A stretch of 64,000 nucleotides of DNA from Blattabacterium cuenoti (GTDB lineage: Bacteria; Bacteroidota; Bacteroidia; Flavobacteriales; Blattabacteriaceae). The notes under the pieces are model-generated. The model did no database searches. It had not been told where the DNA came from and worked only from the letters and a program-made list of their open reading frames with translations. This document shows positions 1-64,000 of this stretch, piece after piece. The position numbers and the translations under genes are program-made. Position 1 is the first letter of the stretch; each line of letters opens with the position of its first letter. Where the stretch lies: positions 143,377-207,376 of the forward strand of contig NZ_CP059190.1 of the NCBI RefSeq assembly GCF_014251555.1, given 5' to 3'.

Positions 1-4
1 GTTT

Positions 5-420
5 ATGAAATTTTATAATAAATACGATGATATAGCGTATATGAAACTGGCTATAGAACGATCAAAATTGTCTTTTTGTAAAAAAAAAAAGTAGGAGCTA
101 TTATAGTTAAAAATAATCAAATCATATCTTATGGATATAATAGAACTCCAAGCGGCTTTGAGAATATGTGTGAAGAAAAAAATGGAAAAACTAAATGGTA
201 TGTTATACATGCAGAAGCAAATGCAATATTAAAACTTTCTTATTCATCCTTATCTTGTGAAGGAGCTTCTATATATATTACACATTTTCCATGTCAAGAA
301 TGTTGTAAATTGATTTATCAATCTAGGATCAGAAAAGTCATATATTTACACAATTATACGAATAATGATAAAGAAATGATTTTTTTGAACAGATTAAATA
401 TAAGAATAAAAAAATTGTAA
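5..420 (+). pseudogene. dCMP/cytidine deaminase-family gene, frameshifted at an A11 tract
   Basis: The reading frame opened by the ATG at 5 runs 25 codons to a run of 11 A (80-90) and then hits TAG at 92-94. Shifting frame at the run joins it to an open frame that ends at 420; with one extra A the product is 138 residues. The reconstructed protein has the deaminase zinc site: HAEANAI (His ligand and catalytic Glu) and PCQEC (two Cys ligands), plus the TPSGFEN segment typical of flavobacterial dCMP deaminases. The family makes dUMP for ThyA, which is also in this window. The part after the shift shows no further damage, so the gene is either recently broken, rescued by transcriptional slippage, or carries a homopolymer sequencing error. 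An internal start at 166 would lack the N-terminal third and is unlikely to give an enzyme. Confidence 0.8.
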
Positions 421-424
421 TAAA

Positions 425-507
425 ACCCAGGTGGCGAAATCGGTAGACGCGCTGGACTCAAAATCCAGTGATTTTACATCATGCGGGTTCGAATCCCGCC
501 CTGGGTA
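425..507 (+). tRNA. tRNA-Leu (anticodon CAA)
   Basis: A class II tRNA folds cleanly. The acceptor stem ACCCAGG (425-431) pairs with CCTGGGT (500-506), with discriminator A at 507. The anticodon stem CTGGA/TCCAG encloses the loop CTCAAAA, giving anticodon CAA, which reads UUG. There is a long variable arm and a TTCGAAT T-loop with a GCGGG/CCCGC stem. The 3' CCA is not encoded, so it must be added by the Cca enzyme, whose gene is at 43.6-45.0 kb. Confidence 0.96.
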
Positions 508-523
508 CTTTATCAAAAATATT

Positions 524-2230
524 TTAGAATAAAAAATATCTTTGAGCAAGTGGCAAAATATCAGAAGGATTAGATTTAATCTTTTCTCCATTTATGTAAA
601 CATTATAGGTTTTTGGATCCACTTCTAAATTTGGAGTTTCTCCATTTAATACCATATCTTTTTTGGATAAAGAACGACATCCTTTGATTATTTTTATTTG
701 TTTTTTGATTTCATTTTTTTCAAAAAAACCATGATTGATAGCAGTTTTTGAAACAAAAAGACTGCTCAGCTTGGGGTCAAAATAACCAAACATTTTACGA
801 TACATGAATGGTTGAGGCGTAGGAATGGTAGCATTAGGATCTCCCATACTGGCGTATACAATCATTCCACTTTTTATGACTAATTCCGGTTTGACTCCAA
901 AAAAAGAGGGTTTCCATAATACTAAATCTGCCATTTTCCCAACATTTACAGATCCTACATATTCTGATATTCCATGAGTAATAGCAGGATTGATGGTATA
1001 TTTAGAAATATATCTTTTCACTCTGAAATTATCATTTTTTTGATTGTCCTCATTAAGAGATCCTCTTTGTTTTTTCATTTGATCAGCTGTTTGCCAAGTT
1101 CTTTTCACTATTTCTCCGATTCTTCCCATAGCTTGTGAATCAGAACTAGTCATACTAATAGCTCCCATATCATGTAATACCCCTTCTGCACTAATAGTTT
1201 CAGACCTAATTCTCGATTTAGCAAAAGCAATATCTTCCGGTAAATTAGAATCTAAATGATGGCAAATCATTAACATATCCAAATGTTCATCTATGGTATT
1301 GCAAGTATAAGGCATGGTAGGGCTTGTAGATGAAGGTAAAATATTAGAAAAAGATATGACTTTCAATAAATCAGGAGCATGTCCACCTCCAGCTCCTTCT
1401 GTATGATAAGTATGAATGGTTCGACCTTTAAAAGTTTTTAAAGTATCCTCGACATAACCCGATTCATTTAGTGAATCAGTATGAATATTGACTTGTACAT
1501 CCAATTGCTCAGAAACATTTAAACATTGATCTATAACATAAGGGGTACTCCCCCAATCTTCATGTATTTTTAGTCCTCCAGCACCTGCTTCTACTTGTTC
1601 AATTAAAGCTTCAGGATGAGAACTATTTCCACTGGCAAGAAAAATAAAATTGATAGGAATATGATCTGTACTTTTTAACATTCTTTGAATATTCCATACA
1701 CCAGAAGTACAATTTGTGGCTATTGTTCCAGTAGCAGGACCTGATCCTCCTCCGATAATAGTAGTGGTTCCATTTTCTAATGCCACTTCAAATAATTGTG
1801 GGCATATATAATGAACATGACTATCTACACTTCCAGCTGTTACAATTAGATTTTCAGAAGAGATAACTTCTGTCCCTGCTCCAATATACATATTTGGAGT
1901 TACTCCATCCATAAAGTATGGATTTCCTGCTTTTCCTATCCCTATTATAACTCCATCTTTAATCCCAATATCCGCTTTCATAATCCCCCAATGATCAACA
2001 ATGATAGCGTTGGTTAACACTAAATCTAAAATTCCTTCATTTTTTGTAGCAAATGGATGTTGTCCCATTCCATCTCTAATGACTTTACCTCCTCCAAAAA
2101 CACATTCATCTCCATAAATAGTATAATCTCTTTCTATTTCAATCCATAAAGATGTATCTCCCAAACGAATTCGATCTCCTTTTGTAGGACCATACATACT
2201 GGCATAAGATCCTCTGTCAATTTTTTTCAT
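524..2230 (-). CDS. ureC: Urease subunit alpha (UreC)
   Basis: This is the catalytic subunit of nickel urease, which hydrolyses urea to ammonia and carbamate in the cytoplasm. The 568-residue length is normal. All metal and catalytic residues are visible: the HVH pair (His138, His140), the lysine to be carbamylated in KIHEDWG (Lys221), His250, the [12 protein letters not shown] segment, the flap motif CHHLD (323-327) and Asp364 in SSDSQAMGR. The C terminus ends in the usual AQRYFLF. Its ATG overlaps the TGA of the upstream gamma-beta gene by four bases (ATGA), so the two are translationally coupled. The nickel-insertion genes ureD, ureE, ureF and ureG are not in this window. In a cockroach symbiont the role is recycling host nitrogen. 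Confidence 0.97.
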
Positions 2231-2856
2231 ATTGTTGTATTTTCTTTTCCTGAAAATCCATAAATTTTTTTTCTTCCTCCTATTTCTACTAATATGACTT
2301 CTTTTGTTTCTCCTGGTTCAAAACGAACAGATCTTCCAGAAGGAATATCCAGTCTATATCCTTTAGACCCTTCTCTATCAAAAAGAAGAGCAGTATTTGT
2401 TTCATAAAAATGAAAATGAGATCCTACTTGAATAGGACGAGTTCCAGTATTAGATACAACTCTCTTTATACGAGTTCTTCCAGGTAATAAAACAATATCT
2501 TCTTTAAGAAGATCATATTGTCCTGGAATGATATTAGAGTTTTCTTTTCTATTTTTTTTAATAGGATTGTGTATAGTGACTAATTTTGTTCCATCAGGAA
2601 AAGTAGCCTCTATTTGAACATTATTGAGTAATTCATATACTCCATCCATAACTTGTTCATCATTCAGAATATTTCCAGCTTCATACATAAGTTCTTTTAC
2701 CGTTTTTCCATCACGTGCTCCTTCCATGACATAATGAGCAATTAAAGCTAAAGATTCAGGATAATTTAATTTTAATCCTCTTTTTAAACGTTTTTTTGCC
2801 AATTCTCCAGCCATGTGCAGAAGAATTTTTTCCTTTTCATAAGAAGTTAAATGCAT
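2227..2856 (-). CDS. ureAB: Urease gamma-beta fusion subunit
   Basis: One chain holds both small urease subunits. Residues 1 to about 100 are the gamma subunit (start [10 protein letters not shown], then AGELAKKR and [10 protein letters not shown]). The beta subunit follows from about 110 (IPGQYDL, then [11 protein letters not shown] and [10 protein letters not shown]). Such fusions are known in several lineages, including Bacteroidetes and Helicobacter. I chose the ATG at 2856 because MHLT is the conserved beginning of UreA; the frame stays open a further 17 codons upstream to 2907, but those residues look unlike the family. The stop overlaps the ureC start. The chain forms the structural core that assembles with UreC. 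Confidence 0.95.
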
Positions 2857-3180
2857 ACTTTCTTTATTTGATTCATAAACATAATATCCATAATATCGTT
2901 GCAACAACAGTTCTATAAGTTTAAAGTTATGAAATATTATAATAATCTTTTCCTGATCATGAAATTTTAAGAATTAAGAAAAATGAATGAAATTATATTG
3001 CATTCAATATTTTCAATTTTTGATTGAATGATTTTTCATTCATCATAATTCACATGGATCCCAATCAACTCATTCATTCTCTTGTACAAAAAATAAAAAG
3101 AAGCACGTCTCCGTAAATTATCATTATTTTTGTTATCATCTTTGAATAATGGGAAAATTGTTTTAAAAAATAATTAAGAA
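2857..3180. promoter_or_regulatory. Divergent urease/threonine intergenic region with an inverted-repeat cluster
   Basis: These 324 bases separate the leftward urease genes from the rightward thrABC operon and hold no convincing gene. They contain a cluster of matching short arms: ATGAATGA (2983-2990), CATTCAAT (3001-3008), ATTGAATGA (3023-3031), TCATTCAT (3036-3043) and TCATTCAT again (3070-3077). Arms 3001-3008/3023-3030 and 3025-3031/3036-3042 form mutually exclusive 8-bp and 7-bp hairpins. Closer to thrA, TATTTTTG at 3125-3132 matches the Bacteroidetes -7 consensus TAnnTTTG, about 48 bases before the start codon; no good -33 element is at the right distance. The repeat cluster lies upstream of that promoter, so an operator role is more likely than attenuation. 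This is inference. Confidence 0.45.
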
Positions 3181-5628
3181 ATGCAAGTTTTAAAATTTGG
3201 GGGAAGTTCCGTAGCTCATTCTGATGCCATCAAACGTATTTGTTCTTTATTAGAAAAAAAACCAAAAGGAAGATATGCCATTGTTGTATCTGCATTAGGA
3301 AATATCACCGACCAATTAATACAATGTGGTCAATTAGCTTCTGAAAGAAAAAATGTTTATAAAAATATACTAGAAAAAATAGAAATTCGTCATCTAAATA
3401 TTATCAGAGAACTGTTTCCAATTACTTATCAAAGCCATTTAATTAGTTGGATTAAAAAAAATATAAATGATCTAGAAAGTTTATGTGATGGAGTTTTTCA
3501 GGTGGAAGAACTTTCAAAACGTTCTTTAGATAAAATCATGAGTTTCGGAGAACTCAGTTCTTCTTTTCTTATTGCGGAAAAATTAAAACAATCTGGATTA
3601 GATGCAATTTGTAAAGATAGTAGGGATTTAATTATTACTGATTCTCAATTTGGATGTGCACAAGTGGACTTTATCACAAGTAATCACCATATCATTCAAT
3701 TCTTTAGAGAAAGAATATCAGAATATATTGTATTACCAGGTTTTATAGGTTCTACTTTAGAAAATGAAACAACGACTCTTGGAAGAGGAGGGTCTGATTA
3801 TACTGCTGCTATCTTAGCTGCAGCAATATCGGCTAGTTTGCTTGAAATATGGACTGATGTAAGTGGAATGATGACTGCTAATCCAAAAATTGTGAATCAA
3901 GCTTTTCCTATTAAGGAAATTTCTTATGAAGAAGCAATGGAATTGTCTCATTTTGGAGCAAAAGTAATTTATCCACCAACGATACAACCTGCCATGAAAA
4001 AACATATTCCTATACAAATTAAAAATACTTTTTCTCCTTTAGATCCAGGAACGTTGATTTATATTAGTAAAAGCACAAATATAAGTCAACCCGTTACTGG
4101 AATATCTGGGATTCAGAATACGGCTTTACTCACTCTTGAAGGAAGTGGAATGGTCGGAATTCCAGGGTATTCCAAACGTTTATTCGAAGCATTATCACGT
4201 GAAAAAATAAATGTAATATTTATAACTCAAAGTTCTTCGGAACATTCAATTACCACAGGTATTCATGAAATGGATGTCATCAAAGCAAAAGCTGTAATAG
4301 ATAGTGAATTTGCTCAAGAAATCCATCAGAGACATATTGATCCATTGAGAATAGAAAAAGATCTTTGCATTATTGCTGTAGTAGGAGATAATATGAAAAA
4401 TCTTCATGGAACTAGTGGAAAAATGTTCGCTTCTTTAGGAAGAAACAGTATTAATGTTAGAGCTATAGCACAAGGCTCTACTGAAAAAAACATATCAGCT
4501 GTTATTAGAAAAACAGATTTTAAAAAGGCATTAAACACTTTGCATGAGGCTTTTTTTGAAAGTCCCCCAAAACAAATTAATCTTTTCATTTGTGGAGTGG
4601 GAAAAGTAGGAAGTAAATTACTTGAGCAGATTGATCAACAACAAAATTATCTATTGGAAGAATTAAAACTTCAAGTTCGAGTAATCGGATTAGCCAACAG
4701 CAAAAAAATGTATTTTAATGATCATGGAATAAATTTAGGTCATTGGGAAAAACATCTGAATCAAGATGGTCACAAAATGAATATATATTCTTTTATGGAG
4801 GAAGTTTGGAAATTTAATCTAAGAAATAGTTTATTTGTTGATAATACAGCTAGTGAAGAAATGGCCATGACCTATGATAAATTCTTAAAAAATGGAATCG
4901 GTGTTATTACCTGTAATAAGATAGCTTGTTCCTCTGATTATGAGCATTATAAAAGATTAAAAACACTTTCTAGACATTTTAAAGCTCCATTTCTATTTGA
5001 GACCAATGTAGGAGCAAGTCTTCCAGTCATTAGTACACTGAATGATCTTATCAATAGTGGAGATAAAATCAATAAGATAGAAGCTGTTTTATCAGGAAGT
5101 TTGAATTTTATATTCAATCATTTTACAGGAGAAAAATCCTTTTTAGAAGTTGTCAAAGAGGCTCAATTGAAAGGATATACAGAACCTGATCCTCGTATTG
5201 ATTTAAGTGGATTAGATGTAATGCGAAAAATACTTATTTTGGCAAGGGAATGTGGTTCTTCATTAGAACTGAGTGATATTCTTCAGAAATCTTTTCTTCC
5301 TGAAACCTGTTCAAAGTCCACTTCTATAGAAAATTTTTATCAAGAATTAGATAAATACAGAGATTATTTTTTTAAAATTAGAAATGAAGCAGAAAAAGAT
5401 AAAAAACGTTTGCGTTTTATTGCTCGTTATGAAAATGGAGTCCCTTCCGTAGGTTTAGAATCAATTAAACAAAGTCATCCATTTTTTCAACTAGAAGGAA
5501 AAGATAATATGGTTTTATATAACACATATCGTTATGCTGAACAACCTCTTATCATAAAAGGAGCAGGTGCTGGAGCAGAAGTGACTGCATCTGGAGTTTT
5601 TTCTGATATTATTAAAGCTACTAAATAA
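3181..5628 (+). CDS. thrA: Bifunctional aspartokinase / homoserine dehydrogenase
   Basis: This 815-residue fusion catalyses the first and third steps of the aspartate family pathway: phosphorylation of aspartate, and NAD(P)H reduction of aspartate semialdehyde to homoserine. The aspartokinase domain (about 1-300) begins with KFGGSSV at residues 5-11. Two ACT-like regulatory segments follow (about 310-460). The dehydrogenase domain starts near residue 466 with the nucleotide fold ICGVGKVGSKLL and ends with the usual GAGAGAEVTASGVFSDI. Length matches ThrA of E. coli (820). It is the first gene of thrABC, five bases before thrB. The ACT segments suggest feedback control by an end product, probably threonine, but this cannot be proven from sequence alone. 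Confidence 0.97.
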   Translation: MQVLKFGGSSVAHSDAIKRICSLLEKKPKGRYAIVVSALGNITDQLIQCGQLASERKNVYKNILEKIEIRHLNIIRELFPITYQSHLISWIKKNINDLESLCDGVFQVEELSKRSLDKIMSFGELSSSFLIAEKLKQSGLDAICKDSRDLIITDSQFGCAQVDFITSNHHIIQFFRERISEYIVLPGFIGSTLENETTTLGRGGSDYTAAILAAAISASLLEIWTDVSGMMTANPKIVNQAFPIKEISYEEAMELSHFGAKVIYPPTIQPAMKKHIPIQIKNTFSPLDPGTLIYISKSTNISQPVTGISGIQNTALLTLEGSGMVGIPGYSKRLFEALSREKINVIFITQSSSEHSITTGIHEMDVIKAKAVIDSEFAQEIHQRHIDPLRIEKDLCIIAVVGDNMKNLHGTSGKMFASLGRNSINVRAIAQGSTEKNISAVIRKTDFKKALNTLHEAFFESPPKQINLFICGVGKVGSKLLEQIDQQQNYLLEELKLQVRVIGLANSKKMYFNDHGINLGHWEKHLNQDGHKMNIYSFMEEVWKFNLRNSLFVDNTASEEMAMTYDKFLKNGIGVITCNKIACSSDYEHYKRLKTLSRHFKAPFLFETNVGASLPVISTLNDLINSGDKINKIEAVLSGSLNFIFNHFTGEKSFLEVVKEAQLKGYTEPDPRIDLSGLDVMRKILILARECGSSLELSDILQKSFLPETCSKSTSIENFYQELDKYRDYFFKIRNEAEKDKKRLRFIARYENGVPSVGLESIKQSHPFFQLEGKDNMVLYNTYRYAEQPLIIKGAGAGAEVTASGVFSDIIKATK

Positions 5629-5633
5629 AAATC

Positions 5634-6581
5634 ATGAAGGGGATTAAAATATTTTCACCAGCTACTGTTGCTAATCTAGCTTGTGGTTTTGATGTTATTG
5701 GATTAGCTTTGGATTTTCCAAAAGATGAAATTTTTTTATATAAATCCAATAACCCAGGAATACGTATTAATAGAATACATGGAACATCGTTACCGAACGA
5801 TCCAAAAAAAAATGTCGCTTTTGTGGCTTTACAGTTTTTATTAAAAAAATATCAACAAAAATTTGAAAAAGAAGAAAAAATAGGATTCGAAATAGAATTA
5901 ATTAAAAATATTCATCCTGGAAGTGGAATAGGATCTAGTGCCGCTAGTGCTGCAGGCGTCGTTTATGGAGCTAATATCCTATTAGGAAATCCTTTTAGTA
6001 CCATACAGTTAATCCGTTTTGCTATGGAAGGAGAACGTGTAGCAAGTGGAACAGCTCATGCAGATAATGTAGCTCCTGCTATCATGGGTGGGGTCACTTT
6101 AGTAAGAAGTTATAAGCCGTTGGATATTACTAGATTGCATTCTCCAAATGAATTGTGGGTGAGCATTATACATCCACAAATTGAAATTAGAACATCGGAT
6201 GCAAGAGAAATTTTAAAACAAAAAATATTAATGACAGATGCAATTCGACAATGGGGAAACATTGGTGCATTAGTTGCAGGTTTGTATCAAGAAGATTATG
6301 GATTAATAAGCAGATCTCTAGAAGATGTGATTGTTGAACCTATACGAGCAATGCTCATTCCCGCTTTTTATGAATTAAAAATTAGATGTAAAGAAATAGG
6401 AGCTTTAGGCGGAGGAATTTCTGGTTCAGGTCCCTCTGTTTTCATGTTAAGCAAAGGAAATCATACTGCAAAAAAAGTTACTGAAGTCATGAACCGTGTT
6501 TACTCTCCATTAAAAGTTGATTATAAAACTTATACTTCTCCCATTAATCAACAAGGAGTCAAGTGGTCTAAAATTCTTTGA
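5634..6581 (+). CDS. thrB: Homoserine kinase
   Basis: This GHMP-family kinase phosphorylates homoserine with ATP, the step before threonine synthase. The phosphate-binding loop HPGSGIGSSAASA is at about residues 94-106, and the C-terminal GHMP motif GGGISGSGPSVFML is near 256-269. The N terminus (IFSPATVANLACGFDVIGLALD) is characteristic of ThrB. The length of 315 is normal. It lies five bases after thrA and 30 bases before thrC, so the three genes form one operon. Confidence 0.97.
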   Translation: MKGIKIFSPATVANLACGFDVIGLALDFPKDEIFLYKSNNPGIRINRIHGTSLPNDPKKNVAFVALQFLLKKYQQKFEKEEKIGFEIELIKNIHPGSGIGSSAASAAGVVYGANILLGNPFSTIQLIRFAMEGERVASGTAHADNVAPAIMGGVTLVRSYKPLDITRLHSPNELWVSIIHPQIEIRTSDAREILKQKILMTDAIRQWGNIGALVAGLYQEDYGLISRSLEDVIVEPIRAMLIPAFYELKIRCKEIGALGGGISGSGPSVFMLSKGNHTAKKVTEVMNRVYSPLKVDYKTYTSPINQQGVKWSKIL

Positions 6582-6611
6582 AATAAGAATGGATAAATAA
6601 AAATAATTTTT

Positions 6612-7925
6612 ATGTTATATCATAGTTTAAAAAATCATAGAGATTTAGTTTCTTTCGAAGATGCTGTTTTAAGAGGGTTAGCGTCAGATGGTGGATTGTA
6701 CATACCTGAATGTATACCTAAACTAAAACCTCAATTTTTTCATAACCTTTCTAGGTATGATATTTATACAATTGCTATGACTGTAATCAAGCCTTATATC
6801 GGAAAATCAATTCCAGAAAAATCTATTTATAACATTATTCATGATACTTTAAATTTTCCTTTTCCATTGAAAAGAATTCATGATCATATTCATGTATTAG
6901 AGCTTTTCCATGGACCTACTTTAGCTTTTAAAGATGTTGGAGCTGAATTTATGGCAGGATGTTTAAGTTTTTTTTCAAAAAAAATAGAAAAAAATGTAAC
7001 AGTTTTAGTAGCTACTTCAGGAGATACTGGAGGGGCAGTAGCTAAAGGGTTTCATAAAAAACCTGGAATAGAAGTCATCATTTTATATCCATATAATGGA
7101 ATTAGTTCTTTGCAAAAAGAACAAATAACTTCTTTGGGGAACAATATTTTAGCTTTAGAAATTGATGGAAATTTTGATGATTGTCAAAAAATGGTTAAAA
7201 AAGCCTTTTTAGATAAAGAAGTGCAAAAAAAATATATATTAACTTCTGCTAATTCTATTAATGTAGCGAGATGGCTCCCTCAAATGTTCTATTATTTTTT
7301 AGCTTATCAACAAATAATAGAGGATCCTATAGAATTAATTTTTTCAGTTCCTAGTGGAAATTTTGGAAATATCTGTGCCGGAATGATGGCTGAAAAAATG
7401 GGATTACCAATCAAATTTTTTATTGCATCCACAAATGTTAATGATACCATTCCTAGATTTTTGAAAACGGGAAAATATAATCCGCTTCCAGTAAGAAAAA
7501 CCATATCAAATGCTATGGATATATCTGACCCAAGCAACTTTTCTAGGATATGGAATTTATACGAAAAAAATATGTCTCAATTAAGAAAAAAACTTTATTC
7601 TTATCAATTTACGGACGAAGAGACCCTAGATATTATAGAGATGGTATGGAAAAAACACAAGTATATGCTTGATCCACATGGAGCTATTGGTTATTTAGGA
7701 CTTCTACAATATTTACAAGAAGTTAAAAAGACTTCATCTATAGCGATTTTTTTAGAAACTGCTCATCCAATTAAATTTATAGATGACATGCCGCTTTTTT
7801 TACGAAAAAAAATTATTGTTCCTAAGGAACTGGAAATATTTTTAAGTGCAAAAAGAAAAAAACAAAAAATATCTCTGTCCAATGATTTTAATGTTTTTAA
7901 AAACTGGTTATTGGAAAGAAAATAA
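6612..7925 (+). CDS. thrC: Threonine synthase
   Basis: This PLP enzyme converts O-phosphohomoserine to threonine, the last step of the pathway. The PLP lysine is Lys107 in LAFKDVGAEF; the phosphate-cradling segment ATSGDTGGAVAKGF and the later SVPSGNFGN are both present. The 437 residues match the bacterial type I enzyme of about 430. It closes the thrABC operon and meets thyA tail to tail with only six bases between the stops, leaving no room for a conventional terminator. Confidence 0.97.
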   Translation: MLYHSLKNHRDLVSFEDAVLRGLASDGGLYIPECIPKLKPQFFHNLSRYDIYTIAMTVIKPYIGKSIPEKSIYNIIHDTLNFPFPLKRIHDHIHVLELFHGPTLAFKDVGAEFMAGCLSFFSKKIEKNVTVLVATSGDTGGAVAKGFHKKPGIEVIILYPYNGISSLQKEQITSLGNNILALEIDGNFDDCQKMVKKAFLDKEVQKKYILTSANSINVARWLPQMFYYFLAYQQIIEDPIELIFSVPSGNFGNICAGMMAEKMGLPIKFFIASTNVNDTIPRFLKTGKYNPLPVRKTISNAMDISDPSNFSRIWNLYEKNMSQLRKKLYSYQFTDEETLDIIEMVWKKHKYMLDPHGAIGYLGLLQYLQEVKKTSSIAIFLETAHPIKFIDDMPLFLRKKIIVPKELEIFLSAKRKKQKISLSNDFNVFKNWLLERK

Positions 7926-7931
7926 AATTTT

Positions 7932-8726
7932 TTAAATAGCAACATCTCCCTTAATATGAGGAAAAGGATTATAGTCTTTTAATTGAAAATCTTTAAAACG
8001 AAATTCAAAAATATTTTTTACTGAGGGATTGAGTATCATTTTTGGAAGTGGTCTTGGAGTTCTTTCTATTTGTAATTTTGCTTGTTTGATATGGTTATTA
8101 TAGATATGAGCATCACCTATGGTGTGAATTAGTTCTTTTTCTTTTAAATTTAGAGTACTGGCTAACATAGTGAGTAGCAAAGCATAAGAAGCTATATTGA
8201 AAGGTAATCCTAGAAAAATATCTGCACTTCTCTGATATAATAGCAACGATAAATTTTTTTCAGATACATAGAATTGAAATAACAAATGGCAGGGAGGAAG
8301 CACCATATTTTGAATCATGCCCACATTCCAAGAAGAAACAACCAAACGTCGTGAATTGGGGTTCAATTTGATCTCTTCTATAAGAAAAGCAATTTGATCA
8401 ATAAAATGTCCATCATATGTAGGCCATTTTCTCCATTGCAATCCATATATTGGTCCTAATTCTCCATTTTTATCTGCCCATTCATCCCATATAGAAACTT
8501 TATGATCTTTTAAATATTGTATATTTGTGTCTCCTTTCAGAAACCATAATAATTCATAAATAATAGATCGTAAATCTAATTTTTTTGTGGTCAAAAGAGG
8601 AAATCCTTTTTCTAAATCGAATCTCATTTGATATCCAAATAGACTTATTGTGCCTATTCCAGTACGATCTTTTCTTTTTATTCCGTTTTTTAATACGTTT
8701 TTTAATAGATTTAAGTATTGTTTCAT
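7932..8726 (-). CDS. thyA: Thymidylate synthase
   Basis: The enzyme methylates dUMP to dTMP using methylenetetrahydrofolate. From the chosen ATG the protein is 264 residues, the same length as E. coli ThyA, and starts [15 protein letters not shown] like it. The catalytic cysteine is Cys146 in [10 protein letters not shown]. The folate- and dUMP-binding segments [28 protein letters not shown] and HIYNNH are intact. A start three codons upstream (8735) is possible but has no support in the family. The damaged dCMP deaminase at the left edge would normally supply its dUMP. Confidence 0.97.
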
Positions 8727-8774
8727 AATCCCCAATATGAGTAAATTATTTCTTTTTTAATTTAATTTTAAGAG

Positions 8775-8782
8775 TATTTTTG
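8775..8782 (+). promoter_or_regulatory. Candidate -7 element of the prs promoter
   Basis: TATTTTTG matches the Bacteroidetes -7 consensus TAnnTTTG and lies 16 bases before the prs ATG. It would give a leader of about 10 bases. No clear TTTG -33 element lies 17-23 bases upstream, so support comes from one box only. Confidence 0.4.
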
Positions 8783-8798
8783 CATAAAAAATATAACT

Positions 8799-9737
8799 AT
8801 GAATCAAAAGGTTCTCTTCTTTTCTACAAGAAGTGGGTTAAAATTATCAGAAAATATAGCTTCTTATTATGGGACTTTTCTTGGCAAAGTACAATTTTTA
8901 GAATTTAGTGATGGAGAATATACTCCTTGTTTTGAACAATCTGTTCGTGGATCTCAAGTTTTTTTGATAGGGTCTACTTTTCCTCCAGTAGACAATTTAA
9001 TGGAATTGCTATTGATGTGCGATGCCGCTCGTAGAGCTTCCGCTCATAACATTACACTTGTTATCCCTTATTTTGGATGGGCTAGACAAGATCATAAAGA
9101 TCAACCTAGAACTCCTATTGCTGCAAAACTTATAGCCAATTTAATGGTTGCTTCAGGAGCGACTCGAGTTATGACCATGGATTTACATGCAGATCAAATT
9201 CAGGGTTTTTTTGATATACCTGTAGATCATTTGTATGCATCTAGAATATTCATTGATTATATTAAAAAATTAAACATAAATCAACTAACTATTGCCTCTC
9301 CAGATATGGGAGGAGCTAAAAGAGCTAGAAGTTATGCTGGTTATTTGGGAACAGATGTAGTCATTTGTTATAAAGAAAGAAAAAAAGCAAATGAAATTGA
9401 ATTTATGAATCTTATAGGAAATGTTAAAGAAAAAAATATCATACTTATAGATGATATGGTAGATACCGCTGGGACTCTAACAGAAGCTGCCAACTTAATA
9501 AAAAAACAAGGTGCTAAAAGTGTACGTGCTATTGCTACTCATCCAGTTTTATCAGGAAATTCATATGAAAAAATAAATCAATCAGCACTTGAAGAATTGG
9601 TGGTGACAGATACTATTCCTATAAACAGAATCAAATTCAATGATAAAATAAAAGTTTTATCTTGCGCCCCACTTTTTGCTGAAGTAATGCAATCAGTACA
9701 TAACGATGAATCCATCAGTAATAAATTCGTAATATGA
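8799..9737 (+). CDS. prs: Ribose-phosphate pyrophosphokinase (PRPP synthetase)
   Basis: The enzyme makes PRPP from ribose-5-phosphate and ATP, the entry compound for purine, pyrimidine, histidine, tryptophan and NAD synthesis. Visible motifs are the ATP-binding loop YFGWARQDHKDQPRTPI, the metal-binding stretch VMTMDLHADQIQGFFDIP, and the PRPP loop LIDDMVDTAGT. The 312 residues match class I enzymes. Its TGA overlaps the next ATG by four bases, coupling it to rplY. It supplies PurF, encoded 18 kb away in the purine block. Confidence 0.97.
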   Translation: MNQKVLFFSTRSGLKLSENIASYYGTFLGKVQFLEFSDGEYTPCFEQSVRGSQVFLIGSTFPPVDNLMELLLMCDAARRASAHNITLVIPYFGWARQDHKDQPRTPIAAKLIANLMVASGATRVMTMDLHADQIQGFFDIPVDHLYASRIFIDYIKKLNINQLTIASPDMGGAKRARSYAGYLGTDVVICYKERKKANEIEFMNLIGNVKEKNIILIDDMVDTAGTLTEAANLIKKQGAKSVRAIATHPVLSGNSYEKINQSALEELVVTDTIPINRIKFNDKIKVLSCAPLFAEVMQSVHNDESISNKFVI

Positions 9738-10360
9738 AATATATAAATATATACGGTCAAAAAAGAAATGTTGGAAAAAAAGCTGTTCATTCTATTCGAC
9801 TTTCTGGAAAAATACCATGTATTTTGTATGGAAAAAATATGAATATTCCATTTTTTACTTCATTAGAAAGTTTAAAAAAAATAGTGTATACAACGGAAAG
9901 ATATGGAGTAATTATTCAAATAGATAATCAAAATATAAATGCAGTTCAAAAAGAAATACAATTTGATCCTATTAGTGACAAAATATTGCATGCAGATTTT
10001 TTTCAAATTGATGAATCAAAGCCTATTGTCTTAGAAATTCCTGTAAAATCTTTTGGAAGACCTATTGGAGTTTCTAAAGGAGGAGAATATTATTCTCCAA
10101 TTAGAAAGCTAAAAGTTAAAGCTTTTCCATCTCATATTCCAGAATATATAAAATTAAATATTGGTTCTTTAGATATAGGAGATAGAATAACAGTTGAAGA
10201 TCTATATAAGGATCAATATGTTATATTGCACCCATCACATACACTTATAGCAAGAGTGAAAAATTCCCGCATAAATATTAAAGATCAAAAAGAAAAAGAA
10301 GATCAAAAAGAAAAAGAAGATCAAAAAGAAAAAGAAGATCAAAAAGAAAAAAATAAATAA
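9734..10360 (+). CDS. rplY: 50S ribosomal protein L25/Ctc
   Basis: This is the longer Ctc form of L25, which binds 5S rRNA. Residues 1 to about 90 are the RNA-binding L25 domain (SIRLSGKIPCILYGKN, then EIQFDPISDKILHADFFQID). The beta-sheet extension follows up to about 175. The C terminus is a highly charged tail made by a DNA tandem repeat, DQKEKE repeated about four times. The start overlaps the prs stop (ATGA), and the stop shares one base with the tadA ATG (TAATG). The prs-rplY order is widespread in bacteria. Confidence 0.95.
   Translation: MKYINIYGQKRNVGKKAVHSIRLSGKIPCILYGKNMNIPFFTSLESLKKIVYTTERYGVIIQIDNQNINAVQKEIQFDPISDKILHADFFQIDESKPIVLEIPVKSFGRPIGVSKGGEYYSPIRKLKVKAFPSHIPEYIKLNIGSLDIGDRITVEDLYKDQYVILHPSHTLIARVKNSRINIKDQKEKEDQKEKEDQKEKEDQKEKNK
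10283..10350 (+). repeat. 18-bp tandem repeat in the 3' end of rplY
   Basis: The unit GATCAAAAAGAAAAAGAA is repeated three times exactly (10283-10336) and a fourth time partially, diverging near 10351. Each unit is six codons (DQKEKE), so gain or loss of units keeps frame and only changes the length of the charged L25 tail. It is a likely strain-variable locus. Confidence 0.93.
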
Positions 10361-10809
10361 TGTCTAAAGATCTTTATTTTATGAAAATAGCTTTAAAAGA
10401 AGCTTTTATTGCTTTTCATAAAAATGAAGTTCCTATAGGAGCAGCAATAATATATGAAGATGTGGTTATAGCAAAAGCTCATAATTTAACTGAAACTTTT
10501 AGTAACATAACCGCACATGCAGAAATGTTGGTAATTAACTTAGCTTCTAATTATTTGAAAAATAAATACATAAAAAAATGCACATTATATGTCACTCTAG
10601 AACCATGTATTATGTGTGCAGGAGCTTTATTTTGGTCCCAAATAGGAAGAGTAGTTTGTGGAGCTAATTCTAGAAGAGGATTTTTGTATTCTGGTATTAG
10701 ATTACATCCAAAAACTAAATTTGTATCTGGAATTATGAAAAATCAATGTAGAGCTCTGATCCAAAAATTCTTCTTTTTTAAAAGAATTCATAAGCATAAA
10801 ATTAGATAA
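10360..10809 (+). CDS. tadA: tRNA-specific adenosine deaminase
   Basis: The enzyme converts A34 of tRNA-Arg(ACG) to inosine, an essential wobble modification. The zinc and catalytic site is complete: HAEM (His53, Glu55) and PCIMC (Cys83, Cys86), in the TadA context TLEPCIMCAGALFWSQIGRVV. The 149 residues are normal. It is the third gene of prs-rplY-tadA, overlapping rplY by one base. Its 3' end overlaps the opposing dedA gene by eight bases. Confidence 0.95.
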   Translation: MSKDLYFMKIALKEAFIAFHKNEVPIGAAIIYEDVVIAKAHNLTETFSNITAHAEMLVINLASNYLKNKYIKKCTLYVTLEPCIMCAGALFWSQIGRVVCGANSRRGFLYSGIRLHPKTKFVSGIMKNQCRALIQKFFFFKRIHKHKIR

Positions 10810-11449
10810 GAGCCTTTTTCTTTATTTTAAGTTTCAGAATAATCGGTAAAGTTGTAGTAAATACGATTAACAAAATAATCCATTCAAGATGATTTTTTAA
10901 TTCAGGAAAACTTTTATCTAGATAATGTCCAGCCAACATAATAGAAAAAGTCCAAGCAAGCGCTCCGATAATATTATATATCATAAATTTTTTGAAATCG
11001 ATACGGATTGCTCCTGCTACAATAGGAGCAAAAGAACGAAACATTGGAAGAAAACGACTCATAATCAATGCTGTTGTTTTGTATTTATTATAAAATAATT
11101 TTGCCAGAATAAGATGTTTCTTCTTAAAAAAAAAGGAATCCTTTTTTTTATATAACAAATTACCGGATTTATATCCTAACCAATATCCTTGCACGTTTCC
11201 AAGAATAGCTACTCCCGCTACAATTAAAATGATGACAAAGAAAGGGACATCATAAAAATTTTTGCATAAATCTTCTCCAAAAATTCCAGCAGTAAACAAC
11301 AAAGAATCTCCGGGCAAGAAAAATCCGATAAAAAATCCTGTTTCTGCAAAAACTATTGCTAAAAGAATAAACAAAGCTGTATTTCCAAAATATAAAAATA
11401 TCCATCTAGGATTGAATAAATGCTGAAAAAAATCCCAAAAATCAGACAT
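10802..11449 (-). CDS. DedA family membrane protein
   Basis: This is a polytopic inner-membrane protein of the DedA/VTT family, members of which act as lipid scramblases or transporters in envelope maintenance. It shows the family hallmarks: FAETGFFIGFFLPGDSLLFTAG near the N terminus (about 31-52) and the later RFLPMFRSFAPIVAGAIRI segment, with several hydrophobic spans. I prefer the ATG at 11449 (MSDFWDFF) because relatives begin there; the frame stays open to 11485. A lysine-rich cytoplasmic stretch lies at an A/T homopolymer region near 11126-11149. The exact substrate is unknown. Confidence 0.9.
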   Translation of the reverse strand: MSDFWDFFQHLFNPRWIFLYFGNTALFILLAIVFAETGFFIGFFLPGDSLLFTAGIFGEDLCKNFYDVPFFVIILIVAGVAILGNVQGYWLGYKSGNLLYKKKDSFFFKKKHLILAKLFYNKYKTTALIMSRFLPMFRSFAPIVAGAIRIDFKKFMIYNIIGALAWTFSIMLAGHYLDKSFPELKNHLEWIILLIVFTTTLPIILKLKIKKKALI

Positions 11450-11545
11450 ATTACAAATATGAGAAACAAAATTCAATATTTCCATTTTTTAGAAAGAAAA
11501 AAACCTAAAAAAATATTTATTTTCATACTCAAAAAATATGTTTTT

Positions 11546-11665
11546 ATGGAGTATTTATTCAAATTTATTAATATTTTAGGATGGATTCCTAATATATTTT
11601 TTTTAATAGTAGGGTTTCTCTTTATGATTTTTTGGTTGTACAAAATATTTCATTTTATTGATTAA
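11546..11665 (+). CDS. Putative 39-residue membrane protein
   Basis: A short frame between dedA and aroB encodes 39 residues with one strong hydrophobic span (WIPNIFFLIVGFLFMIFWLY) and an acidic end. The frame is open upstream to 11420, but the extra residues overlap the opposing dedA start and are basic and unlike a coding extension. It resembles the short single-span proteins found as hypothetical genes in flavobacteria, but I cannot name a family with certainty. The candidate aroB -33 element lies within its last codons. Confidence 0.45.
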   Translation: MEYLFKFINILGWIPNIFFLIVGFLFMIFWLYKIFHFID

Positions 11666-11685
11666 TAAAAAATTAGTTAATTTTG
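11658..11685 (+). promoter_or_regulatory. Candidate aroB promoter (-33 TTG, -7 TAATTTTG)
   Basis: TTG at 11658-11660 and TAATTTTG at 11678-11685 are separated by 17 bases, which fits the Bacteroidetes promoter pattern. Transcription would begin near 11692, so aroB translation must start at the ATG at 11704 or 11710 and not at the TTG at 11683. Confidence 0.55.
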
Positions 11686-11709
11686 TTCAGTAAAGCCAAA
11701 TGCATGCGA

Positions 11710-12783
11710 ATGAAAAATAGTGATAGAGGGGAGTTCATATACTTTCATGAAAAAGCTTATGAAATGCTAAAAAATTATCTACTGAACCAAGTAGATTCCA
11801 TAAAAAATACATTCATTTTAGTGGATGACAGAACTCATCAACATTGTCTTCCTATTCTTTTATCTCATATAGATTTTTTAAAAGAATCTAATTTGATTCA
11901 AATAAAATCAGGAGAAGAAGAAAAAAATATTCATACATGCATTCAAATATGTAAAAATCTAGAAAAATTTAAAGCAAATAGAAAAAGTTTAATCCTCAAT
12001 TTAGGAGGAGGAGTTATAACAGATATAGGTGGATTTGTAGCTTCTATATTTAAAAGAGGAATTCGTTTTGTGAATATTCCTACTACTTTGTTAGGAATGG
12101 TTGATGCCGCTGTGGGAAACAAAACAGGTGTTAATTTAGATTCAATTAAAAATGAAATAGGATCTTTTTATATTCCAGAATTTTTAATTATTGATACTTA
12201 TTTTTTGAAAACTCTTCCTAAAAAAGAAATTATTTCTGGAATGGCTGAAATGTTTAAACATGGTTTAATAGCGAATAAAGATTTTTGGATGAAGATGAAT
12301 CAAATAAAAGATTTAAATGATATAGATGTAAATCAATGGCATCATTTAATTTATCAATCTATATTGATCAAACAGAAAATTGTGGACCAAGATCCCAAAG
12401 AAAAAGGATTAAGAAAAATACTTAATTTCGGACATACCATTGGACATGCTTTAGAAAGTTATTTTCTGAATGCTGAAAAAATATTACATGGGATAGCTGT
12501 CATCATGGGAATGATTTGTGAATCTTGGATTTCATACAAAATTAATGGTTTACCTATTTCTGATTATGAAAACATTAAATCAACATTTTCTGAATTATAT
12601 CCAATGCAAAAAAAAATTTATGGTTTATCTGATTCAGAAATCGAAAAAATATTGATGATCATGGAATATGATAAAAAAAATGAGAAGAACAAAATTCAAT
12701 TTTCTTTATTAAAAGAAATAGGAAAATGTTCCTATAATTGTCAAGTTACACATTCCTTAATCAAGGAATGTTTTTTGAAATAA
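11710..12783 (+). CDS. aroB: 3-dehydroquinate synthase
   Basis: AroB cyclises DAHP to 3-dehydroquinate, the second step of the shikimate pathway to aromatic amino acids. The NAD-binding segment LNLGGGVITDIGGFVASIF, the substrate stretch PTTLLGMVDAAVGNKTGVN and the zinc-ligand region LNFGHTIGHALES are all present. From the chosen ATG the protein is 357 residues. Two upstream in-frame starts exist: ATG at 11704, and TTG at 11683, which would lie inside the predicted -7 box. The alignment of the N terminus with flavobacterial AroB favours 11710. Confidence 0.95.
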   Translation: MKNSDRGEFIYFHEKAYEMLKNYLLNQVDSIKNTFILVDDRTHQHCLPILLSHIDFLKESNLIQIKSGEEEKNIHTCIQICKNLEKFKANRKSLILNLGGGVITDIGGFVASIFKRGIRFVNIPTTLLGMVDAAVGNKTGVNLDSIKNEIGSFYIPEFLIIDTYFLKTLPKKEIISGMAEMFKHGLIANKDFWMKMNQIKDLNDIDVNQWHHLIYQSILIKQKIVDQDPKEKGLRKILNFGHTIGHALESYFLNAEKILHGIAVIMGMICESWISYKINGLPISDYENIKSTFSELYPMQKKIYGLSDSEIEKILMIMEYDKKNEKNKIQFSLLKEIGKCSYNCQVTHSLIKECFLK

Positions 12784-12848
12784 ACATTTTTTTCTTAATT
12801 CATTAATATTCTTTATATTATTAAATAATCTCATAATTTCTATAAAAA

Positions 12849-15317
12849 ATGAGTGAAGGAGAAAAAGAAGAAAAATTGGTTCCCATCAATATAGAAGATG
12901 AAATGAAATCATCTTATATAGATTATTCTATGTCTGTTATTGTGTCCAGAGCTCTTCCTGATGCAAGAGATGGATTAAAACCTGTACATAGAAGAGTCCT
13001 TTATGGGATGTATCAATTAGGAATTTTATCTAACAGTTCCTATAAAAAATCGGCTCGTATTGTTGGAGAAGTTTTAGGAAAGTATCATCCACATGGAGAT
13101 ATTTCTGTTTACGATACCATGGTTCGTCTGGCTCAAAAATGGACTCTTCGTTATCCATTAATAGATGGACAGGGAAATTTTGGTTCATTAGATGCAGATC
13201 CTCCTGCAGCTATGCGTTATACAGAAGTCAGAATGAAACAAATATCTGAAGAAATGTTGTTGGATATAAAAAAGAATACAGTAGATATGCAATTGAATTT
13301 TGATGATTCTTTAGAGGAGCCAACAGTTTTGCCTACACGGGTTCCTAATCTTTTGATCAATGGATCTTCTGGAATTGCAGTTGGAATGGCTACTAATATT
13401 CCTCCTCATAATTTAAAAGAGACTATAAATGCTATTTGTGCTTATATAGACAATAACAATAATTTATCTGTAGAACAGATTATGAAATACATTAAAGCTC
13501 CAGATTTTCCAACAGGCGGAATCATTTATGGATATGATGGAGTTAAAAATGCTTTTCACACCGGAAGAGGTCGTATTGTTTTGCGTGCAAAAGTTCATTT
13601 AGAAGAAATTCAGGGAAGACAATGTATTGTAGTAGATGAAATTCCTTATCAGGTGAATAAAGCTGATATGATCACTAAAACTGTAGGATTAATGAAAGAA
13701 GGAAAAATGGAAGGAATTTTTCAAATTCGTGATGAATCGGATAGAAATGGATTGCGTATTGTTTATATTCTTAAACAGAATACAAACCCCCACATTCTAT
13801 TGAACAAATTATTTCAATATACTTCTCTACAAACTTATTTCAATGTCAATAATATAGCTCTAGTTAATGGAAAACCTGTTCAATTAAATATAAAGGATTT
13901 TATTCAACATTTTGTGGATCATAGACATGATGTTATTATTCGTCGTACTAAATACGAATTAGAAAAGTGTAAAAATCGTGTTCATATATTGATAGGTTTT
14001 TTTAAAATATTAGATCATTTGGATCTTATGATCCAACTGATTAAAAAATCTAAAAATCATCATGAAGCTTGTTCCACACTGATTAAAAAATTTAAAATAT
14101 CAGAAGATCAATCTAAATCCGTTTTAGATATGCGTTTACAAAGTCTAACCTCTTTAGAACTAGATAAATTGAAAAAAGAATACGATGAACTTGTAAAAAA
14201 AATAGAGTTTTTTCAAAATGTTTTAGTCCAACATTCTATAAGAACTAAAATTATCAAAGAAGAACTTTTAGATATCAAAAAAAAATATCAAGATTCACGT
14301 CGAACACAGATCAATTATTCAGGGAGTCAAGTCCATATAGAAGATTTAATTGAAAACGAACAAGTGGTTTTAACTATTTCCCATGCTGGTTATATCAAGA
14401 GAACTTCTTTATCAGAATACAAACGTCAAGGAAGGGGAGGAGTAGGAAATAGAGGAGCCACAGCCAGAGAATCTGATTTTTTCAAACATTTACTTATAGC
14501 AACGAATCATCAGTATATGCTTTTTTTTACAGAAAAAGGAAAATGTTTTTGGTTAAGAGTATATGAAATTCCAGAAGGATCCAAAATTTCTAAAGGAAGA
14601 GCAATCCAAAATATTATTCATCTTCAACAAGATGATAAAGTTAATGCTTACATATTAACGGGAGATCTGACCAATAAAGAGTACGTTAAAGATTATTACG
14701 TTATGATGGTTACTCAAAAAGGTATTATTAAAAAAACATCTTTAGAAAATTACTCTCGTCCTCGAAAAGATGGAATTAACGCCATTATAATTCGTAAAGG
14801 AGATTCTTTATTAGAAGCTATTTTAACTAAAGGAGATAGTCATGTTTTTATTGCTGTAAAAAGTGGAAGAATTATTCGTTTTTCAGAAAATAAAGTACGC
14901 TCAACTGGAAGAACTTCTTCTGGAGTAATAGGAATTAATTTTACAGTTAAGAATGATATAGTGATTGGAATGATATGTGTGGATGGAGAAGATAAAGGAA
15001 ATTTGTTGGCAGTTTCTGAAAAAGGATTTGGAAAAAGGTCCCATCTAAAAGATTATCGAATCACTAATCGTGGTGGAAAAGGAATAAAAACAATAAATAT
15101 TACTCAAAAAACAGGTGATTTAATTGCTATCAAGTATGTTACAGATCAAGATGATCTGATGATTATTAAAAAATCAGGAATTATTATACGTATACCTATC
15201 TCAGACATAAGAGTTATGGGAAGAACGACTCAAGGTGTTAGATTAATTAACTTAAAAGAAAACGATGCTATAGCTGATGTAGCAAAAGTTTATAAACCTA
15301 TTATTGGTTTTCATTAA
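12849..15317 (+). CDS. gyrA: DNA gyrase subunit A
   Basis: GyrA is the DNA-cleaving subunit of the type II topoisomerase that introduces negative supercoils. The N-terminal winged-helix and tower domains (about 1-490) carry [11 protein letters not shown] and the active-site tyrosine Tyr124 in AAMRYTE. The C-terminal beta-pinwheel (about 500-822) includes the gyrase-specific GyrA box [10 protein letters not shown]. In the quinolone-resistance region the sequence reads GDISVYDT, with Ile85 where E. coli has Ser83. The length of 822 is normal. The 3' end overlaps the opposing protease gene by 17 bases. No promoter box could be assigned in the 65 bases upstream. Confidence 0.97.
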
Positions 15318-17412
15318 AATCACGCAAGATGTTAACACATTCTGAGACAAAAAAATCTTTTATCAAATTTCTTTTCCATTCTTGTTGTTCTTTCAATTCT
15401 GATTTCTTTTCACTTAAAATAATTTTATAAGAAGGAGGAAAGGCACGTAATCCATATATATTTAAATAATTTTTTAGTTTATTAAAATTTTCGTTTCTTG
15501 TTTTTATTTTTTTATTCTCAGAATAGAATTTTTTCCAGTTTAAAGAAAATCGTTTTTTCTTTGAAAATTTTTTCTCTAATGATTGTATAGTTTTATAAAT
15601 GGTCATTAAATCCTTATTTTTCTTCAAACGGTTAATACTTTTAATTTTAACATTTTCTAAATTATTTATTCTTATTTGATTCCAATAGTGAAAAGGAATG
15701 GGATTTATATTATCCCATTTCATAGAATTTGGTTGATTTTTTTCCATAAGTTTTAAAGATGTATTACTTATATTACTCGGAATAACTATATCTGAATTAA
15801 CTCCTTTTAATTGAGTAGAACTTCCATTCACACGGTAAAATTTACTGATAGTAAATTTTAAAGTTCCAAATTCTTCATTGGAAAATAAAAATCGATTTAA
15901 TGGATAAATAGTTTGAACTGTTCCTTTTCCATATGTTTGAGCGCTCCCAACAATAATTCCTCTCTTATAATCGGCTATAGCTGCAGCAAGAATTTCAGAG
16001 GCAGACGCTGATAGTTCATTAACAAGAACTACAAGTGGACCTGTCCATAGTATTTTTTCATGATTGTTTTTTAATATCTTTTTTTTCTTATGATATTGAC
16101 CTATTTGGACAATGGGAACTTTTCCTAAAAAAAAACCAGCAATTTCTATTACAGTCTCTAAAGAACCTCCTCCATTATTTCTTATGTCTAGAATGAGACC
16201 TTTTATATTTTCTTTTTTTAATTCTTGAATAATTTTTTTTATATCTTTAGCTGCATTTCTTCCATTCTTGTTTTCCGGATTAAAATAAAATTCAGGCAAA
16301 CAGATCAAACCATATTTATTTTTATTTTTATCCAATATCATAGCACTTTTTGCAAAAATTTCTTTTTTTTCTATGACATCTCTGGTTAAGATAACTTCTT
16401 CTATAGAACCATTCTTCTTTTGAATAGTTAGTTTGACTTTGCTACCTTTTTTTCCTCTAATCAAACGAATGGAATTTTCCAATAACATCCCTACAATATT
16501 TTCAGATTCTGAATTGAAATCTTTTGCTACTCGTATAATTTTATCTCCTATTTCTATTTTTTTGCTTTTCCATGCGGGAGAACCTACAATAAGTTTGACA
16601 ACTGTGGGATATCCTTTATCATCTTGTAAATCTATCCCTATTCCTTCTGTTTGTCCAGATATGTTTAAATCAAAAATTTCTTTTTCTTTAGGAGATAAAT
16701 AACTAGTATGAGGATCATATTGGGAAGTTATAGTATTTACATACATAGAAAACCAGTCAAATTTTTTTTTCCTTTTTAATTTTCTTAAATATTCCCGAAT
16801 ATATTCTTCTACTTTTTTTCTAGAGATTTTTTCTTCATTAAGAAATGCTTTTTTCCCAATTTTTTGTTTCGAAATATTTAAATTTTTTTGATTAATAGAA
16901 GTTATGATTTCTAGTAAAGTCAAATATTTTAAATATTTTCTCCATTTTTCAATCCATTCTTGATAATTTTTTGGATAATAAATTTCTTTTTCAATAAAAT
17001 ACATTTCTTCTTTATTAAAATCAAAAGGTTTTTTTAAGATTTGAAAACATATGGATTCCACTTTTTTTATTCTTTGATAAAAACGTTTGATAATAATATT
17101 GAAAAACGTAGAATTTCCATGAATCCAAAAATCATCTATTTTGTTTTTATATAAAGACAAATCTTCTATATCTTTTTGCAGAAAAAAACGTTTTTGATTG
17201 TCTAATTTTTCAAAATATTTATTATATACTTTTTGTGAAAAATCATTATTAATAGAAATGGGATTTGGATGCAAAAAGTGAAGTGTTTTATATATTGTTT
17301 TGAGTATTAAATGATTCTTTTCTTGTTCTCCTAATGGAGAACAAAAACTCAATAAAAAAATGAAATTGAAACCAATTATTATGTACTTAAGTTGTTTGAT
17401 TTTAGGAATCAC
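15301..17412 (-). CDS. prc: Carboxy-terminal processing protease (tail-specific protease, S41)
   Basis: This is a periplasmic or membrane-anchored serine protease that trims or degrades proteins from their C terminus. An N-terminal hydrophobic span (about 9-24), ending in SFC, may be a signal anchor or a poor lipobox. A PDZ domain lies around residues 240-325 ([18 protein letters not shown]). The S41 catalytic domain follows, with the nucleophile region [13 protein letters not shown] and the general-base lysine in TYGKGTVQ. The large N-terminal domain and long lysine-rich C-terminal domain (about 540-703) fit the Prc/Tsp type rather than short CtpA. The frame is intact over 703 residues. Confidence 0.92.
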
Positions 17413-17477
17413 AATTATGTTTTTGTTTGAAAAATAGTAGTAAAATTATTATATAAATAGTTTTTTTCTGTAAAAAA

Positions 17478-18329
17478 ATGAATAAAAAACCAATTATTTT
17501 AGTCACAAATGATGACGGAATTATAGCTCCAGGTATTAGAGCACTTGTTCATGCTATGAATCCTTTAGGAGACGTGTATGTTGTTGCTCCAAATAAGCCT
17601 CAGTCTGGAGTAGGACATGCCATAACTATGAATACTGTGTTGTATTGCGATTCTGTTAAAATAGATAATGGGAATCAAAAAGAATGGGAATGTTCAGGAA
17701 CACCGGTAGATTGTGTGAAATTAGCTATTAATAAAATTCTTCCAAGAAAGCCTGATATTTGTGTATCAGGAATTAACCATGGATCAAATTCTTCTATAAA
17801 TATCATGTATTCTGGAACAGTTTCCGCTGTTATTGAAGCTAGTATAGAAGGAATTCCATCTGTAGGATTTTCTCTATTGGATTTTGATTGGAATGCTGAT
17901 TTTGAACCATCAAAAAAATATGTTTATAGAATTGTTAAAAAAATACTTTATAATCCTATTCCAGAAAAAATAATTAGTCTGAATGTTAATATTCCAAAAT
18001 TGAAAAAAGAACAAATCAAAGGAATTAAAATATGTAGACAAGCAGGGTCTAAATGGAAAGAAAGTTTTGATAAACGATCCAATCCGAAAGGAAGAACTTA
18101 TTATTGGTTAGTAGGTGATTTTGTTAATTTTGATGAAAAAATAGATACAGACGAATGGGCATTAAAAAACGGATATGTGTCTATTGTTCCTATTCAATTT
18201 GATTTAACAAATTATCCTATATTAAATGTTTTAAAATCCTGGAATTTTGTATTATTTATTTTCTTTTGGATCCATTTTCTGATTTTGAATATGAATATTA
18301 AAATATATAGCCAGTGTCATCTTTTTTAG
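17478..18329 (+). CDS. surE: 5'/3'-nucleotidase SurE
   Basis: SurE is a metal-dependent phosphatase acting on nucleoside monophosphates. The metal site NDDG (residues 10-13) and the motifs PNKPQSGVGHAITM, CSGTPVDCVK and SGINHGSNSSINIMYSGTVSAA-like segment are clear. Family members of this type end soon after the segment QFDLTNYPILNVLKSW. Here the frame continues for about 25 hydrophobic residues and runs 16 bases into ruvB. The added tail looks like accidental readthrough after loss of the original stop, not a domain. The 65-base gap to the divergent prc gene shows no clear promoter box. Confidence 0.93.
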   Translation: MNKKPIILVTNDDGIIAPGIRALVHAMNPLGDVYVVAPNKPQSGVGHAITMNTVLYCDSVKIDNGNQKEWECSGTPVDCVKLAINKILPRKPDICVSGINHGSNSSINIMYSGTVSAVIEASIEGIPSVGFSLLDFDWNADFEPSKKYVYRIVKKILYNPIPEKIISLNVNIPKLKKEQIKGIKICRQAGSKWKESFDKRSNPKGRTYYWLVGDFVNFDEKIDTDEWALKNGYVSIVPIQFDLTNYPILNVLKSWNFVLFIFFWIHFLILNMNIKIYSQCHLF

Positions 18330-19285
18330 AAGGATCTTTAAACCCAAAAAAAATTAAAGATTTTGTTGGACAACATGATATATTAGAAAATTTAAAAATT
18401 TTTATTCTAGCCGCTAAAAAAAGAAAAGACGCCTTAGATCATATTTTGTTTCATGGGCCTCCAGGATTAGGAAAAACAACACTTGCTCATATTGTAGCTA
18501 ATGAATTATGTGTTAATATTACTGTTACTTCAGGATCTGTTTTAGATAAACCAGGAGATTTAGCTGGATTACTAATTCATTTAAAATTAAATGATGTTAT
18601 TTTTATTGATGAAATTCATCGACTTTCTCCAATCGTTGAAGAATATTTGTATTCGGCTATGGAAAATTACAAAATAGATATTATTATAGATTCTGGATCT
18701 AACGCTAAATCAGTACAAATAGATTTATCTCCTTTTACTTTAATAGGAGCAACTACCAGATCTGGATTGCTTACAGCTCCTATGCGATCTAGATTCGGGA
18801 TCAATTTTCGTCTTGGTTATTATGAAAAGGAACTATTGAAAAATATTGTAAATCGAAGTGCAAAATTACTAAATATTCCAATTACGGAAGAAGCTTCTTA
18901 TGAAATCGCTAATAGGAGTCGTGGTACTCCACGTATAGCTAATGCTTTACTTCGTAGAATTCGTGATTTTGCACAAATAAAAGGAAATGGGACTATTGAT
19001 ATCAATATATGTAATTTAGGATTACAAGCTCTTAATGTAGATAAAAATGGATTGGACGAAATGGATAACAGAATTCTTTTATCTATTATAGATCATTTTA
19101 AAGGTGGACCTGTGGGAATTAATACTATAGCGACAGCTGTTAGCGAAAATTCAGATACGATAGAAGAAGTTTATGAACCTTTTCTTATCAAAGAAGGATA
19201 CTTAATTAGAACACCTAGAGGAAGAAAAGCTACAAAACTGGCGTATCAACATCTAAAACGAGATTTAAATCTAAAAAAAAAATGA
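18314..19285 (+). CDS. ruvB: Holliday junction branch migration helicase RuvB
   Basis: RuvB is the AAA+ motor that, with RuvA, migrates Holliday junctions. Walker A is GPPGLGKTT, Walker B is DEIH, and the sensor segment GATTRSGLLTAPMRSRFG and the C-terminal winged helix RTPRGRKATKLAYQHL are intact. The only available start is the GTG at 18314, because in-frame stops lie at 18308 and 18299. This gives 323 residues, about 15-20 shorter at the N terminus than relatives. Upstream of those stops the same frame reads LDPFSDFEYEY, resembling the lost leader (relatives have LDP there). RuvX, at 46.5 kb, is often called a putative resolvase; no ruvC is seen here. Confidence 0.93.
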   Translation: MSSFLEGSLNPKKIKDFVGQHDILENLKIFILAAKKRKDALDHILFHGPPGLGKTTLAHIVANELCVNITVTSGSVLDKPGDLAGLLIHLKLNDVIFIDEIHRLSPIVEEYLYSAMENYKIDIIIDSGSNAKSVQIDLSPFTLIGATTRSGLLTAPMRSRFGINFRLGYYEKELLKNIVNRSAKLLNIPITEEASYEIANRSRGTPRIANALLRRIRDFAQIKGNGTIDINICNLGLQALNVDKNGLDEMDNRILLSIIDHFKGGPVGINTIATAVSENSDTIEEVYEPFLIKEGYLIRTPRGRKATKLAYQHLKRDLNLKKK

Positions 19286-19314
19286 AATATTTTTTATTAT
19301 CTGTTTATAACAAT

Positions 19315-19322
19315 TAACTTTG
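19315..19322 (+). promoter_or_regulatory. Candidate -7 element of the purine cluster promoter
   Basis: TAACTTTG matches TAnnTTTG and lies 28 bases before the purA ATG, giving a leader of roughly 20 bases. The -33 region is T-rich but lacks an exact TTTG. It is the only consensus box found in the 65 bases before the 15-kb purine block, so it is the best candidate for driving it. Confidence 0.42.
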
Positions 19323-19350
19323 TTGAAAACTATCAAAATGTATAAATGTC

Positions 19351-20646
19351 ATGCCTTCAAATGTTATTGTTGGTCTCCAATGGGGTGACGAGGGAAAAGG
19401 AAAAATCACAGATTTACTTTCTAAAAATTCAGATTATGTAATCCGTTATCAGGGAGGAAATAATTCAGGTCATTCTATTCATGTTAAGAATCATTATTTC
19501 ATTCTTCATTTAATTCCTTCTGGAGTTATTTATTCTAATGTGAAATGCATAGTTGGACCTGGAGTGGTTGTTGACCCTAAATCTTTTCTTAAAGAAATAC
19601 AGGATTTAGAATCAATGAATATTGACACATCCAAAGTCTTTTTAGCAAAGAGAGCACACGTAACTATGCCTTATCATCGTTTTCTTGATCAATATAAAGA
19701 AGAAGTATTAGCTGATCAGTCTATTGGGACCACACATCGTGGAATAGGTCCAACTTATGAAGATAAAACAGCTCGTATGGGAATACGTGTATTAGATTTT
19801 TTAAACTTAAAGAAATTTTACCAAAAACTGAAATATAATATAGATTTCAAAAATGAGATTATAACAAAAGTTTATAAAAAAAAACCTATTGTTTTTGAAT
19901 CTGTTTATGAAGAATATATAGAATATGCAAAAGTTCTTTCTAATCGAATCATAGATGCAGTTCATGAAATTCATGATGCTTTTCATAATCAAAAAAAAAT
20001 TCTGTTTGAAGGAGCTCAAGCTATGTTATTGGATATTAATTATGGAACATATCCATATGTCACTACTTCTTCTACTTCTACAGGAGGTGTATGCATAGGA
20101 TCTGGAATTCCTCCTAATTTTTTAGGAAATTTTATAGGAATAGCAAAAGCATATTGTACACGTGTAGGATTTGGTCCTTTTCCGACAGAAATTAAGAGCA
20201 AAATAGGTGATATCATACGTCAAAAAGGAAATGAATATGGAGCAACAACAAAACGTCCAAGACGATGTGGATGGTTGGATTTGATAGCTCTTAAGTATTC
20301 TTGTATGATCAATGGAATTAATTGTCTAATTATCACAAAATTAGATATATTAAGTGAATTAAAAGTTATTAAAGTATGTGTAGAATACAAATATAATGGA
20401 AAAGAGATCAAACACTTTCCAGCAAATATAGAAAAAAATATGAAAGGTGTTTATATAGATTTTCCTGGTTGGAAAAAGAACATATCTCACATCCGTGAAT
20501 ATAAAGATTTGCCGGAAAATTGTAAGAAATACATTAAATTTATTGAAGATTATCTAAATTTAGAGGTGTTATTGATTTCTGTAGGTTCAGAAAGAAATCA
20601 GAACATTATTAAAAATAAAGATTCATTTTTTAAAATTTTTTCTTAA
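19351..20646 (+). CDS. purA: Adenylosuccinate synthetase
   Basis: PurA joins IMP and aspartate with GTP to form adenylosuccinate, the first step from IMP to AMP. The N terminus carries the phosphate loop WGDEGKGK, followed by GGNNSGH. Later come TTHRGIGPTYEDK and the C-terminal GATTKRPRRCGWLDL. The 431 residues match the family. The start ATG at 19351 is followed immediately by the conserved PSNVIVGLQWGDEG. It opens the purine gene block and is followed by purB, its pathway partner, after 12 bases. Confidence 0.97.
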   Translation: MPSNVIVGLQWGDEGKGKITDLLSKNSDYVIRYQGGNNSGHSIHVKNHYFILHLIPSGVIYSNVKCIVGPGVVVDPKSFLKEIQDLESMNIDTSKVFLAKRAHVTMPYHRFLDQYKEEVLADQSIGTTHRGIGPTYEDKTARMGIRVLDFLNLKKFYQKLKYNIDFKNEIITKVYKKKPIVFESVYEEYIEYAKVLSNRIIDAVHEIHDAFHNQKKILFEGAQAMLLDINYGTYPYVTTSSTSTGGVCIGSGIPPNFLGNFIGIAKAYCTRVGFGPFPTEIKSKIGDIIRQKGNEYGATTKRPRRCGWLDLIALKYSCMINGINCLIITKLDILSELKVIKVCVEYKYNGKEIKHFPANIEKNMKGVYIDFPGWKKNISHIREYKDLPENCKKYIKFIEDYLNLEVLLISVGSERNQNIIKNKDSFFKIFS

Positions 20647-20658
20647 AAATATTTTTTT

Positions 20659-22095
20659 GTGAAAGAATATAAAAATCCTTTAGTAGAACGATATAGTAGC
20701 AAAGAAATGTTATATAATTTTTCTCCAAAAAAAAAATTTACTACTTGGAGAAAATTATGGTTGTATTTAGCAGAAATACAAAAAGAAATAGGATTAAATA
20801 TTAGCGATGAACAAATTCATGATTTGAAAAATCATTTATGTGATATTGATTGGAATCGGGTTTCTTTTTATGAAAAAAAATTTCGTCATGATGTGATGGC
20901 ACATTTGTACGCTTTTGGAGAGAAAGCTATTAAAGCAAAACCTATTATACATTTAGGCGTTACAAGTGCGTTTTTAGGAGATAATACAGATATTATTTTG
21001 ATTCGTGATGGATTAGAAATTTTACTTAAAAAATTGATTAATGTCATTTTTCGCATTAGAAATTTTGCTTTAGAATATCATAATATTCCTACTTTAGCTT
21101 TCACACATTATCAACCTGCTCAGTTGACTACTGTAGGAAAACGTTCAGCTTTGTGGATACAAAGTTTACTTTTAGATCTAGAAGAATTAGAATTTAGGTT
21201 GGAAAATATTCATTTTAGAGGAGTGAAAGGAACTGTTGGATCGGCTGATAGCTTCAAAGAATTATTTCATGGAGATTTACAAAAAGTAAAATATTTAGAA
21301 AAAAAATTATCCAATAAATTTGGATTCCAAAATGTGTTTCCAATTACAGGACAAACTTACGACAGAAAAGTAGATGCTCAAGTATTGAACTTATTATCCA
21401 ATATTTCTCAATCTTCTCACAAATTTAGTAATGATTTACGTTTACTACAAAATTTAAAAGAAATGGAAGAGCCTTTTGACAAAGATCAAATCGGATCTAG
21501 TGCTATGGCTTATAAACGGAATCCTATACGGAGTGAACGAATGGCTTCTTTAGCTAAATATGTTATTTCTTTATCCAATAGTTCAGCTATAGTTGCAGCT
21601 ACTCAATGGTTAGAACGTACTTTAGATGATTCTGCTAACAGAAGACTAGTTATAGGACAATCATTTTTAGCGACAGATGCTATTTTGATGATTTGGAATA
21701 ATATATTAGAAAACATTGTTGTATATCCTAAGATCATTGAAAAGCATATTCAAGATGAACTTCCATTTTTAATTACTGAATACATTATTGTAGAATGTGT
21801 GAAAAATGGGGCAGATAGACAAGAAATTCATGAGAGAATACGAATTCATTCTATGGAAACAAATTCTAAAATAAAATTAGAAGGAAAAGAAAATGATTTT
21901 GTTCAACGTATTTTGCATGACAAAAAAATACCAATTCATGAAAGAAAAATGAATCAAATACTCAACCCAAAAAATTTTATAGGATTTTCTTCAGATCAAA
22001 CTTTGGAATTTATTGATACAAAAGTGAATCCCATATTGAATCGATTTCATCATTTAATTGATTCTGATATATCTAATATGGATAGACAAATTTAA
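20659..22095 (+). CDS. purB: Adenylosuccinate lyase
   Basis: PurB removes fumarate twice in the pathway: from SAICAR on the way to IMP, and from adenylosuccinate to give AMP. The superfamily signature GSSAMAYKRNP (about 275) is present, with Ala in place of the usual Pro at one position. The conserved HLGVTSAFLGDN and FTHYQPAQLTTVGKR segments are also there. Translation begins at GTG (20659), which directly precedes the conserved KEYKNPLVERYSSKEM start; no in-frame ATG fits. The 478 residues are normal. It is 12 bases from purA and followed by purL. Confidence 0.96.
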   Translation: MKEYKNPLVERYSSKEMLYNFSPKKKFTTWRKLWLYLAEIQKEIGLNISDEQIHDLKNHLCDIDWNRVSFYEKKFRHDVMAHLYAFGEKAIKAKPIIHLGVTSAFLGDNTDIILIRDGLEILLKKLINVIFRIRNFALEYHNIPTLAFTHYQPAQLTTVGKRSALWIQSLLLDLEELEFRLENIHFRGVKGTVGSADSFKELFHGDLQKVKYLEKKLSNKFGFQNVFPITGQTYDRKVDAQVLNLLSNISQSSHKFSNDLRLLQNLKEMEEPFDKDQIGSSAMAYKRNPIRSERMASLAKYVISLSNSSAIVAATQWLERTLDDSANRRLVIGQSFLATDAILMIWNNILENIVVYPKIIEKHIQDELPFLITEYIIVECVKNGADRQEIHERIRIHSMETNSKIKLEGKENDFVQRILHDKKIPIHERKMNQILNPKNFIGFSSDQTLEFIDTKVNPILNRFHHLIDSDISNMDRQI

Positions 22096-22122
22096 TACAC
22101 ATGTATATTGTTTCGTAAAACA

Positions 22123-25100
22123 ATGAATTTCAGAATTTATATACAAAAAAAAATTCCTTTTGATATTGATTCTAGAAAATTATATCAGGAATTTAAAAAT
22201 ATGGATGTTTCATTATCTAAAGTAGTTGTTTATTATATATATGACATATTTAACATAAGTAAAGAACTTTTTTGGGAAAGTTTGTCAAAAATTTTTGTAG
22301 ATCCTGTAACAGATATTTTACATGAAAGAATGGATTTTGAGAATCCATATATAGAAAAATTAACGGAAAAGTATTATGATGATCGTGCCAATGTTGCTAT
22401 GCAATGCATAAAAATTTTAGATCCTAAATCGAATACTGTTTTTGTAAAAACTGGCCAATTGATTGAGTTAATTGGAATAAATCAAGATCAAGATTTTCAC
22501 AAAATTAAAAAATATTATCTTAATCCAGATTTGATTTTTGATAAACCAGATAGAAAAAAAAATGATATTCAAATTGTGGATGATTTCATTGATTTTTCTA
22601 TTGAAAAAATAAATAAATTTCATAAAACCTGTAATTTATCCATAGATATAAATGATTTATTGTTCATACAGAAATATTTCATTAAAGAAAAACGAAATCC
22701 TACAAAAGCAGAATTTAGGATATTGGATGTTTATTGGTCCGATCATTGTAGACATAAAACATTTTATACTAGCCTAGTCGATATATCTTTTGGAGGGTCA
22801 TTAAAAAATACATATCAAAGTATTTTCAGAAAATATTTAAAGGATAGAGATACAATGGGAAAATCAAAAGATCCTATCAATTTCATGGACTTATCTAATC
22901 TTCCTGCTATAATTTTTTATAAAAAGGGTAAATTGAAAAATTACGTTTTATCTCATGAACATAATGCGTGTATCATTATGATAGATGTGGACATCATAGG
23001 CAGTAAAAAAAAGGAAAAATGGTATTTATTATTTAAAAATGAAACACACAATCATCCTACTGAAATTGATCCTTTCGGTGGAGCTTCTACTTGTATAGGA
23101 GGGGCAATTAGAGATCCATTATCTGGAAGAGCTTTCGTTTATCAAGGACTCAGGTTAAGTGGAGCCGCTGATCCTACAAATTCAAAAACTATTAATGGAA
23201 AGTTACCACAACATAAAATCTGTTTTGAATCAGCTCATGGTTATAGTTCTTATGGAAATCAAGTAGGATTAGCAACAACTCATGTCAATGAAATTTATCA
23301 TGAAGGATATAGAGCCAAAAGAATGGAGATTGGAATGGTTATTGGAGCGGTCCCCGTTGGTTTTATAAAACAAAGAAAACCAAAAAAAGGAGATGTTATT
23401 TTATTAGTTGGTGGATTAACAGGAAAGGAAGGAATAGGAGGAGCTACTGACTCTTCTAAGGAATACGATACAAATTTCAAAAATAACATACAACGAGGAC
23501 AAAAAGGAAATCCAATAATAGAAAGAAAAATTCAAAGATTTTTTAGAAAAAAAGAAGTCATATCTTTGATCAAAAAATGTAATGATTTTGGAGCGGGAGG
23601 AGCTGCAGTTGCTATAGGAGAATTAAGCGATAGTTTGATTCTTTATTTAGATAAAATTCCCACAAGAAATGAGGAAATGAATCCTATTGAAATTGCTCTT
23701 TCAGAATCTCAAGAACGGATGGCTGTAGTATTAGATCCTAAAGATGTTAAAAAATTCATTTATTTGGCTCTTGAAGAAAATATTATGTCTACGTTTATAG
23801 CTGAAATAACTGATAATCATAGAATTATATTTTGTTATAAAGGAAAAGAAATTTTCAATGTAAAAAGTTCTTTTATGAATACAAGAGGGGGGGATAAAGA
23901 GCAACCTGTTTATGTGAGTTCTCCTACTTCTATTTCTCCTTTTAAAAAATCAAAAGAATTTTTATTTAGTAAAAAAACATTTTTAGATACTCTTTCTAAA
24001 TTAAATATAGCTTCTCAAAAAAATTTGGTAGAAATGTTTGATAGCACTGTGGGAGCTACTACAGTTTTAATGCCTTTTGGTGGAAAATACCAAATGACGC
24101 CTTCTGAAGGAAGTGTGCAAAAAATTCCTGTTTTGAAAGGAACTACAAATACAGTTAGTTTAGCTTCTTGGGGGTTTCATCCTGAAATTTCTTCTTGGAG
24201 TCCTCTTCATGGAGGGTCTTATGCAATTTTGGAATGTATTTCTAAAATTGTTTCTATGGGAGGAAATTATCGAAATGCCTATTTTAGTTTTCAAGAATAT
24301 TATCAAAAATTAGAAAATGATCCCAAAAATTGGGGAGAACCATTCTCTGCTTTATTGGGAGCTTATCATGCTCAGATGTCTTTAGGATTAGCTTCTATTG
24401 GAGGAAAGGATTCCATGTCAGGAACATATAAAAATATACATGTCCCTCCAACATTCATTGCTTTTGGAGTCGCTACTGGTTCATGTTTAAATGTTATTTC
24501 TCCTGAATTAAAAAAAATAGGAAATAAAATTTATTTATATAATCATCATTCATTAAAAAATGAAATGCCAGATTTCGATTCTATTAAAAAGGCCTATGAT
24601 CAGGTTTATGAGGGAATTTGTTCAGGAAAAATTGTTTCAGTAAAAACAGTGAAAGACGGAGGAATTTCTGTTGCCATTGCAAAAATGGCATTTGGAAATC
24701 GTTTAGGAGTAGTTATAAATTGTAAAGAGCATTTGCTTGAAATGAACATAGGTTCCTTAATTATAGAATCTTCATCACCCATTTCAGATTATTTTGTTCC
24801 AATAGGAGAAATCGTTTCCTCTAAATCATTAAATTTTAATGGAATTTCTATTGATCTCAATGAATCTATAAAAAATTGGTTAAAAACTTTTACTCCTATT
24901 TTTTCTTCTAGTGAAGTTAAAAAAAGTGAAGTTAAAAAAAATATTAAAAAAGTAGAAAAACCAACTCAACAAGAAAAAAAATGTAATCCTAGAGTGTGGA
25001 AATGTAAGTTTAAAAAAAAAGGAAAACCACGTGTATTTATTCCCATATTTCCTGGAACAAATAGTGAATTTGAATCTATTCGTGCATTTGAAAAAGAGGG

Positions 25101-25815
25101 ATCTACAGTAAATACTTTTGTTTTTCAAAACTTGAATGACCAAGATCTTATTGAATCTATATTTCATATTAAAAAGCAGATAGAGTCTGTACAAATATTT
25201 ATGCTTTGTGGTGGATTTAGTGCTGGAGATGAACCGGATGGTGCTGGTAAATTTATTGTATCTATATTACATAATCCATACATAAAGGATGCTATCAAAC
25301 GTTTTCTTAATAGAGATGGATTGATATTAGGTATTTGTAACGGATTTCAGGGATTGATAAAATCTGGATTATTACCTTATGGAAAAGTTTGCTTGAGAAA
25401 TTATAAATCTCCTACGCTGACTTATAATAAAATAGAAAAACATATATCTCAATGCGTTCATATAAAAGTGATTTCTGATCAATCTCCATGGTTAAATGGA
25501 ATGAAAAATAAAATATACACTCTCCCCATATCTCATAGTGAAGGTAGATTTTATGCAAACAAAGAAACAACAAATATTTTATTTCAAAAAAATCAAATAG
25601 CCACACAGTATGTAGATTTGGAAGGGACCCCTAGTTTGGAAAGATTATATAATCCCAATGGATCTGTTTCCGCTGTAGAAGGATTATTAAGTGAAGATGG
25701 AAAAATTTATGGAAGGATGACTCATCCAGAACGTTATGATCATGGATTATTAAAAAATATACCTAATATTCATGAACATTCTATTTTTAAAAATGCAGTA
25801 CAATATTTTTTATAA
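22123..25815 (+). CDS. purL: Phosphoribosylformylglycinamidine synthase (single-chain PurL)
   Basis: This large enzyme converts FGAR to FGAM with glutamine and ATP. It is the fused type: an N-terminal PurS-like domain, the tandem synthetase halves (with DVYWSDHCRHKTFYT and FKNETHNHPTEIDPFGGASTCIGG), and a C-terminal glutaminase. The glutaminase has the nucleophile Cys in LGICNGFQGL and the HPE segment RMTHPERYDHG. A lysine-rich linker at about residues 925-965 joins the halves. The ATG at 22123 is preferred over a TTG at 22108. The 1230 residues are slightly below the 1295 of E. coli, as expected in a reduced genome. Confidence 0.97.
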   Translation: MNFRIYIQKKIPFDIDSRKLYQEFKNMDVSLSKVVVYYIYDIFNISKELFWESLSKIFVDPVTDILHERMDFENPYIEKLTEKYYDDRANVAMQCIKILDPKSNTVFVKTGQLIELIGINQDQDFHKIKKYYLNPDLIFDKPDRKKNDIQIVDDFIDFSIEKINKFHKTCNLSIDINDLLFIQKYFIKEKRNPTKAEFRILDVYWSDHCRHKTFYTSLVDISFGGSLKNTYQSIFRKYLKDRDTMGKSKDPINFMDLSNLPAIIFYKKGKLKNYVLSHEHNACIIMIDVDIIGSKKKEKWYLLFKNETHNHPTEIDPFGGASTCIGGAIRDPLSGRAFVYQGLRLSGAADPTNSKTINGKLPQHKICFESAHGYSSYGNQVGLATTHVNEIYHEGYRAKRMEIGMVIGAVPVGFIKQRKPKKGDVILLVGGLTGKEGIGGATDSSKEYDTNFKNNIQRGQKGNPIIERKIQRFFRKKEVISLIKKCNDFGAGGAAVAIGELSDSLILYLDKIPTRNEEMNPIEIALSESQERMAVVLDPKDVKKFIYLALEENIMSTFIAEITDNHRIIFCYKGKEIFNVKSSFMNTRGGDKEQPVYVSSPTSISPFKKSKEFLFSKKTFLDTLSKLNIASQKNLVEMFDSTVGATTVLMPFGGKYQMTPSEGSVQKIPVLKGTTNTVSLASWGFHPEISSWSPLHGGSYAILECISKIVSMGGNYRNAYFSFQEYYQKLENDPKNWGEPFSALLGAYHAQMSLGLASIGGKDSMSGTYKNIHVPPTFIAFGVATGSCLNVISPELKKIGNKIYLYNHHSLKNEMPDFDSIKKAYDQVYEGICSGKIVSVKTVKDGGISVAIAKMAFGNRLGVVINCKEHLLEMNIGSLIIESSSPISDYFVPIGEIVSSKSLNFNGISIDLNESIKNWLKTFTPIFSSSEVKKSEVKKNIKKVEKPTQQEKKCNPRVWKCKFKKKGKPRVFIPIFPGTNSEFESIRAFEKEGSTVNTFVFQNLNDQDLIESIFHIKKQIESVQIFMLCGGFSAGDEPDGAGKFIVSILHNPYIKDAIKRFLNRDGLILGICNGFQGLIKSGLLPYGKVCLRNYKSPTLTYNKIEKHISQCVHIKVISDQSPWLNGMKNKIYTLPISHSEGRFYANKETTNILFQKNQIATQYVDLEGTPSLERLYNPNGSVSAVEGLLSEDGKIYGRMTHPERYDHGLLKNIPNIHEHSIFKNAVQYFL

Positions 25816-25832
25816 AAAAATTAAATCATATT

Positions 25833-26318
25833 ATGAAAGTGGCTATACTTATTGGAAGTGTTTCCGATAAACCAACTATGAAAGCAGCTGCTGAAATACT
25901 GAAAAAATTTAATGTGAATTATACATCTTATGTTATTTCTGCACATAGACTGCCTGATATTTTATCAAATACCATAAAAAAAATAGAATCTGAAGGAACA
26001 GATTTGATTATTGCAGGAGCTGGCTTATCCGCTCATTTACCTGGATTTATATCTTCAAAAACTATATTACCCGTTATAGGAGTCCCTATTTATCATTGCA
26101 ATAATGGGTCATTAGGAGGAATAGATGCTCTTTTTTCTATGGTGCAAATGCCCAAAGATGTACCTGTTGCTACAGTAGGAATAAATAATTCTTATAATGC
26201 AGCTTTATTGGCTATTCATATTTTGGCTATAAAAAATAAAGATCTCAAAAAATCATTGCTAAAATTTAGAATGGAAATCAGAAAAAAATTGGAAAATGAA
26301 ATAGAGCAATACTTGTGA
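25833..26318 (+). CDS. purE: PurE, 5-(carboxyamino)imidazole ribonucleotide mutase
   Basis: PurE moves the carboxyl group of N5-CAIR to give CAIR. The 161-residue protein carries the PurE motifs GSVSDKPTM near the N terminus, SAHRLPD (about 42-48), and AGAGLSAHLPG (about 68-78). The SAHR-PD motif matches class I (mutase) PurE rather than the class II carboxylase. Class I enzymes normally work with PurK, which is not in the window. It follows purL by 17 bases, and its stop overlaps the first possible purC start. Confidence 0.95.
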   Translation: MKVAILIGSVSDKPTMKAAAEILKKFNVNYTSYVISAHRLPDILSNTIKKIESEGTDLIIAGAGLSAHLPGFISSKTILPVIGVPIYHCNNGSLGGIDALFSMVQMPKDVPVATVGINNSYNAALLAIHILAIKNKDLKKSLLKFRMEIRKKLENEIEQYL

Positions 26319-26320
26319 TT

Positions 26321-27043
26321 ATGAATTGCATAATTAGAAAAAATCTTTCATTAGAAGGAAAAACAAAAAAAGTATATACCACCAACAATCCACTTGAAGT
26401 ACTAATTCATTATAAAGATAGTATAACGGCTTTGGATGGATTGAAGAATCAATTTTTGCAAGACAAAGGAATTTTAAATAATGAAATAAGTACATTAATA
26501 TTTAAATTTATCAATTCCTGTGGAATTAAAACTCATTTTATACGAAAAATTAATAATCGGGAACAATTATGCCATAAGGTAAATATAATTCCTTTAGAAT
26601 TTGTTGTTCGCAATATTGTAGCTGGAAGCATGGCTAAACGTTTAAATATTCAAGAAGGAATTCGTTTATTGAATCCTATTTTCGAGATATTTTATAAAAA
26701 TGATAAATTAAAAGATCCATTTATTAATGATCATCACGCAGTATTCTTGGAAATTATTTCTTATAAAGAACTCGATGCTATTTATCGTATTATATCAAAT
26801 GTTAATAATATTCTCAAAAAATATTTTTTGAATAAAAATATTATATTGGTAGATTTTAAAATAGAATTTGGTAAAGATCATAAGAATGAGATTCTACTTT
26901 CCGATGAAATTAGTCCTGATACCTGTCGATTTTGGGACAGAAAAACAATGAAAAAGTTAGATAAAGATCCATTTAGAATTGGATTAAAGGAAGAGGTGCT
27001 TGACATTTATATGGAAATATTAAAAAGGTTAAATGTAAGATAA
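26321..27043 (+). CDS. purC: SAICAR synthase
   Basis: PurC couples CAIR and aspartate with ATP to form SAICAR. Motifs include EGKTKKVY at the N terminus, PLEFVVRNIVAGS (about 88-100) and LLSDEISPDTCRFWD near the C terminus. The canonical TAFNG segment reads TALDG here. The ATG at 26321 gives 240 residues, a normal length. A GTG at 26315, which overlaps the purE stop, would add two residues. The tight spacing supports cotranscription and possibly translational coupling with purE. Confidence 0.96.
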   Translation: MNCIIRKNLSLEGKTKKVYTTNNPLEVLIHYKDSITALDGLKNQFLQDKGILNNEISTLIFKFINSCGIKTHFIRKINNREQLCHKVNIIPLEFVVRNIVAGSMAKRLNIQEGIRLLNPIFEIFYKNDKLKDPFINDHHAVFLEIISYKELDAIYRIISNVNNILKKYFLNKNIILVDFKIEFGKDHKNEILLSDEISPDTCRFWDRKTMKKLDKDPFRIGLKEEVLDIYMEILKRLNVR

Positions 27044-27055
27044 TCCATTAAAATA

Positions 27056-28522
27056 ATGGGGCAAAGATATTCTTTTTCCAAAAAGATGATATCTCAATTA
27101 TTCCCTTCAATTCTGAAAAATAGTTATACTGATAAGTTTCATGATGAATGTGGTGTTTTTGGGATTTATTCTCCTCATAAAGTAGACACCTTTTCTTTGA
27201 TTCAATTTGGTTTATTTGCATTGCAACACAGAGGACAAGAGGCTTGTGGTTTTTCTGTCTTGCGAGATGGATTTATTATATCTCATAAAAGTGAAGGTCT
27301 GGTTTTAGATTTTTTTAGAAAAATTTCAAATTCTGAATGTTATCATGGAAATGCCGTTATTGGGCATACTCGTTATTCTACAGAAGGAGGGCAAAGTAAA
27401 AAAAATATTCAACCTTTTTTTGGGGAAAATTCCGATGGAAAGAGTACTATATCCATAGTACACAATGGAAATTTAGTCAATGCTCAAGACATACGTAAAA
27501 AATTGGAATTTGAAGGAGTCAATTTTATATCTGAATACTCTGATTCTGAAGTTATATTACGTCTCATTCAAAAGTATTTACTGGAATTTAATAATAGTTT
27601 AGAAAAAGCGATTCAAAAAACTACTCTAGATATTATAGGAGCTTATTCTGTCATAGTACTTATGGATAATAAAATGGCTGCATTTCGAGATCCAAACGGA
27701 ATACGTCCTTTGTGTTATGGAATGCTGAATGAAAAAACTTATATTTTTAGTTCTGAAACTTGTGGAATAGATTCTGTGGGTGGATTCTATGTAAGAGATT
27801 TATTCCCAGGAGAAATTATTATCGTAGATCAAAAATCAATTCGATTTTCTATGCTAAAAGAAAAAAAATATACAAAAAAAAGAATATGTTCTTTTGAATA
27901 TATTTATTTTTCTCGTCCTGATTCTTTAATTGAAAATATAAATGTGTATGAAATTCGTGAAAAAAGTGGAGAGAAACTTTATGAACAACACCCAGTAGAA
28001 GCAGATGTAGTGATTGGTGTTCCAGATTCCGGAGTTCCAGCTGCTATTGGTTACTCTAAAGCTTCTGGAATTCCTTTCAAACCTATTTTAGTGAAAAATA
28101 AATATATTGGCAGATCTTTTATTCTCCCTAAACAGGAAATGCGTGAAAAAATGGTGAACTTAAAATTAAATCCTATATTAGATGAAATAAAAGGAAAACG
28201 TATTGTCATTATTGATGATTCTATAGTTCGTGGAACCACTAGTCGAAGATTAGTTTATATATTAAGAAAAGCAGGAGCTAAAGAAATTCATTTCAGAAGC
28301 GCTTCTCCTCCTATTATAGCTCCATGCTATTTAGGAGTGGATACTCCGAGTAAAAAAGATCTCATTTCATACAATCATATTGATAAAAAAAGTATAGAAA
28401 AAATTCTAGATGTAGATAGTTTAGAATTCTTAAGCATGGCTAATTTGATAGCCATTCTTGGCAGCAGTCATTATTGTTTTGGTTGTTTTACGGGAAACTA
28501 TCCGGTTAAAAAAAATGAATAA
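27056..28522 (+). CDS. purF: Amidophosphoribosyltransferase (Fe-S type)
   Basis: PurF makes phosphoribosylamine from PRPP and glutamine, the committed step of purine synthesis. The glutaminase nucleophile is expected to be Cys32 in DECGVFGI, so a propeptide of about 31 residues must be removed. The PRPP loop VIIDDSIVRGTTSRRL is present. The four cysteines that bind the 4Fe-4S cluster in the B. subtilis-type enzyme are all recognisable, in ICSFEYIYF, APCYLGVDT and CFGCFTG. That predicts an oxygen-sensitive, cluster-containing enzyme. An internal Met at residue 11 could be the true start. It lies 12 bases after purC and 3 before purM. Confidence 0.96.
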   Translation: MGQRYSFSKKMISQLFPSILKNSYTDKFHDECGVFGIYSPHKVDTFSLIQFGLFALQHRGQEACGFSVLRDGFIISHKSEGLVLDFFRKISNSECYHGNAVIGHTRYSTEGGQSKKNIQPFFGENSDGKSTISIVHNGNLVNAQDIRKKLEFEGVNFISEYSDSEVILRLIQKYLLEFNNSLEKAIQKTTLDIIGAYSVIVLMDNKMAAFRDPNGIRPLCYGMLNEKTYIFSSETCGIDSVGGFYVRDLFPGEIIIVDQKSIRFSMLKEKKYTKKRICSFEYIYFSRPDSLIENINVYEIREKSGEKLYEQHPVEADVVIGVPDSGVPAAIGYSKASGIPFKPILVKNKYIGRSFILPKQEMREKMVNLKLNPILDEIKGKRIVIIDDSIVRGTTSRRLVYILRKAGAKEIHFRSASPPIIAPCYLGVDTPSKKDLISYNHIDKKSIEKILDVDSLEFLSMANLIAILGSSHYCFGCFTGNYPVKKNE

Positions 28523-28525
28523 ATT

Positions 28526-29518
28526 ATGAAAGAAAGCGATCTCACTATATGCAAAATTAATAAAATTTTAAAAAAAACTTATAACAATAAAGTTATGAGT
28601 ACATTAGATCATTTTTCTGGATTTTATAAAATATATGAATGTGGATATAAGGAACCTATTTTAGTATCTGGAGTTGATGGAGTTGGAACCAAATTGCGTT
28701 TAGCTATCGATTACAAAAGATATTCTTTAATTGGAGAAGATTGCTTTGCAATGTGCGCAAATGACGTTTTATGTCATGGAGCAGCTCCTTTATTTTTTTT
28801 AGATTATTTAGCTTGTGGAAAGCTAGATTCTTCTATTGTAGAAAAAATTATACAAGGAATAGCTATTTCTTGCAAAAAAACTAATACCTGCCTTATTGGA
28901 GGAGAAACTGCAGAAATGCCTGGAATTTATCAAGAAAATGATTATGATATTGCTGGATTCTGTGTAGGAATTGTAGAAAAAGATAATCTTATAGATGGTA
29001 AAAAACTGATTCAGGAGGGAGATATTTTAATAGGACTTTCTTCGTCTGGTGTGCATAGCAATGGTTTTTCTTTAATTAGAAATATCTTTTCTACAGAAGA
29101 TTTTGTAAAATATTTTCAAGAAAAACCATTTTATGAAACCCTTTTAATTCCAACTAGAATTTATCATTTTACTATTCATATTTTATTAAAAGAATTTTCG
29201 AAAAATGTGATTCATGGATTAGCACATATTACTGGAGGAGGTATATCAGATAATTTATCTAGAATTCTTCCGGAAAACTTATCAGCTATAATCGAAAAAG
29301 AAAAAATTCCTATTCAACCTGTTTTCAATTATATTCGAAAAAAAGGAAATTTATCTGATCAAGAAATGTGGAATACTTTTAATATGGGAGTAGGGATGAT
29401 TATAATAACTTCTTTGAACGAAGAATATTCGATTTTAGATAGACTCCGTTTTTTAGGGGAAAAACCTTTTGTTTTTGGCAGTGTTGTGAAAGGAAATAAA
29501 AAAGTATTTTTGAAATAA
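28526..29518 (+). CDS. purM: Phosphoribosylformylglycinamidine cyclo-ligase (AIR synthetase)
   Basis: PurM closes the imidazole ring, converting FGAM to AIR with ATP. The typical segments are VDGVGTKLRLA, a CANDVLCHGAAPLFFLDYLA stretch, and GLSSSGVHSNGFSLIR. The C-terminal part includes HITGGGISDNLSRILP and the MGVGMIIIT strand. The 330 residues are normal. It is positioned three bases after purF in the purine block. The first residues are shorter than in E. coli, as in other Bacteroidetes. Confidence 0.96.
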   Translation: MKESDLTICKINKILKKTYNNKVMSTLDHFSGFYKIYECGYKEPILVSGVDGVGTKLRLAIDYKRYSLIGEDCFAMCANDVLCHGAAPLFFLDYLACGKLDSSIVEKIIQGIAISCKKTNTCLIGGETAEMPGIYQENDYDIAGFCVGIVEKDNLIDGKKLIQEGDILIGLSSSGVHSNGFSLIRNIFSTEDFVKYFQEKPFYETLLIPTRIYHFTIHILLKEFSKNVIHGLAHITGGGISDNLSRILPENLSAIIEKEKIPIQPVFNYIRKKGNLSDQEMWNTFNMGVGMIIITSLNEEYSILDRLRFLGEKPFVFGSVVKGNKKVFLK

Positions 29519-29536
29519 AAAACATTTTCATATACC

Positions 29537-30106
29537 ATGAACATGAAAAAAATAGCTATTTTAGTTTCTGGAAGAGGAACCAATATGCAGCATATTTTAC
29601 AAGCAATCGAAAACGGTATACTTTCTAATTTTAGAGTCAATTTAGTTATTTCTGATAGATGTTGTAGTGCGATTCAGTATGCGTTAAAAAAAAATATAAC
29701 AGCCATATCTTTAGAAAAGACTAATAAAAAATTTCTTTCTAAAGAAATAGACAATTTACTTGTAAAAGATATTCCGTATATTATAGTTCTTTCTGGATTT
29801 CTTTCTATACTTGATGTAGAGTTTTGTGAAAAATGGATCGGAAAAGTGATCAATATTCATCCTTCTCTTTTACCAAAATATGGAGGAAAAGGAATGTACG
29901 GAATGAAAGTGCATCAAGCAGTTATTAAAAATAAGGAAAAAATATCAGGAGCTACAGTTCATTATGTGACGAAAGACGTGGATGCAGGAGATATAATTTT
30001 GAAAAAGTCATGTAAAATTTATTCAAAGGAAACTCCAATGTCTTTATCACAAAAAGTTTCTCTCATAGAAAGAGAAATATTAATTCAGTCTATCAAAAAT
30101 CTTTGA
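29537..30106 (+). CDS. purN: Phosphoribosylglycinamide formyltransferase
   Basis: PurN transfers formyl from 10-formyltetrahydrofolate to GAR. The N terminus KKIAILVSGRGTNMQHI binds the phosphate, and the catalytic segment INIHPSLLPKYGGKGMYG holds the conserved Asn and His. GATVHYVTKDVDAGDII follows with its catalytic Asp. Length is 189 residues. Either the ATG at 29537 or the one at 29543 could be used; they differ by two residues. This folate-dependent route replaces the formate-dependent PurT, and no purT is seen here. Confidence 0.96.
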   Translation: MNMKKIAILVSGRGTNMQHILQAIENGILSNFRVNLVISDRCCSAIQYALKKNITAISLEKTNKKFLSKEIDNLLVKDIPYIIVLSGFLSILDVEFCEKWIGKVINIHPSLLPKYGGKGMYGMKVHQAVIKNKEKISGATVHYVTKDVDAGDIILKKSCKIYSKETPMSLSQKVSLIEREILIQSIKNL

Positions 30107-30163
30107 CGAAGAGATTAGAATCCACTATACTTATACTCAAAAATAAAATTAGTAGTATGTATT

Positions 30164-31693
30164 ATGAAAAGAGCTTTAATTAGTGTTTATGAAAAAAATG
30201 AAAAACTATTTCAATTTTCTAGTTTTTTAGATCAAAAAGGATATCAAATAATTTCTACTGGTGGGACCTACCAATATTTAATAAAAAACGGGTTGTCTAA
30301 TGTGATAGAAGTATCGAATGTTACTTCTTTTCCTGAAATTTTAGATGGTAGAGTAAAAACTATTCATCCTAATATATATGGAGGAATTTTAGCAAATCGT
30401 TCAATTGAAAAACATATCGAATCTATTCGTTTTCACAATATTCATCTGATTGATATTGTGTTGGTTAATTTTTATCCATTTTTTGAAAAAATTCATAAAG
30501 AATCTCATATCAATTCTTTGATTGAACTTATTGATATAGGAGGACCGTCTATGCTTCGTGCAGCTGCTAAAAATTTTTTATATGTCACTGCCATTACAGA
30601 TGATAATGATTATGAATTAGTACAAAATGAAATTGAACATTATGGATTTCCTTCATTAAAATTGAGAAAAAAATTGGCGGGTAAAGTATTTAATTTTACT
30701 TCTGCTTATGATTCTGCTATTTCTCAATATCTTTTGATGGATGAAAAGGAAGATAAGTTTCCTCTTTATTTACATTCTTCTTACGAAAAAAAAATGAATC
30801 TCCGTTATGGAGAGAATCCTCATCAAAAAGCAGCTTATTACATTAATACGATTCACCATGGATCCATGCGAAATTTTCATCAATTGCATGGAAAAAAATT
30901 GTCATTTAATAACTTACGAGATATGGATATAGCTTGGAAAGTTGTTTCTCAATTTTCAGAACCTGCTTGTTGTACTGTTAAACATTCCACTCCTTGTGGA
31001 GTGGCGTTAGGAAAAAACATTATTGAAGCATTTCAAAAAACTTATTATGCTGATACTATTTCGTCTTTTGGAGGAATAATGGCTGTTAATGTTCCAATTA
31101 CAAAAGAATTAGCAAAAGAGATTAATCATATTTTTCTAGAAGTAGTCCTTTCACACAGTTACGAAACAGACGTTTTGAACATTTTAAAAATAAAAAAAAA
31201 TCTTAGAATTATTAGTATCAATGAACCGATTTCGGACAAACTAGAATCTGTTCAAATAGATGGAGGAATCTTAGTGCAAGAAGCAGATTCTTCTCATGAT
31301 GAAAATTATAAAATAGTTACTAAAAAAAAATTAACTGATCAAGAATTGGAATCTTTATTTTTTGCTCAAAAAGTAGTAAAATATGTGAAATCCAATGCTA
31401 TTGTAGTAGCTAAGGGTACACAAACTTTAGGTATTTCTGGAGGACAAACCAATAGAATTTGGGCAGCAACTCAAGCTATAGAGAGAGCTTTAGAAAAAAG
31501 TAAAGAAGGTCTAGTTCTAGTCTCTGATGCTTTTTTTCCTTTTCGTGATGTTGTAGATGAAGCGGCTCGTTCGGGTGGAATACGTGCTATTCTCCAACCA
31601 GGGGGATCTATACGAGACAAAGAATCTGTAAAAGCTTGTGATGATTATGGGATAGCTATGGCTTTTACTGGAAAAAGACATTTTAAACATTAA
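30164..31693 (+). CDS. purH: Bifunctional AICAR transformylase / IMP cyclohydrolase
   Basis: PurH performs the last two steps to IMP. The N-terminal IMP cyclohydrolase domain (about 1-195) shows [31 protein letters not shown] and [15 protein letters not shown]. The C-terminal transformylase domain has the catalytic Lys-His of KHSTPCGVA and the [10 protein letters not shown] segment at the domain junction. The end reads [17 protein letters not shown] as in the family. The 509 residues are normal. The 57-base gap before it is the largest within the purine block, but no promoter box is seen there. Confidence 0.97.
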
Positions 31694-31695
31694 GA

Positions 31696-32934
31696 ATGAT
31701 GAAAATTTTAATCCTTGGAGGAGGTGGACGTGAACATGCTATTGGAAAAAAATTATTGGAAGATAATCATTCTGTAAATCTTTATTTCTACCCTGGAAAT
31801 GGAGGAACGGAAATTATAGGAAAAAATATTGAAAATCATCAAACTCTATTAGAATTAGGTGTTTTTGCTAAAAAAAATGCAGTAGATATAACTATTGTCG
31901 GATCCGAAATTTTCCTAATAGAAGGAATTGTGGATATCTTCCAAAATTTTGGATTAAAAATAATAGGACCGAATCATTTAGCAGCTAAACTTGAAGGGGA
32001 TCGTATTTTTGCTAAATCCTTTATGAAAAAATATGGAATTAGAACTCCTAAATATGACGTTTTTTATTGCTATAAAAAAGCTATCCATTTTTTAGATCAA
32101 TGTATTGGTTCTGTGGTTATTAAAACAAATGGAATAGCTGCAGGAAAAGGAGTAATTTTAGCTCATAACAAAAATGAAGCTAAAAAAGCCTTAAAAACTA
32201 TTATGATAGAAAAAAAATTTGGAAAATCTGGAAATCAAATTATCATAGAAGAATTCTTGCAAGGAAAAGAGGCTTCTATTATGTCTTTTTTCAATGAAAA
32301 ACATATTATTCCTTTTTTATCTGCTCTAGATTATAAAAAAATTGGAGAAAATGAAACAGGAATAAATACAGGGGGAATGGGGGCTATTGTTCCGAATCCA
32401 TATATGACTAATTCTATTTGGATAGATTTTCAAAAAAATATATTAGAACCTACTTTAGAAGGATTAATTTCAGAAAAATTAACTTTTTTTGGATTTCTAT
32501 ATTTTGGATTAATGATCACTTCTAATAAAGTTTATTTATTAGAATATAATACTCGTCTTGGAGATCCTGAAGCTCAAACTTTATTTCCATTAATGAAAAG
32601 TAATTTTTTAGATGTGATTCAATCTTCTTTTCTTAGTAAGAAAGTATCTATTTATTGGAAAAAATTATGTTCTTGTTGTGTTGTTTTATCTTCTAAAGGA
32701 TATCCGGAAAAATACAAAAGTGGAAAAATAATAATAGGATTAAATTCATTACAAGATCCTTTTTATATTGCTGGAGCAAATAAAAAACAAGGAAATTGGA
32801 TCACATCAAGTGGACGCGTCCTAAATATGGTAGGATTAGGAAATACGATTCAAGAAGCCAGAAAACAAGCTTATGATAAAGTGAAAAAAATACAATTCGA
32901 AAATTTGTATTTCCGAAAAGACATTGGTTCATAA
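31696..32934 (+). CDS. purD: Phosphoribosylamine-glycine ligase
   Basis: PurD, an ATP-grasp enzyme, joins phosphoribosylamine and glycine to give GAR. The N terminus KILILGGGGREHAIGKKL, the ATP-grasp segments (IKTNGIAAGKGVILA and IIEEFLQGKEASIM) and the metal-binding LEYNTRLGDPEAQ are intact. The 412 residues are close to the usual 420-430. It starts two bases after purH; ATG codons at 31696 and 31699 are both possible. The product of PurF is its substrate. Confidence 0.96.
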   Translation: MMKILILGGGGREHAIGKKLLEDNHSVNLYFYPGNGGTEIIGKNIENHQTLLELGVFAKKNAVDITIVGSEIFLIEGIVDIFQNFGLKIIGPNHLAAKLEGDRIFAKSFMKKYGIRTPKYDVFYCYKKAIHFLDQCIGSVVIKTNGIAAGKGVILAHNKNEAKKALKTIMIEKKFGKSGNQIIIEEFLQGKEASIMSFFNEKHIIPFLSALDYKKIGENETGINTGGMGAIVPNPYMTNSIWIDFQKNILEPTLEGLISEKLTFFGFLYFGLMITSNKVYLLEYNTRLGDPEAQTLFPLMKSNFLDVIQSSFLSKKVSIYWKKLCSCCVVLSSKGYPEKYKSGKIIIGLNSLQDPFYIAGANKKQGNWITSSGRVLNMVGLGNTIQEARKQAYDKVKKIQFENLYFRKDIGS

Positions 32935-32965
32935 TAAAAAATAAATGTAAAAACCAAATGAAAAA

Positions 32966-34513
32966 ATGAAAAAAGACTTTGTCTGCATATTAGATTTTGG
33001 CTCTCAATATAGTCATATGATTGCAAGAAGAATTCGAAATCTAGGAGTAGATACTTTATTATATGATTATGATACTTCCATATCCCATATTTTATCAAAA
33101 AAACCTAAGGGAATTATTTTATCAGGAGGACCTTTTTCTGTTTATGATAATGGATCTCCATTAATTTCTAAAAATATCTTTCAATTAGATATTCCTGTAC
33201 TTGGAATTTGTTATGGGATGCAGCTTATTTCTTTTCTTTTTGGAGGAGAGATAGAAAAATCTAAATCTAAAGAATATGGTAAATCCTACTTTATTATAGA
33301 TCATTCCAGTAACAATTTATTTTATGGAATCCCAAAAAAATCCATTGTTTGGATGAGTCATTTTGATGAAGTAAAAAATATTTCAAAAAAATTTCAAATT
33401 ATTGGACATACTTCATCTTGTGCTATTGCAGCTTTCAGTCATATCAATAAAGAGATTTATGCTGTTCAATTTCATCCAGAAGTAAAAAATACAGAATTCG
33501 GAATATCTATATTGAAAAATTTTGTATTGAATATTTGTAAGTGTACTCCTAATTGGGAGTTGAACAATTTTATACAAAATACAATAGATAAAATAAAAAA
33601 ACGTGTAGACAAAAAAAAAGTGATATTAGGTTTTTCTGGAGGAGTAGATTCTTTTGTAACCGCTTATATCATTCATCAAGCTATTGGAAATTCTTTGAAT
33701 TGTATTTTTGTAGATACAGGATTACTTTTAAAAGAAGAAAAAAAAAGAATATCTCTCTTATGTCAAAAAATGAATTTACCTATTAAAATAATAGATGCTA
33801 AAAATCGTTTTTTATCTAGATTAACTGGTATTATTGATCCTGAAATGAAAAGAAAAATTATAGGTGAAGAATTTATTTCTGTCTTTCAAAAAGAATCAGA
33901 AAAAATTAAAAATGTTGAATTTTTAGCGCAAGGTACTATTTATTCGGATATTATTGAATCTTCTTCAAAGAAAAAGGAATTAAATTATTCTATAAAATCT
34001 CATCATAATGTAGGTGGATTACCTTCTTCAACATTCATGAAGTTGAAAATCATTGAGCCATTAAAAGAATTATTTAAAGATGAAGTCAGAAAAATAGGAC
34101 AAAAACTAGGACTTCCAGAGGAAATTTTGTATCGTCATCCATTTCCTGGACCTGGATTAAGCATTCGAATTATTGGAGAAATAAATGAAAAAAAAATTTC
34201 CATTTTAAAAGAAGCAGAAAGTATTCTTCTGCAAGAATTAAAAAACTATAATATTTACAATTCTGTTAGTCAAGCTTTCATTATTTTATTACCTGTTAAA
34301 TCTGTAGGAGTAATGGGAGATCGACGAACCTATGAATATGCAGCTGTATTGCGTGTCATTAACACAGAGGATTTCATGACTGGTACTTTCTCACATTTAT
34401 CTTACGATTTTTTAGAAAAAGTTTCAAATAGAATCATTAATGAAGTTGATGGAATTAATAGAATGGTATATGATATAACCTCTAAACCCCCATCTACTAT
34501 TGAATGGGAATGA
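32966..34513 (+). CDS. guaA: GMP synthase (glutamine-hydrolysing)
   Basis: GuaA aminates XMP to GMP. The N-terminal class I glutaminase has its nucleophile Cys in LGICYGMQL and the His-Glu pair in QFHPEV. The ATP pyrophosphatase domain has the P-loop GFSGGVDSFV, and the C-terminal dimerisation domain ends in the usual SKPPSTIEWE. Length is 515 residues. It closes the purine block, 31 bases after purD, and ends seven bases from the opposing accD stop. GuaB, which makes XMP from IMP, is not in the window. Confidence 0.97.
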   Translation: MKKDFVCILDFGSQYSHMIARRIRNLGVDTLLYDYDTSISHILSKKPKGIILSGGPFSVYDNGSPLISKNIFQLDIPVLGICYGMQLISFLFGGEIEKSKSKEYGKSYFIIDHSSNNLFYGIPKKSIVWMSHFDEVKNISKKFQIIGHTSSCAIAAFSHINKEIYAVQFHPEVKNTEFGISILKNFVLNICKCTPNWELNNFIQNTIDKIKKRVDKKKVILGFSGGVDSFVTAYIIHQAIGNSLNCIFVDTGLLLKEEKKRISLLCQKMNLPIKIIDAKNRFLSRLTGIIDPEMKRKIIGEEFISVFQKESEKIKNVEFLAQGTIYSDIIESSSKKKELNYSIKSHHNVGGLPSSTFMKLKIIEPLKELFKDEVRKIGQKLGLPEEILYRHPFPGPGLSIRIIGEINEKKISILKEAESILLQELKNYNIYNSVSQAFIILLPVKSVGVMGDRRTYEYAAVLRVINTEDFMTGTFSHLSYDFLEKVSNRIINEVDGINRMVYDITSKPPSTIEWE

Positions 34514-34520
34514 ATTTTTT

Positions 34521-35360
34521 TTACATCATCATAGAAACTAAGTTGTATATATTTTTTTTTAATTCAGTTCTAGATGAGATCAAATCTATAAATCCATGAT
34601 CCATGAGAAACTCTGCTGTTTGAAATCCATCTGGAAGATCTTTTCCAATTGTTTCCCTGATTACTCTAGGACCAGCGAATCCAATAAGAGCTCCTGGTTC
34701 AGCTACATTTATATCTCCAAGTAAAGCGTAAGAAGCAGTCACTCCTCCTGTAGTTGGATCTGTTAAAACAGATATGTAAGGAATTCTAGCATCACGTAAT
34801 TGAGTTAATCTAGCGATTGTTTTAGCCATTTGCATTAATGAAAAAGAAGATTCCATGATTCTTGCTCCACCAGATTTAGAGATTAAGATGTATGGAAATT
34901 TTTTTTCTATACAACATTTTATTGCTCTAGATATTTTTTCTCCTACTACTGATCCCATAGATCCTCCTATGAATGAAAAATCCATACAAGATATCACCAC
35001 ATCTATTCCTTTTATTTTTCCTACTCCTGTTCTAATAGCGTCATATAAATTTGTTTTTTTTCTAGTCTCTTGAATTCTATCTGTATATTTTTTATAATCT
35101 ATCCATTTTATAGGATCTTTACTAATCATTTTGATATTCATTTCCAAAAAATCACCATTATCAAAAAGAATTTCAAAATATTCTTTGCTATGAATTCTTA
35201 CATGGTATCCGTCTTCTGGACTGACATAAGCATTCTTCTTTAATACTTCTGTATCTATAATTTTTCCGCTAGGAGTTCTGTACCATAGCCCTTTCGGCAA
35301 ATCTTTTCTATCGTCTATCGACGTTAGTATATTCTTTTTTTTTCTCAAAAACCAAGCCAT
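34521..35360 (-). CDS. accD: Acetyl-CoA carboxylase carboxyltransferase subunit beta
   Basis: AccD with AccA transfers carboxyl from carboxybiotin to acetyl-CoA, making malonyl-CoA for fatty acid synthesis. The carboxyltransferase core is clear ([63 protein letters not shown]). The N-terminal zinc-ribbon cysteines of E. coli AccD are absent; the region reads [13 protein letters not shown], with no cysteines. That appears to be normal for Bacteroidetes relatives rather than decay. The 279 residues are normal. It follows fbaA by nine bases. Confidence 0.95.
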
Positions 35361-35369
35361 GGTTGCTCT

Positions 35370-36437
35370 TTATAAAGTATTAATATTATTCATGAATTCA
35401 AAATATTTTTTTAGAAGAATTTTAAAAGATTTTTCTCCTTCTCTTAACCAAACTCTAGGATCATAATATTTTTTATTTGGAAGATGTTTTCCTTCTGGAT
35501 TTCCTATTTGCTTTTTTAAATATTCCTCATTTTTTTTCATATAATCCCGAATTCCACAAGTAAAAGCATATTGTAAATCGGTGTCCACATTCATTTTCAC
35601 AACTCCATAACTAATAGCTTGTTGTATTTCTTTTTTGGAAGATCCTGATCCACCATGAAAAACTAAAGAAACTGGTTTTTTTTTGGTACGAAATTTTTTC
35701 CGTATGTACTCTTGTGTTTTTTGTAATATCTCAGGACGAAGAATCACATTTCCAGGTCTATAAACACCGTGAACATTTCCGAAAGAAGCAGCTATGATAA
35801 AATTTTTGCTAATTTTAATTAATCTATCATAAGCATAACTAACTTCTTTTGGCTGAGTGTATAGTTTATTATTTTCTATGTTTGAATTATCTATTCCATC
35901 TTCTTCTCCTCCTGTTACACCCAATTCTATTTCAATAGTCATATTGCTTTTATTCATTCTTTCAAAATATTTTTCGCAAATACTAATGTTTTCTTTTAAA
36001 GGTTCTTGAGAAAGATCTAGCATATGTGAGCTGAACAATGTTTTTCCAAAACGATTATAATATTCTTCATTGGCTTCGATTAATCCATCTATCCATGGAA
36101 GAAAAGGTTTAGAACAATGATCTGTATGAAGAATGACTGTTGCTTTATAAGATGAGGCTAATTCATGAATATGCATAGCACAAGCTATAGCTCCTTTGAT
36201 TGCCGCTTTTTGTACGTTATTATTTAAACCTTTTCCCGCATTGAAAATACCTCCACCATTAGACAATTGAATAATAACAGGAGAATTCACTTCTGCAGCG
36301 GTTTCCATTACTGCATTCATAGTATTAGATCCAATAACATTTACAGCAGGTATAGCAAAAATGTTTTCCTTAGCGTATTCGAATATCTCTCCAACAAGAT
36401 TACCAGTGGCTACCCCAAAAGGAAATTTTCTAGACAT
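35370..36437 (-). CDS. fbaA: Class II fructose-bisphosphate aldolase
   Basis: This zinc-dependent aldolase cleaves or forms fructose-1,6-bisphosphate. The zinc ligands and catalytic residues sit in HTDHCSKPFLPWIDG (about 110) and in FGNVHGVY and VFHGGSGSSKKEI. The 355 residues match the E. coli FbaA type (359). The gene is upstream of accD in a two-gene operon. In a symbiont using glycerol, the enzyme would probably also run toward hexose formation; that is inference from the glp genes at 50-54 kb. Confidence 0.97.
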   Translation of the reverse strand: MSRKFPFGVATGNLVGEIFEYAKENIFAIPAVNVIGSNTMNAVMETAAEVNSPVIIQLSNGGGIFNAGKGLNNNVQKAAIKGAIACAMHIHELASSYKATVILHTDHCSKPFLPWIDGLIEANEEYYNRFGKTLFSSHMLDLSQEPLKENISICEKYFERMNKSNMTIEIELGVTGGEEDGIDNSNIENNKLYTQPKEVSYAYDRLIKISKNFIIAASFGNVHGVYRPGNVILRPEILQKTQEYIRKKFRTKKKPVSLVFHGGSGSSKKEIQQAISYGVVKMNVDTDLQYAFTCGIRDYMKKNEEYLKKQIGNPEGKHLPNKKYYDPRVWLREGEKSFKILLKKYFEFMNNINTL

Positions 36438-36471
36438 GTATTTTAAATTTATTTAATTTAATAAGGATAAA

Positions 36472-36479
36472 CAAATGTA
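36472..36479 (-). promoter_or_regulatory. Candidate -7 element of the fbaA promoter
   Basis: On the minus strand this reads TACATTTG, matching TAnnTTTG, and lies 34 bases before the fbaA start codon. No TTG is found at the usual -33 distance, so it rests on one box. Confidence 0.4.
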
Positions 36480-36533
36480 AAAAAAGTATTAATAGGTTCG
36501 GTTATAATTCACAATAGTTTTCACTCTATAATT

Positions 36534-36547
36534 TCGTTTTAAAACGA
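36534..36547. promoter_or_regulatory. 14-bp perfect palindrome between fbaA and the helicase gene
   Basis: TCGTTTTAAAACGA is a perfect palindrome in the 168-base divergent gap, about 100 bases before the fbaA start and 58 before the helicase start. It could be a repressor site or chance in AT-rich DNA. Nothing else in the gap was recognised apart from the fbaA -7 box. Confidence 0.3.
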
Positions 36548-36605
36548 TTTTATATAAAATTATTCAAATTCAAATAACAAAATATATGCAAAAATTTTTT
36601 CGTAA

Positions 36606-39188
36606 ATGATGCTTGTTCCATCTACATTAAAGATATACAACGCTTCAGCCGGTTCTGGAAAAACCTTTTTTTTAGTCAAAAACTATCTCTATGTTCTATT
36701 AAAAAGTCCTAATCCTGATGAATTTAGAAGAGTTTTAGCTTTGACTTTTACTAAAAAAGCTTCTGAAGAAATGAAAAAACGTATTCTACAATGTCTTAAA
36801 GAATTTTCAAATCAAGTAGTGAAAAAAGAATATTCTTCTTTATTTCATCATCTTGTAAAAGATTTGAAATTAACAAAACATCAATTGTATGAACGTTCTA
36901 AAAGAATATTATCTTCTATTTTGCATGATTTTTATTCTTTTTCCAAAAATACAAGTACAATAGATAAATTCACTTATAATATTATAAGATCTTTTATTTC
37001 AAATCGAGAAGTCACCTTAGAAATGGATCCCAAAAGGTTTTTATTGAAAATTGTAGAAAATCTACTATATAGATTAAAAAATTCAGAAGAATGGTCAAAT
37101 ATTTTGGTTCAATTTTCCTTGGAAAAATTAAAAAAAGGAAAAAACTGGGACGTCAGAAAAGAACTATTTAAAATAGCTCATCTTATGTTGGAAGAAAATA
37201 ATTTTTTTCCTATAAAAAAAATTAAAAGTTATTCTTTAGAAGATTTAATTCAATTGAAAAATACTTTGATAAAAAGAACTAAAAAATTTGAAAAAGAGTG
37301 CGAAAGACAAGGAGAAAAATTTTTTCTATTTTTAAGAAAAACTTCTATTCAAAAAAATTCATTTATTCATTCAGATTTACCAAGACTTTTTCAAAAACTA
37401 CAAATGAGGAATATATTTTTTAATCCTTTTAATGAACGTCTTGAAAAATATATTCAAAAAAGAGTATTTTACAAATGTGCTGTACAAATAAATCAAAAAA
37501 TATTGATAGAAAAAAATAAAGATAAAATACTTTCATTATATGAAGAGACAAAATCTATATACAAAAAAAATGTATCATATTATCTTTTAGATAAATTTTT
37601 TTTAAAAAACATTAGTATTCTATCAATAATACATGAAGTAGAAAAAGAATTTCATTTCATAAAAAATGAAAAAAAAATTCTTCTAAATGCAGAATTGAAC
37701 AAAATTCTTTATGAAAAAATTACTCAAGGAACATTCCCTAAAATCTATGAAAGAATTGGAATGCAATATAAATATTATTTTATAGATGAGTTTCAAGATA
37801 TTTCATTTTTACAATGGAACAATATTAGAATTTTAGTTGAAAATGCATTATCTGAAAATGGATCAGCTATGATAGTAGGAGATCCTAAACAATCTATATA
37901 TAGATGGAGGGGAGGAGATTCCGAACAGTTCATAAATATAGTTAATTCTAAATCAAAAAATTACAAAAAAGAATTAAAAACTTTAGAAACAAATTTTCGT
38001 AGCTATGAAGAAATTGTTAGATTTAATAATTTACTTTATCAATCCATATCTAAAATTTTTCATTCGACTATTTATCGAAATATATATCAAGATTCTAAAC
38101 AAAAGATATTTAAAAAATCTGGAGGATATGTAGAAATAAATTTCATTAGTAGTTTAGAAAACGAAAATTACAAAGAATATATTTATTTTAAAATAAAAAA
38201 TAAAATAAAAAAATTATTGAAACAGAAATATGTTTTATCAGACATTGCAATATTAGTTAGAAATAATCAAGAAGGCTATTTTTTATCTGAAAAACTTGTT
38301 GAAGATGGGATTAATGTAAATACTTCTGTTTCTCTGCTAATAAAAAATCATTTGGAAATACAAATAATCATAAATTTTTTTTATATCCTAGCTAATCCCC
38401 ATTGTTATCAAAAAAGAGTTACTCTAATTTTTTTGTTATTAAAAAATAAATTTATTCGTACTAAAAAAAAAGATCATGATTTTATTATGAAAATTCTTTT
38501 TTACCCACTGGATCTATTTTTAAAAAAAATTCTATCAAAAAATTCATTAACATTAGATAAATTATACAATAAATCCATATACAATATATCAGAAGATATA
38601 ATTGAAGCTTTTGGATTATTGAATAAACAGAACACTGCATCTATCTATTCTTTTTTGGACTTTGTTTATAGATCTATAAAAAGTGTAGGAAATTCTATTA
38701 TAGATTTCCTAGATTACTGGGAATCTAAAAAGGAAAAAGAAAGCATTATTATTTCTGATCATAGAAATGCTATTCGTGTTATGACTATTCATAAATCTAA
38801 AGGGTTGCAATTTCCTGTAGTTCTTCTTCCTTTTACTGATTGGAATGTTGATTCTAAAAATCAAGAAGGAATATGGATGGATGTAAGTCCTCATTTATAT
38901 CATGGATTGAACGCTGTTTATTTGGAAATCGGACCATATTTCAAACATATAAAACATGATGAAAATATCCGTAATCTTTATGAAGATTACTTATCAAATA
39001 CAGTATTTGATAATATCAATCTATTATACGTAGCTACTACCCGTTCTATAGAACAATTGATTTTGTTTTCAAAACTAGAAAATGAAAAATCCGTATCATT
39101 TTACATTAAAAATTTTCTTCGTGAAAAGAAAATATGGGATGAAAAAAAATATAAGTATTTTTTTGGAAAAGAAGAAAAAAATTATTGA
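36606..39188 (+). CDS. UvrD-like (RecB/AddA-type) helicase lacking the nuclease domain
   Basis: This superfamily I helicase resembles the flavobacterial RecB/AddA-like proteins. Motif I is NASAGSGKT (about 11-19), motif II is IDEFQD, motif III is GDPKQSIYRWRGGD, and the late motifs are VMTIHKSKGLQFPVV and LLYVATTRSIEQL. Relatives usually run past 1000 residues and end with a PD-(D/E)XK nuclease. This one stops at 860, only about 50 residues after motif VI, and the next gene begins two bases on, so the nuclease was removed cleanly. The central accessory domain is very lysine- and asparagine-rich. ATG at 36606 or 36609 may start it. No AddB-like partner is visible. Confidence 0.85.
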   Translation: MMLVPSTLKIYNASAGSGKTFFLVKNYLYVLLKSPNPDEFRRVLALTFTKKASEEMKKRILQCLKEFSNQVVKKEYSSLFHHLVKDLKLTKHQLYERSKRILSSILHDFYSFSKNTSTIDKFTYNIIRSFISNREVTLEMDPKRFLLKIVENLLYRLKNSEEWSNILVQFSLEKLKKGKNWDVRKELFKIAHLMLEENNFFPIKKIKSYSLEDLIQLKNTLIKRTKKFEKECERQGEKFFLFLRKTSIQKNSFIHSDLPRLFQKLQMRNIFFNPFNERLEKYIQKRVFYKCAVQINQKILIEKNKDKILSLYEETKSIYKKNVSYYLLDKFFLKNISILSIIHEVEKEFHFIKNEKKILLNAELNKILYEKITQGTFPKIYERIGMQYKYYFIDEFQDISFLQWNNIRILVENALSENGSAMIVGDPKQSIYRWRGGDSEQFINIVNSKSKNYKKELKTLETNFRSYEEIVRFNNLLYQSISKIFHSTIYRNIYQDSKQKIFKKSGGYVEINFISSLENENYKEYIYFKIKNKIKKLLKQKYVLSDIAILVRNNQEGYFLSEKLVEDGINVNTSVSLLIKNHLEIQIIINFFYILANPHCYQKRVTLIFLLLKNKFIRTKKKDHDFIMKILFYPLDLFLKKILSKNSLTLDKLYNKSIYNISEDIIEAFGLLNKQNTASIYSFLDFVYRSIKSVGNSIIDFLDYWESKKEKESIIISDHRNAIRVMTIHKSKGLQFPVVLLPFTDWNVDSKNQEGIWMDVSPHLYHGLNAVYLEIGPYFKHIKHDENIRNLYEDYLSNTVFDNINLLYVATTRSIEQLILFSKLENEKSVSFYIKNFLREKKIWDEKKYKYFFGKEEKNY

Positions 39189-39189
39189 T

Positions 39190-40044
39190 TTATCTCACAT
39201 GTTTTTCTGCATGATAAGAAGACCGTACTAATGGTCCGCTTTCTACATATTTGAATCCCATTTCTAATCCAATTTCTTTCAATTCTTTGAATTGTTCTGG
39301 AAAAACAAAAAAACGAACAGGATAGTGTTTTAAAGAAGGTTGTAAATATTGTCCCATTGTTAGAATATCTACTTTAGATTTTCTTATATCTTTCATTGTT
39401 TCAATTATTTCTTCTTTTGTTTCTCCTAATCCTAACATAATTCCTGTTTTTGTGCGAATATTTCGATTTTTTTCTTTGATATATTGCAGGACTCCAAGAC
39501 TACGATCATATTTAGCTTGAATACGGATTTTTTTTGTTAATCTGGAAACAGTTTCAAGATTGTGAGAAATCACTTCTGGTTTAACATCAATAATTTGATC
39601 TATTATTTTTTTTTCTCCTTTAAAATCAGGAATTAAAGCTTCTATTGTTATATTTGGATTTAAATATCGGACTTTTTGTATGGTTTTTACCCATATAGAA
39701 GATCCCATATCTTTTAAATCATCTCGATTGACAGAAGTTAATACGGCATGTTTGATCTTCAATATCTTTATAGACTCTGCTACTTTGTTGGGTTCCTTCC
39801 AATCCACTTTTTCAGGACGTCCTGTTTTGACTCCACAAAATCTACAAGATCTTGTACAAATATTTCCCAATATCATAAAAGTAGCTACACCTTTTCCCCA
39901 ACATTCTCCTATATTCGGACAACTTGCACTTTGACAAATCGTATTCAATTTATGCAAAGAAACTAATTTTTGTAATTCATGATAATTTTTATTCATTGAT
40001 AATTTTACTCTTATCCACTTTGGTTTTTTACGAATGATATTCAT
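39190..40044 (-). CDS. lipA: Lipoyl synthase
   Basis: LipA is a radical SAM enzyme that inserts two sulfurs into protein-bound octanoyl groups to make lipoate, needed by 2-oxoacid dehydrogenase complexes such as the E1 partner encoded at 58-60.7 kb. Both clusters are visible: the auxiliary cluster motif CQSASCPNIGEC (about 37-48) and the radical SAM motif CTRSCRFC (about 62-69). The C-terminal arginine-serine segment GPLVRSSYHAEKH, which holds the third-ligand serine, is complete. The 284 residues are normal. It converges on the helicase gene with a one-base gap. Confidence 0.96.
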   Translation of the reverse strand: MNIIRKKPKWIRVKLSMNKNYHELQKLVSLHKLNTICQSASCPNIGECWGKGVATFMILGNICTRSCRFCGVKTGRPEKVDWKEPNKVAESIKILKIKHAVLTSVNRDDLKDMGSSIWVKTIQKVRYLNPNITIEALIPDFKGEKKIIDQIIDVKPEVISHNLETVSRLTKKIRIQAKYDRSLGVLQYIKEKNRNIRTKTGIMLGLGETKEEIIETMKDIRKSKVDILTMGQYLQPSLKHYPVRFFVFPEQFKELKEIGLEMGFKYVESGPLVRSSYHAEKHVR

Positions 40045-40112
40045 AATTATTTTTTTGTTTTTATTTTATCTTTATTTTATGCAATAATATTATAAAAATC
40101 AATTTTTTTTGA

Positions 40113-40120
40113 TAAATTTG
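40113..40120 (+). promoter_or_regulatory. Candidate -7 element for the Nif3-like gene
   Basis: TAAATTTG matches TAnnTTTG and sits 21 bases before the ATG at 40142. It overlaps the frame extension that would begin at the TTG at 40109, which argues for the later start. No -33 TTTG is at the right distance. Confidence 0.38.
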
Positions 40121-40141
40121 TTGGTGCAGGTATGTTTAAAC

Positions 40142-41245
40142 ATGGAAGTATTCGTAAGAGATATAGCTGATAAACTAGAAAATCTAGCACCTATAGAATA
40201 TGCAGATTCCTATGATAATGTTGGATTGATAGTCGGATCTTTTCATCAAAAAGTAAGAAAAATACTAATTACTTTGGATCTCACTGAAGAAGTTTTTTAT
40301 GAATCTATCAATAAAAAGTGTAATCTGATAATATCCTTTCATCCTATCATTTTTAAACCCATAAAAAATATAACTGGAAAAACATTTTCAGAAAGGGTTA
40401 TAATTTCTGCATTAAAAAATGATGTATCTATTTATGTTATTCACACTAATTTGGATTTAGTATGGGAAGGAACTTCTGATTATGTATCCAAATTGTTAAA
40501 AATTAATAAAGAAAGAGTCCTTATTCCAAAAAAAGAAACTATAAAAAAAATGATCACTTATGTTCCAGTTCATTACGCAGAAAAAGTAAGAAATTCTTTA
40601 TTTGAAGTAGGAGCTGGAAATATTTCTAATTATAGTCATTGTAGTTATAATTTTGATGGATTTGGAAGTTATATGGGAAACAAGAAAACCAAACCATTTT
40701 CTGGAAAAAAAGAAATTTTTCATATGGAAAAAGAGACTTGTATTGGTGTTATTTTTCCCTCTCATAAATTAAATCTTGTCAAAGAGGCTCTTTTTAAAAA
40801 TCATCCTTATGAAGAAGTAGCTTACGAAATTTACAATATTGAAAATGTTAATCCTTATATAGGAATAGGCTTCATAGGAAATCTAGTGAAAGAGATGAAT
40901 GAATATGATTTTCTTCTTTTTCTAAAAAATAGAATGAATTTTCCTTGTATTCGTCATTCTCATTTTACAGAAAAAAAAATTAAAAAAGTAGCTATGATAA
41001 CAGGTTCAGGTCGTTTTGGAATAGAAACCGCTATCAAAGAAGAAGCTGACGTTTTTATATCCTCTGATTTAAAATATCATGATTTTTTTAAATCTGAAAA
41101 TAGAATCTTGATTGTAGACGTCGGTCATTATGAATCCGAAAAAATCGCTAAAAAATTATTAAAATCTTTTTTAGACAAAAATTTTACTTCTATTTCTATT
41201 TCTGAATCAGAAGTTCAGACTAATCCAGTTAAATATATTTATTAA
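40142..41245 (+). CDS. Nif3-like dinuclear metal centre protein
   Basis: This belongs to the NIF3/YbgI family, which binds two metal ions through conserved His, Asp and Glu residues. Its biological role is unsettled; some members are annotated as type 2 GTP cyclohydrolase homologues. The metal-site segments are visible: DNVGLIVG, SFHPIIFKP, HTNLDLVWEG and the C-terminal DVGHYESE. The 367 residues correspond to the long form with an inserted PII-like domain (about 120-230), common in Bacteroidetes. It is followed after three bases by the coiled-coil gene, an arrangement also known in flavobacteria. I chose ATG at 40142 because MEVFVRDIADKLENLAP is the conserved beginning. Confidence 0.9.
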   Translation: MEVFVRDIADKLENLAPIEYADSYDNVGLIVGSFHQKVRKILITLDLTEEVFYESINKKCNLIISFHPIIFKPIKNITGKTFSERVIISALKNDVSIYVIHTNLDLVWEGTSDYVSKLLKINKERVLIPKKETIKKMITYVPVHYAEKVRNSLFEVGAGNISNYSHCSYNFDGFGSYMGNKKTKPFSGKKEIFHMEKETCIGVIFPSHKLNLVKEALFKNHPYEEVAYEIYNIENVNPYIGIGFIGNLVKEMNEYDFLLFLKNRMNFPCIRHSHFTEKKIKKVAMITGSGRFGIETAIKEEADVFISSDLKYHDFFKSENRILIVDVGHYESEKIAKKLLKSFLDKNFTSISISESEVQTNPVKYIY

Positions 41246-41248
41246 TTT

Positions 41249-42043
41249 ATGGTCCATAAAATACAAGAAGCTATCACTGTAGTAGATAAATTGAGGGCAT
41301 TATATAATCTTCAATTAATCGATTCTCGTATAGATGAAATACGAAAATTTCGTGTAAATATTCCCATGGAAATCCAAAATTTGGAAGAAGAATTAGACCA
41401 AATGAAAAAAAATTTAAAAAACGTTCATGAGGACATTCTTTTCATAAAAGAAAATATAGATAAACAAAACAAAAATATTAAATCTTCAGAAACATTAATT
41501 AAAAAATATGAAAAACAAAAAGATAATGTAAAAAATCACAAGGAATTATATTCTCTTGATAAAGAAATTGATTATCAAAAACTGGAGATTCAGTTGTCCA
41601 AAAAAAGAATCAAAGAATTGAATGTTAAAATTGATAAAAAAGAAGATCTTCTAGGAAAAAAAGAAAATATTTTAAAAAATAAAGAAGAACATCTTTTTCA
41701 CAAAAAAAAAGAATTGAATAAGATTCTCTTAAAAAACGATAAAGAAGAAAAAATTCTTTTGGAAAAATCTTTGTTTTTTTCCAAAAAAGTTGATAGTAGT
41801 TTATTAAAAACCTATAAAAAAATAAGGAATGGAGTGAAAAATGGAGTGGCTGTTGCTCCAGTCCAAAGAGGAGCTCCATTGGGTTCTTATCTAGCAATTA
41901 CACCTCAAAAATATTCAGAACTGATACAACGTAATAAACTTTTAATAGATGAACACAGTGGAAGAATATTAATAGATGCTGAATTAGCTGAGGAAGAAAA
42001 GAAAAAATCTTTTGTTTTTTGTTCTAAAAAAAAGAAAAAATAA
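41249..42043 (+). CDS. Coiled-coil protein of the C4 zinc-ribbon family
   Basis: Residues about 40-190 are a long, highly charged coiled coil. The N terminus (VVDKLRALYNLQLIDSRIDEIR) and the GVAVAPVQRGAPLGSYLAI segment identify the family usually annotated as C4-type zinc ribbon domain proteins. The zinc-ribbon cysteines are absent; the matching region reads IDEHSGRILIDAELAEEE, as I recall it also does in flavobacterial relatives. So this is probably the lineage form, not local decay. The function is unknown. It is three bases after the Nif3-like gene and six before the thioredoxin-fold gene, so the three are likely cotranscribed. Confidence 0.85.
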   Translation: MVHKIQEAITVVDKLRALYNLQLIDSRIDEIRKFRVNIPMEIQNLEEELDQMKKNLKNVHEDILFIKENIDKQNKNIKSSETLIKKYEKQKDNVKNHKELYSLDKEIDYQKLEIQLSKKRIKELNVKIDKKEDLLGKKENILKNKEEHLFHKKKELNKILLKNDKEEKILLEKSLFFSKKVDSSLLKTYKKIRNGVKNGVAVAPVQRGAPLGSYLAITPQKYSELIQRNKLLIDEHSGRILIDAELAEEEKKKSFVFCSKKKKK

Positions 42044-42049
42044 TAAATT

Positions 42050-42604
42050 ATGGTACGAACTTACTCTTCTAGTGAAATTAAAATTCAAATAAAAGATTTT
42101 AACTTATTAGAAGTTTCTTCAGGAAAGAAGAAATTTTTGAAAAATTTTTTTTCGGATAAAGCAACTGTAATTATGTTTATTTGTAATCACTGTCCATATG
42201 TGAAACATATTAATGCAGAATTAGTGCGTTTGTCTAACGATTTTATTCCGAAAGGAATTTCATTTTTAGCTATCAATTCTAATGATGCAAACAAGTATCC
42301 GGAAGACTCTCCGGAAAATATGAAAAAAGTACATTATTTGTTAGGTTATCCTTTTCCTTATTTTTTTGATGAAACACAAGAAGTAGCCAAATATTATTGC
42401 GCAAAATGTACTCCGGAATTTTTTATATTTTCCGGAAAAGGGAATTTATGTTATCATGGTCAACTAGATGATTCTAGACCTGGAAATAAAATACCAGTGA
42501 CAGGTTGTGATGTGAGAAATGTATTAAAAAATATTTTGAAAGGAACAAATATAAATCCAATTTTCAAATTAAGTTACGGATGTAATATCAAATGGAAAAC
42601 ATAA
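42050..42604 (+). CDS. Thioredoxin-fold family protein
   Basis: This 184-residue protein belongs to the thioredoxin/AhpC-like group with a CNHCPYVKHIN redox motif (about 44-54). The cis-Pro loop YCAKCTPEFFIF follows, and the family ending GCNIKWK is intact. Members are predicted thiol-disulfide oxidoreductases or peroxiredoxin-like proteins; the substrate is unknown. No signal peptide is evident, so it is probably cytoplasmic. It is the third gene of the Nif3-like operon, and its end overlaps the opposing DHH phosphoesterase gene by 17 bases. Confidence 0.88.
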   Translation: MVRTYSSSEIKIQIKDFNLLEVSSGKKKFLKNFFSDKATVIMFICNHCPYVKHINAELVRLSNDFIPKGISFLAINSNDANKYPEDSPENMKKVHYLLGYPFPYFFDETQEVAKYYCAKCTPEFFIFSGKGNLCYHGQLDDSRPGNKIPVTGCDVRNVLKNILKGTNINPIFKLSYGCNIKWKT

Positions 42605-43595
42605 GATTTATATGATAATTAGGAATAATATTTAAAAAATATTCAATGGATTCAGATAAACTTTTTTCTAATATACCTCCCGCTGCATTTTTATGACCAC
42701 CTCCTCCGAAATGCTTTCTAGAAAACAGATTCACATCAAAATTTCCTTTAGAACGAAAAGAAATTTTAATTGGAAATTTTTCTCTTTCTTCAAAAAAGAA
42801 AACAGAAAAAACAATATTTTTTATACCTAATCCATAAGTAATAATTCCTTCAGTATCTCCTTGTTTGTATGAATCAAAATTTATATCCGAAGCATTTATA
42901 CTTGTATAAGCTGTCCGATATTTTTTTATTACTTTTAATTTTTTCAAGGCTTTAGATAATAATTTCAATTTATTTTCATTATATTTTTCTTGCAAATGAT
43001 CATAGATGTAATCTATGTCAATTCCTTTTTCTATTAATTTTCCGGCAATAAAATGAGTTTCTGAAGTAACGGAAGGAAAACGAAAAAAACCTGTATCAGT
43101 CATTAAACCAACGTATAAACAGGTAGCTATTTCTTTATCTATTTTATCTAAATGATTCATTTTAGATATAAATCTGAAAACCAAAACACTGGTAGCTGAT
43201 ACTGTTGAATCAGAAAACATAAAATCGAAGCAAAATGGAAAAGGATGGTGGTCTATTAGTATTTTTTTTGCTTTCGAATATAAAAAAAATTCTCTTAAGT
43301 TTTTTATTCTTGATAAATTATTAAAATCTACAAAAAAAACATAATCAGAATTTATAATTTTTTTTTTTACTAAAGATTTAGTTTTTTCTGAGAAAACAAG
43401 AATATTTTCAGTTCCTGGAAGCCATTGAAAAGATTCAGAATATTCTGTTGGAGAGATTAAATCCACATCATGTTTCAGTTTTCTCAAATAAAATAAAAGT
43501 GCTAAAGAGGACCCTAAAGCATCTCCGTCCGGATTATTGTGTGGTAATAAAACGATTTTTTTTTTATTTTTTCCATCAATACTAGAAAAAAACAT
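42588..43595 (-). CDS. DHH/DHHA1 phosphoesterase (NrnA-like)
   Basis: The protein resembles NrnA, a bifunctional oligoribonuclease and pAp phosphatase that degrades short RNA fragments. Motif I is HNNPDGDALGSS, the DHH motif appears as LIDHHPFPF, and the DHHA1 domain ends with the substrate-binding GGGGHKNAAGG. The 335 residues are near normal, but the segment before motif I is shorter than in flavobacterial relatives. It is the last gene of dapD-tsaC-cca-DHH, seven bases after cca. Bacteroidetes lack Orn, so this is a good candidate for the essential nanoRNase. Confidence 0.9.
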   Translation of the reverse strand: MFFSSIDGKNKKKIVLLPHNNPDGDALGSSLALLFYLRKLKHDVDLISPTEYSESFQWLPGTENILVFSEKTKSLVKKKIINSDYVFFVDFNNLSRIKNLREFFLYSKAKKILIDHHPFPFCFDFMFSDSTVSATSVLVFRFISKMNHLDKIDKEIATCLYVGLMTDTGFFRFPSVTSETHFIAGKLIEKGIDIDYIYDHLQEKYNENKLKLLSKALKKLKVIKKYRTAYTSINASDINFDSYKQGDTEGIITYGLGIKNIVFSVFFFEEREKFPIKISFRSKGNFDVNLFSRKHFGGGGHKNAAGGILEKSLSESIEYFLNIIPNYHINLMFSI

Positions 43596-43602
43596 ATGTT
43601 CC

Positions 43603-45021
43603 TTATTTTTTTTTCAATCCTAATTCTTCTCCTTTTTTTAACATAAGAAGATAAGCAGAATGAAATTCATTAGATATTTTTCCTTCCAAAATAGAATCCT
43701 TAATAAAATTTTTTATAACCCCTATTTTTTTGCATGGATCAATCTGAAAAACCTTCATGATATCATTTCCTGATATAGGAGATTTCCAGTTTTGAATTCT
43801 ATCTCTTTCTTCTAATTTTTTAATCCTTTCCATAAGAAGATAAATATTTTTTTGATATTGTTTTCTTTTTTCTATATTATTAGTGGTAATATCAGCGATA
43901 CACAATTTCATTAAATCTTCTAGATCTTTACCAAGATCAAATAATAATCTTCGGATAGCAGAATCGCTCGTCTTATTTCCTATTAACGCTATGGGTTTAT
44001 AACTATATTGAATCATCTTTTTCACATATTTCATAGGACCACCTTTTGGAAGTTTTAAACGTTGAAATATATTTGGAACCATTTTTGATCCTACAAATTC
44101 ATGAGCATGAAAAGACCAACCTATTTTTGGTAAAAATTTTTTGGTATAGTATTTTCCTATATCGTGAAGTAATGCTGCCCATCTTAACCAAAGTGAATTG
44201 TTTTTTTCTTTACTGATATTATCTACTACTTGCAAAGTATGATAAAAATTATCTTTGTGTTTACATCCGTTTTTTTCTTCTATTCCTTTTAACAAAGTTA
44301 ATTCTGGTAATATAATTGATAATAATCCAGATTTATATAATAACAACAATCCTATAGAAGGCTTTTCAGATAATAGGATCTTATTAAATTCTTCTATAAT
44401 TCTTTCTGCAGAAACAATATTTATTCTATTTTTATTTTTTTGAATAGATTTAAATGAATATTCTTCAATCGTAAATTGAAGTTGAGTAGCAAATCGAATA
44501 GCTCGCATCATTCGTAATGGATCGTCAGAATAAGTAATATCTGAATCTAATGGAGTTCTTAATATTTTTTTTTTTAAATCTGACAATCCTCCAAATGGAT
44601 CTATTAATTCTCCATAATTATCACGATTTAAACTAATAGCTAAAGCATTAATTGTAAAATCTCTTCTATTTTGGTCATCTTGTAATGATCCTAACTCTAT
44701 AAAAGGTTTACGACTAGATAAATGATATGATTCTTTTCTGGATCCAACAAATTCGATTTTCTGATTATCATATTTTAACATAGCAGTTCCAAAACGTTTA
44801 AATATCTTTATTTTGGGATAAGGCTTAATATATTTAGAAACCTCTTCAGCTAATCTAATTCCCTCTCCTATAGTCAAAATATCTAAATCTTCCGATTTTA
44901 TTTTTCCTAGCAAAAAATCTCTAACATAACCTCCCACTACATAACTATCTTGTTTTACTTTCTGAGCAGAAAGGCTTACTATACGAAATATTTTTTTACG
45001 AAGAGCAGATGATAAATTCAT
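43603..45021 (-). CDS. cca: CCA tRNA nucleotidyltransferase with HD domain
   Basis: The enzyme adds or repairs the 3' CCA of tRNAs, which is needed because the tRNA in this window does not encode CCA. The nucleotidyltransferase domain shows GGYVRDFLLGK and the metal pair in SEDLDILT, followed by DFTINALAISL and the RNA-binding DPLRMMRAIRFATQL. An HD domain (LLHDIGKYY) follows in the second half. The 472 residues match Bacteroidetes homologues. It is cotranscribed with tsaC upstream, 15 bases away. Confidence 0.94.
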   Translation of the reverse strand: MNLSSALRKKIFRIVSLSAQKVKQDSYVVGGYVRDFLLGKIKSEDLDILTIGEGIRLAEEVSKYIKPYPKIKIFKRFGTAMLKYDNQKIEFVGSRKESYHLSSRKPFIELGSLQDDQNRRDFTINALAISLNRDNYGELIDPFGGLSDLKKKILRTPLDSDITYSDDPLRMMRAIRFATQLQFTIEEYSFKSIQKNKNRINIVSAERIIEEFNKILLSEKPSIGLLLLYKSGLLSIILPELTLLKGIEEKNGCKHKDNFYHTLQVVDNISKEKNNSLWLRWAALLHDIGKYYTKKFLPKIGWSFHAHEFVGSKMVPNIFQRLKLPKGGPMKYVKKMIQYSYKPIALIGNKTSDSAIRRLLFDLGKDLEDLMKLCIADITTNNIEKRKQYQKNIYLLMERIKKLEERDRIQNWKSPISGNDIMKVFQIDPCKKIGVIKNFIKDSILEGKISNEFHSAYLLMLKKGEELGLKKK

Positions 45022-45036
45022 GGATGAGAAAACTAA

Positions 45037-45618
45037 CTACAGACGTAATATTTTTACCTGATCTGAAACAATTTTTATAATAGAAGAGCTGCTATAATTA
45101 GCTATTTCTTTTCTACGAAAATTCACTGCATAATCTATTTTTTTTAAAATAGAAGGACTAATTTCAGAAAAGGATTTAGGAGCAGGAAATCCTGATACAT
45201 TTGCAGAAGTAGAAATAATAGGTCTATTCAAATTTTGGATTAAACAAACGCAAAATGGATCATATGTCAAACGAACGGCTAAAGTATTGTCTTTTCTTCT
45301 CAAGAAAGAAGATGCTATTTGATTCACATGATCGTACACTATGGTTATAGGTTTATTTTTTTTTTCAATATTATCAACAATAATTTTTCTAGTAAAATCA
45401 GTAATCTCTCCTACCAATTGATATAAACGGTCTATGTTTTCTACCAAAACAATCATAGATTTAGAAAAAGTTCTATTTTTGATTTTACATATTTTTTTTA
45501 TAGCCTGTATATTAAAAGCATCACATCCTACCCCCCACACAGTATCTGTAGGATATAATAAACTTTTACCTTTTTTTAATATTTCTACACTTTTTTCTAT
45601 TTCTTCGACAAAAGACAT
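45037..45618 (-). CDS. tsaC: Threonylcarbamoyl-AMP synthase (Sua5/YciO/YrdC)
   Basis: TsaC makes threonylcarbamoyl-AMP for the t6A modification of tRNAs reading ANN codons. The YrdC core shows YPTDTVWGVGCDAFN (about 23-37), KNRTFSKSMIVLV, and the RPIISTSANVSG segment. The 193 residues match the short TsaC form without the C-terminal Sua5 domain. Its start codon abuts the dapD stop directly, so the genes are tightly linked. Partner genes tsaB, tsaD and tsaE are not seen in the window. Confidence 0.93.
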   Translation of the reverse strand: MSFVEEIEKSVEILKKGKSLLYPTDTVWGVGCDAFNIQAIKKICKIKNRTFSKSMIVLVENIDRLYQLVGEITDFTRKIIVDNIEKKNKPITIVYDHVNQIASSFLRRKDNTLAVRLTYDPFCVCLIQNLNRPIISTSANVSGFPAPKSFSEISPSILKKIDYAVNFRRKEIANYSSSSIIKIVSDQVKILRL

Positions 45619-46443
45619 CTAAGTCACTAAATTATGAGTTCTTAATGCTTCATTTAAAGATGTTTTTTTATCCGTGCTTTCTTTTCTTTTCCCTATAATC
45701 ATAGCACATGGAACATAATATGTTCCTGAAGGAAACTTTTTGGGATAAGATCCAGGAATAACCACAGAATATCTAGGAACAATTCTTTTAAGTTCAATCG
45801 ATTCATTATTAGTTACATCAAAAATTTTAGTAGAACCAGTTAAAACAACATTTGCTCCTAAAACAGCTCCTTTTTCTATCAAAACTCCTTCTACCAAAAT
45901 ACACCTAGATCCAACAAAAACATCATCCTCAATAATGACAGGATGAGCTTGTAAAGGTTCTAAAACTCCCCCTATTCCAACTCCACCGCTTATATGGACA
46001 CGACGACCAACTTGAGCACAACTTCCCACTGTTGCCCATGTATCTATCATGGTTCCTTCTCCTATATATGCGCCTATATTAACGTAAGAAGGCATAAGAA
46101 TAACTCCAGGCGATATATATGAACCATAACGTGCTATAGCATGAGGGACGACGCGTACCTTCTTTTCTTTAAACTTATTTTTTATAGGGATTTTGTCATA
46201 AAATTCTAATGGACCTAATTCTATAACATTCATTTCTTTAACAGAGAAATACATTATAATTGCTTTTTTTACCCATTCATTGAGGATCCACTTTCCATTT
46301 AAAAAATCTGAAACTCTGATTAATCCATTTTCTAAATGGTCAATAACCTGAATAACTATGTTCTTGATATTCTCGTTATCTGTGCACGAATTTTTTTGAT
46401 TCCAAGCTTTTTCTATCTCTAATTTTAGTTTATTTACTTTCAT
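45619..46443 (-). CDS. dapD: Tetrahydrodipicolinate N-succinyltransferase
   Basis: DapD succinylates tetrahydrodipicolinate in the succinylase branch of diaminopimelate and lysine synthesis. The C-terminal left-handed beta-helix is built of hexapeptide-like repeats (GVILMPSYVNIGAYIGEGTM, VGSCAQVGRRVHISGGVGIGG, IIEDDVFVGSRCILVEG). The 274 residues are normal. It leads the four-gene operon and has a well-formed Bacteroidetes promoter. Lysine is among the amino acids such symbionts give the host. Confidence 0.96.
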   Translation of the reverse strand: MKVNKLKLEIEKAWNQKNSCTDNENIKNIVIQVIDHLENGLIRVSDFLNGKWILNEWVKKAIIMYFSVKEMNVIELGPLEFYDKIPIKNKFKEKKVRVVPHAIARYGSYISPGVILMPSYVNIGAYIGEGTMIDTWATVGSCAQVGRRVHISGGVGIGGVLEPLQAHPVIIEDDVFVGSRCILVEGVLIEKGAVLGANVVLTGSTKIFDVTNNESIELKRIVPRYSVVIPGSYPKKFPSGTYYVPCAMIIGKRKESTDKKTSLNEALRTHNLVT

Positions 46444-46463
46444 ATATAAAGGTTGATCAAAAA

Positions 46464-46493
46464 CAAAAGTAGTAAAATAAAATAAGATAACAA
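46464..46493 (-). promoter_or_regulatory. dapD promoter (-7 TACTTTTG, -33 TTG)
   Basis: On the minus strand, TTG (46491-46493) and TACTTTTG (46464-46471) are separated by 19 bases, an ideal Bacteroidetes arrangement. Transcription would start around 46457, giving a leader of about 14 bases before the dapD ATG. This is the best-formed promoter in the window. Confidence 0.62.
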
Positions 46494-46496
46494 GTA

Positions 46497-46504
46497 TATA
46501 TTTG
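46497..46504 (+). promoter_or_regulatory. Candidate -7 element of the ruvX promoter
   Basis: TATATTTG matches TAnnTTTG and lies 24 bases before the ruvX ATG. Together with the dapD promoter it makes a compact divergent promoter pair in an 85-base gap. A matching -33 is not evident. Confidence 0.42.
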
Positions 46505-46528
46505 TTTTAGAACAATTGCATTATAATA

Positions 46529-46953
46529 ATGGCAAAAATATTGGGAATAGATTATGGAAAAGTGATAACAGGTTTATCTATAACAGATAATGAACAAATA
46601 TTTGCATTTGGATTAGATGCTATTCCAACTAAAAAATTAATGAATTTTTTAAAATCGTTTTTATCTCATGAGAAAATAGATGAAATAGTTATAGGTTTAC
46701 CAAAAAGATTGAACAACCAAAAAGAGACATTAATAGAAACAGATATTCAAATATTTATAAATAAATTTCGTATAAGATATCCTCATATTTTGATAAAAAG
46801 ATTAGATGAACGTTTTACATCTAAAATGGCTTTTAATACTATGATAGAATTAGGTTTAAAAAAAAAAAAAGAAGAAAAAAAGTAATTTTAAACCAAATTA
46901 GTGCCACTATTATTTTACAGTCTTATCTCGCAAAAAAAGAAAAAGAAAACTAA
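46529..46953 (+). CDS. ruvX: RuvX/YqgF-family protein, C terminus shifted out of frame at an A13 tract
   Basis: The protein is a YqgF/RuvX RNase H-like nuclease, implicated in 16S rRNA 5' maturation and called a putative Holliday resolvase. The N-terminal catalytic motif is LGIDYGKVITGLSITD, with Glu and Asp motifs in EIVIGLPKRLN and LDERFTSKMAF. In the genomic frame a run of 13 A (46858-46870) leads to a stop at 46885, giving 118 residues. With one extra A the frame continues through ISATIILQSYLAKKEKEN to TAA at 46951-46953, giving 141 residues. The restored tail has the family motif ISAT at the expected 13-residue distance after the conserved GL. The restored stop is three bases before def. 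Either slippage, recent decay or a sequencing error explains it. Confidence 0.88.
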
Positions 46954-46956
46954 TTT

Positions 46957-47478
46957 ATGGTATTACCTATAATTCTTTATGGAAATCCTATTTTAAGAAA
47001 AAAATGTGTAGACATAGATTTGTCTTATTGTAAAAAAAGAATCAATCAATTAATAAAAGATATGTTTGAAACTATACATCAAGCAAAAGGAATAGGATTG
47101 GCTGCTCCTCAAATTGGAAAAAATATACGACTGTTTATAGTCGATACTCCTTATTTAAATGGAAAAGACAATTATAAAGAAGTTTTTATTAATGCTAAAA
47201 TATTAAAAATTCATGGAAAAGAGTTCAAATTTAATGAAGGATGTCTTAGCATTCCTGGAATAATGGGACATGTAAAGAGAAAATCTAATGTTTTGATTGA
47301 ATATTATGATCATAATTGGAAAAAACAAAAGAAAACCTTGACAGGAATATGTGCTAGAGTTATTCTGCATGAATATGATCATCTTGAAGGGAAACTTTTT
47401 ATAGATTACTTTTCTTCTACGAAGAAAAAAATAATAGAAAAAAAATTGATTAGTTTATCAGAAAAAAGTTCTTCATAA
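46957..47478 (+). CDS. def: Peptide deformylase
   Basis: Def removes the formyl group from nascent protein N termini. The three family motifs are present: [19 protein letters not shown] (metal Cys) and the zinc motif HEYDHLEG. The 173 residues are normal; the N terminus [16 protein letters not shown] is typical. It begins three bases after the restored ruvX stop, which supports ruvX normally being read to 46953 in the operon. Its end overlaps the opposing rplT end by six bases. Confidence 0.96.
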
Positions 47479-47820
47479 ATAAACATGATCTACTATTTTT
47501 TTGAAACTATTAGGCTCATTCATAGAAAAATCAGAAAGTATTTTTCTATTTATTTTAATTTTCTTATCTGATAATTTTTTCATAAACTCAGAGTAAGATT
47601 TTCCATATTGACGCACTCCTGCATTAATGCGTTGGATCCAAAGAGATCTGAAATTTCTTTTCTTTTTCTTTCTTCCTGAAAAAGCATAAACAAAAGATTT
47701 TTCTACGGCATTTTTAGCAACTGTATAAACTTTACTCCTTGATCCATAAAAACCTTTTGCTAATTTGAGTATTTTCTTTCGTCTTCGTCTAGAGGAAACT
47801 GCATTTGTAGATCTGGGCAT
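47473..47820 (-). CDS. rplT: 50S ribosomal protein L20
   Basis: L20 binds 23S rRNA early in assembly of the large subunit. The 115-residue protein is very basic and carries the family segments [35 protein letters not shown] and RKILSDFSM. It lies 12 bases after rpmI in the conserved thrS-infC-rpmI-rplT order. In E. coli L20 represses this operon; no equivalent structured leader could be recognised here. Confidence 0.97.
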
Positions 47821-47832
47821 AATTCATAATTT

Positions 47833-48021
47833 TTATATCTGTTTTTTTATATTCTGTTGATCTGATTTATTCAATAGAGTAAATCTAGAAAGATGACGTT
47901 TTCTTTTTTTTGATTTTTTAGTTAAAAGATGATTTTTGAATGCATGTTTTTTTTTTATATATCCATTCGCCGTTTTTTTAAATCTTTTTTTTGATCCGGA
48001 TTTTGTTTTTAATTTCTGCAT
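47833..48021 (-). CDS. rpmI: 50S ribosomal protein L35
   Basis: This small basic protein (62 residues) matches L35: [23 protein letters not shown] at the N terminus and the histidine/arginine-rich [11 protein letters not shown] near the end. It lies four bases after infC and 12 before rplT. The lysine content is higher than in free-living relatives, as expected from AT bias. Confidence 0.96.
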
Positions 48022-48025
48022 GATA

Positions 48026-48601
48026 TTAAAATTTTTTTGGAGCTAAAATCATATACATTCTTTTTCCTTCCATTACTGGCATTTGTTCTACTTTTCCATA
48101 TTCCTCAATTTCTTCTGCAAATTTTAACAATTTTATTTTTCCTTGATCCTTGTATACTATGGAACGACCTTTAAAAAAAACAAATACTTTCACTTTGTCT
48201 CCACGCATTAAAAATTTCTCAGCACTTTTTATCTTAACTTTTCCATCATGATCACCGATTTGTGGACCAAATCTGATTTCTTTAGTATTTACTTTAATTT
48301 GTTTTGCTTTAAATTGTTTTTTTCTTTTTTTTTGTTCATATAAAAATTTTTTATAATCCAGTATTTTACATACTGGAGGATCCAATTTTGGATTAATTTC
48401 AACCAAATCTAATTCTTTTTCTCTAGAAAATTGAAGAGCTTCTTGGATAGAGTAAACCCCATTTTCTATAGAAGAATCGCCGACCAAACGAACTGTTTGT
48501 GAATCAATATTTCCATTAATCCGATGGACCACTTTTTTTTGTGGCAATGGTCTAAAAATTCTTTTTTTTTTGTTCCCTCTTGAAAATTTCTTTTTTATAA
48601 T
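48026..48601 (-). CDS. infC: Translation initiation factor IF-3, probable non-AUG start
   Basis: IF-3 checks the start codon and keeps the 30S subunit free. The N-terminal domain ([16 protein letters not shown], then YSIQEALQ) and C-terminal domain ([38 protein letters not shown]) are complete. There is no ATG at the 5' end. A TTG at 48547 gives 173 residues but removes the basic leader that relatives have before HRIN. The frame is open further up and reads [21 protein letters not shown], like flavobacterial IF-3 leaders. It would start at ATT (48601) or ATA (48598), overlapping the thrS stop. E. coli infC also uses AUU for autoregulation. The extension crosses an A10 tract (minus strand, 48562-48571). 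Confidence 0.85.
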
Positions 48602-49872
48602 AACTTTATAATTTTAGTTTTAAAATTCGTTTCATTAAAAATGGCTTGGATCCCCTTAGAAATAGGAAACGTTCCTATATGTCCTAATCCATGACGTCGT
48701 AACGAAATCATTTCATTTTTCTCTTCTTTCTCTCCCAAAATAATCATATAAGGAATTTTATCGTCTTCAGAGTCCCTAATTTTTTTATTAATTTTCTCGT
48801 TTCTGCTATCAACAAATACACGAATATCATAGTTCAATATCAAATTTAAAATTTTTTTTGCATAAACTATATATTTATCACTTATAGGAAGTATGACGAC
48901 TTGATTAGGAGCCAGCCATAATGGAAGATTTCCTCTAGAGTGTTCTATCATAATGGCAATCATTCGTTCCAGGGAACCAAAAGGGGCCCTATGTATCATG
49001 ACTGGACGACATTTTTCATTATTTTTTCCTTTATAATACAAATCAAACCTTTCAGGTAAATTATAATCTACTTGAATTGTTCCAAGTTGCCAACTTCTTC
49101 CTAAAGAATCTTTAATAAGAAAATCCAGTTTTGGTCCATAAAAAGCTGCTTCTCCATAATTCAGAGATGCTTTTATTTTTTCTTCTTTGACTGCTCTCAA
49201 TATAGCTTCTTCTGCTTTTTCCCAATTTTTTTCTGATCCAATATAATTATCTATTTTTTTTGTATCTCTAAGAGATATTCTAACTGTATATTCAGAAAAA
49301 CCTAGACAACGAAATACGTAAAAAACTAAGTTGATAACTCTTTTAAATTCTTCTAGTAATTGATCATAAGTACAAAATATATGTGCATCATCTTGAGTAA
49401 AACATCTAACTCTAGTCAATCCATGAAGTTCTCCACTCTGTTCATAACGATATACTGTTCCAAATTCTGCAAAGCGTTTAGGAAGATCTCTATAAGACCA
49501 TTCTTGAGAACGATAAATTTCACAATGATGAGGGCAATTCATAGGTTTTAATAAAAATTCTTCTTCATGGGGAGTCTGAATAGGTTTAAAATTATCTTTT
49601 TCATATTTGCTCCAATGTCCACTCCTAACATATAATTTTTTATGTCCAATATGTGGAGTCACTACCATTTCATATCCAGACTTTTTTTGAATCTCAGTTA
49701 AAAATTCTTCTAAATTTTTTCTAAAAATCGTCCCTCTAGGTAACCACAAAGGTAATCCACTTCCTACCCTGTCAGAAAAAATAAAAAATTTTAGCTTTTT
49801 ACCTATTTTTCTATGATCTATAATAGTCTTAGGATCCTTCGGATCTTCTTTTAAAGGAACTGATTTATCCAT
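48595..49872 (-). CDS. thrS: Threonyl-tRNA synthetase lacking TGS and editing domains
   Basis: The enzyme charges tRNA-Thr. The catalytic core is complete: motif 1 region, the zinc ligands in [10 protein letters not shown] (Cys), DDAHIFC (His) and [15 protein letters not shown] (His), motif 2 [20 protein letters not shown]-like segment, and motif 3. The C-terminal anticodon-binding domain (about 325-425) has [16 protein letters not shown]. The protein is 425 residues against about 640 in E. coli: it begins right before the catalytic domain, so the TGS domain and the N2 editing domain that clears Ser-tRNA are missing. Only 21 bases separate its start from the upstream glpF stop, leaving no room for remnants. 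Confidence 0.94.
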
Positions 49873-49893
49873 GAAAAAAAGTTACAAATTTTT

Positions 49894-50640
49894 TTATGAT
49901 GATAAAAATAAATATGATATTGCAGCTATCACACTTCCCAAAATAGGCCCTAATACAGGAACAAAAGCATAATTCCAATTACTTTTCCCTTTTCCAGGAA
50001 TTGGAATGATAGAATATATGATTCTTGGTCCTAAATCACGAGCAGGATTAATAGCCGCACCAGTGTTTCCTCCTAAGGATAAAACTATTCCTAATACCAT
50101 TAAAGCGGGAAGTAATGCTCCTAAGGATCCTAATCCTATAGGATATTTATCTTCTTTCAAAAAAAGGGTTCCTTCTACTGTAAGATATAAAGAAATAAAT
50201 ATAAAAATAAAAGTAGCTAATACCTCATTTAAAAAATTAAGAAATAAATTTTTTATAGAAGGAATTGTTACAAAAATAGATAATTTATCTTGTTCTTTTT
50301 TAGTTTCAACAAAATGATCTTTATATAAAAACCATACTAATAAAGATCCTAACATAGCTCCAATCAACTGAGATAAAATATAAAATGGAACCATATCCCA
50401 ATCAAATTTTCCAACTATGGCAAAACTTATTGTAACACACGGATTCAAATGACCTCCACTATAAGGAGCAGAAACTATTATTCCCATGAAAACGGCCAAT
50501 GACCATCCTATAGTAATAGTCAGCCATTCTCCATTTCTGCTGTGCCCTTTGGTTTTTGACAAAATAACATTTGCTACCACTCCATTTCCTAGAAAGACCA
50601 AAATCATTGTTCCTATGATCTCTGCACATATTTTTGTCAT
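49894..50640 (-). CDS. glpF: Aquaglyceroporin (MIP family glycerol channel)
   Basis: This six-helix channel admits glycerol across the inner membrane. The second pore motif reads NPARD (198-202), whose Asp marks glycerol-conducting members. The first pore motif is NPC (66-68) instead of NPA. The selectivity filter keeps Trp46 and Arg201, but the position of E. coli Phe200 is Ala195, which could widen the pore. The 248 residues are slightly short. It lies five bases after glpK in a glpD-glpK-glpF operon and is followed closely by thrS. Confidence 0.93.
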   Translation of the reverse strand: MTKICAEIIGTMILVFLGNGVVANVILSKTKGHSRNGEWLTITIGWSLAVFMGIIVSAPYSGGHLNPCVTISFAIVGKFDWDMVPFYILSQLIGAMLGSLLVWFLYKDHFVETKKEQDKLSIFVTIPSIKNLFLNFLNEVLATFIFIFISLYLTVEGTLFLKEDKYPIGLGSLGALLPALMVLGIVLSLGGNTGAAINPARDLGPRIIYSIIPIPGKGKSNWNYAFVPVLGPILGSVIAAISYLFLSS

Positions 50641-50645
50641 TTTAT

Positions 50646-52151
50646 TTATTTTTTATTATTGACCAGACCAGACCATGAACGAGTTGTTTGAATTGCTCTT
50701 TTCCACCCTTTAATTCTTTCCAAACGACTAGACATTCCTTTTGGTTCAAAAACTTCTTCTAATTGCCATTTTTTTTGAATATCTTCAAGACTGGTCCAAT
50801 AATTTACAGCTAATCCAGCTAAATAAGCGGCTCCAGCTGCTGTAAGCTCAGAAATTTTGGATTTTACTACTCTCACATTTAAAATATCGGATTGAAATTG
50901 CATTAACAATTTATTTACTGTTGCTCCTCCATCTACACGAAGTTCTTTTATAGAAATACCAGAATCTGCTTCCATAGCTTTCAGAACATCCATATTTTGA
51001 AAAGCAATACTTTCTAACGCAGCCCTAACAAAATGAGCGGAAGAGGTTCCTCTTGTAATCCCAACAATAGTTCCTCTAGCTTTCTGATCCCAATAAGGAG
51101 CACCCAAACCGGAAAAAGCTGGAACCATATATAATCCTTCTGTATTTTCCACTGAAGAAGCTAAAGTTTCTGCTTCACTTGAAGATATAAGAAGCCCCAA
51201 TCCATCTCTCAGCCATTGAACAACAGCTCCTGCAATGAAAACACTTCCTTCCAATGCATATTGAACTTTATTTTTAATTTTCCAAGCAACAGTGGTAATT
51301 AAATTATTTTGAGAAAAAACAGGAGTATCTCCTACATTCATTAACATAAAACAACCTGTTCCATAAGTATTTTTGACCATCCCAATTTTAGTACACATTT
51401 GTCCAAAAAGAGATGCTTGCTGATCTCCAGCTATCCCAGATATGGGAATTTTATGAGAAAGAATGTGTCCTGTAGTATAACCAAAAATTTCACTAGATGA
51501 TTTAACTTCTGGTAACATTGTTATTGGAATATCAAATAAATCAATTAGCTCTTGATCCCAACTAAGTGTATGAATATTAAAAAGCATGGTACGAGAAGCA
51601 TTAGTAACATCTGTGACATGAATTTCTTTACCGGTTAAATTCCATATTAACCATGAATCTATAGTTCCAAATGCTAAAGATCCAGAATTCGCTTTTTTTC
51701 TAGCTCCCGAAACATTTTCTAATATCCATTTAATTTTTGTGGCAGAAAAATAAGGATCTATAATCAGACCTGTTTTTTTTCTAATTATTTCAGTTAACCC
51801 TTCTTTTTTGATTTGGTCACAATATTTAGATGTACGTCTATCTTGCCAAACTATAGCATTAAAAATGGGTTCTCCCGTTTTTTTATCCCATACTACAGTA
51901 GTCTCTCGTTGATTGGTTATTCCTATTGAAACAATATTTTCACCTTCTAAATTAGCCTTTAAAATTGCTTCCAAAGCAACGGAGGCCTGCGTAGACCATA
52001 TCTCTTCTGCATTATGTTCCACCCATCCAGGATAAGGATAAATTTGTGTAAATTCTCTTTGAGCTACCGAAATAATATTTCCAATTTTATCAAAAATAAT
52101 AGCTCTAGAACTAGTAGTTCCCTGATCTAATGATAGCACATATTTTTTCAT
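50646..52151 (-). CDS. glpK: Glycerol kinase
   Basis: GlpK phosphorylates glycerol to glycerol-3-phosphate, trapping it in the cell. The FGGY-type motifs are intact: [24 protein letters not shown], the substrate region [24 protein letters not shown], and the C-terminal [18 protein letters not shown]. The protein is 501 residues from the ATG at 52151; two codons upstream (52157) another start is possible. It sits between glpD and glpF, which act just after and just before it in the pathway. Confidence 0.97.
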
Positions 52152-52188
52152 AAACATATGATGAATAAAGGTATTACAAACAACTCCA

Positions 52189-53802
52189 TCAAACGACCGG
52201 ATAATAGTACCGCATAGCTAACTCTTTGAAAGCAGCTATTTGTGATTTTTCCCATTTTTCATCTCGAGAAAGTTCTTTAGCCATTAATGCTGCTACTCTT
52301 GGTGCTATATCTATTGCTTTTTTTGCATTTAAAAATAATAAACGTAACCTTCTTGCCAAAACATCTTCAATTGTTCTAGCCATTTCATAACGAACCATCC
52401 ATATAACTTCTGCTTCAGTACAATAATAATAAGAAGAATCTTGGGATATCTGGGATATCAAGGGGCTTCCTAACAATGGATTTTCCTCAATTAATTTTTG
52501 AATATGATATTCATCTTCTCCATATTTTTTCCAGTGATAATTTTGGCTTTGATATGAAGAATTGGATCCATAAATCTTAAGACTTTTTGTTACAGAAGGT
52601 ATTTTATTTAGTTTTCCTATTTCAACTGCCTTATTTACAGTTTCTTCCGCCATTTTTCTATATGTTGTCCATTTTCCACCTATAATGCTTATTAATCCAG
52701 AAGAACTAATCATAAGTTTATGGGATCTAGAAATATCTTTTGTTTTAGTCGTAGCAGAAGAATTATTAGAGATAAAAAGAGGACGCAATCCAGAAAAAGC
52801 ACTGAGAATATCACTTCTTTTTGGATTGAAAACAAAATATTTGTTAAAAGTTTGTAAAATAAAATCTATTTCCTCTTTCAAAGGTTTTGGTTCAAGAACA
52901 CTTTTTTCTAGAAAAGTATCTGTAGTCCCTACTAAAACATGATCATGCCATGGAACACAAAATAAAATTCTTCCATCCGAAGTTTTTGGAATGACTACAG
53001 CATTTGAACTGCTAAAAAAGGATTTATTTAATACAATATGTGTTCCTTGACTAGGTTTTATTAAAATAGGGCATTCTGACTCATCCATTCTTGAAATGGA
53101 ATCAGAAAAAACTCCAGTGGCATTTATAACGGTTTTTGAATAAATAGAATATTTTTTTTTGGTTTCAAGGTCATAGGCTAGGACTCCAGATATTTTATTT
53201 CCAACTTTTTTTATAATATTTTTGACTTGAAAATAATTTAATAAAATTCCACCTTGTTGAACACAAGTTTGTGCTAAATTAATAGCTAAACGAGCATCAT
53301 CAAACTGACCGTCATAATATAAAATACCTCCTTTTAACTTATTAGTTTTAATTTCAGGGAAGTTTCTAATTGTTTCTTTTTTGGATAGAAATTTTGATTT
53401 TCCGAAACTTAAGGAACCAGAGAGCCATTCATATAGTTTTAAACCAGTCCAGTACAAAAGGCCCATTTTCCAACTAAAAATTGGAATAATAAATTTTTGT
53501 TTTTTAACTAAATGAGGTGCATTTTTTAACAAAAAACCTCTTTCTTGCAAAGCTTCATAAACTAATTTTATATTTCCTTGAGCCAAATATCGTATTCCTC
53601 CATGAACTAATTTTGTACTTCGACTGGAAGTCCCTTTAGAAAAATCTGACTGCTCTAAAAGAAGAGTTTTATATCCTCTGGAAGCTGAATCCAAAGCAAT
53701 TCCTAATCCTGTAGCTCCTCCTCCAATAATGATAATATCCCAAATTTTTACATTTTCTAAAATGTTCAAAAACCTATCTCTATTTAAAAAACCTTTCATC
53801 AT
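52189..53802 (-). CDS. glpD: Glycerol-3-phosphate dehydrogenase (FAD-dependent)
   Basis: GlpD oxidises glycerol-3-phosphate to dihydroxyacetone phosphate at the membrane, passing electrons to quinone. The FAD-binding fold is at residues about 22-45 ([20 protein letters not shown]), followed by [19 protein letters not shown] and the substrate segments of the DAO superfamily. The C-terminal cap has the alpha-helical domain ending in [25 protein letters not shown]. The 537 residues are normal. It leads the glycerol operon; the start may be the ATG at 53802 or the adjacent one at 53799. Confidence 0.96.
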
Positions 53803-53850
53803 GTTTCACTCATATCAAATTCCAAACGGAATATTCCTCCTATTGGGATT

Positions 53851-53889
53851 TTGAAAATATTCAACGAACAAAATTAAAAATATTTTCAA
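53851..53889. promoter_or_regulatory. Inverted repeat around the candidate glpD promoter
   Basis: TTGAAAATATT (53851-53861) and AATATTTTCAA (53879-53889) are perfect 11-bp inverted arms with a 17-base spacer. Within the spacer, on the minus strand, TAATTTTG (53869-53876) matches the -7 consensus upstream of glpD (start 53802). Arms flanking a -7 box suggest an operator, but no regulator gene is next to it. A weak transcript hairpin is the alternative. Confidence 0.4.
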
Positions 53890-53950
53890 TAAAAGAAAAT
53901 TTTAATTAAATAAAATTAATCCAAACTAAACACCATTACTAAACAGCATT

Positions 53951-55291
53951 TTATTTGTTCATTATTTTAGATATAAAATCTTTTATAATTTGTTGTCCTG
54001 AGTTCGCACTAATTTTTTTCATTATTTTATTTATGTCATAAAATTGTCTTAAAAAAAGATCTATATGATTTAATGTTATTCCAGATCCTTTGGATATCCT
54101 TATTTTTCTTTTAATATCAACAAGCAATTTTGGATTCTCTCTTTCATCAGGTGTCATAGAATAAATAATAGACTCTATTTTTTTAAAAGAATCTTTTTGA
54201 TTTCCGCCATCAAAAGAAAAATATCTATCAACTCCAGGAATCATGGAAATAATATTTTTTATACTTCCTATTTTTTTTATCTGTTGAATTTGCTCTAATA
54301 AATCGTTAAAATTAAAACGATTTTTTGAAATTTTATGATAAATTTTTTTAGTTTTTTTTTCGTCCAATTGCTCTTGTACTTTTTCAACTAAAGAAACTAT
54401 ATCACCCATTCCTAAAATTCGATTAGCTATTCGATCTGGATGGAAAACTTCCAGATCTTCTATTTTTTCCCCATTACTAATAAATTTAATAGGTTTTTCC
54501 ACAACTTTAGACATGGTAATAGCAGCTCCACCCCGACTATCTCCATCTAATTTCGTTATGACAATCCCATCAAAATTCAATCTTCTTGAAAAAGATTGAG
54601 CAGTATTTACTGCATCTTGTCCTGTCATTGCATCTACAACAAATAAAGTTTCATCTGGGTTAGAATGTTGATGAATCTTTACAATTTCTTTCATCATGAT
54701 TTCATCAATAGCCAATCTTCCAGCTGTATCAATAATAATTACATTTCTCTTTTTTTTATAAGCATAAAGAACAGATTGATCTAATATTTCCAGAACATTT
54801 TTATTTTCTTTTAAATAAAAAATAGGGATATTTATTTTTTCTGCAGTAAATTTCAGTTGGTCTATAGCAGCCGGACGATGAATATCTGCAGCCACTAATA
54901 AAGGATATTTGTTTTTTTTTCTTAAAAAGAAAGCAAGTTTAGAAGAAAAAGAAGTTTTTCCACTCCCCTGTAATCCGCAAATTAAAATAACAGAAGGGTC
55001 TTTAGAAAGATTCATTTCTATACTTTTTCCTCCCATGAGTGTGACCAACTCATCATATACTATTTTTGTAATGAGCTGTTTTGGATTTAATGAAGTAAGT
55101 ACTTTTTTTCCAATAGATTTCTCTTTTACTTTTTGAATAAAATTTTTAGCAATTTTATAATTTACATCTGCATCAATAAGTGCTCTTCCAATTTCTTTCA
55201 TAGAAGATGCAATATTAATTTCTGTAATTGTATCATCCCCTTTCAAGATATGAAGAGCCTTATAGAATTTATTTTGTAAATGTTCAAACAT
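53951..55291 (-). CDS. ffh: Signal recognition particle protein Ffh
   Basis: Ffh is the GTPase that binds signal sequences and 4.5S RNA and targets proteins to the membrane. The N and G domains show ICGLQGSGKTSFSSKLA (P-loop, about 104-120), DTAGRLAIDE and TKLDGDSRGGAA. The C-terminal M domain (about 300-446) carries FNDLLEQIQQIKKIGS and the RNA-binding segment SKGSGITLNHIDLFLRQF. The 446 residues are normal. It is the last gene of ilvE-argS-ffh on the minus strand. Confidence 0.97.
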   Translation of the reverse strand: MFEHLQNKFYKALHILKGDDTITEINIASSMKEIGRALIDADVNYKIAKNFIQKVKEKSIGKKVLTSLNPKQLITKIVYDELVTLMGGKSIEMNLSKDPSVILICGLQGSGKTSFSSKLAFFLRKKNKYPLLVAADIHRPAAIDQLKFTAEKINIPIFYLKENKNVLEILDQSVLYAYKKKRNVIIIDTAGRLAIDEIMMKEIVKIHQHSNPDETLFVVDAMTGQDAVNTAQSFSRRLNFDGIVITKLDGDSRGGAAITMSKVVEKPIKFISNGEKIEDLEVFHPDRIANRILGMGDIVSLVEKVQEQLDEKKTKKIYHKISKNRFNFNDLLEQIQQIKKIGSIKNIISMIPGVDRYFSFDGGNQKDSFKKIESIIYSMTPDERENPKLLVDIKRKIRISKGSGITLNHIDLFLRQFYDINKIMKKISANSGQQIIKDFISKIMNK

Positions 55292-55312
55292 AAGTGTGCA
55301 TATTTTATTTTT

Positions 55313-57061
55313 TTACATACGATCAAGCATTTTAATCCCTAATAAATTCATTCCAGATTTTAATACATTCCCTGTTACATGAATAATATTCATACAAATA
55401 TTACTATGAATAACATTGAAAGGATCTATTAACTTTTTATTTTGATAAAGAAGATTAAATGTTTTAGAGACTTCATAAATATAATTTGCTATTAATGAAG
55501 GATTTAGAGTGATTGCTGATTTTTTTAAGATCAATGGATATTTTTGAAGAATTTTAATCATGTTTTTTTCATATATATCAAATTTAATATTTGACCAACA
55601 AGAATTCAACAATGAACATAAATCGAAAAATTTTTGTTCCAAAGAACGAATCCTAGAATAAGTATATTGAATATATGTTCCTGTTTTTCCTTTAAAATCT
55701 ATAGATTTTTCAGGATGAAAAATGATTTTTTTCCTCGGATCTATTTTGAGAAAATAATATTTCAAAGCTCCTAATCCTATGATTTCAGCAGATTTTTCTT
55801 GTTCTCCTTCTTCTTTTGACTTTGAATATTTTTTTAAAAAATTTTTTCTTGCAAGAGAATACATTTCTAAAATAAGACTATCTGCATCAATCACATTTCC
55901 TTCTCTAGATTTCATTTTACCACTTGGTAAATATACCATTTCATAAGATAAATGGAATAATTTATTAACCCATATATATCCTAAATGTTTTAATATGCTG
56001 AAAAGAATTTGAAAATGATAATCTTGTTCTTTTCCCACAATATAGATTAACTGGTCAATATTATATTTTTTAAAACGTTCTACAGCAGTTCCAATATCTT
56101 GGGTCATGTATACGGAAGTTTGATCTGATCGTAACAAAAGTTTTTGATCAAAACCTTCTTGAATCAAATCAATCCAAATTGATCCATCTTTTTTTTGAAA
56201 AAAAATTCCTTTTTCAAGACCTTTTTTTATAATTTTTTTTCCAATTTCATATACATTACTTTCATATTCTATTTCATCAAAACTTATTTCCAACTTTCGA
56301 TAAGTTTCTTCAAAGCCGCTGTAAACCCATTTGTTCATTTTTTTCCAAATATCTCTAGTTATTGGATCTCCACATTCCCATTTTTTCAATAATTCTCTAG
56401 CTTCGTTCAAGATCGAAATTTCTTCTTTTTTATTTTTAATTTCCTCACGATAAATTTTATCAAACAAGCTATAATATTTTCCTACAAAATGGTCCCCTTT
56501 CATTTTAATACTGTCAGGAGTTTCTTCTTTCCCAAATTTTTTCCAAGCTATCATAGATTTGCAGATGTGTATTCCTCTATCATTAATGATTTGAACTTTT
56601 ATTATTTTATGTCCGACCATTTTTAATATTCTAGCTATAGAAGATCCAATCAAACTATTTCTAACATGTCCTAAATGAAGAGGTTTATTGGTATTAGGAG
56701 AAGAGTATTCTACCATGATTTTTTTAGATGGAAATTTGATATGATAAAAATTTGTATTCAACATCTTTTGAAGAAGATGAATATAATAACTATCTTTAAA
56801 AATAAAATTTAAAAACCCTTTAATAATAGAAAATTGAATCAATCCTTCTAATTGATTTTGTACATAATTTCCTATATTTTCTCCTATTTTTTCTACAGGT
56901 TTTTTTAACTTTCTAGACAAAGAAAATAAGATCAAAGTAAGATCTCCTGGATATTCTTTTTTTGTATATTGAAAATCTAACTCAGGACAAGGTTTCAGTT
57001 TATATAAAACTGATATGGATTCTTTTGCTATCTCCTCTATAGATTGAAAATGATCATTCAT
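55313..57061 (-). CDS. argS: Arginyl-tRNA synthetase
   Basis: ArgS charges tRNA-Arg. The class I HIGH motif reads HLGH in SSPNTNKPLHLGHVRNSLIG, and the catalytic domain includes FSILKHLGY and the KMSKS-equivalent MKSREGNVI. The N-terminal Add-1 domain and the C-terminal all-helical anticodon domain are present. From the ATG at 57061 the protein is 582 residues; the frame stays open to 57103, but that extension overlaps ilvE, and the residues after MNDHFQSIEE fit the family. It follows ilvE by 11 bases. Confidence 0.95.
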   Translation of the reverse strand: MNDHFQSIEEIAKESISVLYKLKPCPELDFQYTKKEYPGDLTLILFSLSRKLKKPVEKIGENIGNYVQNQLEGLIQFSIIKGFLNFIFKDSYYIHLLQKMLNTNFYHIKFPSKKIMVEYSSPNTNKPLHLGHVRNSLIGSSIARILKMVGHKIIKVQIINDRGIHICKSMIAWKKFGKEETPDSIKMKGDHFVGKYYSLFDKIYREEIKNKKEEISILNEARELLKKWECGDPITRDIWKKMNKWVYSGFEETYRKLEISFDEIEYESNVYEIGKKIIKKGLEKGIFFQKKDGSIWIDLIQEGFDQKLLLRSDQTSVYMTQDIGTAVERFKKYNIDQLIYIVGKEQDYHFQILFSILKHLGYIWVNKLFHLSYEMVYLPSGKMKSREGNVIDADSLILEMYSLARKNFLKKYSKSKEEGEQEKSAEIIGLGALKYYFLKIDPRKKIIFHPEKSIDFKGKTGTYIQYTYSRIRSLEQKFFDLCSLLNSCWSNIKFDIYEKNMIKILQKYPLILKKSAITLNPSLIANYIYEVSKTFNLLYQNKKLIDPFNVIHSNICMNIIHVTGNVLKSGMNLLGIKMLDRM

Positions 57062-57072
57062 AGAAGATTTTT

Positions 57073-58134
57073 TTATAAATATCTTTTTAATTGAACTCTC
57101 CATCCGAAAGGATCTTCTGATAAATTATGCTGGATATCCAATAAACTTTTTTTTAAACAAAAAGATATTCTTTTTTTTTCTGTAAGATCTGGTAAAGAAA
57201 AATTATTTCCTTGATAACTAATTATTTTAAAAAAATTTATTACAGCAGCTGTTCCACAGCCAAAAGCTTCTTTCAATTCTCCTGTCTGCAATCCTTTTAT
57301 GATTTCTGAAACACTTAAATTTTTCTCTTCCACGGAAAATCCTTTTTTTTCAGCCAAAGTAAGAATACTTTTACAAGTAATTCCACTTAATATATTATCA
57401 TTAGCTTTTGGAGTGACAAGTTTGTTTTTCAACCAAAAAAAAACATTCATAGTCCCTAATTCTTCTATCATTGTGTGAGTAGAAGAGTCAGTCCACAATA
57501 TTTGATCAAATCCTTCTTCATTTGCTAATTTAGTAGGATAGAAAGAAGAAGCGTAATTTCCAGCAGCTTTAGTAAATCCAACCCCTCCTGCTGCAGAACG
57601 GCTATATTTTTCTTCTATCTTAATTTTCATAGGATGTTTATAATAGGCATCCGCAGGAGTAGATATAATCATAAACATGTAATCTTTAGAAGGTTTGGCA
57701 GATAAAACACCATTAGTTGCAATTAGGAAAGGACGAATATATAAAGATTGTCCATAATTTTTAGGAATCCAATCTCTATCTAAATCTATTAATTTTTTCA
57801 GTCCGTTCATGAAAATATCTTCTGGAACAGTAGGCATTTCCAAACGAATAGCAGATCTGTTTATTCTTTTGAAATTTTCTTCCGGACGGAATAAAAAAAC
57901 TTCTTCGTTTTTATCTTTATAAGCTTTCATCCCTTCAAAAACAGCTTGTCCATAATGGAAAACAGGAGAAACAGGAGAAAACATAATATTCCCAAAAGGC
58001 TTAATAATAGAATCTTGCCATTTTCCATCTTTGTATTCAGAACAAAACATATGATCTGAATACTGACTACCAAAGGAAATATTGTTAAAATCCATTTTTC
58101 CAATCCTTGAATGTAAGGTTTTTTTTATTTTCAT
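57073..58134 (-). CDS. ilvE: Branched-chain amino acid aminotransferase
   Basis: IlvE interconverts leucine, isoleucine and valine with their 2-oxo acids using PLP. The fold type IV motifs are visible: the substrate loop SPVFHYGQAVFEGMKAY (about 55-71), the Schiff-base lysine in VGFTKAAGNYASS, and the cofactor segment GCGTAAVINFF. The 353 residues fit the longer Bacteroidetes type. I chose the ATG at 58134 since an earlier one at 58161 would lie inside the predicted -7 box. It leads an operon with argS and ffh and lies next to the fused dehydrogenase E1 gene. Confidence 0.95.
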   Translation of the reverse strand: MKIKKTLHSRIGKMDFNNISFGSQYSDHMFCSEYKDGKWQDSIIKPFGNIMFSPVSPVFHYGQAVFEGMKAYKDKNEEVFLFRPEENFKRINRSAIRLEMPTVPEDIFMNGLKKLIDLDRDWIPKNYGQSLYIRPFLIATNGVLSAKPSKDYMFMIISTPADAYYKHPMKIKIEEKYSRSAAGGVGFTKAAGNYASSFYPTKLANEEGFDQILWTDSSTHTMIEELGTMNVFFWLKNKLVTPKANDNILSGITCKSILTLAEKKGFSVEEKNLSVSEIIKGLQTGELKEAFGCGTAAVINFFKIISYQGNNFSLPDLTEKKRISFCLKKSLLDIQHNLSEDPFGWRVQLKRYL

Positions 58135-58158
58135 AAAGCAAAAAAAAATTAATGAAAA

Positions 58159-58166
58159 CAAATATA
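58159..58166 (-). promoter_or_regulatory. Candidate -7 element of the ilvE promoter
   Basis: On the minus strand this reads TATATTTG, matching TAnnTTTG, with a start point near 58152 and a leader of about 18 bases to the ATG at 58134. No clear -33 is present. It also argues against the upstream start at 58161. Confidence 0.42.
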
Positions 58167-58217
58167 ATAAATGATTATTATGTTTTAATAAAAATTATTA
58201 ATAAAACACTTAGTTTT

Positions 58218-60698
58218 CTAACTATCATGCATAATTTTTAATACTTTTTCTACAATATTTTCAACAGAAGGTTTTGAAAAATAATCACCATCTGATCCAT
58301 AAGGAGGACGATGTTCTTTAGCCGTAATCGTAACAGGTGGACTATCTAAATAATAATATCCATTTTGTTCTTCTAATATTTTTTGTAAAATATAAGCAGA
58401 AGCCCCTCCTGGAACATCCTCATCTATGATTAATAGTCTGTTGGTTTTTTGTAAACTTTTTACAATGTCTTTTTGTAAATCGAATGGTAAAAGAGATTGT
58501 ATATCAATTACTTCTGAATCTATATTAATTTTATACAATTCTTCTGCTGCTTCATTTACAATTCTCCACGTAGAACCATACGTAACCATGGTTATATCTT
58601 TTCCTTTCCTTGTTCTTTCCACTATTCCAATAGGAGTTCTAAAAAAGCCTAAATTTTCCGGTAGTTTTTCTTTGATTCTATATCCATTTAGACATTCAAT
58701 AACTAAAGCTGGATCATCTCCAGATAATAAAGTATTATAAAAACCAGCAGCTTTTACCATATTTCTTGGAACCAATACTAAAATTCCTCTTAAATAATTA
58801 ATAATTCCTCCCATAGGAGAACCTGAATGCCATATTCCTTCTAAACGATGACCTCTAGTTCTAATAATGACAGGGGCTTTTTGTCCACCTTTTGTTCTAT
58901 ACTGCAAACAAGCAAGATCATCACTCATGATTTGTAAAGCATATAAAATATAATCTATATATTGAATTTCGACTATAGGTCTAAGTCCACGCATAGCAAG
59001 ACCAATCCCCTGTCCAAGAATAGTAGATTCACGTATTCCTGTATCAAAAATGCGAGTTTTTCCATATTTTTTTTGCAACCCTTCCAATCCTTGATTGACA
59101 TCTCCTATTTTTCCTACATCTTCCCCAAATATTAAAAGATCAGGATATAATTCTAATAATTTATCAAAATTATCTCTTAATACAATTCTTCCATCTACTT
59201 CAAAATCATTCTTATACACAGGAAAAACTTCTGTTCTTTTTACAAAAGCTTTTTCTGAAATACTATATAGGTGAGAAGAATAATTTTCTTGTTCTTGATC
59301 ATATTTTTTTTTAATCCATTTTATCAGACAATATTTTGAATCTGATTCTACTTCAGATAGTAGATATAAAATTTTTCGTACAATACAAAATATTGATTTT
59401 TTTGTGGTAAAATTTCTAGTTGTATCATGCAATTTTTGAATATACTTTTTAACATATTTATCAATCCATTTTTTGTTAGGATAAGCATTTTGCATTTTTT
59501 GCAAAATGTTCACAGCTTCATTTTTAATTTCAATAATTGGTTTTCGAAACGCTTCCCAAGCTTTTTTTTGTTCATTTTTAACATATTCTTTAGCTTCTAT
59601 ATCTATTTGATCTAAATAACAAACATTGGCTAAATATTGTAACTTATTTTTTGTATTGAACTTAAAATTCAAAATCCAATCTCTAAATTTTTTTATTCCA
59701 TCGTTATTCATTTCCCATTCCAAACGTTCTTTAGATTTATATCTTTCATGTGAAGAAGAAGTAGAATGTCCTTGCGGTTGAGTTAAATTTGTGACATGTA
59801 TGATGACTGGAACATGTTCATAACGAGCTATTTTATCTGCACAAACATATGTCTTTGTAAGATCCATATAATCGGATCCATTCACACGAATAATTTCTAT
59901 CCCTTTTTCTTTTTTGTTTCTATGAAATCCAGATAAAAGATCACTAATATTTTGTTTAGAAAATTGATATTTATTAGGAACAGAAATTCCATATCCGTCA
60001 TCCCAAATAGATAGTATGATAGGAATTTGCAAGACTGAAGCAGCATTTAAAGTTTCCCAAAATAATCCTTCTGAAATACTGGCATTCCCAATAGTTCCAA
60101 ATGCAACTTCGTTTCCATCATGAGAAAACATTTTATGTGTTTCTTTTAAATTTTTTAGTTTTTTATAAATTTTAGATGCCTGAGCTAATCCTAATAATCT
60201 CGGCATTTGAGCTGCTGTAGAAGAAATATCTGCACTAGAATTTTTTTGTTGAATAAGATTTTTCCAAGTTCCATCACGATTTAGAAAACGTGTTCCAAAA
60301 TGTGCAGTCATCATTCTTCCAGATGAAACAGGTTCAGCTTCTAAATCTGAATGGGCATACAATTGTGAAAAAAAACTTCTTACAGTTAAAACTCCAATAG
60401 CCATCATAAACGTTTGATCTCGATAATATCCAGATCTAAAATCTCCATTTCTAAAAACTTTTGCCATGGCTAATTGAGGAATTTCTTTTCCATCACCAAA
60501 TATTCCAAACTTAGCTCTTCCATTTAAAACTTCTTTTCTACCTAAAACACTGGTTTCCCGACTAATTCTAGCCAATTTATAATCATTTAAAACCATTTTC
60601 CTAAATGAATCAAAAGAGGGTTCCTCATCGTCGTTGGATTTTTTATTGTTGTAATTCATAAATTCTAATTTTTTAGATGAAAATACAGGAATTTCCAT
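58218..60698 (-). CDS. 2-oxoacid dehydrogenase E1 component, alpha-beta fusion
   Basis: This thiamine-diphosphate enzyme is the decarboxylating E1 of a 2-oxoacid dehydrogenase complex. The alpha part (to about 400) has FGDGKEIPQLAMAK, SGYYRDQTFM, and the ThDP-binding stretch FGTIGNASISEGLFWE. A helical, lysine-rich linker follows. The beta part (about 515-826) starts near VDGRIVLRDNFDKLLE and includes FGEDVGKIGDVNQGLEG, FDTGIRESTILGQGIG and LIIDEDVPGGASAYI. Such fusions are typical of Bacteroidetes and are usually called branched-chain (2-oxoisovalerate) E1; a pyruvate-type activity cannot be excluded. The start may be 60698 or the Met at 60659. It needs lipoate from LipA on its E2 partner, which is not in the window. 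Confidence 0.9.
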   Translation of the reverse strand: MEIPVFSSKKLEFMNYNNKKSNDDEEPSFDSFRKMVLNDYKLARISRETSVLGRKEVLNGRAKFGIFGDGKEIPQLAMAKVFRNGDFRSGYYRDQTFMMAIGVLTVRSFFSQLYAHSDLEAEPVSSGRMMTAHFGTRFLNRDGTWKNLIQQKNSSADISSTAAQMPRLLGLAQASKIYKKLKNLKETHKMFSHDGNEVAFGTIGNASISEGLFWETLNAASVLQIPIILSIWDDGYGISVPNKYQFSKQNISDLLSGFHRNKKEKGIEIIRVNGSDYMDLTKTYVCADKIARYEHVPVIIHVTNLTQPQGHSTSSSHERYKSKERLEWEMNNDGIKKFRDWILNFKFNTKNKLQYLANVCYLDQIDIEAKEYVKNEQKKAWEAFRKPIIEIKNEAVNILQKMQNAYPNKKWIDKYVKKYIQKLHDTTRNFTTKKSIFCIVRKILYLLSEVESDSKYCLIKWIKKKYDQEQENYSSHLYSISEKAFVKRTEVFPVYKNDFEVDGRIVLRDNFDKLLELYPDLLIFGEDVGKIGDVNQGLEGLQKKYGKTRIFDTGIRESTILGQGIGLAMRGLRPIVEIQYIDYILYALQIMSDDLACLQYRTKGGQKAPVIIRTRGHRLEGIWHSGSPMGGIINYLRGILVLVPRNMVKAAGFYNTLLSGDDPALVIECLNGYRIKEKLPENLGFFRTPIGIVERTRKGKDITMVTYGSTWRIVNEAAEELYKINIDSEVIDIQSLLPFDLQKDIVKSLQKTNRLLIIDEDVPGGASAYILQKILEEQNGYYYLDSPPVTITAKEHRPPYGSDGDYFSKPSVENIVEKVLKIMHDS

Positions 60699-60761
60699 TT
60701 ATGAATTTCTTTATTTAATTTTATGTTTTCTTCTATTCAACAAAAAACTATGATTTATCAT

Positions 60762-61199
60762 ATGTTTGGAAAAATCACTCTTTCTATTATCAAACCGGAT
60801 GCGGTGAAAAAAGGACATAGCATCTCTATTTTATCCAAAATAGTTCATGCAGGATTTCACATTGTTGCACTTAAAATGACAGAACTCTCTAAAAAATCAG
60901 CCATCAAATTTTATAAAGAACATAAAGAAAAATCTTTTTTCGAATCTTTAGTAGAATTTATGTCTTCTGGACCAATTATTTCTATCATATTGGAAAAAGA
61001 AAATGCCGTAAGAGACTTTAGAATTTTAATAGGAAATACAAATCCAATCGATGCTGAAAAAGGAACTATACGAAATCTGTATGCTACCTCTTTAGAAAAA
61101 AACGCTATACATGGATCAGATAGTAATCAAAATGCTTTTAAAGAATGTCAATTTTTTTTTTCCAGTAGAGAAATTTTCTTAATAGAAGATATTTTATAA
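60762..61199 (+). CDS. ndk: Nucleoside diphosphate kinase
   Basis: Ndk transfers phosphate between nucleoside triphosphates and diphosphates. The active-site histidine is His117 in NAIHGSDS. The N terminus ITLSIIKPDAVKKG and the segment LIGNTNPIDAEKGTIR are intact. From the ATG at 60762 the protein is 145 residues, close to the family's 140-150; the frame stays open to 60723 but that adds 13 poorly matching residues. It leads ndk-lemA-TPM and lies head to head with the E1 gene. Confidence 0.95.
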   Translation: MFGKITLSIIKPDAVKKGHSISILSKIVHAGFHIVALKMTELSKKSAIKFYKEHKEKSFFESLVEFMSSGPIISIILEKENAVRDFRILIGNTNPIDAEKGTIRNLYATSLEKNAIHGSDSNQNAFKECQFFFSSREIFLIEDIL

Positions 61200-61210
61200 A
61201 AAATTTTTTT

Positions 61211-61813
61211 ATGAAAAAAAATTTTCTAATAGTCATTTACTCCATTTTAATTTTAATGTTTATAATTGGATTATGGGGTGCTAATGTATATAATCATCTA
61301 GTAAAACTAAGAGAAGGGATTAAAACACAATGGGGACAAGTGGAAAATGTTTATCAACGTAGAGCCGATCTAATTCCAAATTTAGTGAATACAGTAAGAG
61401 GATCTGCAAATTTTGAAAAAAATACATTAATTCAAGTAATAGAAGCTAGAGCAAAAGCCACTTCTATTGATATCAATCCAAATGATTTGAATCAAAATCA
61501 AATCAATAAATTTCAAAAAGCACAAGAAAGCTTAAATAATTCTGTCAATAGATTACTTTTAATTGTGGAAAACTATCCGAATTTAAAGTCAACAAAAAAC
61601 TTTTACGAATTGCAAAATCAACTAGAAGGAACAGAAAATCGTATTAATGTAGAAAGAAACCGATTCAATGATCAAGTAAATCATTTTAATACTTATAGAA
61701 ATCAATTTCCAAAAATTATCATAGCAAACTTTTTTTCTCAATTCCAAGAGAAAGGATATTTTCAATCTCAAATAGGATCAGAAAAATCTCCTGTTATAGA
61801 TTTTTCTAAATAA
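61211..61813 (+). CDS. lemA: LemA family protein
   Basis: LemA proteins have one N-terminal membrane helix and a four-helix bundle; their role is not settled. The helix covers about residues 4-24 (FLIVIYSILILMFIIGLWG). The conserved VYQRRADLIPNLVNTVRG segment follows (about 48-65), and further down NYPNLKSTKNFYELQNQLEGTENRI. The 200 residues are normal. It is 11 bases after ndk and 29 before a TPM-domain gene, a pairing that is common in bacteria and suggests a shared envelope function. Confidence 0.93.
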   Translation: MKKNFLIVIYSILILMFIIGLWGANVYNHLVKLREGIKTQWGQVENVYQRRADLIPNLVNTVRGSANFEKNTLIQVIEARAKATSIDINPNDLNQNQINKFQKAQESLNNSVNRLLLIVENYPNLKSTKNFYELQNQLEGTENRINVERNRFNDQVNHFNTYRNQFPKIIIANFFSQFQEKGYFQSQIGSEKSPVIDFSK

Positions 61814-61842
61814 GAATTGAAAAACAATTCACTAAAAAAATC

Positions 61843-62574
61843 ATGAGAAAAATTATTCAATTAATTATTTTAATTTTTTTTTACACAAATCTAGCAAAAG
61901 GACAATTTAATATACCTGAATCGCCAAAAAAAATATATCCTGTTCAGGATTATGCAGGAATCTTATCCAAAAAACAGATAAAAAAATTAAATCAAAAACT
62001 TGTTTCATACTCTAAAATTACATCAACAGAAATTTTCATTCCTATCATTCGGGATCTTCATGGAGAAGATCCAAATTTTTTAGCTGCTCAATGGGGAGAA
62101 AAATGGAAAATTGGAAGCTTGAAAAATAATGGAATAGTCATATTATTATCTATCAATGATAGAAAAATATCTATTCAAAATGGATATGGAATAGAACCCT
62201 ATGTGACCGACTTTTTAACTACGAAAATTATAGAAAAAGCAAAACCTATATTGAAAAATCATCTCTATTATCAAGCTATAGATTCCTGTATTCAGGAAAT
62301 ATTTCGAATTCTTCAGAATCAATATTATCATAAAAAACAAAAAAAGAAAGTTTTTTCTATGTGTAATTTTTTTATTTGTATGAGTGCTTTTTTTGTTATG
62401 CTTTTTTTATTATCTGGAAAAAAAATAATAGATTCCTCATTATTAAATACTTTACTTATAACAGATTTCCTATTCAAAAATAAAAATGTTCATAATCATG
62501 AAAATGAAGATAATTTTGATGGATTTGGAGGAGGAGGAAATTTCGGAGGGGGAGGAAGTAGTGGAAATTGGTAA
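61843..62574 (+). CDS. TPM-domain (YgcG-like) exported protein
   Basis: The N terminus has a signal peptide (about 1-20, hydrophobic LIILIFFYTNLAKG). The TPM domain follows (about 35-150): PVQDYAGILSKKQIKKLN, then EIFIPIIRDLHGEDP and the RKISIQNGYGIEPYVTD segment. A second membrane span lies near 169-190, and the chain ends in a glycine-rich tail with FGGGGNFGGGGSSGNW, as in YgcG-type proteins. Relatives are called TPM_phosphatase, but activity is not established for this group. It follows lemA; flavobacteria usually keep two TPM genes there, whereas one is seen here. It converges on valS with 18 bases between stops. Confidence 0.9.
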   Translation: MRKIIQLIILIFFYTNLAKGQFNIPESPKKIYPVQDYAGILSKKQIKKLNQKLVSYSKITSTEIFIPIIRDLHGEDPNFLAAQWGEKWKIGSLKNNGIVILLSINDRKISIQNGYGIEPYVTDFLTTKIIEKAKPILKNHLYYQAIDSCIQEIFRILQNQYYHKKQKKKVFSMCNFFICMSAFFVMLFLLSGKKIIDSSLLNTLLITDFLFKNKNVHNHENEDNFDGFGGGGNFGGGGSSGNW

Positions 62575-62592
62575 TTAGATTGATTTTTCGTT

Positions 62593-64000
62593 TTATTTTT
62601 TTAAAAATTTTAAATACTTTTCGAGTTGGTATATTTTTTTCAATGTATCACTTTCTTTTTTTCTTTCCTTTAAAAGTAAGTTTTTTGGAATCGAAATAAC
62701 ATATTTATCATTCGATAAATTTTTTTGAATTAAAGATAATAAATTATGAAGATATTGAATTTTTTTTTCAATCTTAATAAGATCCATATGACTAGAATGA
62801 TAGCTACGATCTGCCAAGGATAAGAAAAACTGATCTGTATCTAAAAAAAAAGAAAATAGCGATTCATTTTTGGGTTCTTCTAATACAGAAACAATTTCTG
62901 ATAAATTAGCCAACTTTAATATGATAGAATTATATTCTTTCTCTTCTTTTTTTCTCATAGTCAACAATACAAGACTTTTTTGATAAGGAATATGACTTTT
63001 ATTTCTAATATTGCGTATTTCAGATATTATTTGAGTAACTTTTTTGAAAGAAACTAACATTTCATAATCATAGGGTTTTTTTTTAGGCCAAGAAGAAACA
63101 ATTAAAGCTTCTTCCGGTTTTCTTTTTTCAAGTAGATTCCAAATCTCTTCTGAGAGAAAAGGCATATATGGATGTAATAATTTCAATATGTTTTCAAAAA
63201 ATTTAACGGTATTTAAATATTCTATTTTTGAAATACATCTATTTTCATGAATAGGTTTAATAATTTCAAGAAAATAAGAACAGAAATCATCCCAAATAAA
63301 TTTATATAAAACCATTAATGATTCATCAAATTTATATTCTTGGAAATGTTTTTCAAAAATTTCCAAAACATAATAAAAACGATTTTTTAACCATTTAATA
63401 GCAATTAGAGAAGAATCAGGCACATGTTGATTTTTTTGTATTTTCCAACTTTTAATTAAACGAAAAGCATTCCACACTTTGTTTGAAAAATTCCTTCCTT
63501 GCAAACATATTTTTTCCTCAAAATGAAAATCTTTTCCTGCACTAGTTTTCAACATGAGACCCATACGTACAGCATCTGCTCCATATTGGTTAATTAAATC
63601 TATAGGATTTGGAGAATTATTTAATGATTTTGATATTTTTTTATTTTTAGAATCTCTAACAATTCCGGTAAAAAAAACCCTTTTAAAGGGTTTTTTCTTT
63701 TGAAAAAAGAAACCTGCTATAATCATACGTGCAACCCAAAAAAATAATATATCCGATCCTGTTACTATATCTTCAGTCGGATAATAATAACAAATTTCGT
63801 GATTATGAGGATGATAAATTCCATCAAAAACAGACAATGGAAATAACCAAGAGGAAAACCAAGTATCTAAAACATCTGAATCTTGCCATATTTCATTATA
63901 ACTTAAGTGTGAATTTTCGCTTTTTTTTCTCGCTTTTTTTAATGCTTTTTCTAAACTTTCTGCAACCACAAAATCATTAGGTTTTTTTCCATAATAATAA
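62593..64000 (-). CDS. valS: Valyl-tRNA synthetase, 3' part (cut by the window end)
   Basis: The C-terminal half of ValRS is visible: DTWFSSWLFPLS, then ILFFWVARMIIAGFFF, the KMSKS motif in the form KISKS (NKKISKSLNNSPNPIDLI), the anticodon domain, and the C-terminal coiled coil (KIEKKIQYLHNLLSLIQKN). The frame is open through the last base of the window, so the N-terminal part, including the HIGH motif and editing domain, lies beyond 64000. An apparent start at 63969 is an internal GTG. The enzyme charges tRNA-Val and normally edits threonine mischarging. Confidence 0.95.
   Translation of the reverse strand, partial: YYYGKKPNDFVVAESLEKALKKARKKSENSHLSYNEIWQDSDVLDTWFSSWLFPLSVFDGIYHPHNHEICYYYPTEDIVTGSDILFFWVARMIIAGFFFQKKKPFKRVFFTGIVRDSKNKKISKSLNNSPNPIDLINQYGADAVRMGLMLKTSAGKDFHFEEKICLQGRNFSNKVWNAFRLIKSWKIQKNQHVPDSSLIAIKWLKNRFYYVLEIFEKHFQEYKFDESLMVLYKFIWDDFCSYFLEIIKPIHENRCISKIEYLNTVKFFENILKLLHPYMPFLSEEIWNLLEKRKPEEALIVSSWPKKKPYDYEMLVSFKKVTQIISEIRNIRNKSHIPYQKSLVLLTMRKKEEKEYNSIILKLANLSEIVSVLEEPKNESLFSFFLDTDQFFLSLADRSYHSSHMDLIKIEKKIQYLHNLLSLIQKNLSNDKYVISIPKNLLLKERKKESDTLKKIYQLEKYLKFLKK

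Follow-up and report, generated by a model that had tools for sequence, protein, structure and literature searches.

A ruvX gene one base short at an A13 tract in a Blattabacterium genome: a recurrent −1 frameshift with a conserved tail and plausible partial rescue by polymerase slippage

The window analysed here, a 64,000 bp stretch at positions 143377–207376 of the 638,736 bp Blattabacterium genome G000, contains a ruvX gene whose last 27 codons are out of frame, the gene being one A short, immediately upstream of def. The features of this locus, in window coordinates, are:

46529–46885, forward strand: ruvX (YqgF/RuvX, PF03652), the frame-0 open reading frame of 118 codons, from Pfam and the open reading frame listing
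46837–46882, forward strand: zone in which the frame must change if body and tail are to be joined, from sequence and translation
46858–46870, forward strand: A13 tract, the longest homopolymer of the window; A14 in genomes G029 and G005
46870–46953, forward strand: out-of-frame ruvX tail, RRKKVILNQISATIILQSYLAKKEKEN plus TAA; last alpha helix of the RNase H-like fold
46875–46881, forward strand: second A run, A7; A6 in genome G046, whose missing base is here
46876–46882, forward strand: A AAA AAG heptamer in frame-0 phase with TAA directly after it; a dnaX-type slippery sequence
46891–46893, forward strand: AAC codon (Asn) where the family has its third catalytic carboxylate; Asp in free-living relatives
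46957–47478, forward strand: def, peptide deformylase (Pfam E = 7.5e-50), starting three bases past the tail stop

Frame 0 of ruvX ends at the TAA at 46883–46885, four codons past the A13 run, and its product, which lacks the last helix of the RuvX family, matches the Pfam RuvX profile over positions 2–117 of 134 (E = 2.1e-21); the PDB relatives of the in-frame RuvX ortholog are 1vhx, 7ess and 1nu0. The tail frame (−1) runs without a stop from 46837 as far as the TAA at 46951–46953 and reads ...FKKKKRRKKVILNQISATIILQSYLAKKEKEN*, and the segment VILNQISATIILQSYLAK is part of the tail peptide. On its own this peptide matches RuvX profile positions 109–133 (E = 0.0019, 19 bits), short of the curated cut-off for whole proteins, which is no surprise in a peptide of 25 residues. 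The zone in which the frame must change is bounded by the last tail-frame stop (TAA, 46834–46836) and by the frame-0 stop at 46883. The first-pass annotation had placed the genomic stop at 46885 after 13 A's, and had counted 13 residues from the conserved GL to the motif ISAT, 14 more residues after it, and three bases between the tail stop and def; all of its coordinates and spacings are right, since the run at 46858–46870 is exactly 13 long, the open frame is 46529–46885, the tail-frame translation has both spacings, and the tail stop is followed by the spacer TTT and the def ATG at 46957. The 13-residue GL–ISAT spacing that it ascribed to the family is also present in free-living relatives from the order, for example in L134 (GISKKKRRNKGLIDKISAT). 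The gene is one base short at a homopolymer of more than about nine A's, and it has no other lesion.

The ruvX region was extracted from all 49 genomes, including G000, and a contig scan returned a single congener, ESCALves (L081), beside distant relatives. A frameshift-aware aligner was used in place of tblastn chaining, which missed most of the ruvX shifts because of the short tail. Forty-seven genomes could be scored, with G021 (an assembly N at the tract) and G010 (a replaced tail) set apart. Body and tail share one frame in 40 of these 47, where one third would be expected by chance (p = 3e-13), and the remaining seven (G000, G004, G011, G013, G020, G026 and G046) are each exactly one base short, so that the −1 state of ruvX recurs in six other species. 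The distance from the body to the ISA of the tail motif is commonly 51 nt in the in-frame genomes and otherwise 48, 45 or 42 nt, and it is exactly 50 nt in all seven shifted genomes, never 49 or 52. The nearest in-frame relatives of G000, which are G029 and G005, have the same tail, and their tract differs from that of G000 by a single A. The body-to-ISA distance is also 51 nt in G010, but there (L095, about 8310–8450) an unrelated stretch, RIKKGRVTTAMLNSILWDRNISKETKLH, stands instead of the ruvX tail and runs in frame into def to make one long fused frame. No Pfam match was found for this replacement tail, which we take to resemble an insect retroelement and which may be an assembly chimera with host reads.

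On a tree built from 16 neighbouring genes the seven shifted genomes are seven tips, and parsimony gives six to seven separate losses. The only sister pair among them is G020 and G046, and since one of them has lost its base from the first A run and the other from the second, two losses give the shorter history. With terminal branches making up 74% of the tree length, all seven would fall on tips with p = 0.12, so tip-only placement by itself is a weak sign that the shifts are transient. Three of the seven shifted ruvX genes have runs of merely A10, and in many species the tract is broken by G or C.

The rate of shifts in ruvX can be compared with that in other genes by counting coding A/T runs of at least 10 in 19 genes of the 20 kb region around it. 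Shifts are found at 7 of 40 such runs in ruvX and at 6 of 316 elsewhere (Fisher p = 1.4e-4, for tracts that are not fully independent), and at runs of at least 12 the difference falls short of significance (p = 0.18). Genome G045 (L130) was left out of these rates; it has many indels in several genes of the 20 kb region, some of them outside long homopolymers, and looks like a low-accuracy assembly. All of the shifts lie in coding-strand A runs, T runs of that length being rare (9), and 12 of the 13 clear poly(A) cases are −1 (p = 0.003 if both directions were equally likely). Shifts of this type are present in other genes with long A runs too, where single indels interrupt otherwise intact copies of def (L098 in G013, A12; L128 in G043, A14), pcnB (L113 in G028, A11; L131 in G046, A10) and sua5 (L095 in G010, A15; L133 in G048, A11). 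Several of these shifted genes are expected to be essential. Apparent shifts at the last few residues of thrS and def were discarded as C-terminal variation.

Does the tail evolve as coding DNA in the genomes where it is out of frame? Selection was measured by pairwise and triplet counts of nonsynonymous and synonymous differences, with each shifted genome set against its nearest in-frame relative. The tails of the shifted pairs have 17 synonymous and 8 nonsynonymous differences, a pN/pS of 0.135, compared with 0.289 for the tails of in-frame pairs; the ruvX body in those shifted pairs stands at 0.32. No tail residue that is fixed across the in-frame genomes is altered in any of the seven shifted ones, none of the seven tails has an extra stop, and of the tail changes confined to shifted genomes 10 are synonymous and 3, all at variable positions, are nonsynonymous. 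The tail is likewise conserved in the other congeners, G010 excepted. The neutral drift that the first-pass annotation had named as evidence against it was looked for between species and is absent; over those branches the counts exclude it, although each shift could still be young. Purifying selection downstream of the indel is thus seen over the shifted pairs and not in G000 alone, whose tail core is identical to that of G029 (0 changes), a comparison without power for this one genome. As a comparison among genomes, the data show long-term selection for the joined frame. The first-pass annotation had argued that the longer product was, or still is, made: the past tense is strongly supported, because the tail is in frame in 40 of 47 genomes and evolves as coding DNA in the shifted ones, and the present tense is plausible.

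An error of assembly, in which the DNA has A14 and the consensus dropped one A here and likewise at this tract in the other shifted genomes, is a real but minor possibility. Short-read consensus fails at long A runs, all of the ruvX cases are −1, a single N stands exactly in place of the tract in G021, and every case is a singleton on the tree save the sister pair G020/G046, whose members are unlike in the place of the loss. The identity of the G000 and G029 tail cores also leaves room for a miscounted homopolymer as well as for a very recent loss. A pattern search found five coding A13/A14 runs in the G000 assembly, however, and the other four (in genes that are by inspection TatD-like, pyrF/E-like, RNase H-like and ClpX-like) lie inside open frames that continue past the tract, so a general undercount of A's is unlikely, while a single undercount is possible. 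Nor would a purely length-dependent error yield the excess of shifts in ruvX (with the caveat that it loses significance at runs of at least 12); three of the shifted ruvX genes have runs no longer than A10, and the −1 state probably stems from more than one sequencing project. A 117-A run at G000:C1:463241–463357 (L171), with T's before it and N's after it, is probably a gap-filling artefact, and together with the N at the tract of G021 it counsels caution about these assemblies. If the base is truly absent from the DNA, the gene might simply be in early decay, unrescued, with a tail too young to have degraded. The age of the shift in G000 is unconstrained by its tail, the catalytic residue of RuvX has changed in the genus, and ruvX is shifted more often than other genes, all of which would fit; we nevertheless think this unlikely, given the conserved tail in all other congeners but G010 and the fact that seven lineages, several of them on long terminal branches (0.13–0.24 substitutions per site), include no damaged tail.

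Rescue might instead be the work of the ribosome, with tRNA-Lys slipping by −1 on A AAA AAA inside the A13 tract or on A AAA AAG before the stop. All seven ruvX genes call for a −1 shift, as do 12 of the 13 poly(A) cases, which is the direction that A AAA AAA/G favours, and G000, G004 and G046 have a phased A AAA AAG TAA; a slip at the dnaX-type heptamer at 46876–46882 would yield KKKKEEKK instead of KKKKRRKK. Deletion-biased mutation accounts equally well for the direction, however, no stable stimulatory structure was found downstream of the heptamer (z-score −0.39), A AAA AAG is missing before the stop in G011, G013, G020 and G026, and the heptamer is a by-product of Lys codons and incidental in origin. 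The shift arrangement is also not conserved across species, as the 40 in-frame genomes attest, and we consider ribosomal rescue unlikely, though a serious rival. A programmed two-product switch, in which the 118-residue form has a function of its own and the tract sets the ratio, is most improbable: the recurrence at one site and the alike ends of several short forms (KKKKEEKK or similar) are in its favour, but the in-frame majority could make a short form by slippage only, and in many species G or C breaks up the tract.

The best explanation, which we hold with moderate confidence, is loss of an A from an A14 tract with partial rescue by RNA polymerase slippage at the A13 that is left. We infer that one A has gone, in the DNA itself, from an A14 tract coding for the Lys-rich loop before the last helix, and that this happened recently, on the terminal branch to G000. 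An exact transcript would then give the 118-residue protein without its last helix, and RNA polymerase, which slips on runs of about nine or more A's, would produce a fraction of transcripts with 14 A's; from these the full 141-residue RuvX would be translated, in an amount sufficient to hold the gene under selection. With one A added, the A13 transcript reads through the loop exactly as in the in-frame relatives. That full RuvX is still made in G000, in part by slippage, is plausible and agrees with published rescue at poly(A) in insect endosymbionts. In aphid and ant endosymbionts, poly(A) slippage corrects 12–50% of transcripts (Tamas 2008, as reported in PMC5009743), and Blochmannia genomes have 4–8 poly(A)-frameshifted genes each (PMC3017870, PMC4389277). 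So easily mutated a tract would let the −1 state arise repeatedly in the genus, and later loss or restoration of that state would leave almost all lineages in frame. Full rescue would let the tracts drift through all three frames, which they do not, and so rescue would be incomplete; the long-standing maintenance of the frame in 40 of 47 genomes likewise makes it probable that rescue, by either route, is partial and that shifted alleles are transient. A bolder proposal is that the ruvX tract is a tolerated, genus-wide frameshift hotspot, always −1 because ribosomes and polymerase can fix −1 but not +1 at A runs of Lys codons, with the shifted states as intermediates to length changes of a whole codon; we find it distinctly improbable.

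What the tail contributes can be judged from YqgF structures, in which the last helix bears the third catalytic carboxylate, and in Deinococcus the change of D122 to alanine blocks RNase activity (PMC9601230). The codon at 46891–46893 would correspond to D122 of DrYqgF, and the 118-residue RuvX is unlikely to be active because this catalytic last helix is missing from it. The residue itself has changed in the genus: of 39 in-frame Blattabacterium genomes, 33 have Asn there, 5 have His and 1 has Asp, and all seven shifted genomes have Asn, while in 29 order-level loci where the motif was found it is Asp, except in the small-genome L157 (Asn). Of the three carboxylates, those of GxDxG and DER are present in G000, and the last-helix Asp is replaced by Asn. 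Homology by profile over the RNase H-like core (E = 2e-21) stands, but these replacements put RuvX nuclease activity in doubt across the genus, and the nuclease may have been altered or lost while the RuvX protein was kept. The Lys/Arg-rich loop that the tract codes for is conserved in free-living relatives too; the tract therefore spells a genuine feature in AT-biased form. A published scan reported positive selection at one site of a Blattabacterium Holliday junction resolvase-like gene (PMC6128925), a signal that could come from the Asp-to-Asn site or from a misaligned frameshifted tail.

Poly(A) frameshifting in insect symbionts was already known, and what is new here is its recurrence at one site, always as −1. 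Like ruvX, the Buchnera and Blochmannia cases of Tamas et al. (2008) and Wernegreen et al. (2010), as described in reviews and later papers, concern an AT-rich obligate insect symbiont with one indel within a long run of coding A's, a gene otherwise intact and a tail under purifying selection; the ruvX case, from the Bacteroidota, differs in having separate, tip-confined shifts, where some of the Blochmannia frameshifts are common to more than one species. Blochmannia vafer, with eight frameshifted genes (PMC3017870), likewise has poly(A) indels in housekeeping genes without rate acceleration, but one of its frameshifts (dnaX) is common to two species, whereas in Blattabacterium one site has been hit six to seven times in the genus. 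E. coli dnaX, which uses −1 ribosomal frameshifting, resembles ruvX in its frame-0-phased A AAA AAG with a stop close after it; ruvX lacks the downstream stem-loop, its arrangement is not conserved in in-frame relatives, and any shift would be corrective rather than programmed. The flavobacterial endosymbiont Walczuchella (PMC3971599), a symbiont of related type, has homopolymer-frameshifted pseudogenes that its authors thought might be functional, but that work traced no single gene across species.

Partial rescue by polymerase slippage at ruvX would extend to Blattabacterium a tolerance of poly(A) frameshifts that is documented in gammaproteobacterial insect symbionts. The genus offers a natural replicate in which one site is shifted in seven species and in frame in forty, and a comparison of shifted with in-frame transcripts would gauge the extent of slippage rescue on which a symbiont depends and would test the pseudogene annotations of such genes.
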